Below are positions 1 through 47,661 of a DNA stretch of 47,661 nucleotides, piece by piece (position 1 is the stretch's first letter; the number at the start of each line of letters is the position of its first letter). The position numbers and the translations under genes are program-made. Below the pieces are notes generated by a model that saw nothing but the letters and a program-made list of their open reading frames with translations, made no database searches and was not told where the DNA came from. The stretch is from Streptococcus mitis 17/34 (GTDB taxonomy: Bacteria; Bacillota; Bacilli; Lactobacillales; Streptococcaceae), in the NCBI GenBank assembly GCA_000430305.1, contig ASZZ01000014.1, positions 1-47,661 on the forward strand. Reading direction: 5' to 3'.

Positions 1-38
1 GGCTTCTTACAGGCTACGGATATCAAACTCTTTAAACA

Positions 39-1400
39 CTATGCTTTTCTCTTTTTTATCAGCTTTACAACAGCCTCAGTTCGTGCGGTATGTGGGAACA
101 TATCGACCGACTGGATATAATGTAGATCATAAACTTCTACTAAGCGTACTAAATCACGAGCCAAAGTCGAAACGTTACAAGAGATATAAACCATTTTTTC
201 TGGCACATAGGTAAGAATAGTGTCTAACAACTTATCATCCAGACCTGTACGTGGTGGGTCCACAATCAGTGCATCTGCTCTGTAGCCTTCCTTATACCAT
301 CGAGGAATAATCTCTTCTGCTGTCCCTGCTTCGTAATGTGTATTATCAAATCCCATTCTTTTAGCATTTCGCTTAGCATCTTCAATAGCTTCTGGAATAA
401 TATCCATACCTCTAAGTGTATTTACTTTCTTTGCAAAGGCAAATCCAATCGTACCAACTCCACAATAAGCGTCAATCAAATGGTCTTCTTTAGTAACATC
501 CAGGGCTTTTACCGCTTCGCTATAGAGAACTTCTGTCTGCTCTGGATTTAATTGATAGAAAGCGCGAGGAGATAGTGAAAATTCATAATCGAGTACACCT
601 TCTTGAATACTCTCTTCTCCCCAAATAATCTCTGTCTTTTCACTATAAATCTCACTGGTTTTAGCTGTATTTGTATTCACAGCGACTGTCACAATTTCTG
701 GAAAATCTTTAACTAATTCTTTTACAAGTTGGGTTAAGTTAAGCTGACGGTTTGTAACAATAATAATCTGAACCTGTCCGGTCTTCCTTGCTCGTCGGAC
801 CATTATAGTTCTAACACCTAGAACTTTTCTCTCATCCGTGATTGGAATCTGGTGATAAGTAAGTAATTCTGCTAGACGATTAGCAATCACTTGGGTTTCC
901 TTATCTTGTACCAAACAGTCTTTCAACTCTACCAAATAATGAGAGTTTTGTGCATATAAGCCCGCTTTGACCTGATTTTTAAATTTTCGAGTCTGAAATT
1001 GTAACTTAGCACGGTAGTACTTGGGTTCCTGCATTCCAATAGTTGGACGTATTTCATAGTTTTCATATCCTGCAGGGGCGAATTTTTTCAGTGCTTGGTG
1101 AAGTAGGTCTGTCTTGAACTCCAGCTGCTTATCATAATGCAGGTGCATGATTTGACAGCCTCCGCATTCATTGTAAATAGTACAAGCTGGTACAACTCGA
1201 AATTTAGACTTCTTGTTGACCTTCAGTAATTTTGCCTCAACAAAGTTACGTTTAATAGAAGTAATCTGACAATAGATATCTTCTCCTTTGAGAGCACCAG
1301 GCACAAAGACTAATGTTTTTTGATAAAAGCCAATTCCCTCACCATTAATTCCCATGCGCTTGATTTTTAATGGTATTTTTTGTTTCACTTTCAGATTCAT
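39..1400 (-). CDS. rlmD: 23S rRNA/tRNA uracil-C5 methyltransferase, RlmD/RumA type
   Basis: A SAM-dependent m5U RNA methyltransferase of 453 aa. An N-terminal TRAM-like RNA-binding segment (about residues 5-60) is followed by iron-sulfur cluster cysteines (C73, C79, C82 in a CGGC context, plus one near 162). The SAM-binding motif is [10 protein letters not shown], then DPPRTGLD, and the catalytic cysteine is C408 in SCN. It is transcribed divergently from recX with only 37 bp between the starts, preceded by an AGGGG-type ribosome binding site. Streptococci carry two paralogues of this family, and I cannot tell from sequence whether this one modifies 23S U747/U1939 or another uridine, so the symbol is a family label. 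Confidence 0.85.
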
Positions 1401-1425
1401 ACCCCTATCTTATCACATTTTGAGT

Positions 1426-1438
1426 TATAATAGAACTA
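1426..1438 (+). promoter_or_regulatory. -10 element giving a probable leaderless recX transcript
   Basis: TATAAT at 1426-1431 ends six bases before the recX ATG. With usual spacing, transcription would begin at or next to the A of the start codon, and no Shine-Dalgarno sequence is visible. No clear -35 is seen. Confidence 0.5.
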
Positions 1439-2214
1439 TGAAAATCACAAAACTTGAAAAGAAAAAAAGACTCTATCTGATGGAGCTTGATAATGGCGAC
1501 AAATGCTACATTACTGAAGATACAATTGTTCGTTTTATGTTATCGAGAGATAAGGTGATAAGCGAAGAGGAATTGAAGGAGATTCAGGACTTTACCCAAT
1601 TTTCTTATGGTAAGAATCTAGCCCTCTACCACCTATCCTTCAAAGCTCGCACTGAAAAAGAGGTCAGAGAATATCTGAAAAAATACGATATTGATGAGAA
1701 CATAATTTCTCAAGTCATTGCTAATCTTAAAGAAGATAAGTGGATTAATGATAGCCAATACGCTTATGCTATCATCAATGCCAATCAACTTTCAGGAGAC
1801 AAGGGACCTTATATACTGACTCAGAAATTAGCACAAAAAGGAATTTCAAAATCTACTATAGAAGAGATCTTGAAAGAATTTGATTTTTCGGAAGTTGCTC
1901 AACGTGTAGCTAATAAACTATTGAAAAAATATGAGGGAAAACTTCCAGCTCGTGCCTTGCAAGATAAGATTATTCAGAACTTGACTAACAAGGGCTTCTC
2001 TTATTCTGATGCTAAAAGTGCCTTTGACGACTTGGATAGTCAAGTTGACCAAGAAACGACTCAGGAACTCATCTTCAAGGAACTTGATAAGCAATATGCT
2101 AAGTATACCCGAAAGTATGAAGGATACGAACTTAAACAGCGTTTAACTCAAGTTTTAGCACGAAAGGGCTACGATTTTTCGGATATAGCGAGCGCTCTCA
2201 GAGATTATCTTTAA
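1438..2214 (+). CDS. recX: Recombination regulator RecX
   Basis: A 258-aa regulatory protein that limits RecA filament growth. It is recognised by the tandem three-helix RecX repeats, for example the stretch around [19 protein letters not shown] near residues 60-80 and the C-terminal repeat ending ALRDYL. The reading frame is open further upstream, but the start [11 protein letters not shown] at 1438 fits the family N-terminus and lies directly after a TATAAT. It is divergent from the methyltransferase gene, so the pair shares a 37-bp gap. The next gene, ntdP, has its own promoter. Confidence 0.9.
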
Positions 2215-2302
2215 TATTTTCATGTAAAATTCACAGATTTTAGGCAATTTTATGGTACAATAGTAAACGATAAACTTATAAATTGTAGAAAGTTGGTTAG
2301 TT

Positions 2303-2836
2303 ATGAAGCTTCCAAAAGAAGGCGACTTTATTACAATTCAAAGTTATAAGCATGATGGGAGTCTCCACCGAACTTGGCGGGACACCATGGTACTAAAAAC
2401 AACAGAAAACGCCATTATTGGTGTCAACGATCATACACTTGTTACCGAAAGTGATGGTCGTCGTTGGGTTACTCGAGAACCAGCTATTGTTTACTTTCAC
2501 AAGAAATATTGGTTTAATATCATTGCCATGATTCGTGATAATGGGATTTCCTACTATTGCAATATGGCTAGCCCCTACTATCTGGATGAAGAAGCACTGA
2601 AGTATATTGATTACGATTTGGATGTTAAAATTTTTACAGATGGGGAAAAACGTCTCTTGGACGTTGAGGAGTATGAGCGCCACAAACGCAAAATGAATTA
2701 TTCTGATGATTTGGACTATATTTTAAAAGAACATGTCAAAATTCTTGTTGATTGGATTAACAATGGACGCGGTCCTTTCTCAGAAGCCTATGTAAACATT
2801 TGGTACAAGCGCTATGTAGAACTAAAGAATCGGTAA
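2303..2836 (+). CDS. ntdP: Nucleoside tri/diphosphate phosphatase, DUF402 family (NtdP)
   Basis: A 177-aa cytosolic protein of the DUF402/NtdP family (B. subtilis YgaC relatives), which hydrolyses nucleoside di- and triphosphates. The N-terminal barrel segment ([12 protein letters not shown]) and the acidic/tyrosine-rich centre ([21 protein letters not shown]) are characteristic. An extended -10 (TGG-TACAAT at 2256-2261) lies 42 bp upstream, so it is likely transcribed alone. A hairpin followed by a T-run closes the gene. The family call is firm. The physiological substrate in streptococci is inferred. Confidence 0.85.
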
Positions 2837-2843
2837 AGTTGTC

Positions 2844-2874
2844 AAACTGGGGTGAGAGCCCTGGTTTTTTATTT
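2844..2874 (+). terminator. Terminator of ntdP
   Basis: Arms AACTGGGG and CCCTGGTT (with G-U pairs) enclose a TGAGAG loop and run into TTTTTT just after the ntdP stop. Confidence 0.65.
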
Positions 2875-2876
2875 TA

Positions 2877-3028
2877 ATACTCAATGAAAATCAAAGAGCA
2901 AACTAGAAAACTAGCCGCAGGTTGCTCAAAGAACTGCTTTGAGGTTGTAGATAGAACTGACGAAGTCAGTAACCATACATACGGAAAGGCAACGTTGACG
3001 CGGTTGGCATTTGATTTTCGCAGAGTAT
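2877..3028. repeat. BOX element 1
   Basis: A 152-bp element bounded by ATACTC and GAGTAT, with the pneumococcal BOX interior: AAAATCAAAGAGCAAACTAG, then GCAGGTTGCTCAAAG, then GAACTGACGAAGTCAGTAAC, then GATTTTCG. It sits between ntdP and queH, and a near-copy lies at 20168-20318. BOX elements are dispersed, probably miniature mobile, repeats of S. pneumoniae and relatives. Confidence 0.9.
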
Positions 3029-3058
3029 AAAAACCCAGCTTTGCAGCTGGGCTTATCC

Positions 3059-3826
3059 TTATATATCCAATTTTGTAACAGTAAATTTGATGTGGGAATA
3101 GTCTTTTTCAACATCCTTATCCAACAAGAAAGCTGTGGCGTCCTTCTTGACCTGAACCAAATCAATATTTTGAGCCTGGGCTGCATAGACACATCCACAA
3201 TAACATTGACGGTAGATGTCATACTCTTCACACATCTCTACTGAACGTTTGTAGCCCTGATTTTTTTTGAAATCGCTTGGAAGATAGTGGGTGGTATAAA
3301 TCTTTTGCACATCGATTCCGATGCTGTTGATGGTTTGAGAATTCTTATGTGGACTGATAGTCAAGGCTGAGCCAAAGTAGTCAAAGCCCAAGTCCATAGC
3401 CACTTGTGCTGTTTTATCCAGACGGTAGTCAAAGCAAACCTTGCAACGATCACCACCTTCTGGTTCTTCCTCAAGTCCTCTGACTAACTTACGATATTCA
3501 TTTGGTTCATAAGGAGCTTCTAGGTATTGAACGTTATTGCCAGTTCGCTCATTGAAATCACTGACAAACTTTTTAGTCACATAGGCACGCTTATGGTATT
3601 CTGCCTTGGGATGGATATTAGAATTGGCAAAATAGATGGTCACATCTGCATACTTGGTCAAATATTCGAGGGTATAGGTACTGCAAGGGGCACAGCAAAC
3701 ATGCATGAGAATGGTTGGTCGCTGCTCATTTTTCTCCCATACTTGTACCATTTTCTGCATGACACGGTCATAATTAATCTTCTGATTGGGGTTCATCTTG
3801 CTCAGAATTTCTTCTACATCGATCAT
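3059..3826 (-). CDS. queH: Epoxyqueuosine reductase QueH
   Basis: A 255-aa cobalamin-independent enzyme for the last step of queuosine tRNA modification (epoxyqueuosine to queuosine), formerly DUF208. Conserved cysteines are visible in three groups: C44/C45/C48 (CCAPC), C128/C131 (RCKVCFDYR) and C208/C210/C212 (CYCGC), which ligate the iron-sulfur cluster and a second iron. The start has a good AAGGAGAA ribosome binding site. It is followed on the same strand by BOX element 1 and preceded by the groEL terminator. No other queuosine gene is in the window. Confidence 0.9.
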   Translation of the reverse strand: MIDVEEILSKMNPNQKINYDRVMQKMVQVWEKNEQRPTILMHVCCAPCSTYTLEYLTKYADVTIYFANSNIHPKAEYHKRAYVTKKFVSDFNERTGNNVQYLEAPYEPNEYRKLVRGLEEEPEGGDRCKVCFDYRLDKTAQVAMDLGFDYFGSALTISPHKNSQTINSIGIDVQKIYTTHYLPSDFKKNQGYKRSVEMCEEYDIYRQCYCGCVYAAQAQNIDLVQVKKDATAFLLDKDVEKDYSHIKFTVTKLDI

Positions 3827-3901
3827 GTTCTTCTCCTTTTTCTAGTCTTATTTTATCATATAAGTTAGGAGAGCTCAAATCTATTTAAAATAGAAAACCA
3901 T

Positions 3902-3930
3902 AAAAGGAGGAAATACGCATCCCTCCTTTT
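3902..3930 (-). terminator. Hairpin after groEL
   Basis: AAAAGGAGG and CCTCCTTTT arms lie directly downstream of the groEL stop. The T-run on the minus strand is short and interrupted, and it is longer on the plus strand. Confidence 0.5.
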
Positions 3931-3950
3931 GTATTTTTTATAAGTTGCTT

Positions 3951-5588
<1,638 letters not shown>

Positions 5589-5873
5589 CTATTCTTCAAT
5601 GACAGCCAAGATGTTAGCTTCGCCTACGATGATGTACTTTTCATCGCCATCTTTGACATCAATACCTGCGTGAGCTTCAACCAAGACACGGTCGCCAGTC
5701 TTAACGCTTGGGGCAACCAAGTCACCATTCAAGGTACGAACTCCTTGTCCAGTAGCTACAACTTGGGCTGTTTTTGTTTTTTCTTGAGCTGAACCTGCAA
5801 GGACAAAACCTCCAACAGTTTGTTCTTTTTCTTCTACTTTTAAGACCACACGGTCTCCTAATGGTTTCAACAT
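5589..5873 (-). CDS. groES: 10 kDa co-chaperonin GroES
   Basis: A 94-aa GroES lid protein. [12 protein letters not shown] at the N-terminus and the [11 protein letters not shown] core are diagnostic. It is the first gene of groES-groEL. Its promoter (TTGACT, 16 bp, TACAAT) overlaps the region immediately upstream of a perfect CIRCE, so transcription should be repressed by HrcA, which is encoded in this window. Confidence 0.97.
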
Positions 5874-5903
5874 CTGATTTCCTCCATAATGAGATAGATA
5901 TCA

Positions 5904-5930
5904 TTAGCACTCTTTATACCCGAGTGCTAA
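5904..5930. promoter_or_regulatory. CIRCE operator of groESL
   Basis: Perfect inverted repeat TTAGCACTC-N9-GAGTGCTAA, the HrcA binding site. The -10 (TACAAT, 5947-5942) and -35 (TTGACT, 5969-5964) lie just upstream on the minus strand, so the operator is in the early transcribed region. Confidence 0.95.
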
Positions 5931-5972
5931 TTCATAATTCTATTGTATCACTTGGTCAGAAATAGTCAAGAA

Positions 5973-5999
5973 AAAAGTCTGAGATCAACTCAGACTTTT
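5973..5999 (-). terminator. Terminator of ssbB
   Basis: Perfect 11-bp arms AAAAGTCTGAG and CTCAGACTTTT with a 5-nt loop. On the minus strand the arm runs into TTTTTT. Confidence 0.85.
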
Positions 6000-6005
6000 C
6001 AATGC

Positions 6006-6401
6006 TTAAAATGGCAATTCTTCCTCTTCCAAGACTAGGTCTGCCAAATCCTGTCCTGCGTTGTTTTCACGCATAGCACGTTGAGCACGACTTTCCAAGA
6101 GTTGAAATCCTGTCACAAGGACTTCGGTCACGTAATTCATTTGACCGTTTTTCTCAAAGCGACGGGTACGTAATTCCCCATCCACAGAGATAAGACTACC
6201 TTTGGTTGCGTAGCTTGCCAATGTTTCTGCTAGTCTTCCCCATAAAACCATATTAACAAAATCCGCTTCGCGTTCACCATTTTGGTCTTTGTAACGACGA
6301 TTCACAGCAATGGTTGCTCGCGCAACTGACTTGTCATTGTTGGTTTTGTGCAATTCTGGTGTAGACGTTAAACGTCCAATCATAATAACTTTATTATACA
6401 T
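6006..6401 (-). CDS. ssbB: Competence-induced single-stranded DNA-binding protein SsbB
   Basis: A 131-aa OB-fold protein that coats and protects internalised single strands during transformation. It is shorter than the housekeeping SsbA but keeps the acidic tip (LEEEELPF) that recruits partner proteins. The late-competence cin-box TACGAATA lies 22 bp upstream of the start, so it should be transcribed by the alternative sigma factor ComX. A TAGGAGG ribosome binding site precedes the ATG. Confidence 0.95.
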   Translation of the reverse strand: MYNKVIMIGRLTSTPELHKTNNDKSVARATIAVNRRYKDQNGEREADFVNMVLWGRLAETLASYATKGSLISVDGELRTRRFEKNGQMNYVTEVLVTGFQLLESRAQRAMRENNAGQDLADLVLEEEELPF

Positions 6402-6422
6402 ATTTTCTTCCTCCTACTTATC

Positions 6423-6430
6423 TATTCGTA
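6423..6430 (-). promoter_or_regulatory. ComX (SigX) cin-box of ssbB
   Basis: Minus-strand TACGAATA, the exact -10-like core recognised by the competence sigma factor in pneumococcus and relatives, with a T-rich stretch upstream. Confidence 0.92.
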
Positions 6431-6478
6431 GGAAATCAAAAAAAGTTACAGAAATTTGTAACTTTTCGAGAAAATTGT

Positions 6479-7240
6479 TTATTTTTTATGAACCATGAAA
6501 CCTGTCGCCTGTTGATTGGCCATAATGGTCATATCTGTAATCTGAACACGACGAGGCTGACTGGTCACATAGACCACTGTATCTGCAATATCCTGAGCTT
6601 GCAAGGCCTCAATTCCCTGATAGACCGCCTCAGCTCGCTCTTTGTCACCATGAAAACGTACTGTAGAGAAATCTGTTTCGACAATCCCTGGCTGAATGGT
6701 AGTCACCTTGATATCCGTTGCGATGGTATCAATTCGCAGTCCATCTGAAAAAGTCTTAACTGCCGCCTTGGTGGCTGAATAGACAGCTGCACCTGCATAG
6801 GCATAGATTCCTGCGGTTGATCCCATATTGATAATATGACCCTGATTGGCTTTTACCATTGCTGGCAAGAAACAGCGAGTAACCGCCATCAAACCTTTGA
6901 CATTGGTATCCAACATGGTCAGCATATCCAACTCTTCATAGTCCTGATAGGGAGCCAATCCTAGAGCCAGTCCGGCGTTATTGACCAAGATATCAATCTG
7001 ACCTATCGTTTCTAGAATATCAGAGCAGACAGCCTTCACCATAGTCATATCCGTCACATCCAGTGGAAAGATCCAAACTGTTTGATTTGGATAGGTTGCT
7101 GCAAACTCTGACTTGAGGGTCTCTAGTCTGTCTGTCCGTCGTCCAGTTAGAACGACATTCTCACCCTGCTCCAGATAAGCACGCGCAATTGCTTCACCAA
7201 TACCTGATGTCGCTCCTGTAATCACAACATTTTTTGCCAT
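6479..7240 (-). CDS. Short-chain dehydrogenase/reductase
   Basis: A 253-aa classical SDR. The nucleotide-binding TGATSGIG lies near residue 8, followed by NNAG and the catalytic YSATK motif after GSTAGIYAYAGAAV. It resembles YdfG-like NADP-dependent 3-hydroxy-acid/serine dehydrogenases, but the substrate cannot be read from sequence. It ends close to the ssbB promoter region and lies in line with ytpR, 41 bp downstream of it. Confidence 0.85.
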   Translation of the reverse strand: MAKNVVITGATSGIGEAIARAYLEQGENVVLTGRRTDRLETLKSEFAATYPNQTVWIFPLDVTDMTMVKAVCSDILETIGQIDILVNNAGLALGLAPYQDYEELDMLTMLDTNVKGLMAVTRCFLPAMVKANQGHIINMGSTAGIYAYAGAAVYSATKAAVKTFSDGLRIDTIATDIKVTTIQPGIVETDFSTVRFHGDKERAEAVYQGIEALQAQDIADTVVYVTSQPRRVQITDMTIMANQQATGFMVHKK

Positions 7241-7281
7241 CTTATTTCCTTCTATCTGGTCTATCAGATATTAACAACTTC

Positions 7282-7908
7282 TTAGGCAGTCCAGTGTTTA
7301 GCTGGATCAAATGGTGTTCCGACAACTTGATCTTCTGATAATTCAATAACACCACGTTTTTGCGGAGCATTTGGCAGATGCAATTCACGAGGACTACACA
7401 TCATGCCAAAACTCTTTTCACCGCGAAGTTCGCCTGGGAAAATGAGATTGCCTTTTGGCATCATAGCTCCAGGAAGAGCTACAATGGTTTTCAACCCAAC
7501 ACGCGCATTGGGAGCCCCTGCAACGATTTGCACCATCTTATCACTTGCGACTGCAACTTGGCAGATGTTGAGGTGGTCACTATCTGGATGGGCTACCATC
7601 TCGACAATCTCACCAACAACAAACTTAGGTTCCTTGTCATTAACAATTTCCTCTGTAAAACCTTCCGCCTGTAATTCTTGGTTCAAACGAGCGACTTGCT
7701 CATCTGATAAAAAGACTTGACCGCGCTCTGCAATTTCAAATAAACTTGAAACTTCGAAAATATTCCAAGCTACTGTTTCCCCATTATCTTTTAGAAAAAC
7801 ACGGGCTACATTTCCTTTGCGTTCCATATCCAGTTTGGCATCTGCGCTGTTTTTCACGATGACCATAAGGACATCACCGACATGTTCTTTGTTATATGTA
7901 AAAATCAT
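7282..7908 (-). CDS. ytpR: YtpR-type tRNA-binding domain protein
   Basis: A 208-aa protein with an N-terminal DUF4479 segment (MIFTYNKEHVGDVLM) and a C-terminal EMAP/Trbp111-like OB fold (VVGEIVEMVAHPDSDHLNIC, about residues 97-205), the fold that binds tRNA at the N-terminus of bacterial PheT. Free-standing copies are widespread in Firmicutes with unsettled function. It is 15 bp downstream of the thioredoxin-like gene and probably cotranscribed with it. Confidence 0.85.
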   Translation of the reverse strand: MIFTYNKEHVGDVLMVIVKNSADAKLDMERKGNVARVFLKDNGETVAWNIFEVSSLFEIAERGQVFLSDEQVARLNQELQAEGFTEEIVNDKEPKFVVGEIVEMVAHPDSDHLNICQVAVASDKMVQIVAGAPNARVGLKTIVALPGAMMPKGNLIFPGELRGEKSFGMMCSPRELHLPNAPQKRGVIELSEDQVVGTPFDPAKHWTA

Positions 7909-7923
7909 TGTTTCCTTTTTCTC

Positions 7924-8241
7924 CTATTTTAGTCCTGCTAAAAAGTCATTAATTTGTTGCTTGCTTTTACGGTCGCGATTGACAAAACGGCCGATTTCCT
8001 TGTCCTTTTCTAGAACAACAAGGCTAGGAATCCCGTAAACATCCCAGAGTTTGGCTAAATCCATATACTGGTCTCGGTCCACACGAATAAAGGTGAACTC
8101 TGGATTGGCCTCCTCAATTTCTGGCAAGGCAGGATAGATATAACGACAATCGCCACACCAGTCCGCCACAAAAAGAAAGACCTTCTTGCCATCTTTTTCT
8201 ACTAAAGATGCCAATTCTTCTAAACTTGCTGGTTGTATCAT
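7924..8241 (-). CDS. Thioredoxin-family protein (CGDC active site)
   Basis: A 105-aa thioredoxin-fold protein with active site WCGDC near residues 27-31 and the cis-proline region YGIPSLVV. There is no signal peptide, so it is cytosolic. Its start overlaps the stop of the upstream small gene by 4 bp (ATGA), implying translational coupling. CGDC is less common than CGPC, and the redox partner is unknown. Confidence 0.85.
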   Translation of the reverse strand: MIQPASLEELASLVEKDGKKVFLFVADWCGDCRYIYPALPEIEEANPEFTFIRVDRDQYMDLAKLWDVYGIPSLVVLEKDKEIGRFVNRDRKSKQQINDFLAGLK

Positions 8242-8528
8242 AAGACTTCCTCCTCATAGACCAGGTCTTCATTTTCATAGACAAAGGTATAATGACGGCC
8301 ATCCTCAAAAATGACGCCGCCAACCAAGCTCTCCAGACTACTTTCATAAACTTGAACATATAGGGTCGCAATTTCTCCCATGTCTGAAAAATGGTCTCGC
8401 ACAATCGCTGTCAACTCTTCCTGAGTCTTCATGAGCTTACGGTCATCTGCAACTTTTTTCGTAGCAAGGGCAAGGCTCCCAATACCAAGCAGAGCCAGAC
8501 CTGCCATCCACATTTTTTTAGCTTTCAT
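8238..8528 (-). CDS. Small membrane-anchored protein, DUF4651 type
   Basis: A 96-aa protein with an N-terminal hydrophobic anchor (MWMAGLALLGIGSLALA) and a charged domain with a C-terminal EDGRHYTFVYENEDLVYEEE strand region. I place the start at 8528 rather than the in-frame ATG at 8537, because that ATG overlaps the -10 hexamer of a good promoter and would not be transcribed. Function unknown. It heads a three-gene unit with the thioredoxin-like protein and ytpR. Confidence 0.8.
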   Translation of the reverse strand: MKAKKMWMAGLALLGIGSLALATKKVADDRKLMKTQEELTAIVRDHFSDMGEIATLYVQVYESSLESLVGGVIFEDGRHYTFVYENEDLVYEEEVL

Positions 8529-8570
8529 ACCATTCATTTTAACACAAAAAACGCTTCAGGACAAATGAGG
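8529..8570 (-). promoter_or_regulatory. Extended -10 promoter with probable leaderless start
   Basis: Minus-strand TTGTCC, 17-bp spacer, TGT-TAAAAT (-10 at 8541-8536). The predicted start point falls at or one base before the ATG at 8528, so the mRNA would lack a Shine-Dalgarno sequence. Confidence 0.6.
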
Positions 8571-8587
8571 AAGCAGCAGAAAAACAA

Positions 8588-8622
8588 GTAAAAAGCCTCT
8601 TCCTTTCAGGAAAAGGACTTCT
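8588..8622 (-). terminator. Terminator of the choline-binding protein gene
   Basis: AAGTCCTTTTCC and GGAAGAGGCTT arms on the minus strand followed by TTTTTAC, just past the stop at 8628. Confidence 0.75.
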
Positions 8623-8627
8623 TGTTC

Positions 8628-9701
8628 TTATTGCCAGGCTCCTGAGTTACCAACGTAATAACCATCAGGTGTGTAGGTATTGCGAAGCATCTTACCTGAT
8701 GAAGCTAGATAATACCACTTGCCATTATCTTTGACCCAATCATTCGCTAGCATGGCACCAGAAGAACTTACATAATACCATTCTCCCTTGTCATAAACCC
8801 AAGTGCTTGCTTTCATGACTCCTGAAGTTGATAAATAGTACCACTTGCCTTGGTCATAAAGCCAGTCACCAGCAATCATAGCCCCTGATGATTTAAAGGT
8901 ATACCAGTTGCCACCTTGATAGAGCCAAGTTTGATTGAACATGACTCCTTTATCATTCATAAAGTACCAAGTTCCCTTGTCCTTAACCCAATCGTTCTGA
9001 ACTAATTGACCTTGTTTTTGATAGTACCAGTTTTGGTTTGATTGTAGCCAGCTTTCTGCTTTCACAATCGGATAAAGTTCTTTGAAAGATCCTCCATCAT
9101 ATTTATGACTAATAGACTTTTGTTTTTCAAGTTTCAACTCACCATTGTCATAGTCTGCCCAAGCAAAGACTTTTTGACCATTGACAGTCTCTGGTAGGGT
9201 GGCAGTGTAAGTCTTGGTTTGATAATCCCATTTAGCATCGAGGTAAGTGTATTGATCATTTGATTCTTCAATACGGTAGTAGCCTCTCTTTCCACCTTCA
9301 TGATGTACATCGTCAACCACTTTCGTTGACCAGGTCTTCACTTCGTTTCCGCTCTTGGCTTCTACCTTGATATTTCCTCTATAGCCATATGGAACATAGA
9401 AATTCAGATAACGCCCTTCTACGCCAATCATAGACTTGTCCTTTTCTTGACCTAGGAAATTGACTGTCTGATCTTGACCATTGAGACTAACCGTCCACTC
9501 AATTTTCTCATTTTTTGGCAAATCCAATACTTTAATATCCACTTCATGGCCATTATTAAATCGGAGAATCTTGCCATCTTGATACTGAACTCCACATTTA
9601 ACAACCCATTCTTCTTTTAGCTCGAATGCCTGACCTGAACGAGGAAAAGCCAGTAAAGCTAGGCCTGCTAGAGACAAACCAAATAGTGTGATTTTTTTCA
9701 T
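8628..9701 (-). CDS. Choline-binding surface protein
   Basis: A 357-aa secreted protein. A Sec signal peptide (residues 1-25, ending SGQA) is followed by a unique domain of about 170 residues (ELKEEWVVKCGVQYQDGK to FKELYPIVKAES). Six choline-binding repeats of about 20 residues then occupy roughly 220-340 (pattern W-x-x-x-x-G-x-WYY-x-x-x-x-G-x-M). The repeats would attach it to phosphocholine on teichoic acids. I do not recognise the N-terminal domain as lytic or proteolytic. It has its own extended -10 promoter and terminator. It is not in this neighbourhood in the pneumococcal gene orders I remember, so it may be a lineage-specific insertion. Confidence 0.85.
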   Translation of the reverse strand: MKKITLFGLSLAGLALLAFPRSGQAFELKEEWVVKCGVQYQDGKILRFNNGHEVDIKVLDLPKNEKIEWTVSLNGQDQTVNFLGQEKDKSMIGVEGRYLNFYVPYGYRGNIKVEAKSGNEVKTWSTKVVDDVHHEGGKRGYYRIEESNDQYTYLDAKWDYQTKTYTATLPETVNGQKVFAWADYDNGELKLEKQKSISHKYDGGSFKELYPIVKAESWLQSNQNWYYQKQGQLVQNDWVKDKGTWYFMNDKGVMFNQTWLYQGGNWYTFKSSGAMIAGDWLYDQGKWYYLSTSGVMKASTWVYDKGEWYYVSSSGAMLANDWVKDNGKWYYLASSGKMLRNTYTPDGYYVGNSGAWQ

Positions 9702-9731
9702 TGTAAATCCTCCTTAACTTTTGTTATGTTA

Positions 9732-9759
9732 ATTATATCACTATGTTTTTATTTTGCAA
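9732..9759 (-). promoter_or_regulatory. Promoter of the choline-binding protein gene
   Basis: Minus-strand TTGCAA (9759-9754), 16 bp, TGA-TATAAT (9737-9732), about 31 bp upstream of the ATG. A strong AAGGAGGA ribosome binding site follows. Confidence 0.7.
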
Positions 9760-9781
9760 ATCATATCCTCAATATGCTAAT

Positions 9782-9813
9782 AAAAAAACCTCTGAGATTC
9801 TTCTCAAAGGTTC
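9782..9813 (-). terminator. Terminator of pyrG
   Basis: AACCTTTGAGA and TCTCAGAGGTT arms on the minus strand followed by TTTTTTA. Confidence 0.8.
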
Positions 9814-9821
9814 TGATTTAG

Positions 9822-11427
<1,606 letters not shown>

Positions 11428-11559
11428 AGATTCCTCTTTCTAAAATGCTCAAGGCCTTGTTGACTACGAGGGGACATAGAAAACAAGACCCTACTAATAA
11501 GAATAATCTGGGACGACTGCACCAGATTCACAACTAAAATACAAGAAGATAACTTCTTG

Positions 11560-11617
11560 AAAAAACAAAAATAGCTCCCTAAGAACTAGGGAGCCCCGAC
11601 CTCTAAAAGAGGTGCCC
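11560..11617 (-). promoter_or_regulatory. pyrG CTP-sensing reiterative-transcription attenuator
   Basis: The predicted transcript starts GGGC (11617-11614), 8 bases after the -10, as in B. subtilis pyrG. A small hairpin (ACCTCT/AGAGGT, 11613-11599) is followed by the terminator GCTCCCTA/TAGGGAGC (11594-11574) and a T-rich tail (11573-11560). When CTP is low, extra G residues added at the start site of such leaders pair with the C/U-rich 5' arm of the terminator and prevent termination. All parts are intact here. Confidence 0.85.
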
Positions 11618-11624
11618 GAACAAT

Positions 11625-11653
11625 ATGATACCTAAAAATAGGACAATTGTCAA
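11625..11653 (-). promoter_or_regulatory. pyrG promoter
   Basis: Consensus TTGACA (11653-11648), 17-bp spacer, TATCAT (11630-11625), positioned to start at GGGC. Confidence 0.9.
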
Positions 11654-11663
11654 TAGCTAACTT

Positions 11664-12251
11664 TTATTCCTCGATGTTTTCAGCGTCATCATCAGAAAAC
11701 TCATCGTCTTCTTCGTTGAGATCCACGTCTTCTCCCAAGTCATCTGGGGCGATTTCGTTGATCTCTGCATCATAAGCTTCCACTTCATTTTTCTCATCAT
11801 CTGGATTTTCATCATCGTATGAAAGAGCTGGATCTGCTTCGTATGCATCTTCATCTTCAGGATCATCTGCATTGTAGTCAATAGCATCTGAATCGCCATC
11901 CATGAAGGCATTGACACGTTTTTTCTTAGCTTTTGGTGCTACTTCATCGTCGTCATTTTCCTCAAGAGCGATGATTTCTTCGTCGATTTCGTCCACACCA
12001 TACCATGAACGAAGACCCCATTTGTTGTCTCCAAGTGAGATAAAGCTACCGTCAAAGTTCAACTCTGTGTAGAACAAAGGCAAAGCTTCACGGATATCGC
12101 TGTTTGATGTTCCAAGGTAGTTTTGAATTTCGTTTACAAGATCGCTAAAATGCATCTCATGATCGCGACCACGAAGTTCCAAGATAGCACGCGCTACCTC
12201 AATCATAGATAGTTCACTTTTTTCTTGCTCAGCAAATACTTCTAATTCCAA
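11664..12251 (-). CDS. rpoE: RNA polymerase delta subunit
   Basis: A 195-aa protein that increases RNA polymerase recycling and promoter selectivity in Firmicutes. An N-terminal folded domain (about 1-90, [20 protein letters not shown] to [10 protein letters not shown]) precedes a very acidic disordered tail. I choose the TTG at 12251: the nearby in-frame ATG at 12266 lies within the Shine-Dalgarno sequence (AGGAG, 8 bases before the TTG), and 195 aa matches the pneumococcal protein. The promoter is TTGACT, 17 bp, TAAAAT. The gene lies upstream of pyrG, the usual Gram-positive order. Confidence 0.93.
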
Positions 12252-12323
12252 AGCGTTTCTCCTCATTTATACTACTATCGCCAGAGCGAACAGACTCTGA
12301 CCTCATTTTATCATTTACTCTTT

Positions 12324-12352
12324 ATTTTACGATAATTTTGCGGAATAGTCAA
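12324..12352 (-). promoter_or_regulatory. rpoE promoter
   Basis: Minus-strand TTGACT (12352-12347), 17 bp, TAAAAT (12329-12324). Confidence 0.7.
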
Positions 12353-12365
12353 AGGTTAAGGGGAA

Positions 12366-13121
12366 CTAATACAAATCTTCTAAGCTTCTGTATTCAATAA
12401 TTTCATTTTTGATAATATTCTTTTTAAACTCAAAATGTTTTAAAGGATTATCAACTAATACTAACTTTGGAATATCATCAAGGTTTGTGACCAAGGATAA
12501 AATAAAATCCGATTGAAACTCCTTGGCTTTTTCAAATTCTTTTGCAGTTAAACGCACACGCCCCTTAGATTTTCGGATACCTTTTACTTCGGCAAGGTAA
12601 GAATGCTCTTGAACATCTACTTGGAAATCATATCCATCACCATAAAGACGAGCATCGGTTAACTGTCCACCTTCGAATTTTTCTTCTTTATCAAAATGAA
12701 GGATAAAATAATTTTCTGCCTCCATCCCAGTTTCCTGTAGACGTTTGAATTTAGTTCGAATGATTGGCTTTTCAATGGTAGTAATACCTGTTTTCTTTCC
12801 TTCGCTGGCAAGTAACATTTTAACTATTTCAGCATAACTATGAACATCTTCATTTCCAAACATCATATCAATTGAATCTTTACGAAAACGGTAAACTTCA
12901 GCTTTCTGCCACCAACCTTTTCGATCATTGTCAAAATAAGGATCAAATAAGTCCATTCTATTTTTTACAACTCCAGTTGTTTCAGCAATTCCCAGAGAAA
13001 CCACATAGCGATAAAACTCCGACTTGCTAGAACATTGAAATTCTTTTATAAATAGCTTATCAAACTTGGCAAGACCGTAGCCAATTAAATTTAACAATTC
13101 ATAATGAGGGTGTTTGGACAT
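12366..13121 (-). CDS. Orphan DUF3883-type protein with nuclease-like fold
   Basis: A 251-aa protein whose C-terminal half (about 150-235) reads YGDGYDFQVDVQ, then YLAEVKGIR, then RVRLTAKEFEKAKEF. This matches the DUF3883 pattern, a PD-(D/E)XK-like fold (D, then ExK) found in restriction and other DNA-metabolism proteins. The N-terminal part is helical and unrecognised. The start at 13121 has GGAG six bases upstream, and the alternative ATG at 13136 lies in that site. No methylase or helicase partner is adjacent. An extended -10 (TGG-TATAAT) overlaps the valS terminator. The DNA-related role is inferred. Confidence 0.65.
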   Translation of the reverse strand: MSKHPHYELLNLIGYGLAKFDKLFIKEFQCSSKSEFYRYVVSLGIAETTGVVKNRMDLFDPYFDNDRKGWWQKAEVYRFRKDSIDMMFGNEDVHSYAEIVKMLLASEGKKTGITTIEKPIIRTKFKRLQETGMEAENYFILHFDKEEKFEGGQLTDARLYGDGYDFQVDVQEHSYLAEVKGIRKSKGRVRLTAKEFEKAKEFQSDFILSLVTNLDDIPKLVLVDNPLKHFEFKKNIIKNEIIEYRSLEDLY

Positions 13122-13160
13122 CACTTTCTCCATCAATAGATATTGATTTCATTATACCAA

Positions 13161-13184
13161 AAAACACGGCTCATCACCGTGTTT
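13161..13184 (-). terminator. Terminator of the valS operon
   Basis: Perfect AAACACGG/CCGTGTTT hairpin, running into TTTTTTGG on the minus strand. Confidence 0.85.
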
Positions 13185-13190
13185 CTGTGT

Positions 13191-15842
13191 TTATTTAACG
13201 AGTTTCTTCATCTCATCAATACGTGCTACGGTCGCGTCGTATTTCGCTTGGTAGTCGGCTTGTTTGTCGCGTTCTTTTTGGACGACTTCTGATTTGGCGT
13301 TGGCTACGAAGCGTTCGTTAGAGAGCTTCTTACCAACCATATCCAGTTCTTTTTGCCATTTAGCTAGTTCCTTGTCGAGACGAGCTAGTTCTTCTTCGAC
13401 ATTGAGGAGGTCAGCCAGTGGCAAGTAGATTTCTGCTCCTGTGATGACGCTTGACATAGCGAGTTCAGGGGCAGGGATGTTTGATGCGATTTCCAAGTGT
13501 TCTGGATTTGTGAAGCGTTTGATGTAGTTGACATTGCTGTTAAAGAAAGCTTCCAAGTCACTATCGCTTGTCTTAACAAGGATGGTGATAGGCTTACTTG
13601 GTGCTACGTTTACTTCTGCACGCGCATTACGAACGGCACGAATCAAGTCTTTGAGACTTTCCACACCAGTGTGGGCTGCAAGATCTTCAAAGGCTGGATT
13701 GACAGTTGGGTATTCTGCTGTAACGATAGAGCCTTCTGAGATTTGTCCAAAGATTTCCTCTGTCACGAATGGCATGATTGGGTGAAGGAGACGAAGGATC
13801 TTGTCCAAAGTGTAAAGGAGAACAGAACGTGTGATAACTTTCTCTTCTTCGTTGTCGCTATAAAGGACTTCCTTGGTCAACTCAACGTACCAGTCCGCAA
13901 ACTCATCCCAGATGAAGTTGTAGAGGATGTGTCCAGCCACACCAAACTCAAACTTATCAAAGTTGGCAGTAGCTTTTCCAATGGTTTCATTGAGGTTGTG
14001 AAGAATCCAGCGGTCAGTGACATTTCCAGCTTCCTTATTAACAACTTTTTCCACATTAGCCGTTGCTTGCTCAAGGGTCAATCCTTCATTGTTCATGAGG
14101 ATATAGCGAGAGATATTCCAGATCTTGTTAATGAAGTTCCATGAAGCATCCATTTTCTCATAAGAGAAGCGCACGTCTTGACCTGGCGCAGAACCGTTTG
14201 AAAGGAACCAACGGAGGGCATCGGCACCGTATTTCTCGATAACATCCATTGGGTCAATCCCGTTACCAAGAGATTTAGACATCTTGCGTCCTTGCTCGTC
14301 ACGGATAAGACCGTGGATAAGGACGTTTTGGAATGGCTGACGGCCAGTGAATTCCAAAGATTGGAAGATCATACGAGACACCCAGAAGAAGATGATATCG
14401 TAACCTGTTACCAAGGTTGAAGTTGGGAAGTAACGTTTGAAGTCTTCTGAGTCGACATCAGGCCAGCCCATGGTTGAGAATGGCCAAAGGGCAGAACTGA
14501 ACCAAGTATCCAAGACGTCTTCGTCCTGAGTCCATCCGTCACCTTCTGGAGCTTCTTCTCCGACATACATTTCACCCTCGGCATTGTACCAGGCAGGGAT
14601 TTGGTGACCCCACCAGAGCTGGCGTGAAATAACCCAGTCGTGGACATTTTCCATCCATTGGAGGAAGGTATCATTGAAACGAGGTGGATAAAATTCTACC
14701 TTGTCTTCTGTGTCTTGGTTGGCAATAGCATTTTTAGCCAATTGGTCCATCTTAACAAACCATTGAGTAGACAGGCGTGGTTCAACCACAACACCTGTAC
14801 GCTCTGAGTGACCAACACTGTGGACACGTTTTTCGATTTTAACGAGGGCACCGATTTCTTCCAACTTAGCAACGACTGCCTTACGAGCTTCAAAACGGTC
14901 CATGCCTGCAAATTCGAAGGCCAAGTCATTCATAGTTCCGTCGTCGTTCATGACGTTGACTTGTGGCAAGTTGTGGCGTTGACCAACCAAGAAGTCGTTT
15001 GGATCGTGGGCAGGTGTGATTTTCACGACACCAGTACCAAACTCAGGATCTGCGTGTTCGTCTCCAACGATTGGAATCAATTTATTAGCGATTGGAAGGA
15101 TAACATTTTTACCAATCAAGTCCTTGTAGCGTGGGTCTTCTGGATTGACCGCAACCGCAACGTCCCCAAACATGGTCTCAGGACGAGTAGTCGCAACTTC
15201 AAGGGCGCGTGAGCCGTCTTCCAACATATAGTTCATGTGATAGAAGGCACCTTCAACATCCTTGTGGATTACCTCGATATCAGAAAGGGCTGTGCGAGCT
15301 GCTGGGTCCCAGTTGATGATAAACTCACCACGGTAAATCCAGCCTTTCTTGTAAAGGTCCACAAAGACCTTGCGAACAGCTTTTGACAAACCTTCATCAA
15401 GCGTGAAACGCTCACGAGAGTAGTCTACAGAGAGCCCCATCTTGCCCCACTGTTCCTTGATGGTCGTCGCATATTCGTCTTTCCATTCCCAGACTTTCTC
15501 GAGGAATTTTTCACGACCGAGGTCATAACGGCTGATGCCCTCACCACGCAAGCGCTCCTCAACCTTCGCCTGAGTGGCAATCCCCGCGTGATCCATACCA
15601 GGAAGCCAAAGGGTATCAAAACCTTGCATGCGTTTTTGACGGATGATGATATCTTGCAAAGTCGTATCCCAAGCGTGACCAAGGTGAAGTTTACCAGTCA
15701 CGTTTGGTGGTGGAATCACGATCGAATAAGGCTTAGCCTTTTGATCGCCTGAAGGCTTGAAAACATCGGCGTCAAGCCATTTTTGGTAACGACCAGCCTC
15801 AACCTCGGCTGGATTGTATTTAGGTGAAAGTTCTTTAGACAT
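13191..15842 (-). CDS. valS: Valyl-tRNA synthetase
   Basis: An 883-aa class I synthetase charging tRNA-Val. The HIGH-type motif is in [14 protein letters not shown] (about residue 50) and the KMSKS loop in [11 protein letters not shown] (about 525). The editing domain lies between them and a C-terminal coiled coil (about 810-883) follows. It is the third gene of an operon headed by a T-box leader. Its start overlaps the kinase-like gene by 8 bp, so valine starvation control would also raise the two upstream genes. Confidence 0.97.
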
Positions 15843-16413
15843 GTGTTTGTCCTTTCTCTATTGTATTCATTTTATCTTGAATCTGCTTAGCAACCTCTTC
15901 TGCAGACAGATTCGTATTATTTATTTTAAAGTAGTGGTGCAACTCATTGGGTTGATGTTGGGAATTTAATTGAAGTGTTTCAGCAGTCTCTAAAATTTCT
16001 CTTTCAGATACCTCAATATGTCGTTTTAAGGGTTTGTGCTTTAATCGATTCTCCGTTCGATTTCGACGTAAGCGCTCTTCAAGGCTTGTTTCCAATTCAA
16101 CAAAAAGAATCTCTTGATGATAGTCATTCAATAAATCCTGAATTTGCTTCAAATACATCAGCTGGTACTGATTTGAAAAATCAATCACGTCTGTTAAAAT
16201 CACAGATCGCTGATTTCTTGCACTTGCTCCAAGAAAAGAAAAGGTCATTCCACGAACAAATTCCCACATTTCCTCTGTAAAGTCCTGATAGATTTCTAGT
16301 GCAAAATCGATAGCCTGATGGTTATAAAAGAGGGTAGAATCCGTCAGTCGAGATAGTTCTTGACCAATCGTCATTTTTCCTGAAGCTGGAGCACCAATGA
16401 TGAAAAGATGCAT
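15835..16413 (-). CDS. P-loop kinase-like protein
   Basis: A 192-aa nucleotide kinase-like ATPase with Walker [12 protein letters not shown] at residues 7-17 and later [20 protein letters not shown] in the position of a lid/arginine region. It resembles shikimate/adenylate-kinase-type small kinases annotated only as AAA family. The substrate is unknown. The start at 16413 overlaps the stop of the upstream gene (TGATG), has GGGAGG 6 bases before it, and replaces an in-frame ATG at 16428. It is translationally coupled on both sides. Confidence 0.8.
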
Positions 16414-17537
16414 CAAATTACCTCCCACTCACTCCTCAGCAAGCCATATATCAGACTGTCACAACGGTTGCCTTGAGCATCTTTGCGGTCTCGGATACGA
16501 GCTTCAAGGGTAAAGCCAAGCTTTTCTGCAACTCGTTGACTTTGGACATTGTATCCAAAACAAGTTAGTTCAATCTTGTGAAGACCAAGTTCTTTAAAAG
16601 CTAGATCAATCAAGGCACGCGCCGCTTCTGGCACATAACCGCGTCCCCAATAGTCTGGGTGTAAGGTATAACCAATCTCAAGCACATCATCTTCATGACG
16701 ATGGTTGAAATCAACAGAGCCGATGATAGTATCGGTCCCTTTAACCACTATGCCGTAACCAGCTGGGAGATTGTCCTTTTCATTTCGCTCAGGAAGGATA
16801 TGCTCCAGATAATAAATCTCATCTTCCAAGGTCTTTACAGGTGGAAAACTTGCTGGGTAAGAAACTTCTGGACGACTAGCATAATCAAAGATATCCTCAG
16901 CATCCGCCACTGTGCGGACTCGTAAGACCAGACGCTCTGTTTCCAACCGTTCTGGCAGTTCAGTTCTTGCCATCCTTTTCCTCGCTTTCTTAATGAAGCT
17001 CCCCATAGGGTCTACTCGGTCATCTAAATAGCGATAAACGCGCTGGTGGCCGTCCCCCATAAAGTAAGTCGGCGCAAAACGGTCATTCTTAAAATGCCCC
17101 TTGTCATCCAAAAGTTCTGGATTAGCTAGTCGTTCGATAATCTTGGCAAAGATATGACAGATTCCATCTTCCTCGATAATCCGATCTACCTGACAATCCA
17201 ATACTACTGGACAGTCCTCTAAAATCGGTGCCTGAGTTCGTTCAGAAATCTCGTAGTCTATCTCCAGGTGTTTCAATTTCTCTCGATGACTGATAAAACC
17301 AGCCTGCTCCATCTCGAGAATGAGATTTTCATCAGGAATATTCACAGTAAACTTCTGGTAATGCTTGATTTGCTCAGCCGCATTTTCCTCAGCACCAACA
17401 CCGATGACTAGCCAATCTCCCAAGCTATAAGAGGAACTGCAGGTCGTGATATTGTGCCCAAAATTCTGATCCTGATACCCCAAAATGAAAATAGGAAAGC
17501 CATAGTAGAGTTTACTTGTTTTAAAAGATTGCTTCAT
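16413..17537 (-). CDS. Flavin-reductase-like/GNAT acetyltransferase fusion
   Basis: A 374-aa two-domain protein. Residues 1-195 resemble FMN-binding flavoreductases (SKLYYGFPIFILGYQDQNFG, then CPVVLDCQVDRIIEEDGICH). Residues 200-374 form a RimJ/RimL-type GNAT domain (LETERLVLRVRTVADAEDIF, acetyl-CoA loop GYTLHPDYWGRGYVPEAARA, C-terminal GFTLEARIRD). It is the first gene after the T-box. The combination suggests a redox or acetylation role, but the target is not visible. Confidence 0.85.
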   Translation of the reverse strand: MKQSFKTSKLYYGFPIFILGYQDQNFGHNITTCSSSYSLGDWLVIGVGAEENAAEQIKHYQKFTVNIPDENLILEMEQAGFISHREKLKHLEIDYEISERTQAPILEDCPVVLDCQVDRIIEEDGICHIFAKIIERLANPELLDDKGHFKNDRFAPTYFMGDGHQRVYRYLDDRVDPMGSFIKKARKRMARTELPERLETERLVLRVRTVADAEDIFDYASRPEVSYPASFPPVKTLEDEIYYLEHILPERNEKDNLPAGYGIVVKGTDTIIGSVDFNHRHEDDVLEIGYTLHPDYWGRGYVPEAARALIDLAFKELGLHKIELTCFGYNVQSQRVAEKLGFTLEARIRDRKDAQGNRCDSLIYGLLRSEWEVI

Positions 17538-17561
17538 AACAACCTCCTTTTACTAAGACGC

Positions 17562-17771
17562 AAAAGAAAATCCCTGCCATCTACATGACAGGGACGAATG
17601 TGCTTATCCGCGGTACCACCCAATTTCGGGCAGTTGCCCGCAACTCTCGTCTTTAAAACAAAAAGACACTTTTATTTCAATTTTTCATCCATTAGCAACT
17701 AGTTTTGACACATTTGTGGACTTCTCAGCACCGCCACTTTCTGTAAAATGTGGGATTCAAAACACCTCTAA
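17562..17771 (-). ncRNA. T-box leader of the valS operon
   Basis: The antiterminator T-box core GGTGGTACCGCGG is at 17620-17608 on the minus strand. It is followed by the terminator CCCTGTCAT/ATGGCAGGG (17594-17572) with a TTTTCTTTT tail, which ends about 25 bp before the first gene. Upstream is a GGTG-containing stem I region. A GTC triplet in AAATGTGTCAAAA is a plausible valine specifier, consistent with valS at the end of the operon. The promoter is TTGCAT (17807-17802), 17 bp, TACAAT (17784-17779). Confidence 0.93.
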
Positions 17772-17820
17772 TGGCTCTATTGTAGCAAGATTTTTTCGGA
17801 AATGCAAGGCACAAGAAAGA

Positions 17821-18217
17821 TTACTTGAACTTGATGCCGTTTTCTTTCAATTTCTTAATAGTAGCTGGTCCGATTCCTTTTAAGGCAAGGAGTTCTTTTT
17901 CAGTCCAGTTTTTAAAATCTGACGCAGACTTGATACCTTCATCGTAGAAAGTTTTGGCACGGTCAAGTGGAAGTCCACCCAAGTTTGCTGCAAAATCTTC
18001 TACAGAATTGGCTACTTTTTGAGCTTGCTCTTTGGTAGCTTCTACTGCTTGTTCAACTTTTTTTAGAAACAGCCTTACCAGCTTCGCTCGCTGACTGCTC
18101 TGCACGTTTCACGACTTTCTTTGTCTCTTCTACAACCTTAGTCACAGTACTTGAAAAGGCACCTGCGCGACGGAGGCTATTTCGTAATTGTTTTTTACGA
18201 TTGAGTTTCTTTGACAT
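17821..18217 (-). pseudogene. Helix-hairpin-helix protein gene with a frameshift
   Basis: The frame from 18217 (MSKKLNRKKQLRNSLRRAGA...) runs 54 codons to a TGA at 18053, directly after a run of seven A (18064-18058 on the minus strand). With six A it continues into KKVEQAVEATKEQAQKV and a C-terminal helix-hairpin-helix (ELLALKGIGPATIKKLKENG), giving about 131 aa. The N-terminal half is a basic/coiled-coil segment. The intact form is a small probable DNA-binding or phasin-like protein of unknown role. The damage is a single inserted base. Confidence 0.8.
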
Positions 18218-18233
18218 GATAAAATCCTTTCAA

Positions 18234-18262
18234 TAAAAAACCCCTGTTCTGACAAGGATTTA
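18234..18262 (-). terminator. Terminator-like hairpin at the 5' end of the helix-hairpin-helix transcript
   Basis: AAATCCTTGT and ACAGGGGTTT arms with two G-U pairs, then TTTTTTATT. It terminates readthrough from 18313, but a promoter just upstream would also place it at the very start of the next transcript. Confidence 0.65.
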
Positions 18263-18270
18263 ATATAAAT

Positions 18271-18299
18271 ATTCTATCAAGATTTTAGTAAAAAATCAA
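18271..18299 (-). promoter_or_regulatory. Promoter upstream of the helix-hairpin-helix gene
   Basis: Minus-strand TTGATT (18299-18294), 17 bp, TAGAAT (18276-18271). Initiation would be near 18264. Confidence 0.55.
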
Positions 18300-18312
18300 G
18301 AATCTTTCTCGT

Positions 18313-18567
18313 TTAATAATTTCGCTCACCAAACAAGCCATCTGGTAAATCATGGAATCCCTTACCTGCCTTGAAATTTTCAAATTTTCCAAGCAAGAAC
18401 TGATAAGCATCCAAACGGCTTTCGTAGCGAATCATGGCATCTTTGGCACGTTCGTCTTGGTCTTCTTCGTAGACTTTTTGGCTTTCCTTGTGCGCCATGT
18501 CGTTAATCATAATCTGGGTATTGACCCAAGCTTCAAATTCCTTCATAAATTCTTGTTCGTAACTCAT
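18313..18567 (-). CDS. DUF1912 family protein
   Basis: An 84-aa highly charged helical protein (MSYEQEFMKEFEAWVNTQI, then DERAKDAMIRYESRLDAYQ) matching the streptococcal DUF1912 family, cytosolic with no known function. It is 9 bp downstream of the DUF438 gene and likely the last gene of that operon. Confidence 0.8.
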   Translation of the reverse strand: MSYEQEFMKEFEAWVNTQIMINDMAHKESQKVYEEDQDERAKDAMIRYESRLDAYQFLLGKFENFKAGKGFHDLPDGLFGERNY

Positions 18568-18576
18568 TTTTTCTCC

Positions 18577-19911
18577 TTATTCTAATCCACGGAAATAATC
18601 CGTGTCAATCTCACGGTAGGGTTGGATATCCTGAACATACTCCAACACACCCTGAAACTCTCCATTCTCATCGTGTACTGCAGCATAGGTGATGTGAACA
18701 AACTTACCTCGCGACTCAGACTTGAACCACATCTCATACTTGTCCTTGGTCCCCTCACGAAGTCCCTTCATAATAGTCTTGACCTTGTCCAAATACTTAG
18801 GCGGATGACAGAGTTCAACATTGCGCCCGACTTGGGACGGTGTCCGTTTGAAAATCATCTCATCAGCTGGCACATTGTCATTGTAATACTGGAAAATATC
18901 GTCTTTATTGACAAAGGTGATCTCCATAGGGAGGTGATTGAGGATGAGGTTGGCCTGCTCGACTGAGAGATAACCATTGCCAAAAGCCTGTTGACTATGG
19001 CGGTCCAGCACCGCTTCCTTTTCCTTAGGGGTAAAGGTAATGGTGAGCAGTCCTTCTGGCGTATCAATAACTTGCTGAACTTGCCCTTCTGCCGTATCTA
19101 GTTTCACGGGCTCCTCTGCACTCTTTTCCTCAACAAAACTCTGTCTTTCTGGCACCCATTTCTCAGATGGACGGATGATGGCATAACCATAGGCATCGCT
19201 CTCCTCCGCAATCTGAAGCCAGTCATCCTGAGTAAAGGACTCAAGGAGAATCATGAGAAGGATGGACTCTTCCTTGAAAATCATACTTTCAAATTCTGTC
19301 GCAAAAGCTTCAAAAGCTTCTTTTACGCTGCTAATTGACACTTCTGGCAATGACTTAGCTATCGCTAGGGCTGTCTGAAAGAGTTCTCTGATCTGATCAT
19401 CCACTCCCCACATGACCTTAGGAGGCGAATCATGACCATAGCGCTCCATGATAGGGAAAAATAACTCTTCCTTGCGCTGGTAGTGGATGTCAAATTGACC
19501 GACAAGTCCCATCTGACGGACCAAGCCCTTGCGCATCTCCGCAAGTATTTCTTCATCTTCCATAGACTCATAAGTATCTAACAATCTCCGAATGCGAATC
19601 AAGGTAGCGCGGAGTGCCAGATTTTCATCCTTGAAGACCCGAACTGGGTGACCAGGGTGTTCGGTATCCTCCACTTCGACACCTTTAACAGCATTTTTAA
19701 AAAGATTGGCATGGACATCGCATAGCTCCATGACATCTTCAAAGGTGACACCTGAATCCGAGTTCATCAGCTCGTGCTCCATAAGGGAAATCTCAATGGC
19801 TGAAACACCTGTAAAGGTCGCATCAAAGCGCTCCTGAACCGACTCAGGGGAAGCGCCATTGTGCAATTCTAACAAAATATCCCGTAGAATATGAATCCGT
19901 TCATCTGCCAT
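18577..19911 (-). CDS. DUF438/hemerythrin/PAS sensor-like protein
   Basis: A 444-aa protein with three regions: a DUF438 domain (about 1-70), a hemerythrin-like HHE four-helix segment with HPGHP near 100 and HYQRKEELFFPIMERYGH near 165, and a C-terminal PAS-like domain (about 310-435, LPMEITFVNKDDIFQYYND and VLEYVQDIQPYREI). No kinase or output domain follows. The family is linked to oxygen, iron or nitric-oxide sensing, and that role is inference here. Its start overlaps the DUF1858 stop (TAATG). Confidence 0.85.
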   Translation of the reverse strand: MADERIHILRDILLELHNGASPESVQERFDATFTGVSAIEISLMEHELMNSDSGVTFEDVMELCDVHANLFKNAVKGVEVEDTEHPGHPVRVFKDENLALRATLIRIRRLLDTYESMEDEEILAEMRKGLVRQMGLVGQFDIHYQRKEELFFPIMERYGHDSPPKVMWGVDDQIRELFQTALAIAKSLPEVSISSVKEAFEAFATEFESMIFKEESILLMILLESFTQDDWLQIAEESDAYGYAIIRPSEKWVPERQSFVEEKSAEEPVKLDTAEGQVQQVIDTPEGLLTITFTPKEKEAVLDRHSQQAFGNGYLSVEQANLILNHLPMEITFVNKDDIFQYYNDNVPADEMIFKRTPSQVGRNVELCHPPKYLDKVKTIMKGLREGTKDKYEMWFKSESRGKFVHITYAAVHDENGEFQGVLEYVQDIQPYREIDTDYFRGLE

Positions 19912-20144
19912 TAGTCTAATCCAATCACTTCGTAGCCATTTGCCTCCAGCGTGCGGACAATCTTGTCCATTGGAGTTCCTTCGAGTTTAGAACCCTGCTT
20001 AAGCGATACTTTGCGCCCGACTGTATTGCGCATCAAGGGATTAGCAAGGGGTTTAAAACCGAGTTCCACTAGGATTTCCAAGACCTCTGGATGCTTGTCC
20101 ACCACTTCTGCAACGGGAATTGACACATCGATGATATTGTCCAT
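19911..20144 (-). CDS. DUF1858 domain protein
   Basis: A 77-aa DUF1858 protein (IIDVSIPVAEVVDKHPEVLE, then LVELGFKPL), a domain often found with hybrid-cluster and hemerythrin-type proteins. The start at 20144 has GGAGGT 4-5 bases upstream. The longer ATG at 20156 would use a codon next to that site. It is translationally coupled to the DUF438 protein. A BOX element ends 24 bp upstream of its start, so the promoter must lie in or beyond the repeat. Confidence 0.85.
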   Translation of the reverse strand: MDNIIDVSIPVAEVVDKHPEVLEILVELGFKPLANPLMRNTVGRKVSLKQGSKLEGTPMDKIVRTLEANGYEVIGLD

Positions 20145-20167
20145 GACGACCTCCATTGTATGTTCTA

Positions 20168-20318
20168 ATACTCAATGAAAATCAAAGAGCAAACTAGGAA
20201 GCTATCCGCAGGTTGCTCAAAACAGTGTTTTGAGGTTGTGGATAGAACTGACGAAGTCAGTAACCATACCTACGGCAAGGTGAAGCTGACGTGGTTTGAA
20301 GAGATTTTCGAAGAGTAT
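20168..20318. repeat. BOX element 2
   Basis: A 151-bp copy of the element at 2877-3028 in the same orientation, with the same ends (ATACTC, GAGTAT) and the central GAACTGACGAAGTCAGTAAC. It is inserted directly upstream of the DUF1858 ribosome binding site. Confidence 0.9.
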
Positions 20319-20360
20319 AAAATGATTTTACTGCTTATATTATATCATAAGGAAAGAGAT

Positions 20361-20391
20361 TAAAAAACTAGCAGTACAAGACTTACTAGTT
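20361..20391 (-). terminator. Terminator after the small membrane-protein operon
   Basis: Minus-strand AACTAG and CTAGTT arms with an inner partial stem, followed by TTTTTT. Confidence 0.6.
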
Positions 20392-20412
20392 CTCTGAGAT
20401 TTGAATTACGGA

Positions 20413-20564
20413 CTAAAAAAGTTTAAAAAGCCAATCTAATAGCTTAAATAATAGCTTGTAAAATAGCAATTGGACTGCAAAAGAGATGATCATCCACAGG
20501 AATTTCACAATTCCAATAATCGGTTTGATAAAAATAATAGCAAGAAGACCCAAAAAAATTTCAT
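20413..20564 (-). pseudogene. Small membrane protein gene with a one-base frameshift
   Basis: An ATG at 20564 overlaps the stop of the upstream gene (ATGA) but frames only a short peptide, because the T-run in ATGAAATTTTTTTGG has seven T. With eight T it reads MKFFLGLLAIIFIKPIIGIV and continues hydrophobic to DWLFKLF, about 50 aa with two probable membrane segments, ending at the TAG at 20413. The length is one base short of whole codons, which supports a deletion. Function unknown. Confidence 0.7.
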
Positions 20565-20743
20565 TCTCTCTCCTCTGGCTTGATGAGCCACCGAGCCGTA
20601 TCCATCAACTTGTCTGCAATAAAAAGTTTCCCCAGACCGACAACGACATTGTCATCCTTCTTTATCGTTTTCATTACTTTTACACCTTGCATGGTCAAAA
20701 AGTAATTCCCATAAGTTTTAGCTAGAGTTTTTATGAGTCCCAT
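20561..20743 (-). CDS. Small hypothetical protein
   Basis: A 60-aa basic protein (MGLIKTLAKTYGNYFLTMQG, then DNVVVGLGKLFIADKLMDTA) with a good GAGGGAAG ribosome binding site. It has no recognised domain and could be peripheral to the membrane. It is coupled by a 4-bp overlap to the small membrane-protein gene, suggesting a two-gene unit ended by the hairpin at 20361. Confidence 0.65.
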   Translation of the reverse strand: MGLIKTLAKTYGNYFLTMQGVKVMKTIKKDDNVVVGLGKLFIADKLMDTARWLIKPEERE

Positions 20744-20924
20744 ATTATCTTCCCTCTTTTAACTACACTTTCAAAATATTAACGATAGCAGTCTTGCTGG
20801 CTATTTCTGTGAAATTTACTCTTTCTAATTCCTATACTATCATACAAGCTAAATTTTATAAAGCTGTTTAATAATGTTTAACTTTAGAAAGATTCCCCAG
20901 CATGCTTTGTAGTCATTTCCCCAC

Positions 20925-20948
20925 CAAAAAAGAGGGACTTCCCTCTTT
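20925..20948 (-). terminator. Terminator of the rimP-rbfA operon
   Basis: AAAGAGGG/CCCTCTTT hairpin with a TTTTTTGG tail on the minus strand, right after rbfA. Confidence 0.85.
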
Positions 20949-20951
20949 ATC

Positions 20952-21302
20952 TTAGTTCTTATCCAGATTGCGTAGCATTTCGTCAATCTTGTTTCCATAC
21001 TCGATGGACTCGTCTTTGACGAAGGTCAAATCTGGGATTTTGTACAATTTCAAATTGCGACCAAGTTCACGTTTGATAGTACCAGTTGCTTTCTCAAGCC
21101 CGATTTGAGCTTTTTGATTATCTGAAGCAAGGTTACTCAAAATGGTGTAGTAAACCTTGGCAACAGACAAGTCACCTAGCATCTGAACATCTGTGATGGT
21201 CACACCTTGGACACGCGGATCACGGACTTTCTTTTGCAAAATCTCATTGACTTCACGCTTGATTTCCATGCCCACACGATCCGTACGGAAATGATTTGCC
21301 AT
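20952..21302 (-). CDS. rbfA: Ribosome-binding factor A
   Basis: A 116-aa KH-like protein needed for late 30S maturation and 16S 5'-end processing. [20 protein letters not shown] and the KVRDPRV motif are typical. The ATG at 21302 is preferred over 21329 because it carries the GAAAGGAA site and the family's N-terminus. It is the last gene of the rimP-nusA-infB operon, separated from infB by 166 bp that include a hairpin near 21331-21353. Confidence 0.93.
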
Positions 21303-21468
21303 GATATTCCTTTCTCTACTTTGAACCAAAAGCTAGGCCAGCAGACCTAGCTATTTCTGTTATATAGAGGAACTAGAGCCATTTGAATCTAGGAAACAAG
21401 CCTTAGATAGAACTAAGGGTTCATCAAGGCGCTGTTGACGACGAGTCAAATTGGCTATCGTTTCTCTA

Positions 21469-24270
21469 TTATCGTTTGATTTCTTCCATGACATAGGCCT
21501 CAATCACATCATCAGTCTTGATATCATTGTAGCCGTCAATCATCAATCCACCTTCACGACCGTTTGTAACTTCTTTGACGTCGTCTTTGTAGTGTTTCAA
21601 GCTTGCGAGTTCACCATCATAGATAACGACACCGTCACGGATAACACGGACTTTAGAGTCACGGGTAACCTTACCGTTGATAACCATGAATCCACCGATA
21701 GTTCCCACTTTAGACACCTTGAAGGTTTCACGAATAACTGCTTCACCGATAACTTTTTCTTCAAACTCTGGATCAAGCATCCCTTTCATAGCTTCTTCCA
21801 TCTCTTCGATAACCTTGTAGATAATGCTGTGGAGACGGATTTCTACATCGTCAGCTTCTGCTTGTTGACGAGCTTGTGGTGTAGGACGTACGTTGAAACC
21901 AACGATGAAGGCATTTGAAGCTTCGGCAAGGGTTACGTCAGATTCGTTGATGGCACCAACTGCTGAGTGGACGATGGTCACTTTGACACCTTCTACATCG
22001 ATTTTTTGAAGTGAGGCAGAAAGGGCTTCAACAGAACCTTGTACATCGGCCTTGATGATAACGTTAACTGACTTAAGCTCACCAGCTTTAAGCGTATCAA
22101 AGAGGTTTTCAAGGCTGACACGTTGAGTAGCTTGGCGTTGTTTCATGAGGGCACGTTTGGCACGCTCTTCACCGGCTGCACGCGCAGATTTTTCATCTTC
22201 GTAAACAGCAAAGTGGTCACCCGCCATTGGCGCTTCGTTCAAACCTGTGATTGACACTGGTGTTGATGGTCCAGCAACTTTAACACGACGGCCAAGGTCA
22301 TTGGTCATAGCACGGACACGACCGAAAGTATTTCCGACAACGATTGGGTCTTGAACATTCAAGGTACCTTGTTGAACAAGAAGGGTTGCGACCGCACCTT
22401 TTCCTTTATCCAAGCGAGCTTCGATAACTGTACCAATCGCACGCACTGTTGGGTCTGCCTTGAGTTCTTGGATTTCAGCTACAAGAAGGACTGTTTCCAA
22501 CAATTCTTCAATGTTTTGATTGAATTTAGCTGAGATTTCAACAAATTCAGAATCTCCACCCCAAGCTGTTGACATAACCCCATGCTCTGCCAATTCACCG
22601 ATAACGCGTTCTGGGTTAGCACCTGGTTTATCAATCTTGTTAATGGCTACAATGATTGGAACGTTGGCTGCTTTTGAGTGGTTGATGGCTTCGATTGTCT
22701 GAGGCATAACCCCGTCATCTGCCGCTACAACCAAGATAGTAATATCGGTAACAGAAGCACCACGCGCACGCATCGATGTAAAGGCCGCGTGTCCTGGTGT
22801 ATCAAGGAAAGTAATCTTCTTACCATTTTCCACGATTTGGTAGGCACCGATATGCTGAGTGATACCTCCTGCTTCACCTGTCGCAACACGAGAGTTACGA
22901 AGAGTATCCAAGAGGGTTGTTTTACCGTGGTCAACGTGTCCCATGATAGTTACAACTGGTGGACGCTCAACCAATTCATCTTCATTGAGATAACCATCTT
23001 CGACAAAGAAACGTTCGATGTCGGCATTATCCACTTCAACCTTTTGTTTGGCTTCGATACCATAATCCACCATGAGGAGTTCAATGGTTTCCCCATCCAA
23101 GGATTGGTTTTGTGTGGCCATGACACCCATCATAAAGAGTTTCTTAACAATTTCAGCTGGTTCACGTTTGATACGTTTTGCGATTTCCGCAACAGTCATA
23201 CCATCTGTATATTCAAATTCTGTTGGCAATTCATGGAATTTACGTTCTGTAACAGGTTTTGGAGCCTGATTACGGTTGTTCTTGCTATTGCCTTTTTTGT
23301 TCTTCTTGTTGTTATTCCAGTTACTATTCTTTTGATTTCTCACTTGATTTTGACTACTTCGATTCTTTTGTTGTTTTCTAGGACCATCTTCTTCGTGATC
23401 ATAATCGTCACGATTTTTGTCTGGTCGAGCTTGTTTTTTACGACGTGTATCCACTGCAGGTTCTTTTTTCTCAGGGACGACTTCAACCACTGCTTGAACT
23501 TGCTGTGCTTGTTGTGCTTGTTCAGCTAACTTAGCAGCTTCTTCAAAGATTTCCTCTGGTTCCTTGCGTTTGTTAGCTTGAGCCAAGGCTTCTTTAGCAG
23601 CCTGATACTGCTTGAAGCGTTCCTCGCTTGAACGTGCGTATTCTGCATTTTGCTCTGCTTTTAGGGCTGCTGCACGGGCTTTAAAGTCAATGCGTGGAGC
23701 CGCTTGATGTGGACGTTTGTCCTCTTGTTGACGGCGCTCGTTTCCACGATTTTGCTGACCTTGCTGTTTCTTAGCTTGGTCATTAAAGCGACGATTGTCG
23801 CGGTTGCCTTGACCTTGTTTTCCACCATTACGGCCGTCGTTTTTCTGACGGTTTCCGTTTTGTTGTTGGTCACGGTTATTGCCCTTATTTTGCTTGCGTC
23901 GCTCTGCCTGCTCTTTAGCACGGGCTTCACGCTCAGCCTTGAAATTACGGCTTTGCGGTTTAGCTGCTGCTTTTTCTGCCTTCGGAGCAACTGGCTCAGC
24001 AGGTTTTGCCTCTTCCTTGGCTACAGCTGGTTTAGCTGGTTCAGATTTTTCGGCTTTCTTTTCTGCACCTGCTTTTGGTGCTTCCGGTTTTGCTTCTACT
24101 TTCGGAGCAGCTGCAGGCTTAAAGCTGGCAGCGATTTTTGCAGCGACAGCTTCTTCCACACTTGATGAGTGGCTTTTCACATCCAAGCCCAACTCTTTTG
24201 CACGCGCTACAACTTCTTTACTTTCTTTTCCAAGTTCTTTTGCGATTTCGTACAATCTTTTCTTAGACAA
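21469..24270 (-). CDS. infB: Translation initiation factor IF-2
   Basis: A 933-aa GTPase placing initiator tRNA on the 30S subunit. N-terminal IF2N ([20 protein letters not shown]) is followed by a long Lys/Ala/Gln-rich linker (about 50-340), a second IF2N (about 350-425) and the G domain with [20 protein letters not shown] and NKIDKPG. Domains II-IV end in [10 protein letters not shown]. The length is normal for streptococci. The low-complexity linker is where length variation between strains is expected. Confidence 0.97.
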
Positions 24271-24286
24271 ATCATGTCCTCCTCTT

Positions 24287-24586
24287 CTATTCCATAAGAG
24301 ACCTCATTTTCTTTGTAAATCCAGCATCTGTTACAGCCAAAACCTTTCTCGATTTCCCGACTGCTATGCTTAATTCCAGTGTTGAAAACACGGTTACAAT
24401 TTCTACTTGATAATAATGACTTTTATCTTGAATCTTCTTGGTCAGATTGGGTCCAGCATCATGAGCTAGAAAGACCAACTTGGCCTTACCGTCTTGAATG
24501 GCCTTGACCACCAATTCTTCACCCGAAATGATCCGCCCTGCTCTCTGAGCAAGTCCCAAGAGATTGCTTATCTTTTGCTTATTCAA
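24287..24586 (-). CDS. L7Ae/L30e-family RNA-binding protein (YlxQ)
   Basis: A 99-aa YlxQ-type protein of the L7Ae kink-turn-binding fold ([20 protein letters not shown], then [13 protein letters not shown]). It lies between ylxR and infB, its standard Gram-positive position, and overlaps ylxR by 8 bp. It probably binds structured RNA. A specific target is not known. Confidence 0.88.
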
Positions 24587-24872
24587 GTCCTAACTCTCTT
24601 CTTTTCACTTTGTGATCCACATAAGCGATCAACTCATCATAAAAGCTTTCTTCCACTTCCATGTTAAAGCTGCGGTTAAAGACCTTCTTCTTTTTCGCCT
24701 CTAGGGCTTCTGCATTGTCTAGCTTGATATAAGCGCCGCGGCCATTGGCCTTGCCTGTCGGATCGATAAAGACTTGTCCTTCCTTGTTCTTGACAATGCG
24801 GAGCAAATCACGCTTATCAATCACTTCATTGGACACAACAGACTTGCGCAAAGGGATTTTTCTCGTTTTCAT
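24579..24872 (-). CDS. ylxR: YlxR family RNA-binding protein
   Basis: A 97-aa YlxR (DUF448) protein with RKIPLRKSVVSNEVIDKRDL and the conserved GRGAYI motif near residue 44. It is located between nusA and ylxQ as in other Firmicutes, where YlxR has been linked to RNA binding and RNase P modulation. Confidence 0.9.
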   Translation of the reverse strand: MKTRKIPLRKSVVSNEVIDKRDLLRIVKNKEGQVFIDPTGKANGRGAYIKLDNAEALEAKKKKVFNRSFNMEVEESFYDELIAYVDHKVKRRELGLE

Positions 24873-24893
24873 CTTTCCCTCCTCTAGCAGCTT

Positions 24894-26030
24894 TTATTCT
24901 TCTACAGTATCGTTTTCTGCTTCCAACTCTACTGGAGCAGCTTCTTCCATGGCTTCAAATTCACTAGCAGACTTGATATCTATACGGTAACCAGTCAAGT
25001 GAGCTGCCAAGCGAACGTTTTGCCCACGACGACCGATGGCAAGAGAAAGCTTGTTATCAGGAACAACCACCAAGGCACGTTTGCTGTCGTTTTCATCAAA
25101 GATAACTTGGTCAACCTCAGCAGGAGCGATGGCATTGTAAATAAATTCAGCTGGATCTGCTACCCACTCGATAACGTCGATATTTTCTTCGATTGGTACC
25201 ATGCGGTCATTCTTAGCATCGTAGCGAGCTGGGTGGAATTTGCTAGTGATTTTCTTGATGTTAGCACCACCGCGTCCAACGATTGTACCGATAGCGTCTA
25301 CATTTGGATTGTGGCTACGAACGGCAACCTTAGTACGGTCACCAGCTTCACGAGCTACGCTCATGATTTCAACAGTTCCGTCATAAACTTCTGGAATTTC
25401 TTGCTCCATCAAGCGTTTGATCATTTCTGGATGGCTACGGCTAACAAATACGTTGACACCACGAGGGTTGTCTTCAACCTTGTAAACATAGACTTCGATA
25501 CGGTCGTGGGAAGCAAAGACTTCTCCAGGGATTTGGTCTTGTTTTGACAATTGGGCCTCGATGCTGCCAAGGTTGACGTAGATAAAGCGGTTGTCAAAGC
25601 GTTCTACTGTACCAGACATGATTTCTTGTTCATGTTCTTTGTAAGTGTTGTATGTGATGGCACGTGTTTGCTTGCGCATTTTTTCCATGATGGTTTGTTT
25701 AGCAGATTGGGCTGCTACACGACCAAACTCAGCAGGTGCTTCTTCAAACTTGATTTTGTCTCCAAGTTCATAGGCTGAATTAATGGCAAGAGCATCTTTC
25801 AAACTGATTTCCAAACGGCTATCAAATACTTCATCAACAACTTCACGAACAGTATAAACTGTAAAGTCACCTGTTTTTTCGTTGAAGTCAATAGCTACGC
25901 TGTCTGATTGACCATAGCGTCTGCGATAAGCGGAACGAAGCGACTCTACTACTGCGTCGATGATGTCTTCTTTTTTGATTCCCTTGTCTTCTTCCAAAAT
26001 GCGGAAGGCCTCTAGCATTTCTTTACTCAT
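24894..26030 (-). CDS. nusA: Transcription termination/antitermination factor NusA
   Basis: A 378-aa NusA with an N-terminal RNA polymerase-binding domain (1-125), an S1 domain (about 135-200) and two KH domains (GTIVGRGGANIKKI near 230, LAIGRRGQNVRLAAHLTGY near 325). As in other Firmicutes it lacks the C-terminal acidic repeats of E. coli NusA. It is cotranscribed with rimP upstream and ylxR downstream. Confidence 0.96.
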   Translation of the reverse strand: MSKEMLEAFRILEEDKGIKKEDIIDAVVESLRSAYRRRYGQSDSVAIDFNEKTGDFTVYTVREVVDEVFDSRLEISLKDALAINSAYELGDKIKFEEAPAEFGRVAAQSAKQTIMEKMRKQTRAITYNTYKEHEQEIMSGTVERFDNRFIYVNLGSIEAQLSKQDQIPGEVFASHDRIEVYVYKVEDNPRGVNVFVSRSHPEMIKRLMEQEIPEVYDGTVEIMSVAREAGDRTKVAVRSHNPNVDAIGTIVGRGGANIKKITSKFHPARYDAKNDRMVPIEENIDVIEWVADPAEFIYNAIAPAEVDQVIFDENDSKRALVVVPDNKLSLAIGRRGQNVRLAAHLTGYRIDIKSASEFEAMEEAAPVELEAENDTVEE

Positions 26031-26073
26031 GTTTTCTTCACTTTTGAATCCTCAAAAGCTATCCTTTCTTTTT

Positions 26074-26553
26074 CTATAATTTAACTGCTAAACGTGCTTT
26101 TGATACTAAACTGTATGGAATTTGGACAGTTTTCTTACGTGTCTTGTCCATATACTCCATGGTCAACTCGTCCTCTTCAAAGGCCAACAAGGTTCCTTCA
26201 AAGACCTTTTGCTTATCGATGGCTTGGTAGAGCCCGACATGGATGTATTTCCCAACAGCTCCAGCGACGGCGTCCTTGGTTTTCAAAGGACGTTCCAAAC
26301 CTGGACTGGTGATTTCTAGGAAATATTGTTCTGGGAAGGGATCTGGCTTGATGGTGTCTAGGACAGGACTGATAATTTCTGTCAAGTCTGCCGTGTCATT
26401 CAAGGTAATTCCTTCAGGTTTATCTACAAAAATACTGAGAATCATGTCACTGCCAATCTTTCCGTACTCGATATCCACGAGTTCGAAAGGCGCTTCTATG
26501 ACAGGTTCTACAACTTCTCTGACTAATTCTACGATTGTTGCGATTGCGTCCAC
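26074..26553 (-). CDS. rimP: Ribosome maturation factor RimP
   Basis: A 159-aa 30S assembly factor ([20 protein letters not shown], then [12 protein letters not shown]). It is first in the operon. The start is awkward: the only conventional codon is a GTG at 26553, but GAGGAG abuts it with no spacing. From AGGAGG, the optimal distance of 8 bases falls on an in-frame ATC at 26544 (AIATIVEL becomes MATIVEL). A 6-bp hairpin (GAGGCG/CGCCTC) lies in the leader. Confidence 0.92.
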
Positions 26554-26679
26554 CTCCTCATAAGCAAGAGGCGAAGATATTTCCCCGCCTCACTTTCTCA
26601 TATTCTTATTCCTAGTATAGCACGTTTGCCAACTTATGTAAAGCAAAAGCACTTATACAGCCTGATTTCAGGCTATTTC

Positions 26680-27315
26680 TTAAAATTCTGCCTCAACTCG
26701 GTAGATAACTTGCCCCTTGTTTGAGAATTTTTGTTCATATTCTGTCATGACATTGCCTTCAAAATCACTGGCATGTAAATCAAGCCAGACACCATTGAGC
26801 TTCATGCCATACTGAGAAAAGCTCACTAAACTGTACTCAAACAAGCCACGGTTATCCGTCTTGAAATGAATTTCTCCATTTTCTGGCAAGATACGCTTGA
26901 AGGTATCCAGGAAGGTCTTGTAGGTCAAACGACGCTTTTCATGACGCTTTTTAGGCCATGGATCTGAAAAGTTCAGATACAAGCGATCAATTTCGCCGTC
27001 TTCAAAGTAGTCTGTCAAATCAGAACCATCCACCCACAAGAGCTTGATGTTAGGCACTCCAACTTCAAGGACCTTGTCCAAAGCGTAGCTCAAAACAGAC
27101 TTTTGAATATCAATCCCGATATAGTTGATGTCAGGGTTTTGTTTGGCCATACCTGAAACAAAGGCACCCTTTCCACTTCCTACTTCCACATGAATGGGAT
27201 TATCATTTCCAAACAAGTCCCGCCATTTCCCCTTGGCTTCCAAGGGATTTAGGACCACATACTGGGGATTTGCCTCTAGTAATTCTGTCGCCCCTTTACG
27301 ATTTCTAACTCTCAT
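26680..27315 (-). CDS. trmB: tRNA (guanine-N7)-methyltransferase
   Basis: A 211-aa SAM enzyme making m7G46 in tRNA. The SAM-binding EVGSGKGAF is near residue 45 and the [16 protein letters not shown] motif near 130. The start at 27315 ([20 protein letters not shown]) overlaps the ccrZ stop by 4 bp (ATGA). The longer frame upstream is just the ccrZ overlap in another register. It forms the known ccrZ-trmB pair. Confidence 0.95.
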
Positions 27316-28106
27316 CTTCTCTTTCCATACTTGTCTCGGAAGTGACGCAAGCCATGAATCTCCCGATTGACATTTTCTAAATCTTGGTTCATATAATACT
27401 TGGAAATCTGGCTCAAGTAAGACAATTGACCGTACCAATACAATTTATTTAATACCGTTTGATTATACTTGTAACCGTAATAGGTCAACCATTCCTTCCA
27501 CTGATGTTCTGGAATATAATGGCAGAGCATGTGGGCCACATCAAACATGCGGTCGGTCAAGCGAACCGAATCCCAATCTACCAAATAAATCAAGCCACTA
27601 TCTGTCTCAATCCAATTACTATGTCGTACATCTCCATGGACAATGGTCGCATAGTCCTCTCTAAATCCTGGAATAGTCTGACGTAAATCAGCCATCACTT
27701 CACTGATAAAATGATTTTTACGCAAAGCATCTGGAGCCGTTTCCTGCCAAGACTGTAGTAAATCTACAGGTGTTTCCATGGCATAGCCCAAACGACTCAA
27801 CTGTGTCATCAAAGGACGTGAGCGATGTAGGCGGGTTAAAATATTGACGATTTGCTTACGATTCATATCATAGGGGGTCAATATCTTGCCTGTCAACCAT
27901 TCTTGAGCACACATATCACGCCCATCTGCCAAACGGCGACTCCATAATAATTGTGGAGCAATTTGTTCTCTAGCTAGACCAGGTAGGATTGGAGAGGTGT
28001 TCATTTTTACAAAGATGCGCTTCCCATCAGGATAGCTACCCATATAAGCCTTGCCACTTTTCCCAGGTATGGGAGTCAGTGTTAGCTCATTATCACCCAA
28101 ATCCAT
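27312..28106 (-). CDS. ccrZ: Cell-cycle regulator CcrZ (YtmP-like choline/aminoglycoside-kinase fold)
   Basis: A 264-aa protein-kinase-like fold of the phosphotransferase (APH/CHK) group, with catalytic [10 protein letters not shown] (about residue 165) and metal-binding LVDWDSVRL (about 185). In S. pneumoniae the protein encoded directly upstream of trmB is CcrZ, which binds FtsZ and stimulates DnaA-dependent initiation. The position, length and motifs match. The substrate of its kinase-like centre is not evident from the sequence. Confidence 0.88.
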
Positions 28107-28226
28107 TTCTTTCCTCCGTATAAAGTTTCCTTACTATTCTACTAGTTTTTGGCCTATTCGTCAACCGCTCCACACCTGATTCTCAAAGAAAAGCCTCTGG
28201 ATTGGCTTGGGTATCATTATAGAAAG

Positions 28227-28260
28227 AAAAAGGCAAGCACCGTCTTCTGCTTACCTTTCA
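28227..28260 (-). terminator. Terminator at the end of the blp effector operon
   Basis: Minus-strand AAAGGTAAGCA and TGCTTGCCTTT arms, then TTTTTC, just past the CPBP gene. Confidence 0.75.
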
Positions 28261-28266
28261 TGATTT

Positions 28267-28878
28267 TTATAAATAATATAAGAGTGGCCAAGCATTGTAA
28301 AACATGTGAACTAGAGTAGAAACCCATAAGTTTTGACTCTTTTTATAAGCAAAGCCCAGCAACAAGCCCCCGACCAGATAAAAAATAAACGAAGGGACAT
28401 TAGAAGGTCCATGCATGAAAGAAAAGAGAGAGGAAGTTAGCACAAGCCCTAACCAAGAATTGTCAAAAACCGCACCTTGAAGAAGTCCTCTGAAAATGAG
28501 TTCCTCCTGGATGGGGCCAAAAACTGAGGAAGTCAAAATCAAAGACAGAGAAATTCCTCTGCTGACTTCCGCCAAGTGTTGAACTCCTGCGCCAGAAGAA
28601 ATAGCAAAGAAATGAATATAAACCAGCGTCTCAAGAACGCTTAGAAGAAAGATTGCAATGAAAAGTAAAAGGTCTTTCTTGCTTAACATTCCAAAAGAAA
28701 TCATTTCAAACTTTCTAGCATAAGCAACACTCAGAGAGGTTACTAGAAGACTTACAATAATCAATGCAGATTCATTTTGAAAAAAATCCCCATGGTTAAT
28801 CGTATAAGGAACTGTAATGACGATTATTAGTACTAAAAATCCAAAACAAAAGGCATGAAATTTATCAAAGAACTCCAT
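28267..28878 (-). CDS. CPBP (CAAX) membrane protease-family protein of the blp locus
   Basis: A 203-aa protein with about six hydrophobic segments and the CPBP motifs EELIFRGLL (near 143), FSFMHG (near 168) and HMFYN (near 192). Such proteins occur in many Blp-type loci as immunity or processing factors, and the pneumococcal counterpart lies at the same distal end of the locus. It is the last gene of the operon driven by the BlpR box at 30306-30334. Whether it protects against a specific peptide is not visible. Confidence 0.82.
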   Translation of the reverse strand: MEFFDKFHAFCFGFLVLIIVITVPYTINHGDFFQNESALIIVSLLVTSLSVAYARKFEMISFGMLSKKDLLLFIAIFLLSVLETLVYIHFFAISSGAGVQHLAEVSRGISLSLILTSSVFGPIQEELIFRGLLQGAVFDNSWLGLVLTSSLFSFMHGPSNVPSFIFYLVGGLLLGFAYKKSQNLWVSTLVHMFYNAWPLLYYL

Positions 28879-28947
28879 AAAATTATCCTCCTCACCAAAC
28901 AGACTTCCCTACAAGCCATCCTTAAGCTCTAACCTTTCCAAAACAAA

Positions 28948-29157
28948 CTATTTTAGTAACCAAAATCCAACCACATAGCCAGCTCCTAAGAATATAGCCA
29001 TAAAAGCTAGCATGGGATTCAGAAAATAAAAAATCACAACAGATACAAAGGTTAGCACAAAAACATTAAAGGCAATGGTGTCAGAAGCCAAGACTAGAAT
29101 ATAGGGTGTCAACCAGTCTAAGGTTTTTGAATCTAGGAAAAATAAGTGTTTATACAT
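28948..29157 (-). CDS. blpZ: BlpZ-like small membrane protein
   Basis: A 69-aa protein with two hydrophobic spans (PYILVLASDTIAFNVFVLTF, then PMLAFMAIFLGAGYVVGFWL) and a strong GGAGGAGG ribosome binding site. It matches the small gene between the immunity genes and the CPBP gene in pneumococcal blp loci (blpZ), probably immunity-related. The symbol is by position and recall. Confidence 0.7.
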   Translation of the reverse strand: MYKHLFFLDSKTLDWLTPYILVLASDTIAFNVFVLTFVSVVIFYFLNPMLAFMAIFLGAGYVVGFWLLK

Positions 29158-29214
29158 GATGACCTCCTCCTGCCAGTCTTTAGACTAGTCCCAGATTAAT
29201 AAGAAAACTCTTCC

Positions 29215-29619
29215 CTACTTTTTATAATACTTCAAGCCCCACATGAGCAGAAGCATGATAAGCAAGCAGAGAATGGCACCAATATAGGCAATCAATTGTT
29301 GATAGAATTCTCCTGCTGTGATACCTCTATACAAACAAATAATAGACATAAAACCTGTCAAGCCGATATACATGAGTTGATTGGTTCTAGGACTAACCAA
29401 ATCATCATCTTCAAACTCTCTTATCCTCATCTCCCTAGTGAGGTAAACAGTGACCAAAATAGAAGCCAAGTTAATAATCACTAAAAGAAATTGGAAAACC
29501 AAGGAAAAATTTAAAAACTGACGAGATAGGAATAGATAAGTAGAGACAAGTAAGGGCAACTGACCTAGGAACAATCTCGCAAGGAAGATGGTCTGTTTTT
29601 TAAAAAATATTTTTTTCAT
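29215..29619 (-). CDS. Blp immunity-type membrane protein, copy 1 of 3
   Basis: A 134-aa four-span membrane protein (FLARLFLGQLPLLVSTYLFL; EFEDDDLVSPRTNQLMYIGL; C-terminal GLKYYKK). The start at 29619 has GGAG 6 bases upstream and aligns with the paralogue at 32592. The longer in-frame ATG at 29655 overlaps the previous gene. It looks like the BlpX group of small immunity proteins. The two full copies are nearly identical along their length, and a broken third lies at 31642-31835. Confidence 0.75.
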   Translation of the reverse strand: MKKIFFKKQTIFLARLFLGQLPLLVSTYLFLSRQFLNFSLVFQFLLVIINLASILVTVYLTREMRIREFEDDDLVSPRTNQLMYIGLTGFMSIICLYRGITAGEFYQQLIAYIGAILCLLIMLLLMWGLKYYKK

Positions 29620-29647
29620 TGCTTTCTCCATTACAATTAAATGACAT

Positions 29648-29968
29648 CTAATCATTTTCTAAAATTTGATAACTTTTATGAAATGTTTTAGCAGAAACAA
29701 CTCTATGATTGGTGATATCTATATAATCACCTGGATAACCAAGAACATACATCCCATAACCAGCGAATCCTCCTCCAACTGTTCCAACTAGACCAAACTT
29801 GATATTCGTTTCGAGAGAAGTGTTAAGACCTGCCATTAGAATGCGCACATGATTATCCAACCAAATCATATAATTTTTTTGAAAAGCTTCCTCTACCCAA
29901 CTTGGTTTAGGAGTTGCTTGACCAATTTCCCAAACATCAACAATTTGATTCCCATATTTTGCCTTCAT
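29648..29968 (-). CDS. Unrecognised protein of the bacteriocin operon, phage-like C-terminal motif
   Basis: A 106-aa protein immediately downstream of the bacteriocin gene (14 bp, AAAGGAT site). The N-terminal half (KAKYGNQIVDVWEIG...WVEEAFQKNY), a central glycine-rich segment (VGTVGGGFAGYG) and the end PGDYID...TFHKSYQIL resemble the small phage-protein pattern in which PGDYI is followed by an F-x-x-x-Y-E/Q tail. There is no clear membrane span or leader. It could be a cognate immunity or accessory factor. The function is not known to me. Confidence 0.6.
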   Translation of the reverse strand: MKAKYGNQIVDVWEIGQATPKPSWVEEAFQKNYMIWLDNHVRILMAGLNTSLETNIKFGLVGTVGGGFAGYGMYVLGYPGDYIDITNHRVVSAKTFHKSYQILEND

Positions 29969-29982
29969 AGCTTCAATCCTTT

Positions 29983-30210
29983 TTAAATACCATTACATGA
30001 GTTTGGAGTTCCCCCTATACCATAAGGACCACATGGTTTTGAAAAATGTATAATAGGTCACTTACCATTTAATTGATCCAAAGTTGGAGAAGGTGCTAGC
30101 CCACCCAATAAACCAGCAACCATATCTCCCCAACCTCCGAAACCTCCTTCAACTTTCGCAAGCATCTCAGTATCCATCATTTCAAATTGTGACATCGTTT
30201 TTGTATTCAT
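29983..30210 (-). pseudogene. Double-glycine class II bacteriocin precursor interrupted by TGA
   Basis: The ATG at 30210 opens a typical Blp leader (MNTKTMSQFEMMDTEML, then AKVEGG) cut after residue 23. The mature region starts FGGWGDMVAGLLGGLAPS and runs to LNGK, where a TGA (30060-30058) stops it at 50 aa. The same frame continues for 24 codons, PIIHFSKPCGPYGIGG and TPNSCNGI, to a TAA at 29983. The downstream half has bacteriocin-like composition with two cysteines, so the TGA looks like a nonsense change, plausibly TGG to TGA. A BlpR-controlled promoter lies upstream. Confidence 0.75.
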
Positions 30211-30270
30211 AACGAATACCTCTTTTTTATTTTTAATTTTAATTGTTATCCTGTTGCAATTGGCAATTTT

Positions 30271-30334
30271 AGTATAACACTATTTGTTAAAGTTTTTCAT
30301 ACAAATCTTGAATTATCATCAAAACATCTTAAAT
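30271..30334 (-). promoter_or_regulatory. BlpR box and promoter of the bacteriocin module
   Basis: Half-sites ATTTAAGA (30334-30327) and ATTCAAGA (30313-30306) start 21 bp apart. A TATACT -10 (30276-30271) starts 37 bp after the second half-site. Confidence 0.85.
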
Positions 30335-30368
30335 TACTCAAAGAGTACAATCTTCCCAATCAACTAAT

Positions 30369-30406
30369 AAGAAGTGAATAATATTAAATTCCATTATTCA
30401 CTTCTT
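30369..30406. terminator. Hairpin between blpY and the bacteriocin module
   Basis: Perfect 14-bp arms AAGAAGTGAATAAT/ATTATTCACTTCTT. There is little T-run on the minus strand, so termination of the blpY transcript is likely but not certain. The remaining DNA between 30211 and 30437 holds only the BlpR promoter. Confidence 0.55.
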
Positions 30407-30437
30407 AAAATCGATAATTATTTTTAATCTACTATTT

Positions 30438-31127
30438 TTAGCTAAATACCCTGTGTAAAAAAGTCAGCAAAAATGGTAATGTTGCGAAAATATTATTGAT
30501 CACATGCACCGTATAGGAAGGATAAATGCTCTTTGTATAGCGAGTCAAACTAGCAAAGATGATGCCAAATGTTGCAAAGACGAAGATATCTAACAGACTA
30601 GGCAGGCTTGAAAAATGAGGAAGAGCAAATAAAATGGAAGGAAGGAGCAAATCAAGGCCAAATCTCGAATGCTTAAAAAAGGCGTGTTGCAGTAATCCTC
30701 TATAAATCAGCTCTTCCATAAGTGGAGTCAGAAAGAACAGGGTTATATAGATACCTAGCTCAGCAAAGTTGGTCCCACTATAACCGATCAATACAGCCCA
30801 ACCTTCAGCAGTTGACTGAACATGTTTAGCTGCCTGAACGTTAAAAGAGATATAGAGCACTACCACTAGTACTGTCAAAATCGAATACCAAAGCCATTTT
30901 TTTCTCGGAATGCGAAAAAGATAACCATGGCCTGTCTTAACTAGAATCCAAATCATGACTCCGCTAAATAGCAAACTCAAGATATTTTGAATCCAGACGA
31001 AATTGCCAATCTGGGAAGAAAATTGCCAATAATTTTGAACAATAAGCGTCAGCTGAGAAAGACCAAATACGAAAAATAAGTAAGAGAAGACTGCACTTAT
31101 TTTGAAAACAAGCTGATACTTTTTCAT
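30438..31127 (-). CDS. blpY: BlpY-like CPBP membrane protein
   Basis: A 229-aa multi-span CPBP-family protein with motifs EELIYRGLL (near 140), FALPHF (near 170) and HVINNI (near 210). Length and sequence character match pneumococcal BlpY, an immunity-associated protein. Its ribosome binding site is GGGAGGA, and it lies 48 bp downstream of the 127-aa membrane protein, likely in the operon started by the BlpR box at 32139-32167. Confidence 0.78.
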   Translation of the reverse strand: MKKYQLVFKISAVFSYLFFVFGLSQLTLIVQNYWQFSSQIGNFVWIQNILSLLFSGVMIWILVKTGHGYLFRIPRKKWLWYSILTVLVVVLYISFNVQAAKHVQSTAEGWAVLIGYSGTNFAELGIYITLFFLTPLMEELIYRGLLQHAFFKHSRFGLDLLLPSILFALPHFSSLPSLLDIFVFATFGIIFASLTRYTKSIYPSYTVHVINNIFATLPFLLTFLHRVFS

Positions 31128-31175
31128 AGAAATCCTCCCTACTATGACCTACACTTGCCAGGCTCTACTGCAAGA

Positions 31176-31559
31176 TTAAGAAGACAGTTTGTTCTTTTTA
31201 AGGCTAACCTGACTACTAGACAATAGATATATTAAGGCATTAAAGACAATGAAAATATGTCCATAGAATAAAATCAACCTCACATCCAAACCAAGATAAA
31301 GTTTGACCATCAAAAAGATGAGCAAAAGAATTTGAAACCATACCGTTTTTCCAAAAATAAATTTAAAGCGGTTTTGAATGTCTACTTCCTTGATTTTTAC
31401 CGCCACCCCTTTATTAGCAAGAATGAAAACGCCTGCTTCAAACAAGCCACTGTAGAGAACAATCCAACCTATCGATACATTAGAGATTTGTAAAAATGTC
31501 CCTAAAAGAATATCCAACATACTACTCAAGAAAATAACAAGAAATAATCTGTATTTCAT
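31176..31559 (-). CDS. Small membrane protein of the blp locus
   Basis: A 127-aa protein with four predicted spans (LFLVIFLSSMLDILLGTFL; GWIVLYSGLFEAGVFIL; VWFQILLLIFLMVKLYLGL; LILFYGHIFIVFNALIYLL). The start at 31559 has GGAGGT 8 bases before it, and the alternative ATG at 31574 is part of that site. Position among immunity genes suggests a protective role. I do not recognise a named family. Confidence 0.7.
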   Translation of the reverse strand: MKYRLFLVIFLSSMLDILLGTFLQISNVSIGWIVLYSGLFEAGVFILANKGVAVKIKEVDIQNRFKFIFGKTVWFQILLLIFLMVKLYLGLDVRLILFYGHIFIVFNALIYLLSSSQVSLKKNKLSS

Positions 31560-31641
31560 ATTAAATACCTCCATTCATTTATTTCACGAACTTTTTAATA
31601 GAGCCTTCTACTAAAATATCCTGATAAAATAGGAAAGAAAG

Positions 31642-31835
31642 CTACTTTTTATAATACTTCAAACCCCACATGAGCAGAAGCGTGATAAACAAGTAGAGAA
31701 TACACCTATATAAGCGATTAGTTGTTGATAGAATTCTGTTTCTGAAATACCTCTATACAAACAAATAATAGACATAAAGCCTGTCAAGCAGATATACATG
31801 AGTTGATTGGTTCTAGGACTAACCAAATCATCATT
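31642..31835 (-). pseudogene. Broken copy of the blp immunity gene (copy 3)
   Basis: DNA closely matching the 3' half of the genes at 29215 and 32188, from DDLVSPRTNQLMYI to the YYKK stop. The N-terminal half is absent, and around 31702-31715 a one-base loss puts the two parts of the remnant in different frames. Its upstream edge abuts the 59-aa small gene, marking a recombination joint. Confidence 0.8.
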
Positions 31836-32010
31836 TACTTATATTTAAGAGCATCTCTTTTATGTTAGTGTATGTTAACACTAAAAAACAAGTTAGGCCA
31901 ATAATATTTAAAATGAACAATAACGGGGTTAAGTCTCTAAAAAAATTATCCACTGACACTACAAGAAATACTATACATATTATAGTCGAAACTATCTTTT
32001 TCTTATCCAT
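31831..32010 (-). CDS. Small membrane protein directly behind a BlpR promoter
   Basis: A 59-aa protein, MDKKKIVSTIICIVFLVVSV, then LTPLLFILNIIGLTCFLVLT, with two membrane spans and no double-glycine leader. The AAAGGAG site is 9 bases from the ATG. It is the first intact gene after the BlpR box at 32139-32167 and ends at the joint with the broken immunity gene. It may be a small immunity protein or a Blp-associated orphan. Family unknown. Confidence 0.65.
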   Translation of the reverse strand: MDKKKIVSTIICIVFLVVSVDNFFRDLTPLLFILNIIGLTCFLVLTYTNIKEMLLNISK

Positions 32011-32103
32011 AATTATTTACTCCTTTCCTAACAAATCCAGATTATCAATCAAGAGCGATTTTTAACAGAATGTAGCAGCATCCGTTGCAACTTTGACAAT
32101 TTC

Positions 32104-32167
32104 AGTATAGCACTATTTGTTAAAGTTTTTCATCCAAATCTTAAATTGTCATCGAGACATCTTGAAT
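32104..32167 (-). promoter_or_regulatory. BlpR box and promoter of the 59-aa/127-aa/blpY operon
   Basis: Half-sites ATTCAAGA (32167-32160) and ATTTAAGA (32146-32139) are 21 bp apart, with a TATACT -10 (32109-32104) at 37 bp. Confidence 0.85.
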
Positions 32168-32187
32168 TGCAAAAACTGCATTAGCCT

Positions 32188-32592
32188 CTACTTTTTATAA
32201 TACTTCAAACCCCAAATGAGTAGAAGCATAATAATCAAGCAGAGAATAGCCCCAATGTAGGCAATTAATTGCTGATAGAATTCCCCTGCTGTGATACCTC
32301 TATACAAACAAATAATAGACATAAAGCCTGTCAAGCCGATATACATGAGTTGATTGGTTCTAGGACTAACCAAATCATCATCTTCAAACTCTCTTGTCCT
32401 CATTTCCCTAGTGAGGTAAACAGTGACCAAAATAGAAACCAAGTTAATAACCACTAAAAGAAATTGGAAAACTAAGGAAAAATTTAAAAACTGACGAGAT
32501 AGAAATAGATAAGTAGAGACAAGCAAGGGCAACTGACCTAAGAACAATCTCGCAAGGAAGATGTTCCGTTTTTTAGCAAGAAAAGTTTTCAT
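32188..32592 (-). CDS. Blp immunity-type membrane protein, copy 2 of 3
   Basis: A 134-aa near-twin of the protein at 29215-29619. Differences concentrate in the first ten residues (MKTFLAKKRNIFLARLF against MKKIFFKKQTIFLARLF) and a few conservative changes. It has four hydrophobic spans and the shared acidic EFEDDDLVSPRTNQ loop. It overlaps the 54-aa gene by 4 bp (ATGA), so the two are translated together from the BlpR promoter at 32811-32874. Confidence 0.75.
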   Translation of the reverse strand: MKTFLAKKRNIFLARLFLGQLPLLVSTYLFLSRQFLNFSLVFQFLLVVINLVSILVTVYLTREMRTREFEDDDLVSPRTNQLMYIGLTGFMSIICLYRGITAGEFYQQLIAYIGAILCLIIMLLLIWGLKYYKK

Positions 32593-32753
32593 CTCTTTGC
32601 TCCTTTCTTTTTAGTTAAAGCAAAATAGATCATAACCGCAATCATATAGGCTATGGTATAAAATAGATGATACCAAATACTCTCCCTAAGCGGATAAAGA
32701 AGGATAGACATGATCAGATACAGAACGAAAATAATCAGTATTTTTTTCTTCAT
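32589..32753 (-). CDS. Small two-span membrane protein of the blp locus
   Basis: A 54-aa protein, MKKKILIIFVLYLIMSILLY, then WYHLFYTIAYMIAVMIYFAL, and a basic tail. AGGAGG lies 7-8 bases upstream. It is first in its module, coupled to immunity copy 2. It resembles tiny Blp immunity proteins in size and topology but is not assignable to a family. Confidence 0.7.
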   Translation of the reverse strand: MKKKILIIFVLYLIMSILLYPLRESIWYHLFYTIAYMIAVMIYFALTKKKGAKR

Positions 32754-32810
32754 AAGATTTCCTCCTAAATGTATGCTTTATCTTAGTTGAGCTAGAACCT
32801 TTACACTGCT

Positions 32811-32874
32811 AGTATAGCACTCATTTTATCCTTGGAACACTGAAATCACGAATGGTCATCAAAACATCTTGAAT
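32811..32874 (-). promoter_or_regulatory. BlpR box and promoter of the 54-aa/immunity-2 module
   Basis: Half-sites ATTCAAGA (32874-32867) and ATTCGTGA (32853-32846) are 21 bp apart, with a TATACT -10 (32816-32811) at 37 bp. Confidence 0.85.
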
Positions 32875-32884
32875 TGTAAAAAAT

Positions 32885-32916
32885 TTAAAAAAGCAAGCAT
32901 GAAAAACATACTTGCC
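32885..32916 (-). terminator. Terminator of the 39-aa gene module
   Basis: Minus-strand GGCAAGTATG/CATGCTTGC hairpin followed by TTTTTTAAATTTTTT. It is duplicated at 33362-33393. Confidence 0.85.
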
Positions 32917-33045
32917 CTTTACACCATATTGATACCAACTTAATTTGTAGATTTTTTATCCTGCTATCACATATCATTTTAACAGGCGAAACAATATTAA
33001 AGAAACTCCACTGTAGATAAAACTAGCGATAAAAAATCTTTTTAT

Positions 33046-33165
33046 CTAATTAGATCTATCTTTATTCTTCTTTGGAGATTTTAAAAATTTTTCCCTAATT
33101 AAATAAGTAATAAAAGAAATAAGCATACTAACAACAAAAACAATAAGAAAACTTTTGAAATCCAT
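33046..33165 (-). CDS. Very small single-span protein of the blp locus
   Basis: A 39-aa protein, MDFKSFLIVFVVSMLISFIT, then YLIREKFLKSPKKNKDRSN, with a GGAGGT site 5 bases upstream. A TAG ends it, but the same frame stays open for 23 further hydrophobic codons (KRFFIASFIYSGVSLILFRL) before a TGA near 32977. It could therefore be a truncated two-span protein, or a second tiny gene whose start codon is lost. It follows a dead bacteriocin leader. Confidence 0.55.
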   Translation of the reverse strand: MDFKSFLIVFVVSMLISFITYLIREKFLKSPKKNKDRSN

Positions 33166-33195
33166 AATTACCTCCAAGTACACAAGCTCAAGTCT

Positions 33196-33240
33196 TTAAG
33201 CAAGCATAATAGCCAATTGTAACATTGTTTTTGCATTCAC
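33196..33240 (-). pseudogene. Relic of a bacteriocin leader peptide gene
   Basis: In the position of a bacteriocin start after a BlpR promoter, a GTG opens VNAKTMLQLAIMLA followed by TAA. It aligns with the leader at 30210 (MNTKTMSQFEMMDTEMLA) with an internal deletion and no double-glycine or mature peptide. The start is degraded from ATG to GTG. Confidence 0.6.
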
Positions 33241-33287
33241 GAGGAATACTCTTTTTATTTTCGTCCTATTGCAACCTTAATAAGGTT

Positions 33288-33351
33288 AGTATACTACTAT
33301 TTTTTAAAGTTTTCCATCCAAATCATAAATGGTCATCAAAACCTCTTGAAT
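33288..33351 (-). promoter_or_regulatory. BlpR box and promoter of the relic-bacteriocin module
   Basis: Half-sites ATTCAAGA (33351-33344) and ATTTATGA (33330-33323) are 21 bp apart, with a TATACT -10 (33293-33288) at 37 bp. Confidence 0.85.
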
Positions 33352-33361
33352 TGTTAAAAAA

Positions 33362-33393
33362 TTTAAAAAGCAAGCATGAAAAACATACTTGCC
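33362..33393 (-). terminator. Terminator downstream of the 118-aa gene
   Basis: Same GGCAAGTATG/CATGCTTGC hairpin as at 32885, ending in TTTTTAAATTTTTT. It separates the regulatory operon from the effector modules. Confidence 0.85.
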
Positions 33394-33443
33394 CTGGGGG
33401 AAACTTGACAATGTGAAAATACAAAATAGAAAACTACTCACCC

Positions 33444-33800
33444 TCACTTCCGTATGTTCTCATATATTCTCATGATCGCAACAAGGATAGCAGCTGTCCC
33501 ACTTGCCAAAGCGATAAGGGTAATGATAATGTTGAGGATTTCAGGCGTACTCCCTATTCTGTTGATAAGACGGAGTAGGGATATAACTGTCAACTGAATC
33601 AGGAGTATTGATTCTACTCTTACCATTGAAGTAAGTCTGTTTTCAACTGCATATAAAAAGGCTGGTAGCAAAACACAAGCTATAGCAATCACAAACAGAT
33701 TGCTCCCCGTTTCTTCTCCCTTGTTCACCACGGAAATCATGAGAAGATTCGATGCTATGATTAACGTAGAACAGATGATAAAAAAGGATTTCTTATTCAT
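33444..33800 (-). CDS. Membrane protein replacing blpC/blpAB behind blpH
   Basis: A 118-aa protein with four hydrophobic spans (FFIICSTLIIASNLLMISVV; LFVIAIACVLLPAFLYAV; ILLIQLTVISLLRL; IIITLIALASGTAAILVAIM). It is third in the blpR-blpH operon, 68 bp after blpH, where known loci continue with the pheromone and exporter genes. It has no peptidase, ATPase or leader features. Function unknown, possibly immunity. Confidence 0.65.
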   Translation of the reverse strand: MNKKSFFIICSTLIIASNLLMISVVNKGEETGSNLFVIAIACVLLPAFLYAVENRLTSMVRVESILLIQLTVISLLRLINRIGSTPEILNIIITLIALASGTAAILVAIMRIYENIRK

Positions 33801-33868
33801 TTAATATACCTCGCATACTATAGTATTTTAATTGATGACTTTGGGCAGTACTTCTTTCAACAAATCTT

Positions 33869-35218
33869 CTAATCATCAACTGACATCGAGTGAACTGTTA
33901 AAACCTGACGAAAGACTTGATTTTGGCAGGTGGTATTGAGACTGGTATTGGGATGGCTTTCGACAATCTTCATGACGGTATAGAGACCAACTCCTCTCTC
34001 CTCCCCTTTAGAACTGGCTCCAAAGGAGAAGATTTCAGAAATGTCTATACCTTCTTCTTTGATAGAATTTTCAATGATAAAGGTCTCCTGTGCCCCATTT
34101 TTTAAAAAGGCAATTGAAACATGAGGTTGACTGACCTCTACACTGGCTTCAATAGCATTGTCACAAAGGATAGACACAATGGTTAGAAAATCAAGCAAGC
34201 TCATCCCCTCTACCTGAATCTCCTCAGGAACTTCGACATTAAAGACAATCTTCTTATCTCTGGCTTTTAGAAATTTTCCTGCTAGAAGACTTTTGAGGGC
34301 ACGGTCTCGAACATTCACCAATCTGCCCAGGTCATATTTATTGTCCTGCAATTTTTCACTAGAATCCTTTAAGACCGAGTCGTAGACCTCTTTTATCTGC
34401 TCCATATCCTCCTCTTCAATGCCCAGACGTAAACTAGTCAAGAGGTTGCTATAATCATGCCGAAAACTCCGTACTTCCTTGTAAAGTTCCTCTATATGCC
34501 GACTATAGCGTTCCATATCTCTGTAGCGCAAGGTCTGCTCTTGGTCCAATCTCTCATGGAGTTTGTCCTTCAAATAGGTATCCAATTTCTTGATAACCCC
34601 CATAAAAAAGAGCAAGTAAAAGACTAGGATGAGATGACGAACAGTCGTTGATTGAATACCTTGTTCATATTCAAAGAAAGACAGACTTTGCATCACTAGA
34701 TAGTAAGCCCCCATTATCCAGTTAATCTTAGTCAGGGACTTTTGAAAAGCTTTATCTAGAATCTCCTTTCTTAAGTTAGTGAAATCATAGTCCAACCATT
34801 TCAAAAAGACTAAAACTATGAAGCAAACGAATATCGTCATCAATAGAAAGATAGGATTGCTATCTTTATCTACAATTTCTTGTCCCAAAAATGGAAGCAC
34901 AAAATAGAAGACCCCTCTATAAAAGAGATTCACCAATATCATTGGAAAGAGACCATAAAAGAAGAGGAGTTTTTTAGGAAGCCCTCTTAACAGTAAGAGA
35001 GACAAGCCTATACCGTACAAGGGTTCCATAAAATAAAATAGGAAACTATCTCCTACCATATAGCCAATCATTAAAAAAACAAAGGCCAACAGTATCTTAA
35101 AAAGAAAGGCTTTAAAAATCCTCTCAAAAGTGAGAGCAATTCCATCCACCTTAAAGAAAATGACAATTTCTAGTCCATGAGTAACAAGTGTATACAATAA
35201 TATCCAAGTAATATTCAT
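33869..35218 (-). CDS. blpH: Bacteriocin-locus sensor histidine kinase BlpH
   Basis: A 449-aa HPK10-type kinase. About seven hydrophobic segments fill residues 1-215 (peptide-sensing domain). The H-box is in SFRHDYSNLLTSL (His near 255), the N-box in DNAIEAS (near 350) and the G-box in SSKGEERGVGLYTVMKI (near 410). It lies 13 bp after blpR. In pneumococcus BlpH recognises the peptide BlpC through variable N-terminal residues, so the peptide recognised here cannot be deduced. Confidence 0.9.
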   Translation of the reverse strand: MNITWILLYTLVTHGLEIVIFFKVDGIALTFERIFKAFLFKILLAFVFLMIGYMVGDSFLFYFMEPLYGIGLSLLLLRGLPKKLLFFYGLFPMILVNLFYRGVFYFVLPFLGQEIVDKDSNPIFLLMTIFVCFIVLVFLKWLDYDFTNLRKEILDKAFQKSLTKINWIMGAYYLVMQSLSFFEYEQGIQSTTVRHLILVFYLLFFMGVIKKLDTYLKDKLHERLDQEQTLRYRDMERYSRHIEELYKEVRSFRHDYSNLLTSLRLGIEEEDMEQIKEVYDSVLKDSSEKLQDNKYDLGRLVNVRDRALKSLLAGKFLKARDKKIVFNVEVPEEIQVEGMSLLDFLTIVSILCDNAIEASVEVSQPHVSIAFLKNGAQETFIIENSIKEEGIDISEIFSFGASSKGEERGVGLYTVMKIVESHPNTSLNTTCQNQVFRQVLTVHSMSVDD

Positions 35219-35231
35219 AAACTCTCCTAGC

Positions 35232-35969
35232 TCAGTGTAAGTTATTGATAGCCTCAGACACTTCCCTGACCTTATAACGCGCGATCATACAGCTTCCACC
35301 ATTGGGAAAGTAAAGAAGTTTTTCTTTCTTATCCAAACGAACCACATTGGCAGGATTGATGAGAAAAGAGCGATGGCACTGCAAGAGACGGGATTCCTGC
35401 TTGAAAACCTCCTCTAGACTCGCTGTAAACTCCAGCCTGTCAGTCTTGGTGTATAGAATGACACGATGGGCTCTAGGCGACGTTTCGAGATAGTAAACCT
35501 CTTTAAAAGGGTACTGGAATTGGGCAAATTTTGATTTAAAGTAAAAGCAATCTTCCGCCAGACTTTTACTGTCTTGACTATTGGCATAGAGAAGGGCTGT
35601 CTCGATACGAGATTCAAACTCCTCTGCTGACAAGGCCTTATCAATGTAGTCCAGAGCAGACACTTGGTAGCGAAAGGACAGGGGCATAAACTCCGAGTGA
35701 GTTGTCACAAAGACGATGAGAGCATACGGATCCCGATCTCGAATCTTTCTAGCCACTTCCAGCCCCTTCATCTCTTCATTTCGAATCTCAATATCCAAAA
35801 AGAATAGCTGATGCGCCCCCTTCTCATGCACCTCTGCCAGCAGTTGATCTGGCTTACCAAAGACCTCAAAAGAACTGGGAGTAATCTGATGTTCCTTCAA
35901 GAGTTTTTCAATCGTCGTTTCAATCCTAGCCTGTTGGGAAAAATCATCTTCTAAAACAAATATTCTCAT
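35232..35969 (-). CDS. blpR: LytTR response regulator BlpR
   Basis: A 245-aa regulator. The receiver domain (1-125) carries the acidic pocket LEDD and phospho-acceptor FFLDIEIR near 59, and the LytTR DNA-binding domain (about 145-240) includes SRLLQCHRSFLINPANV. It pairs with blpH. Its own promoter carries a BlpR box, implying positive autoregulation. No separate blpS gene is present between it and blpT. Confidence 0.92.
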   Translation of the reverse strand: MRIFVLEDDFSQQARIETTIEKLLKEHQITPSSFEVFGKPDQLLAEVHEKGAHQLFFLDIEIRNEEMKGLEVARKIRDRDPYALIVFVTTHSEFMPLSFRYQVSALDYIDKALSAEEFESRIETALLYANSQDSKSLAEDCFYFKSKFAQFQYPFKEVYYLETSPRAHRVILYTKTDRLEFTASLEEVFKQESRLLQCHRSFLINPANVVRLDKKEKLLYFPNGGSCMIARYKVREVSEAINNLH

Positions 35970-36006
35970 CTTCTTACTCTCCTTGTTTCAATTTCTTCCT
36001 AAAAAG

Positions 36007-36071
36007 AGAATAGCAAAAATACTCTGACACAAGCCCACCAAATCTTAAATAGGCCTTCAAAGCTCCTGAAA
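36007..36071 (-). promoter_or_regulatory. BlpR box and promoter of blpRH
   Basis: Half-sites TTTCAGGA (36071-36064) and ATTTAAGA (36050-36043) are 21 bp apart, with a TATTCT -10 (36012-36007) at 38 bp. Confidence 0.75.
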
Positions 36072-36138
36072 GGTAGCTTGTTCCTCAAATAAGCATGATA
36101 ATCTTACAACTATTTTATCATAAAATCTTAACAGTACC

Positions 36139-36202
36139 ATTCAGGAAATTTCAAGTACAATTAAAGATTTTATGGTGAAAAAGGAGATAAAAGTGATAGA
36201 CT
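36139..36202 (+). promoter_or_regulatory. BlpR box and promoter of blpT
   Basis: Half-sites ATTCAGGA (36139) and ATTAAAGA (36160) are 21 bp apart, with a TAGACT -10 (36197-36202) at 37 bp. The region 35970-36264 otherwise holds only this and the divergent blpRH promoter. Confidence 0.85.
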
Positions 36203-36264
36203 GACAATATCAAAACACAGTTGCTAAAATCAAGACTGGCACCCAGATTAAAGGAGGAATTCTC

Positions 36265-36594
36265 ATGACAGACACAGACCCCATCAAAAGAGCTCAGACT
36301 TTGATTGCTGACTTAAACAAAGCCTACCAAGCATGCAGACAGGCAACAGCTGACGACGTCCGCTTTCAGGAACAATTAAACTCTATTCTTGGCTTTCTAG
36401 CCAAGGCTGAGACAGTGGATAATCGAGTCTTGATTGAACTGGAAAAATTTTACCAGACTTCCAGTCTTCTCATGGGACTCAGCGCTCTCAATCCCGATGC
36501 TCCTACTCGCGCCGCTTGGCGGGCCTATGACCGCTTCCACTTTGACCAAGTCAAGACCAAGTTGAGTCTCTACGGACCAACCATTATCCTGTAG
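36265..36594 (+). CDS. blpT: BlpT
   Basis: A 109-aa cytosolic protein (MTDTDPIKRAQTLIADLNKA, then WRAYDRFHFDQVKTKLSLYG) matching BlpT, which sits divergently from blpRH at the edge of pneumococcal blp loci. Function is unsettled. It has a strong AAAGGAGGA site and its own BlpR-type promoter, so it should respond to the same signal. A terminator follows. Confidence 0.88.
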   Translation: MTDTDPIKRAQTLIADLNKAYQACRQATADDVRFQEQLNSILGFLAKAETVDNRVLIELEKFYQTSSLLMGLSALNPDAPTRAAWRAYDRFHFDQVKTKLSLYGPTIIL

Positions 36595-36600
36595 CAACTA

Positions 36601-36640
36601 AAAAGAAGCTGAGAAAAACTGAACTCAACTTCTTTTTTAG
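36601..36640 (+). terminator. Terminator of blpT
   Basis: AAGAAGCTGAG and CTCAACTTCTT arms with one mismatch, then TTTTTT. Confidence 0.8.
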
Positions 36641-36656
36641 TGTCATATAAGCAATA

Positions 36657-37706
36657 TTAGTCCTGCATCTGACGTTTTACCTGATAAGGTAAGTACAAGA
36701 CTAGTAAAACCAAACCAGCACCCAGCAAGGCTAAAAGGGCCAGTTTTTCTTGGAAGGTCACAAGGCCTACAACTAATTCCACCACTAAGACAAAACTGGT
36801 CAATCCTCGAACTACCGCCTGCAAGCCTTTTTCCTTTTGCCCCTTGTCCAGTGGAAAAAGTTGGGTCAAATACTGGTAGTCAAAGGCATGATAGAGTGCC
36901 AACAACTGGAAGAGCAAGAGATAGTTAAACAAGACTACCACCGCTGTCGCAATCCAAGCTTGCTCGATAAAGACCTGCGCCAGTATGGAAAGCAATAACA
37001 AACGGAGACTAAGAGCAAAGAGGTCTCCATTTCGCAAATAAGAACGCAGATAGAGATTTTGCCAAATCTTCCCAGGCACCTTCTGAACAGCCTTTAGGAT
37101 AAAGTCCAGATAGGCACGACGCTTGACGCTGTTTGAAATTCCCTTGACCTGCGTAAAGAGGGCAAAGAAACGAAGCAAGACTTGCTTGCGCTTGCTTTCT
37201 TGGGAAATGACAAAGTCCCAGTTGAGTCCAGTTTCAGTGAAAAATTTGCTGGCCTTTTGACGAAAGAGCAGATATTTCCCTACACCCAATAGGAGCACAT
37301 AGACCAGAAAAACTGGCAATCCATAACCCATGGCTAAAAATAAAGGCGCAAATAAAAGCAAGAAAAGGGTCTGTACAAAGAGCCAAAAGACTAGGGAAAT
37401 GCTAGTGTGACGCTTTAGATGGAGCTTGATTTCCTCTTCTCCGACCAAGAGAAAGAGCTTGTCTGGAGCCTCCATGTAAGTGGCAATTCCACCCCAAAGT
37501 AAAAGCAAAACAGAGGTAATTCCTACAAACAAAAGGATAGGCCAATGATTTTCAGGAAAATGTTGCAAGAGTTGACTGTACTGGTAGGCTAAAAATCCCA
37601 GCAGGACAAGCAGGAATAAGACAAAGTGGTCATTGAGAACATAGCGCAGATAACCGACACACTCCTTACGAAAAGCCTGCTTTCTCTTTAAAAACAAGTC
37701 TTTCAT
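36657..37706 (-). CDS. ABC transporter permease, EcsB family
   Basis: A 349-aa membrane subunit with about six to eight spans (FVLFLLVLLGFLAYQYSQL; PVFLVYVLLLGVGKYLLF; LALLALLGAGLVLLVLYLPY) and two long charged loops. It is the partner of the ATPase upstream, overlapping it by 4 bp (ATGA). EcsAB exporters affect protein secretion and peptide export in Firmicutes. Proximity to the blp genes is the normal pneumococcal order, and the subunit carries no bacteriocin peptidase domain. Confidence 0.85.
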   Translation of the reverse strand: MKDLFLKRKQAFRKECVGYLRYVLNDHFVLFLLVLLGFLAYQYSQLLQHFPENHWPILLFVGITSVLLLLWGGIATYMEAPDKLFLLVGEEEIKLHLKRHTSISLVFWLFVQTLFLLLFAPLFLAMGYGLPVFLVYVLLLGVGKYLLFRQKASKFFTETGLNWDFVISQESKRKQVLLRFFALFTQVKGISNSVKRRAYLDFILKAVQKVPGKIWQNLYLRSYLRNGDLFALSLRLLLLSILAQVFIEQAWIATAVVVLFNYLLLFQLLALYHAFDYQYLTQLFPLDKGQKEKGLQAVVRGLTSFVLVVELVVGLVTFQEKLALLALLGAGLVLLVLYLPYQVKRQMQD

Positions 37707-38434
37707 AGGTCCTCCTCTTTGGTCAGAGCCAAGTAAATATCATTCAAACTAGCCTCAGGCATACCAAAGGCTTCGCGCAGTTGCAGGAGATTTCCCTTGG
37801 CACGCACCTCTCCCTTGTGGAGAATGACAAAGGCATCACACATCTTCTCCGCCGAATCCAACACGTGGGTACTCATGAGAATGGATTTGCCCTTTTGCTT
37901 TTCCACTTCCAAAAGCTGAATCAAGTCCGCAATCGCCAGCGGATCGAGACCAAGGAAGGGCTCATCCACGATGAAAAGACTCGGATCCACCACAAAAGCA
38001 CAGATAATCATGACCTTCTGCTTCATCCCTTTTGAAAAATGAACAGGGAACCAGTCCAATTTCTGGTCCAGACGGAACATTTTTAACAAAGGTTCTACTC
38101 GATCAAAGGCCACTTTCTGCTCGATACCATAAGCCATAGCAACCGTTTCGATATGCTCTCTGAGGGTCAATTCCTCATACAGACTAGGTGTCTCAGGAAT
38201 GTAGCCAATCTGCTTACGGTAGGTTGTCGCATCTCCTTGCAGTGTCAGACCATTGATATTGATGGAGCCACTATAAGGTGTCAACAGACCAATAATCTCA
38301 TTGATGGTCGTCGATTTCCCAGCACCATTGAGACCAATCAAACCAACCAACTGCCCACTTTCGACAGTAAAAGACACATCTTTCAAGACAGGGACATGGA
38401 CATAGCCACCTGTCAGATTTTTTATTTCTAACAT
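37703..38434 (-). CDS. ABC transporter ATP-binding protein, EcsA family
   Basis: A 243-aa ATPase with Walker A GLNGAGKST (near 38), signature FSKGMKQK (near 134) and Walker B LFIVDEPFLGLDP (near 155). Its start (GGAG site) is 67 bp from the divergent HIT gene, and the two promoters share the gap. Confidence 0.92.
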   Translation of the reverse strand: MLEIKNLTGGYVHVPVLKDVSFTVESGQLVGLIGLNGAGKSTTINEIIGLLTPYSGSININGLTLQGDATTYRKQIGYIPETPSLYEELTLREHIETVAMAYGIEQKVAFDRVEPLLKMFRLDQKLDWFPVHFSKGMKQKVMIICAFVVDPSLFIVDEPFLGLDPLAIADLIQLLEVEKQKGKSILMSTHVLDSAEKMCDAFVILHKGEVRAKGNLLQLREAFGMPEASLNDIYLALTKEEDL

Positions 38435-38501
38435 ATTTTCTCCAAATCTGGTATAATGTAGCTATATTATATCAAAATTCAATACAGTAGAGGTAGATTT
38501 T

Positions 38502-38912
38502 ATGTCAGATTGCATTTTTTGTAAAATCATTGCAGGAGAAATTCCTGCTTCAAAAGTATATGAAGATGAGCAGGTTCTTGCCTTCCTTGATATCTCTCAA
38601 GTAACGCCTGGACACACTTTGGTCGTACCAAAAGAGCACTATCGCAATCTTTTGGAAATGGACGCTACTAGCGCCAGCCAACTCTTTGCCCAAGTACCAA
38701 AAGTAGCTCAAAAAGTCATGAAAGCCACTACGGCTGCTGGTATGAATATCATTGCCAACTGTGAAGAAATCGCAGGCCAAACAGTTTTTCATACCCACGT
38801 TCATCTCGTGCCTCGCTACAGCGCCGATGATGACCTCAAGATTGATTTTATCGCCCACGAACCAGACTTTGACAAACTCGCTCAAATCGCTGAAACCATC
38901 AAAAACGCCTAA
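38502..38912 (+). CDS. HIT family nucleotide hydrolase
   Basis: A 136-aa Hint-type protein with the catalytic triad HTHVHLVPR (near residue 100) and the N-terminal CIFCKIIAGEIPASKVYED. It hydrolyses nucleotide phosphoramidates or related substrates. An extended -10 (TGG-TATAAT) near 38450 serves it. The small coiled-coil gene follows 9 bp downstream. Confidence 0.93.
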   Translation: MSDCIFCKIIAGEIPASKVYEDEQVLAFLDISQVTPGHTLVVPKEHYRNLLEMDATSASQLFAQVPKVAQKVMKATTAAGMNIIANCEEIAGQTVFHTHVHLVPRYSADDDLKIDFIAHEPDFDKLAQIAETIKNA

Positions 38913-38921
38913 GGAGTTGCC

Positions 38922-39209
38922 ATGAAATTATCTAATCTACTGCTATTTGCAGGAGCTGCAGCTGGAAGTTATTTGGTCACAAAAAATCGCCAAGCCATCA
39001 CAGATGAAGTCTTGAATACGACTGACCGCGTTCAAGCTATCAAGGACGATGTGGATATTATCCAAAACAGCTTGCAAATCATCGACCAGCAAAAAGAACT
39101 CATCAAAGAATACCAAGAAGACCTGACTTACAAGTTCAAGGTCTTAGAAAAAGATATCCAGACTAGACTAGCTGTCATCAAAGAAACACAGGAAATTGAA
39201 GATAAGTAA
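38922..39209 (+). CDS. YtxH-like small coiled-coil protein
   Basis: A 95-aa protein with an N-terminal hydrophobic stretch (LLLFAGAAAGSYLVTK) and a long charged helix (about 25-90, DDVDIIQNSLQIIDQQKELI). It resembles cell-wall/general-stress YtxH-type proteins in shape. Cotranscribed with the HIT gene, function unknown. Confidence 0.75.
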   Translation: MKLSNLLLFAGAAAGSYLVTKNRQAITDEVLNTTDRVQAIKDDVDIIQNSLQIIDQQKELIKEYQEDLTYKFKVLEKDIQTRLAVIKETQEIEDK

Positions 39210-39233
39210 AAAGAGCCCGACGGCTCTTTTTGT
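39208..39233. terminator. Bidirectional terminator between the HIT operon and dnaJ
   Basis: AAAAGAGCC/GGCTCTTTT hairpin with T-runs on both strands. Confidence 0.9.
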
Positions 39234-40370
39234 TTATTCTCCATCAAAGGCATCTTTAATATGATCAAAGAAACCTTTTTTCTTTGGATTAACTTTTAAA
39301 TCACCTGCAGCTGCGAATTCTTTCAAGGCTGCTTTTTGGCGGTCGTTCAAGCCTGTCGGTGTTACAACATTGACAGTAACGTATTGGTCACCAACAGCAC
39401 CACCACGAAGGCTCGGAGCTCCTTTGCCACGTAGACGGAATTTCTTACCAGTCTGAGTTCCCTCTGGGATAACCAATTCAACATCACCATGAACAGTTGG
39501 GATATCTACTGTATCACCAAGAGCTGCTTGGACAAAGTTGAGGTTCAGATTGTAGAAGATAGTCGTTCCTTCACGTTCAAACTTGTCGCTAGCTTCCACA
39601 GAAACTACTACATACAAGTCACCATAAGGTCCACCGTTAAAGCCTGCTTCACCTTGACCAGCTAAGCGGATTTGTTGACCGGTTTCCACACCAGCAGGGA
39701 TTTTCACATGTACACTATGAGCTTGTTTCTCATGACCAGTTCCGTGACAGGTTGTACATGGATCTTTGATTTCTTTTCCACGACCATGACAGACATCACA
39801 TGTTACTTGGCGACGCATCATACCAAGAGGGGTCTGCGTATCGACGTTAATGACACCAGCGCCATGACAGCGTCCACAAGTGACTGGACTTGTTCCTGGC
39901 TTAGCACCAGAACCGTTACATGTACTACAGCTTGCTTCACGATTGTACTTAACTTCTTTTTCAGCTCCAAAAATAGCTTCTTCAAAGGTCAAGTTCACAC
40001 GATATTGGAGGTCATCCCCTTGACGAGGAGCATTTGGATTGCGCGAAGCACCGCCTCCTCCGAAGAAACTTGAGAAAATGTCCTCAAAACCACCGAAGCC
40101 ACCTGCTCCGTTGAAACCGCCGAAACCACCAGCACCACCAAAGCCACCGTTGGCTCCAGCCGCACCATATTGGTCATAGGCTGCACGTTTTTGGTCGTCA
40201 CTCAAAGTCTCATAGGCTTCTTGAACTTCCTTGTACTTTTCCTCAGCACCAGGCTCCTTGTTGATATCTGGGTGGTATTTCTTCGAAAGCTTACGATAAG
40301 CCTTTTTGATTTCGTCTGCCGAAGCGTTTTTTGACACCCCCAGACGATCATAAAATTCAGTATTGTTCAT
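39234..40370 (-). CDS. dnaJ: Chaperone DnaJ
   Basis: A 378-aa class I J-protein. The J domain has KYHPD near 35, followed by a Gly/Phe-rich linker (about 75-110), four zinc motifs ([32 protein letters not shown], about 155-220) and the C-terminal substrate-binding domains. The ATG at 40370 gives the usual streptococcal length. A 496-bp repeat-rich gap separates it from dnaK, so it may be transcribed partly on its own. Confidence 0.96.
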
Positions 40371-40460
40371 ACAAGATACCAAGACCGTAAAATTCGACTG
40401 AAAAATAGGAAATCTGACGCTGGAACGATGCTCCTAGGCAGATTTATCTTTTTTCCGAGA

Positions 40461-40608
40461 ATTTAGGTCGGGTTCAATTCCTTTCTTTTATGTTGAGTCA
40501 GAAATTTTGGAACCCGTGTTCAGTTACGAACACTCTTTGTTCCTTTCTATTGATATTTTGAATCAAACCTCGATTTAGGTCGGGTTCAATCCCTTTCTTT
40601 TATATTGA
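40461..40608. repeat. 36-bp direct repeat in the dnaK-dnaJ gap
   Basis: ATTTAGGTCGGGTTCAAT, then a CCTTTCTTTTAT core, then a TTGA end, occurs at 40461-40496 and 40573-40608 with two mismatches, 112 bp apart. No open reading frame explains it. Confidence 0.8.
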
Positions 40609-40651
40609 CGAGACAAAACCCAAACAAATCAGGTTCAGACTCTTTTTATCG

Positions 40652-40679
40652 AAAAACAGAGGCTGGGTTGCAACCTCTG
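40652..40679 (-). terminator. Terminator downstream of dnaK
   Basis: Minus-strand CAGAGG/CCTCTG hairpin followed by TTTTTC, about 190 bp past the dnaK stop. Confidence 0.7.
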
Positions 40680-40738
40680 GATTTCTTCTTATCATTACGA
40701 TGTTCAAAAATAAAGTCGATTATACTTTATTTTTAAAC

Positions 40739-40843
40739 TAGTAAGGCGTTTAGGCCAGTCGCCATAGCGATTGCCGTAGAATAACAATCACTTTAGTGAT
40801 TAGTCATTCTTAACGACCTCGCTCCCCGATTTTTAAGCTCGGG
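40739..40843. repeat. dnaK-flanking repeat, copy A
   Basis: Contains TAGTAAGG, AGGC, GCCATAGCGATTGCCGT (40761-40777) and AAGCTCGGG in the same order and spacing class as copy B at 42987-43085 on the other side of dnaK. The palindrome AATCACTTTAGTGATT lies inside it. The 40371-40866 gap holds no gene I can support. Confidence 0.65.
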
Positions 40844-40845
40844 AT

Positions 40846-40866
40846 AAAATAGTCCACTGGACTATT

Positions 40867-40868
<2 letters not shown>
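40846..40868 (-). terminator. Hairpin overlapping the dnaK stop codon
   Basis: Perfect AAAATAGTCCA/TGGACTATTTT palindrome, one base apart, whose arm includes the TAA of dnaK. There is no clear T-run beyond it, so it could protect the 3' end rather than terminate. Confidence 0.5.
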
Positions 40869-42702
<1,834 letters not shown>

Positions 42703-42729
42703 TTAAATTTATCTTCTTTTTTTCTTTTT

Positions 42730-42843
42730 GATACTCTTCTTAAGTAGCGACGCCGTCAGAGCTTGACTTCGTCAATCTCTTTGACTAAACTTTGAGCCTA
42801 AGGTCTCAAAGTTTGCGCAAATAGCGCCACGGCGAAGAGTATC
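42730..42843. repeat. BOX-like element with perfect 10-bp terminal inverted repeats
   Basis: A 114-bp unit bounded by GATACTCTTC and GAAGAGTATC, with a nested AAACTTTGAG/CTCAAAGTTT stem and an internal TGACTTCGTCA. The ends and that internal motif are shared with BOX, but most of the interior differs. Confidence 0.7.
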
Positions 42844-42986
42844 GCCTTTGGTTCGCTTCGCTCACTATTGCAAAGCTGAACTACTTTTTTATCTTTCTTT
42901 CATAGTTTATTGTCGTTTCGGACAAGTTTTCAATGTATTTATGTTACGACACGAGGAGTCGAAATCGATATTATTCGACGACGAGT

Positions 42987-43085
42987 TAGTAAGGAGGCTA
43001 GGCAAACGCCATAGCGATTGCCGTTTTCTGACGAGTTGCTTTAGCTACCGTCAGAATCGCCTAATCGAACACGCCCTAAGCTCTG
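42987..43085. repeat. dnaK-flanking repeat, copy B
   Basis: TAGTAAGG (42987), AGGC, GCCATAGCGATTGCCGT (43008-43024) and AAGCTCTGGG (near 43078), parallel to copy A at 40739. The 42691-43170 gap otherwise holds the BOX-like element and further hairpins, and no supportable gene. Confidence 0.65.
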
Positions 43086-43170
43086 GGTAAAAAAGATAGA
43101 TTTCCTTGTGTTCATCGAACACTTCGTCAATCTCCTATTTTTACTGTGAGCTTTTTACGGGCTTTGTATC

Positions 43171-43695
43171 CTAGTTATAAACCACTACCATGGCTGGGCG
43201 TAGGATGCGGTCATGGAGTTTGTAGCCTTTTTGGAAGACTTGTGCAATGGTGTCTGCTGGGTGTTCATCGTCTGCTGGGAGAGTTTGGATGGCCATATGA
43301 TAGTTATGGTCAAATTCGCCATCAGCTGCGATTTCTTCGATTCCCTCTTCTTTCAAAGCGTGAATCAAACTCTCTTGCACCATCTCTAATCCTTTTTTGA
43401 CATCGTCTGTCAAACCTTCAACTGCGAGTGCACGCTCAAGGTTATCCAAAGAAGGGAGAATCGCTTTTGCCAAGTCCTGGCTACGGTAACGTTGCAAGTT
43501 TTGACGCTCTTCATTGGCACGGCGTTGGATATTTTGCATTTCTGCATGAGCCCGAAGGTATTTGTTTTCGAACTCATCTGCACGTTCATTTGCCAAGTCC
43601 AACTCAGACTTTTCAGGAGTTGTTTCTTCAGCTGTTTCCACAACTTCCTCTTCTTGGACTTCTTCTACTTCTTCATTTTTTATATCTTGGGCCAT
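43171..43695 (-). CDS. grpE: Nucleotide exchange factor GrpE
   Basis: A 174-aa protein with an N-terminal acidic coiled coil ([14 protein letters not shown]) and a C-terminal beta domain ending [12 protein letters not shown]. The start at 43695 follows AAAGGAGG, and the longer ATG at 43719 lies upstream of that site. It is 26 bp downstream of hrcA and releases ADP from DnaK. Confidence 0.96.
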
Positions 43696-43721
43696 TTTCG
43701 CCTCCTTTAATGATTTCAATC

Positions 43722-44756
43722 TTAATGTACTTCGTAATGATTACTGCTGAGGTAGCGGTAAAAATCTGTCAACTTCATGGTCAAAACACGATTGACCACA
43801 TTGACTTGGTTGATTAGCTGCTGGTAATCCAGATTAACCGGACCGATAATTGCTAGAATTCCAACTCCCCGATAAGGAATGAGGAACTTGCTACTAATCA
43901 CCGCTAGATCTGCTAGACAGGACTCTTGACTGTCCGCAACACGAACATTTTGCATCTGATCTTCATGCAACCCCTCACGAATCTCCAAGGCCACCTTTTG
44001 CGGTTGATCAAAGAACTGATAGGCTGCCAGATTGGCAAAATTCAAGAGATTGACCTTACCCGCCACCACAATATTTTCGTTGAACATTTCCTTAAAGATG
44101 TGTTCAAAGAGATCAATCACATTATCCGTTGTTGTAAAGTAACGCTGGATAATCTGCGGAATCTCCGTCCGAATCTTGTAGTGAATATCTAGAACGGTGT
44201 GACCGAGGAAACGTTCCTGAATGATTGCCTTCAGTTTCAGCAAATCTTCCTGCAAGAAGTTCCTTGGAATCAGAAACTGACTGGTAACCGTTCGAGACTC
44301 GTCTAAGGTAAATACTGCCAAGGCTGTATGTTGCCCTAAAACCACGATATCAAAGGCTGTCAATCGTTGTCTGCTCGGCTCAACATCCAGTGCTACTACC
44401 GTACAGCCACTCAAGTCTGTTAGTAGATTAGCAGCTTCTTGCAGAATATCCTCTAGTTTGAAGAATTCCTGATCAAAGGCTTTGACAATCTCATAAACCT
44501 CATTTTCAGCCAGTCGGTCAAAATCCAGTGAGTGTTTCACATAGTACTGAAACCCAGCAACACTTGGCATGCGACCACTTGAAGTATGAGCCTTCTCAAG
44601 CAAACCTTGCTTTTCTAAAGCCGCCATGTCATTACGAATGGTTGCACTGCTAGAGTTAATAGACTCTTGCAAGGCTTTGGATCCGACAGGTTCGTGCGTT
44701 TTGGTAAAGATGTCAATAATCAGATTTAAAATATCCTGCTGACGCTCTGTAACCAT
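43722..44756 (-). CDS. hrcA: Heat-inducible repressor HrcA
   Basis: A 344-aa repressor of CIRCE-controlled genes. The N-terminal winged helix is [20 protein letters not shown], followed by [20 protein letters not shown] and the dimerisation domains. The ATG at 44756 has GGAG 8 bases upstream. The in-frame ATG at 44789 would lie inside the nearer CIRCE. It autoregulates through the two CIRCEs upstream and also controls groESL at 5904. Confidence 0.95.
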
Positions 44757-44782
44757 CTCATCACTCCTCTCTGTCTGATCAA

Positions 44783-44809
44783 TTAGCACTCGATACGTTC
44801 AAGTGCTAA
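44783..44809. promoter_or_regulatory. CIRCE operator 1 of hrcA
   Basis: TTAGCACTC-N9-AAGTGCTAA, one mismatch from the consensus, downstream of the promoter. Confidence 0.92.
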
Positions 44810-44820
44810 CTCATGATTCT

Positions 44821-44848
44821 ATTATACACCCTTAGAAGAGAATGTCAA
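44821..44848 (-). promoter_or_regulatory. hrcA promoter
   Basis: Consensus TTGACA (44848-44843), 16 bp, TATAAT (44826-44821), between the two CIRCEs. Confidence 0.9.
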
Positions 44849-44865
44849 GACAAAAACTCAAAAAA

Positions 44866-44892
44866 TTAGCACTCTTTTATCGAGAGTGCTAA
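44866..44892. promoter_or_regulatory. CIRCE operator 2 of hrcA
   Basis: Perfect TTAGCACTC-N9-GAGTGCTAA upstream of the -35. Confidence 0.93.
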
Positions 44893-44919
44893 AAATCAGT
44901 CTGAAGACCTAGAACCTTA

Positions 44920-45429
44920 CTATTCATCTACTTGGTATTTCCTTTTAAGTCTGAAAAAACCAAGGATTAGATAAGAAATCAGAAAGGCATATAAAAGAAA
45001 AATAATAAAGAAAGACATAGAAAGCTCTTCTTTAAATAAACTCATACAAACAACAAGACCACCCGAGAAAGTAGCTGTACAGGAACGAAGTCTAGACCGC
45101 ATAACTTCCCACCTGATATTATCGCTCATATAGATTTGATCCTCTGGAAGCATATCAGAAGCTGGTTTACGAAGAACTGAACAAAAACCTCGTTCTATCA
45201 ATTCCCAACCTCTATTTCTAAAATCTTGCAATTCATGCTGATACTTTTTAAGAAATCTAGAATCATAGATACGGTAGATGACATCGTCCGGTTGACATTG
45301 GTCAAAATAGAAAAAACCAAAACGACTAGTTCTATACTTCCAGCCTTTCAAGTGCATCTCATGCAAATACTCTTCTTCCTTGTCCAAATCAAGAATAGTG
45401 AAAATCCGAAATTGCTTTTTATTTATCAT
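44920..45429 (-). CDS. DUF2812 membrane protein (second of pair)
   Basis: A 169-aa protein. The N-terminal domain (FRIFTILDLDKEEEYLHEMH, then FFYFDQCQPDDVIYRIYDSR) is followed by two membrane spans (ATFSGGLVVCMSLF; SFFIIFLLYAFLISYLILGF). The start at 45429 has GGAGGG 7 bases upstream, preferred over 45519, which lies within the preceding gene. DUF2812 proteins are typically encoded with PadR regulators, as here. Function unknown. Confidence 0.82.
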   Translation of the reverse strand: MINKKQFRIFTILDLDKEEEYLHEMHLKGWKYRTSRFGFFYFDQCQPDDVIYRIYDSRFLKKYQHELQDFRNRGWELIERGFCSVLRKPASDMLPEDQIYMSDNIRWEVMRSRLRSCTATFSGGLVVCMSLFKEELSMSFFIIFLLYAFLISYLILGFFRLKRKYQVDE

Positions 45430-45463
45430 GACTTTCCCTCCAATTTTGAGCATACCTACCCTA

Positions 45464-46042
45464 TCATAAATCTGACAATCCCTTCTTTTTATGCCATAAC
45501 TTCCAGCTAATATAGGCAACTATTAACAAAAGGATTAAAGACAAGAAAATATCTAGCCCGACCGCAAGAAAACTCCATAGACCATACGCATTACTCCTAT
45601 TGAGCAATTTAAGTAAGAATGGTATATGGATGGCTAGCAAAAGTAAAACAGGTACTAATCGCAGGCTTAAAATACGATTAACCATAGCTAACTTCCCAGT
45701 GGCATCATTATAAATTTCAAATTCTGCATCCGATTCAATTTCAAAATGCGCTTTTCTAAAATAGGAAAAACTATTAAAGTCTGTAATATGCTCCCAGCCA
45801 CAGTCTTTAAATAGTTGTAAATAGGAGGATCTCTCTGATTTTTCCATTGGGTAAAAATTCAACTGATAAGACACTTGCTCAGGCTGACACTTTTCAAAGG
45901 TATACTTAACTGCAAACAATAAGATAGAGTAGCTTACTTCCCTAAGTTTCCATCCCTCAGCATGCATTTCTCTAAAATATAGATCCTCCCTCTCATAATC
46001 CGCAATTGTAAAAATTCGGTAAACAATTTTCTTTTCCATCAT
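45464..46042 (-). CDS. DUF2812 membrane protein (first of pair)
   Basis: A 192-aa protein with the same domain plan as its neighbour (VYRIFTIADYEREDLYFREM, then YTFEKCQPEQVSYQLNFYPM) and two C-terminal spans. It overlaps the PadR gene by 4 bp (ATGA). The two DUF2812 genes look like an old tandem duplication. Confidence 0.83.
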   Translation of the reverse strand: MMEKKIVYRIFTIADYEREDLYFREMHAEGWKLREVSYSILLFAVKYTFEKCQPEQVSYQLNFYPMEKSERSSYLQLFKDCGWEHITDFNSFSYFRKAHFEIESDAEFEIYNDATGKLAMVNRILSLRLVPVLLLLAIHIPFLLKLLNRSNAYGLWSFLAVGLDIFLSLILLLIVAYISWKLWHKKKGLSDL

Positions 46043-46359
46043 CCTTCCTCCCGACTATTTCTATAGAGCCGTTCAATACGCTTCAATTCAATATCTAAGA
46101 CTTTTCGTCCCAAGTCTGTGATCTGATAGATTTTCCGTTTCTCCTCTTCTCGGACAAAGGCAATCAAGTCATCCTTTTCAATTTTTGACAAGGTACCATA
46201 CATAGTCCCAGGACTAATTAAAACTTGCGAATCTGTCATCTCCTTGACCTTTTGTGTAATACCATATCCATGATTCTCCTTCTGCAGACAGAACAAGATA
46301 TAAAAACCCGTTTCCGTCATAGGAAGATAAACACGACGGATCTTATCCGTTAATTCCAT
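46039..46359 (-). CDS. PadR-family transcriptional regulator
   Basis: A 106-aa winged-helix repressor (FYILFCLQKENHGYGITQKV, then LISPGTMYGTLSKIEKDDLI). The start at 46359 follows AGGAGG by 8 bases, and the longer frame to 46485 runs into IS-derived DNA. A perfect palindrome CGATATATCG at 46383-46392, with a second TCGATATA nearby, is a candidate autoregulatory operator. The operon is padR and two DUF2812 genes. Confidence 0.87.
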   Translation of the reverse strand: MELTDKIRRVYLPMTETGFYILFCLQKENHGYGITQKVKEMTDSQVLISPGTMYGTLSKIEKDDLIAFVREEEKRKIYQITDLGRKVLDIELKRIERLYRNSREEG

Positions 46360-46381
46360 GTATAGCCACCTCCTATTTAGT

Positions 46382-46404
46382 TCGATATATCGCACCTCGA
46401 TATA
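46382..46404. promoter_or_regulatory. Candidate PadR operator
   Basis: TCGATATATCG, then CACC, then TCGATATA: a 10-bp palindrome plus a partial second half, 23-45 bp upstream of the padR start. Confidence 0.45.
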
Positions 46405-46607
46405 AAAAGCAAGAAAAAATGGATAAGCTAGAGCTCTTATGTGAAGAATTTGGGCATAAACTTTTACCACTTCCTCCCTACTCACCTGAGTACAATCCTA
46501 TTGAGAAAACATGAGCTCATATCAAAAAGCACCTCAAAAAGGTATTACAAAGTTGCAATACTTTTTTTGAGGCTCTTTTGTCTTATTCTTGTTTCAATTT
46601 ACTGTAG
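46401..46607 (+). pseudogene. C-terminal fragment of an IS630-Spn1-like transposase
   Basis: Reads YKKQEKMDKLELLCEEFGHK, then LLPLPPYSPEYNPIEKT, a TGA where the family has tryptophan, then AHIKKHLKKV and the family tail SYSCFN, ending at a TAG at 46605. The DDE-type SPEYNPIE signature is clear. The upstream transposase part is missing and the fragment abuts the padR promoter. Confidence 0.85.
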
Positions 46608-46618
46608 ATCAATTTCTA

Positions 46619-46642
46619 GCAATGCTTTAGAATTAGCATTGC
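46619..46642. repeat. Inverted repeat in the IS/LPXTG gap
   Basis: GCAATGCT/AGCATTGC arms with an 8-nt loop and no T-run. Function unclear. The gap 46608-46783 otherwise holds the terminator at 46672. Confidence 0.45.
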
Positions 46643-46671
46643 ACTATTCTAGCTTCATGACAAAGAATCAA

Positions 46672-46696
46672 AAAGCAACGCTAAACACGTTGCTTT
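46672..46696 (-). terminator. Terminator of the LPXTG gene
   Basis: AAAGCAACG/CGTTGCTTT arms with a 7-nt loop. The T-run is on the minus strand. Confidence 0.8.
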
Positions 46697-46783
46697 CTGA
46701 TGTAAACACAGTTACTTGTATATCAACTCATTTTACTGATTTTATACAAATCACTTGTTATTGACTGTACAATCTATAAATCG

Positions 46784-47661
46784 TCACTCTTCTTCCTTCC
46801 GTTTTCGTGAAATGAGAAGTCCACCAGTCATAGCTGCTAAGAGAGCTACAACAAGTGATGTATTTGATTTCTCTGTTCCTGTATTTGGAAGTTCTCGATC
46901 TTTATTTATTGTAGTTTCAGATGTTGGCGTTCCCTCTGACATTTCATTAGCACTACCGTCGTAATCTGGCTGAGCTGGCATTTCTTCTGGAATACTATTT
47001 ACACTACCTTCATAGTCTGGTTGAGCTGGGGTAACTTCTGGAATGCCGTTAACACTGCCTGTGTAGGCTGGAATTTCTACAGTTGGTGGCGTAATCAAGT
47101 TACCTTCACCATCCGTACTACTTGTGCCCACTGGATCGGTATACGCTGGAACTTCTACAGTTGGTGGTGTAATGACATTGCCTTCGCCATCCGTACTACT
47201 TGTGCCCACTGGATCGGTATACGCTGGAACTTCTACAGTTGGTGGGGTAATAACATTGCCTTCGCCATCTGTACTACTTGTACCTACTGGATCGGTGTAG
47301 GCTGGAACTTCGACACTTGGTGGCGTAATCAAGTTACCTTCACCATCCGTACTACTTGTGCCTACTGGATCGGTGTAGGCTGGAATCTCTACAGTTGGTG
47401 GGGTAAGCAAGTTGCCCTCGCCATCCGTACTACTTGTGCCTACTGGATCGGTATAGGCTGGAACTTCTACACTTGGTGGTGTAATAACATTGCCTTCGCC
47501 ATCCGTACTACTTGTGCCCACTGGATCGGTATAGGCTGGAACTTCTACACTTGGTGGTGTAATCAAGTTGCCTTCACCATCCGTACTACTTGTGCCCACT
47601 GGATCGGTGTAGGCTGGTTGACTTGGAGATACTTCTGGAATACCGTTTACACCAGAGTCTT
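46784..47661 (-). CDS. C-terminal part of a repeat-bearing LPXTG cell-wall protein (partial)
   Basis: The frame is open to the window edge, so only about 292 residues are seen. Seven tandem 26-residue repeats (GTSSTDGEGN, then LITPPSVEVPAYTDPV or close variants) are followed by three shorter degenerate units (NGIPEVTPAQPDYEGSV type). The sorting signal is LPNTG, a hydrophobic span (SLVVALLAAMTGGLLI) and the RKRKEEE tail. Sortase A would link it to peptidoglycan, with the Pro/Asp-rich repeats acting as a wall-spanning stalk. The functional N-terminus is outside the window and the protein cannot be named. Confidence 0.88.
   Translation of the reverse strand, partial: DSGVNGIPEVSPSQPAYTDPVGTSSTDGEGNLITPPSVEVPAYTDPVGTSSTDGEGNVITPPSVEVPAYTDPVGTSSTDGEGNLLTPPTVEIPAYTDPVGTSSTDGEGNLITPPSVEVPAYTDPVGTSSTDGEGNVITPPTVEVPAYTDPVGTSSTDGEGNVITPPTVEVPAYTDPVGTSSTDGEGNLITPPTVEIPAYTGSVNGIPEVTPAQPDYEGSVNSIPEEMPAQPDYDGSANEMSEGTPTSETTINKDRELPNTGTEKSNTSLVVALLAAMTGGLLISRKRKEEE
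47054..47617. repeat. 78-bp tandem repeat array in the LPXTG gene
   Basis: Seven full copies of a 78-bp unit. Units differ by a few synonymous and conservative changes (L/V-I/L, S/T, V/I). An incomplete copy borders the array at the window edge. Confidence 0.9.

Follow-up and report, generated by a model that had tools for sequence, protein, structure and literature searches.

A blp locus that keeps its sensor and regulator genes and lacks its pheromone and exporter genes in Streptococcus mitis 17/34 and many of its relatives

In the pneumococcal blp locus, the genes are arranged in the order blpT-S-R-H-C-B-A, together with a bacteriocin-immunity region. Pneumococcal 'cheaters' with a mutated exporter gene blpA, reportedly described by Son et al. 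in 2011, are said to respond without export while keeping their immunity. In S. mitis, blp clusters that lack both blpC and the ABC transporter genes have already been published, covering 3 and 20 strains, respectively (PMC5729180, 2017; PMC6722419, 2019). In the available text of both papers, these loci have kept blpRH and immunity genes, have lost blpC and the transporter, and carry few bacteriocins. According to the available part of a further study, S. mitis loci lacking blpC (iblp5.1, iblp5.2 and blp6) are induced by BlpC encoded at a different locus within the respective strain, and a defensive role was proposed for blp loci without bacteriocin genes (PMC11921387).

Here, we analyzed a stretch of 47,661 nucleotides from Streptococcus mitis 17/34, a streptococcus of the mouth and throat (GCA_000430305.1, contig ASZZ01000014.1, positions 1-47,661 of the forward strand; hereafter the window), which contains no N bases. 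Its blp locus fits the description in the available text of PMC5729180, with blpRH and immunity genes kept and blpC and the ABC genes lost, and lies in the same genomic context as the cassette in that of PMC6722419. It also resembles iblp5.1/iblp5.2 and blp6 in lacking blpC; however, the strains with those loci additionally carry a blp1 locus with blpC (PMC11921387, as far as its available part goes), none of which was found in this genome. The arrangement itself is already known in S. mitis, and what is added here, relative to the available text of PMC5729180 and PMC6722419, is comparative evidence on genome-wide absence, a common junction, dN/dS, promoter boxes and sensor exchange. The locus comprises the following features (positions in the window, read from blpT):

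36265..36594, plus strand: blpT, 109 aa, open frame, divergent from blpR (no NCBIfam match)
35232..35969, minus strand: blpR, intact LytTR response regulator, 245 aa (Pfam LytTR 3.3e-17, Response_reg 5.4e-10)
33869..35218, minus strand: blpH, intact pheromone-sensor histidine kinase, 449 aa (Pfam HATPase_c_5 4.4e-14)
33801..33868, no strand: junction where other loci hold blpC-blpB-blpA; no BlpR box here
33444..33800, minus strand: ORF118, small membrane protein of 118 aa in the blp immunity-type region (by position in relatives)
33320..33351, minus strand: BlpR-box-like promoter element 1 (pattern match)
33046..33168, minus strand: small immunity-type protein, 40 aa, PncF-like (NF042929 PncF family, E 1.1e-9, 38.1 bits, below the cut-off of 45)
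32843..32874, minus strand: BlpR-box-like element 2 (pattern match)
32589..32753, minus strand: ORF54, small membrane protein (found in relatives; no NCBIfam match)
32188..32592, minus strand: ORF134, membrane protein, paralogue of ORF146 (no NCBIfam match)
32136..32167, minus strand: BlpR-box-like element 3 (pattern match)
31831..32010, minus strand: ORF59, small membrane protein (relatives compared; no NCBIfam match)
31176..31574, minus strand: ORF132, membrane protein (relatives compared; no Pfam or NCBIfam match)
30438..31127, minus strand: CPBP (Rce1-like) membrane protease, immunity type (Pfam Rce1-like 6e-17)
30303..30334, minus strand: BlpR-box-like element 4 (pattern match)
30058..30210, minus strand: double-glycine class II bacteriocin gene with a premature stop (Bacteriocin_IIc 1.7e-7)
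29648..29968, minus strand: ORF106, after the bacteriocin, immunity candidate (no Pfam or NCBIfam match)
29215..29655, minus strand: ORF146, membrane protein, paralogue of ORF134 (no Pfam or NCBIfam match)
28948..29157, minus strand: blpZ immunity protein (NF042932 144.6 bits, cut-off 50)
28267..28878, minus strand: CPBP membrane protease at the downstream end, presumably at the pncP position (Pfam Rce1-like 5.1e-22)

The locus is located as in pneumococci, with dnaJ-side ABC genes on one side and APH-trmB-rimP on the other; these flanking genes were named by eye from their ORFs, and the two nearest ones adjoin blp in relatives too. An earlier note on this DNA had described blpT, blpR and blpH as intact, and all three are indeed open, complete frames, with Pfam domains in BlpR and BlpH. 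Profile matches and relatives identify the latter two as a two-component pair of the pneumococcal type, and blpT lies at the same place in relatives (71-99% identity). BlpH has a GHKL domain, its nearest NCBIfam model being AgrC, with a score under that model's cut-off; four kinases of the BlpH family were found in the genome, BlpH and ComD being whole and the other two broken. This locus shares flanks, regulator pair, BlpR boxes, BlpZ and CPBP genes with the pneumococcal one, whereas blpS (no match in a comparison with relatives' loci), blpC, blpB and blpA are missing and no intact bacteriocin was found. Compared with the pneumococcal blpA-mutant cheaters, the pheromone and exporter genes are wholly gone, and so are intact bacteriocins.

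This absence extends to the genome, within the limits of an assembly that is 92.3% complete and consists of 51 contigs. BlpC gave no match in either a protein search or a search with the NCBIfam BlpC model, and both searches returned a BlpC match in each of the 23 positive-control genomes, which have BlpA next to BlpH. Across the assembly, the C39-peptidase family matched twice and never on the window's contig, and the claim that the window holds no such ABC exporter therefore stands. One match, on contig C5, is an intact exporter that is ComA by position and neighbor, the ComA-like gene being followed by ComB-like and purC-like genes (named by resemblance). The other, on contig C3, is a stop-ridden remnant; a broken second blp-like locus lies on this contig, with a frameshifted blpH and blpA reduced to a remnant. 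Neither match thus provides a blp exporter elsewhere in the 92%-complete assembly, and the BlpC pheromone and BlpAB exporter of the pneumococcal-type locus were not found in these genome-wide searches. The view that the sensor and regulator were kept and the pheromone and exporter lost is correct for the available genome. In line with the note's caveat that ComAB could still export peptides, comAB is intact and open, as are comC, comD and comE (named by position and resemblance), but no BlpC or intact blp bacteriocin was found as cargo.

At the locus itself, we confirmed that blpC, blpB and blpA are absent after blpH and that a 118-aa membrane ORF stands there instead. To compare this site among relatives, we refer to blp loci without blpABC as ABC-less (27 named) and to those carrying these genes as ABC+ (16 named). 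ORF118 was the next recognized gene past blpH in 27/27 ABC-less loci, and 26 of the 27 combined it, within about 100 bases, with an altered blpH C-terminal tail, which tail comparison identified as a marker of the common ABC-less junction. ORF118 was also found further downstream in 5/16 ABC+ loci (most of those stretches being cut), its dN/dS was 0.25, and none of 28 copies had internal stops. An assembly join within 33800-33869, which according to the note would overturn its reading, is ruled out, since 26 of the 27 loci contain the same join and the window is free of N. As these 26 loci have diverged blpH tails, the junction is probably old. It mostly, but not wholly, accounts for the ABC-less state by a single loss: L020 and G100 lack blpABC yet retain the ABC+ type of blpH end, which points to at least one further loss. 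We read the ABC-less state as a deletion on the basis of a sequence match rather than a rooted tree: the bases directly preceding ORF118 in L036 match the region ahead of ORF118 in five ABC+ loci.

The loss is not peculiar to this strain. We sampled 62 genomes with the same BlpH, 23 with BlpA beside it and 39 without, and neither BlpC nor full-length BlpA was found in 34 of the 62, which makes a receiver without its own signal the commoner state. BlpA was scored on three candidates per genome among matches down to about 1060 bits, at which partial BlpA is not seen, and the BlpC search therefore serves as an independent check: the genomes without a match to the BlpC model were exactly those without full-length BlpA. 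These genomes, the 27 named loci and the losses published for S. mitis in 2017 and 2019 together rule out a strain-specific event.

The effector region retains its candidate promoters. Since the BlpR-box pattern was drawn from the window's own four sites, these match it perfectly by construction; its real tests are specificity across the genome and presence in other loci. The four sites were the only ones in the genome at ≤3 mismatches, and at least one box (≤4 mismatches) was present in 28/28 ABC-less loci. The genes behind these boxes have putative immunity roles by family resemblance, and ORF134 had a dN/dS of 0.12 among 22 ABC-less loci, one of which carried an internal stop. The sole bacteriocin found behind the window's boxes is truncated, being shorter than its relatives in L038, L045, L046 and L058, and the window accordingly yielded no intact blp bacteriocin. 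The bacteriocin-ORF106 cassette also occurs in these four loci and in L057; the window and L057 hold the only two ABC-less copies of this bacteriocin, and their premature stops differ. Similarly, a leader search, which can miss unusual leaders and whose chance matches to ORF118, BlpZ and ORF106 were discounted by eye, detected no intact blp-type bacteriocin in any of the 25 ABC-less loci whose sequence was followed as far as the downstream flank (the window and 24 named ones).

Pairwise dN/dS values, to which no significance test is attached, were lower in ABC-less than in complete loci for BlpR (0.047 among 26 loci vs 0.069) and for the kinase part of BlpH (0.074 among 25 loci vs 0.112), at a mean dS of 0.32-0.36, and none of the 26 ABC-less blpR copies had internal stops. 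Selection thus appears to keep the receiver working in relatives, even though recombination from complete loci could also have refreshed intact copies. For the BlpH sensor, dN/dS was higher in ABC-less (0.32) than in complete loci (0.25), which could alternatively mean relaxed constraint. In three ABC-less/ABC+ pairs (L040/L046, L050/L046 and L024/L038), sensor residues 1-150 differed at only 0.00-0.06 of synonymous sites, whereas the kinase differed at 0.25-0.46, and some sensor domains therefore look exchanged with pheromone-producing loci. Such exchange is limited, given that the ABC-less label clustered on the sensor tree more than in shuffles (9 changes vs a shuffled mean of 13.2). The sample contained no BlpC-linked sensor >85% identical to that of the window, which may consequently have no available ligand; among BlpC-linked sensors at identities of 0.80-0.85, BlpC identity varied between 0.15 and 0.93, which makes the nearest sensor a poor guide to the window's pherotype.

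Taken together, we consider it probable that the window holds a receiver-only, defense-type allele of the mitis-group blp locus. This reading draws, at the level of sequence, on gene content, the common junction, the boxes, the truncated bacteriocin, the lack of BlpC and BlpA in the assembly, low dN/dS and the sensor exchange in some pairs. It fits better than decay, according to which the locus became useless once blpABC had gone, with bacteriocins disappearing first and regulators and immunity genes awaiting the same fate. Consistent with decay, blpH is broken in 2/27 named ABC-less loci (L053 and L056; in a third, L052, an assembly gap interrupts it) vs 0/16 ABC+ loci, the window contains truncated or remnant genes, the sensor dN/dS exceeds that of complete loci, and 8 of the 10 ORF106 relatives extracted from ABC-less loci carry internal stops, so not every effector has been kept. 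Yet the low BlpR and BlpH-kinase dN/dS and stop-free blpR at a mean dS >0.3, the probably old junction common to 26 loci and the conserved boxes all speak against it, and we regard decay as rather improbable.

Somewhat less improbable, though still unlikely, is a division of labor in which the canonical locus acts as effector arm while a second blp locus, since decayed in this strain, supplies pheromone and exporter. Second loci with blpC-blpB-blpA do exist in 5 of the 39 genomes without BlpA beside BlpH (G089, G093, G227, G139 and G108), namely in 3/8 genomes whose sensor is of the window's type (≥89% identity) vs 2/31 others, and the available part of PMC11921387 reports that blp loci within a strain can cross-activate. 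However, the other 34 of the 39 contained no second exporter or pheromone, so this model cannot explain most cases, and in the window's genome the second locus is itself broken. It is even harder to credit that competence drives the locus, with the BlpR promoters under ComE or some other regulator and BlpH not being the real input. The open competence genes of this genome and the competence-blp interplay known in pneumococcus (PMC4739721 and PMC4739728, in their available text) would allow for it, but the low dN/dS of BlpH and the exchange of its sensor domain would be left unexplained.

Under the receiver-only reading, BlpH would sense a BlpC-type pheromone and phosphorylate BlpR; the pheromone would be supplied by other strains or, for some relatives, by the cell's own second blp locus. 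BlpR would bind the four promoter boxes and turn on the small membrane proteins and the two CPBP proteases, which would guard against neighbors' bacteriocins; ligand binding, BlpR activation and protection by the effectors are steps that we infer. With neither BlpC nor an intact blp bacteriocin found, the cell would neither signal nor attack via this locus. A listener that switches on protection, as the earlier note had pictured it, is thus supported indirectly, by the boxes, the open immunity-type genes, the truncated bacteriocin, low dN/dS and shared sensors.

More tentatively, and on balance with some doubt, we propose that the ABC-less locus has long persisted across the S. mitis group as a receiver-only allele maintained by selection, with most copies descending from one junction and BlpH sensor domains imported from pheromone-producing loci. 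If so, sensor import would let the receiver track the changing pheromones of its neighbors, and the majority of strains would be non-signaling eavesdroppers that deploy immunity only when their enemies announce themselves. How producers, cheaters and immune listeners relate is a classic question in bacterial social behavior. Here, complete loci from the same group are at hand for comparison with the parts of ABC-less ones, and eavesdropping is directly testable, which bears on the coexistence of commensal streptococci with one another as well as with bacteriocin producers.

Between 36.0 and 28.3 kb, the minus strand of the window carries a blp locus at the site familiar from pneumococcus. By eye, we assigned dnaK-dnaJ, a HIT protein gene and an ABC pair to one flank, and an APH-like gene, trmB, rimP, nusA and infB to the other. 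The window is the entire contig C14 of a 1.87 Mb assembly (51 contigs, 92.3% complete). While blpT, blpR and blpH all retain complete open reading frames, no blpC, blpB, blpA or blpS is present at this locus. Directly after blpH comes ORF118 (33444-33800, minus strand), followed by small membrane proteins, two CPBP proteases, BlpZ (NCBIfam score 144.6 bits, cut-off 50), a PncF-like protein scoring below its NCBIfam cut-off, and one double-glycine bacteriocin gene. After ORF59 (31831-32010, minus strand), positions 31659-31826 hold a partial second copy of the C-terminal half of ORF134/ORF146, likely a recombination scar. A double-glycine leader stump (by eye) at 33200-33250, behind BlpR box 1 (33320-33351), is probably a bacteriocin remnant. 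The stretch 46784-47599 encodes the C-terminus of a surface protein; it is highly repetitive, carries an LPNTG-type anchor and runs towards the contig end.

This arrangement is common among relatives. A single BlpH scan across named genomes yielded 43 loci, of which 16 carry blpA-blpB convergent with blpH, with blpC read in all 16 (complete, or ABC+, loci); the remaining 27 lack blpA-blpB-blpC (ABC-less loci), and ORF118 is the next recognized gene in every one. The junction between blpH and ORF118 (33801-33868 in the window) and an altered BlpH tail are common to 26 of the 27, in three diverged versions; L020 is ABC-less but has a BlpH tail of the ABC+ type. ORF118 also occurs further down in five ABC+ loci, and because the sequence before ORF118 in the version of locus L036 matches these five (51-63 bases at 87-90%), the join fits a deletion between blpH and ORF118. 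Across 284 genus genomes, 62 encode BlpH of the window's kind (sensor identity at least 70%, next best 44%). BlpA, with adjacency judged by eye from coordinates, lies beside BlpH in 23 of these and is absent there in 39. Five of the 39 encode BlpA at a second locus (four at 99% identity, G108 at 86%), among matches listed down to about 1060 bits, which partial copies would escape. BlpC-model matches occur in 28 of the 62 genomes, exactly the 23 and the five, that of G108 falling below the curated cut-off; 34 genomes, including that of strain 17/34, have neither a BlpC nor a BlpA match. The second loci L094-L097 encode a BlpA that shares 99% identity with canonical BlpA, together with a BlpC ending in TPLKLRTTFKP; the canonical locus of these genomes is without blpABC.

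Throughout the strain's own genome, the C39-peptidase family gave two matches. One, at C5:32855, belongs to an intact ComA-like exporter of 719 aa, with ComB-like and purC-like genes behind it; the other, at C3:153933, is a fragment interrupted by three stops. No BlpC was found in this genome by protein search or with the NCBIfam BlpC model, although both searches give a match in each of the 23 genomes where BlpA lies next to BlpH. comC, comD and comE, named by resemblance, are open. Two further systems are present:

L010:8309-12413 (contig C3), second blp-like locus: blpS, blpR, frameshifted blpH, convergent blpA remnant and a 99-aa immunity-like protein
L009:8798-11022 (contig C5), third, ComCDE/Blp-like system upstream of comAB: double-glycine peptide, split histidine kinase and response regulator

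The C3 locus is flanked by tat-like genes on one side and a DHH-like phosphoesterase gene on the other (names by eye). A frameshift divides its blpH; seven of nine other loci of this BlpR type (L107-L115) have a full 441-aa kinase at the same site, and L112 and L115 a different 381-aa frame. Relatives of the C3 BlpR (at least 91% identity) occur in 10 of the 284 genomes, including its own, with two copies in G088. The C5 kinase is broken by a frame change. Four BlpH-family kinases were found in this genome: BlpH and ComD, both whole, and two broken ones.

Whether ABC-less loci are decaying or functional was approached through pairwise mean dN/dS values, given without significance test (mean dS 0.32-0.40). 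For blpR, dN/dS was 0.047 in ABC-less (n = 26) versus 0.069 in 16 complete loci, and for the BlpH kinase part 0.074 (n = 25, including the window and L020 and excluding L052, L053 and L056) versus 0.112 in 16 complete loci; for the sensor part it was 0.32 versus 0.25. None of the 26 ABC-less blpR copies contains an internal stop. At least one BlpR-like box (up to 4 mismatches) occurs in all 28 ABC-less loci, window counted, whereas the reverse box of the blpA promoter is found in 16/16 ABC+ but only 1/28 ABC-less loci. With 3 mismatches allowed, the box pattern has four sites in the own genome, all inside the blp locus. Against function count the broken blpH of ABC-less loci L053 and L056 and the stops in ORF106 relatives in 8 of 10 ABC-less loci. 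The window's bacteriocin frame (30058-30210) ends at an early stop after 50 aa, while longer relatives in L038, L045, L046 and L058 reach a common C-terminus; in L057, an ABC-less locus with the same cassette, the stop lies inside the leader instead, so that the bacteriocin was hit by different stops in two ABC-less loci. Beside it, ORF106 (29648-29968) and ORF146 (29215-29655), both on the minus strand, are open in the window, with 98% and 95% matches in L057.

On a sensor tree of 43 rows (L056 excluded), the ABC-less label changes 9 times, at least 7 of these forced by well-supported branches, compared with an average of 13.2 for shuffled labels; the label is therefore spread but still clustered. 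The sensors of L041 (ABC-less) and L045 (ABC+) are identical. Synonymous difference over residues 1-150 is 0.00-0.06 in the pairs L040/L046, L050/L046 and L024/L038, while elsewhere the same pairs differ by 0.25-0.46 in the kinase and 0.26-0.33 in blpR; between the window and L020, sensor values of 0.02 and 0.06 stand against 0.32-0.37. From this pattern, present in some but not all of 12 chosen pairs, it seems that recombination has moved sensor segments between some ABC-less loci and loci of the complete type, in a direction that we infer. The window's own sensor type (8 genomes, at least 89% identity) was never found beside BlpC in the sample, and the nearest BlpC-linked sensor is 85% identical.

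Earlier work describes S. mitis as keeping blpRH with loss of blpC and the ABC genes, and two of three strains as having immunity genes without bacteriocin genes at the locus (PMC5729180); blpC in 20% of S. mitis, with intact blpA and blpB in 4/20 (PMC6722419); and BlpC as undetected in isolates of S. mitis and several other species, with the question of whether a peptide from elsewhere stands in for it (PMC9638458). Second blp loci are likewise already known, since these and other reports mention one S. mitis strain with two BlpRH systems (PMC9638458), S. mitis G22 with two BlpC peptides (PMC13059744), and blpC-less loci responding to BlpC from another locus of the same strain (PMC11921387, which also suggests that loci lacking bacteriocin genes serve a defensive role). 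Among titles and abstract openings, mostly outside subscription journals, we found no publication that treats transporter-less loci with regard to selection on their BlpH or to sensor exchange with them. Taken together, the evidence favours a receiver-only, defence-type blp locus in the window, for which we infer the steps from pheromone to protection. The receiver-only arrangement itself is already known; what this analysis adds is comparative evidence for its being maintained.
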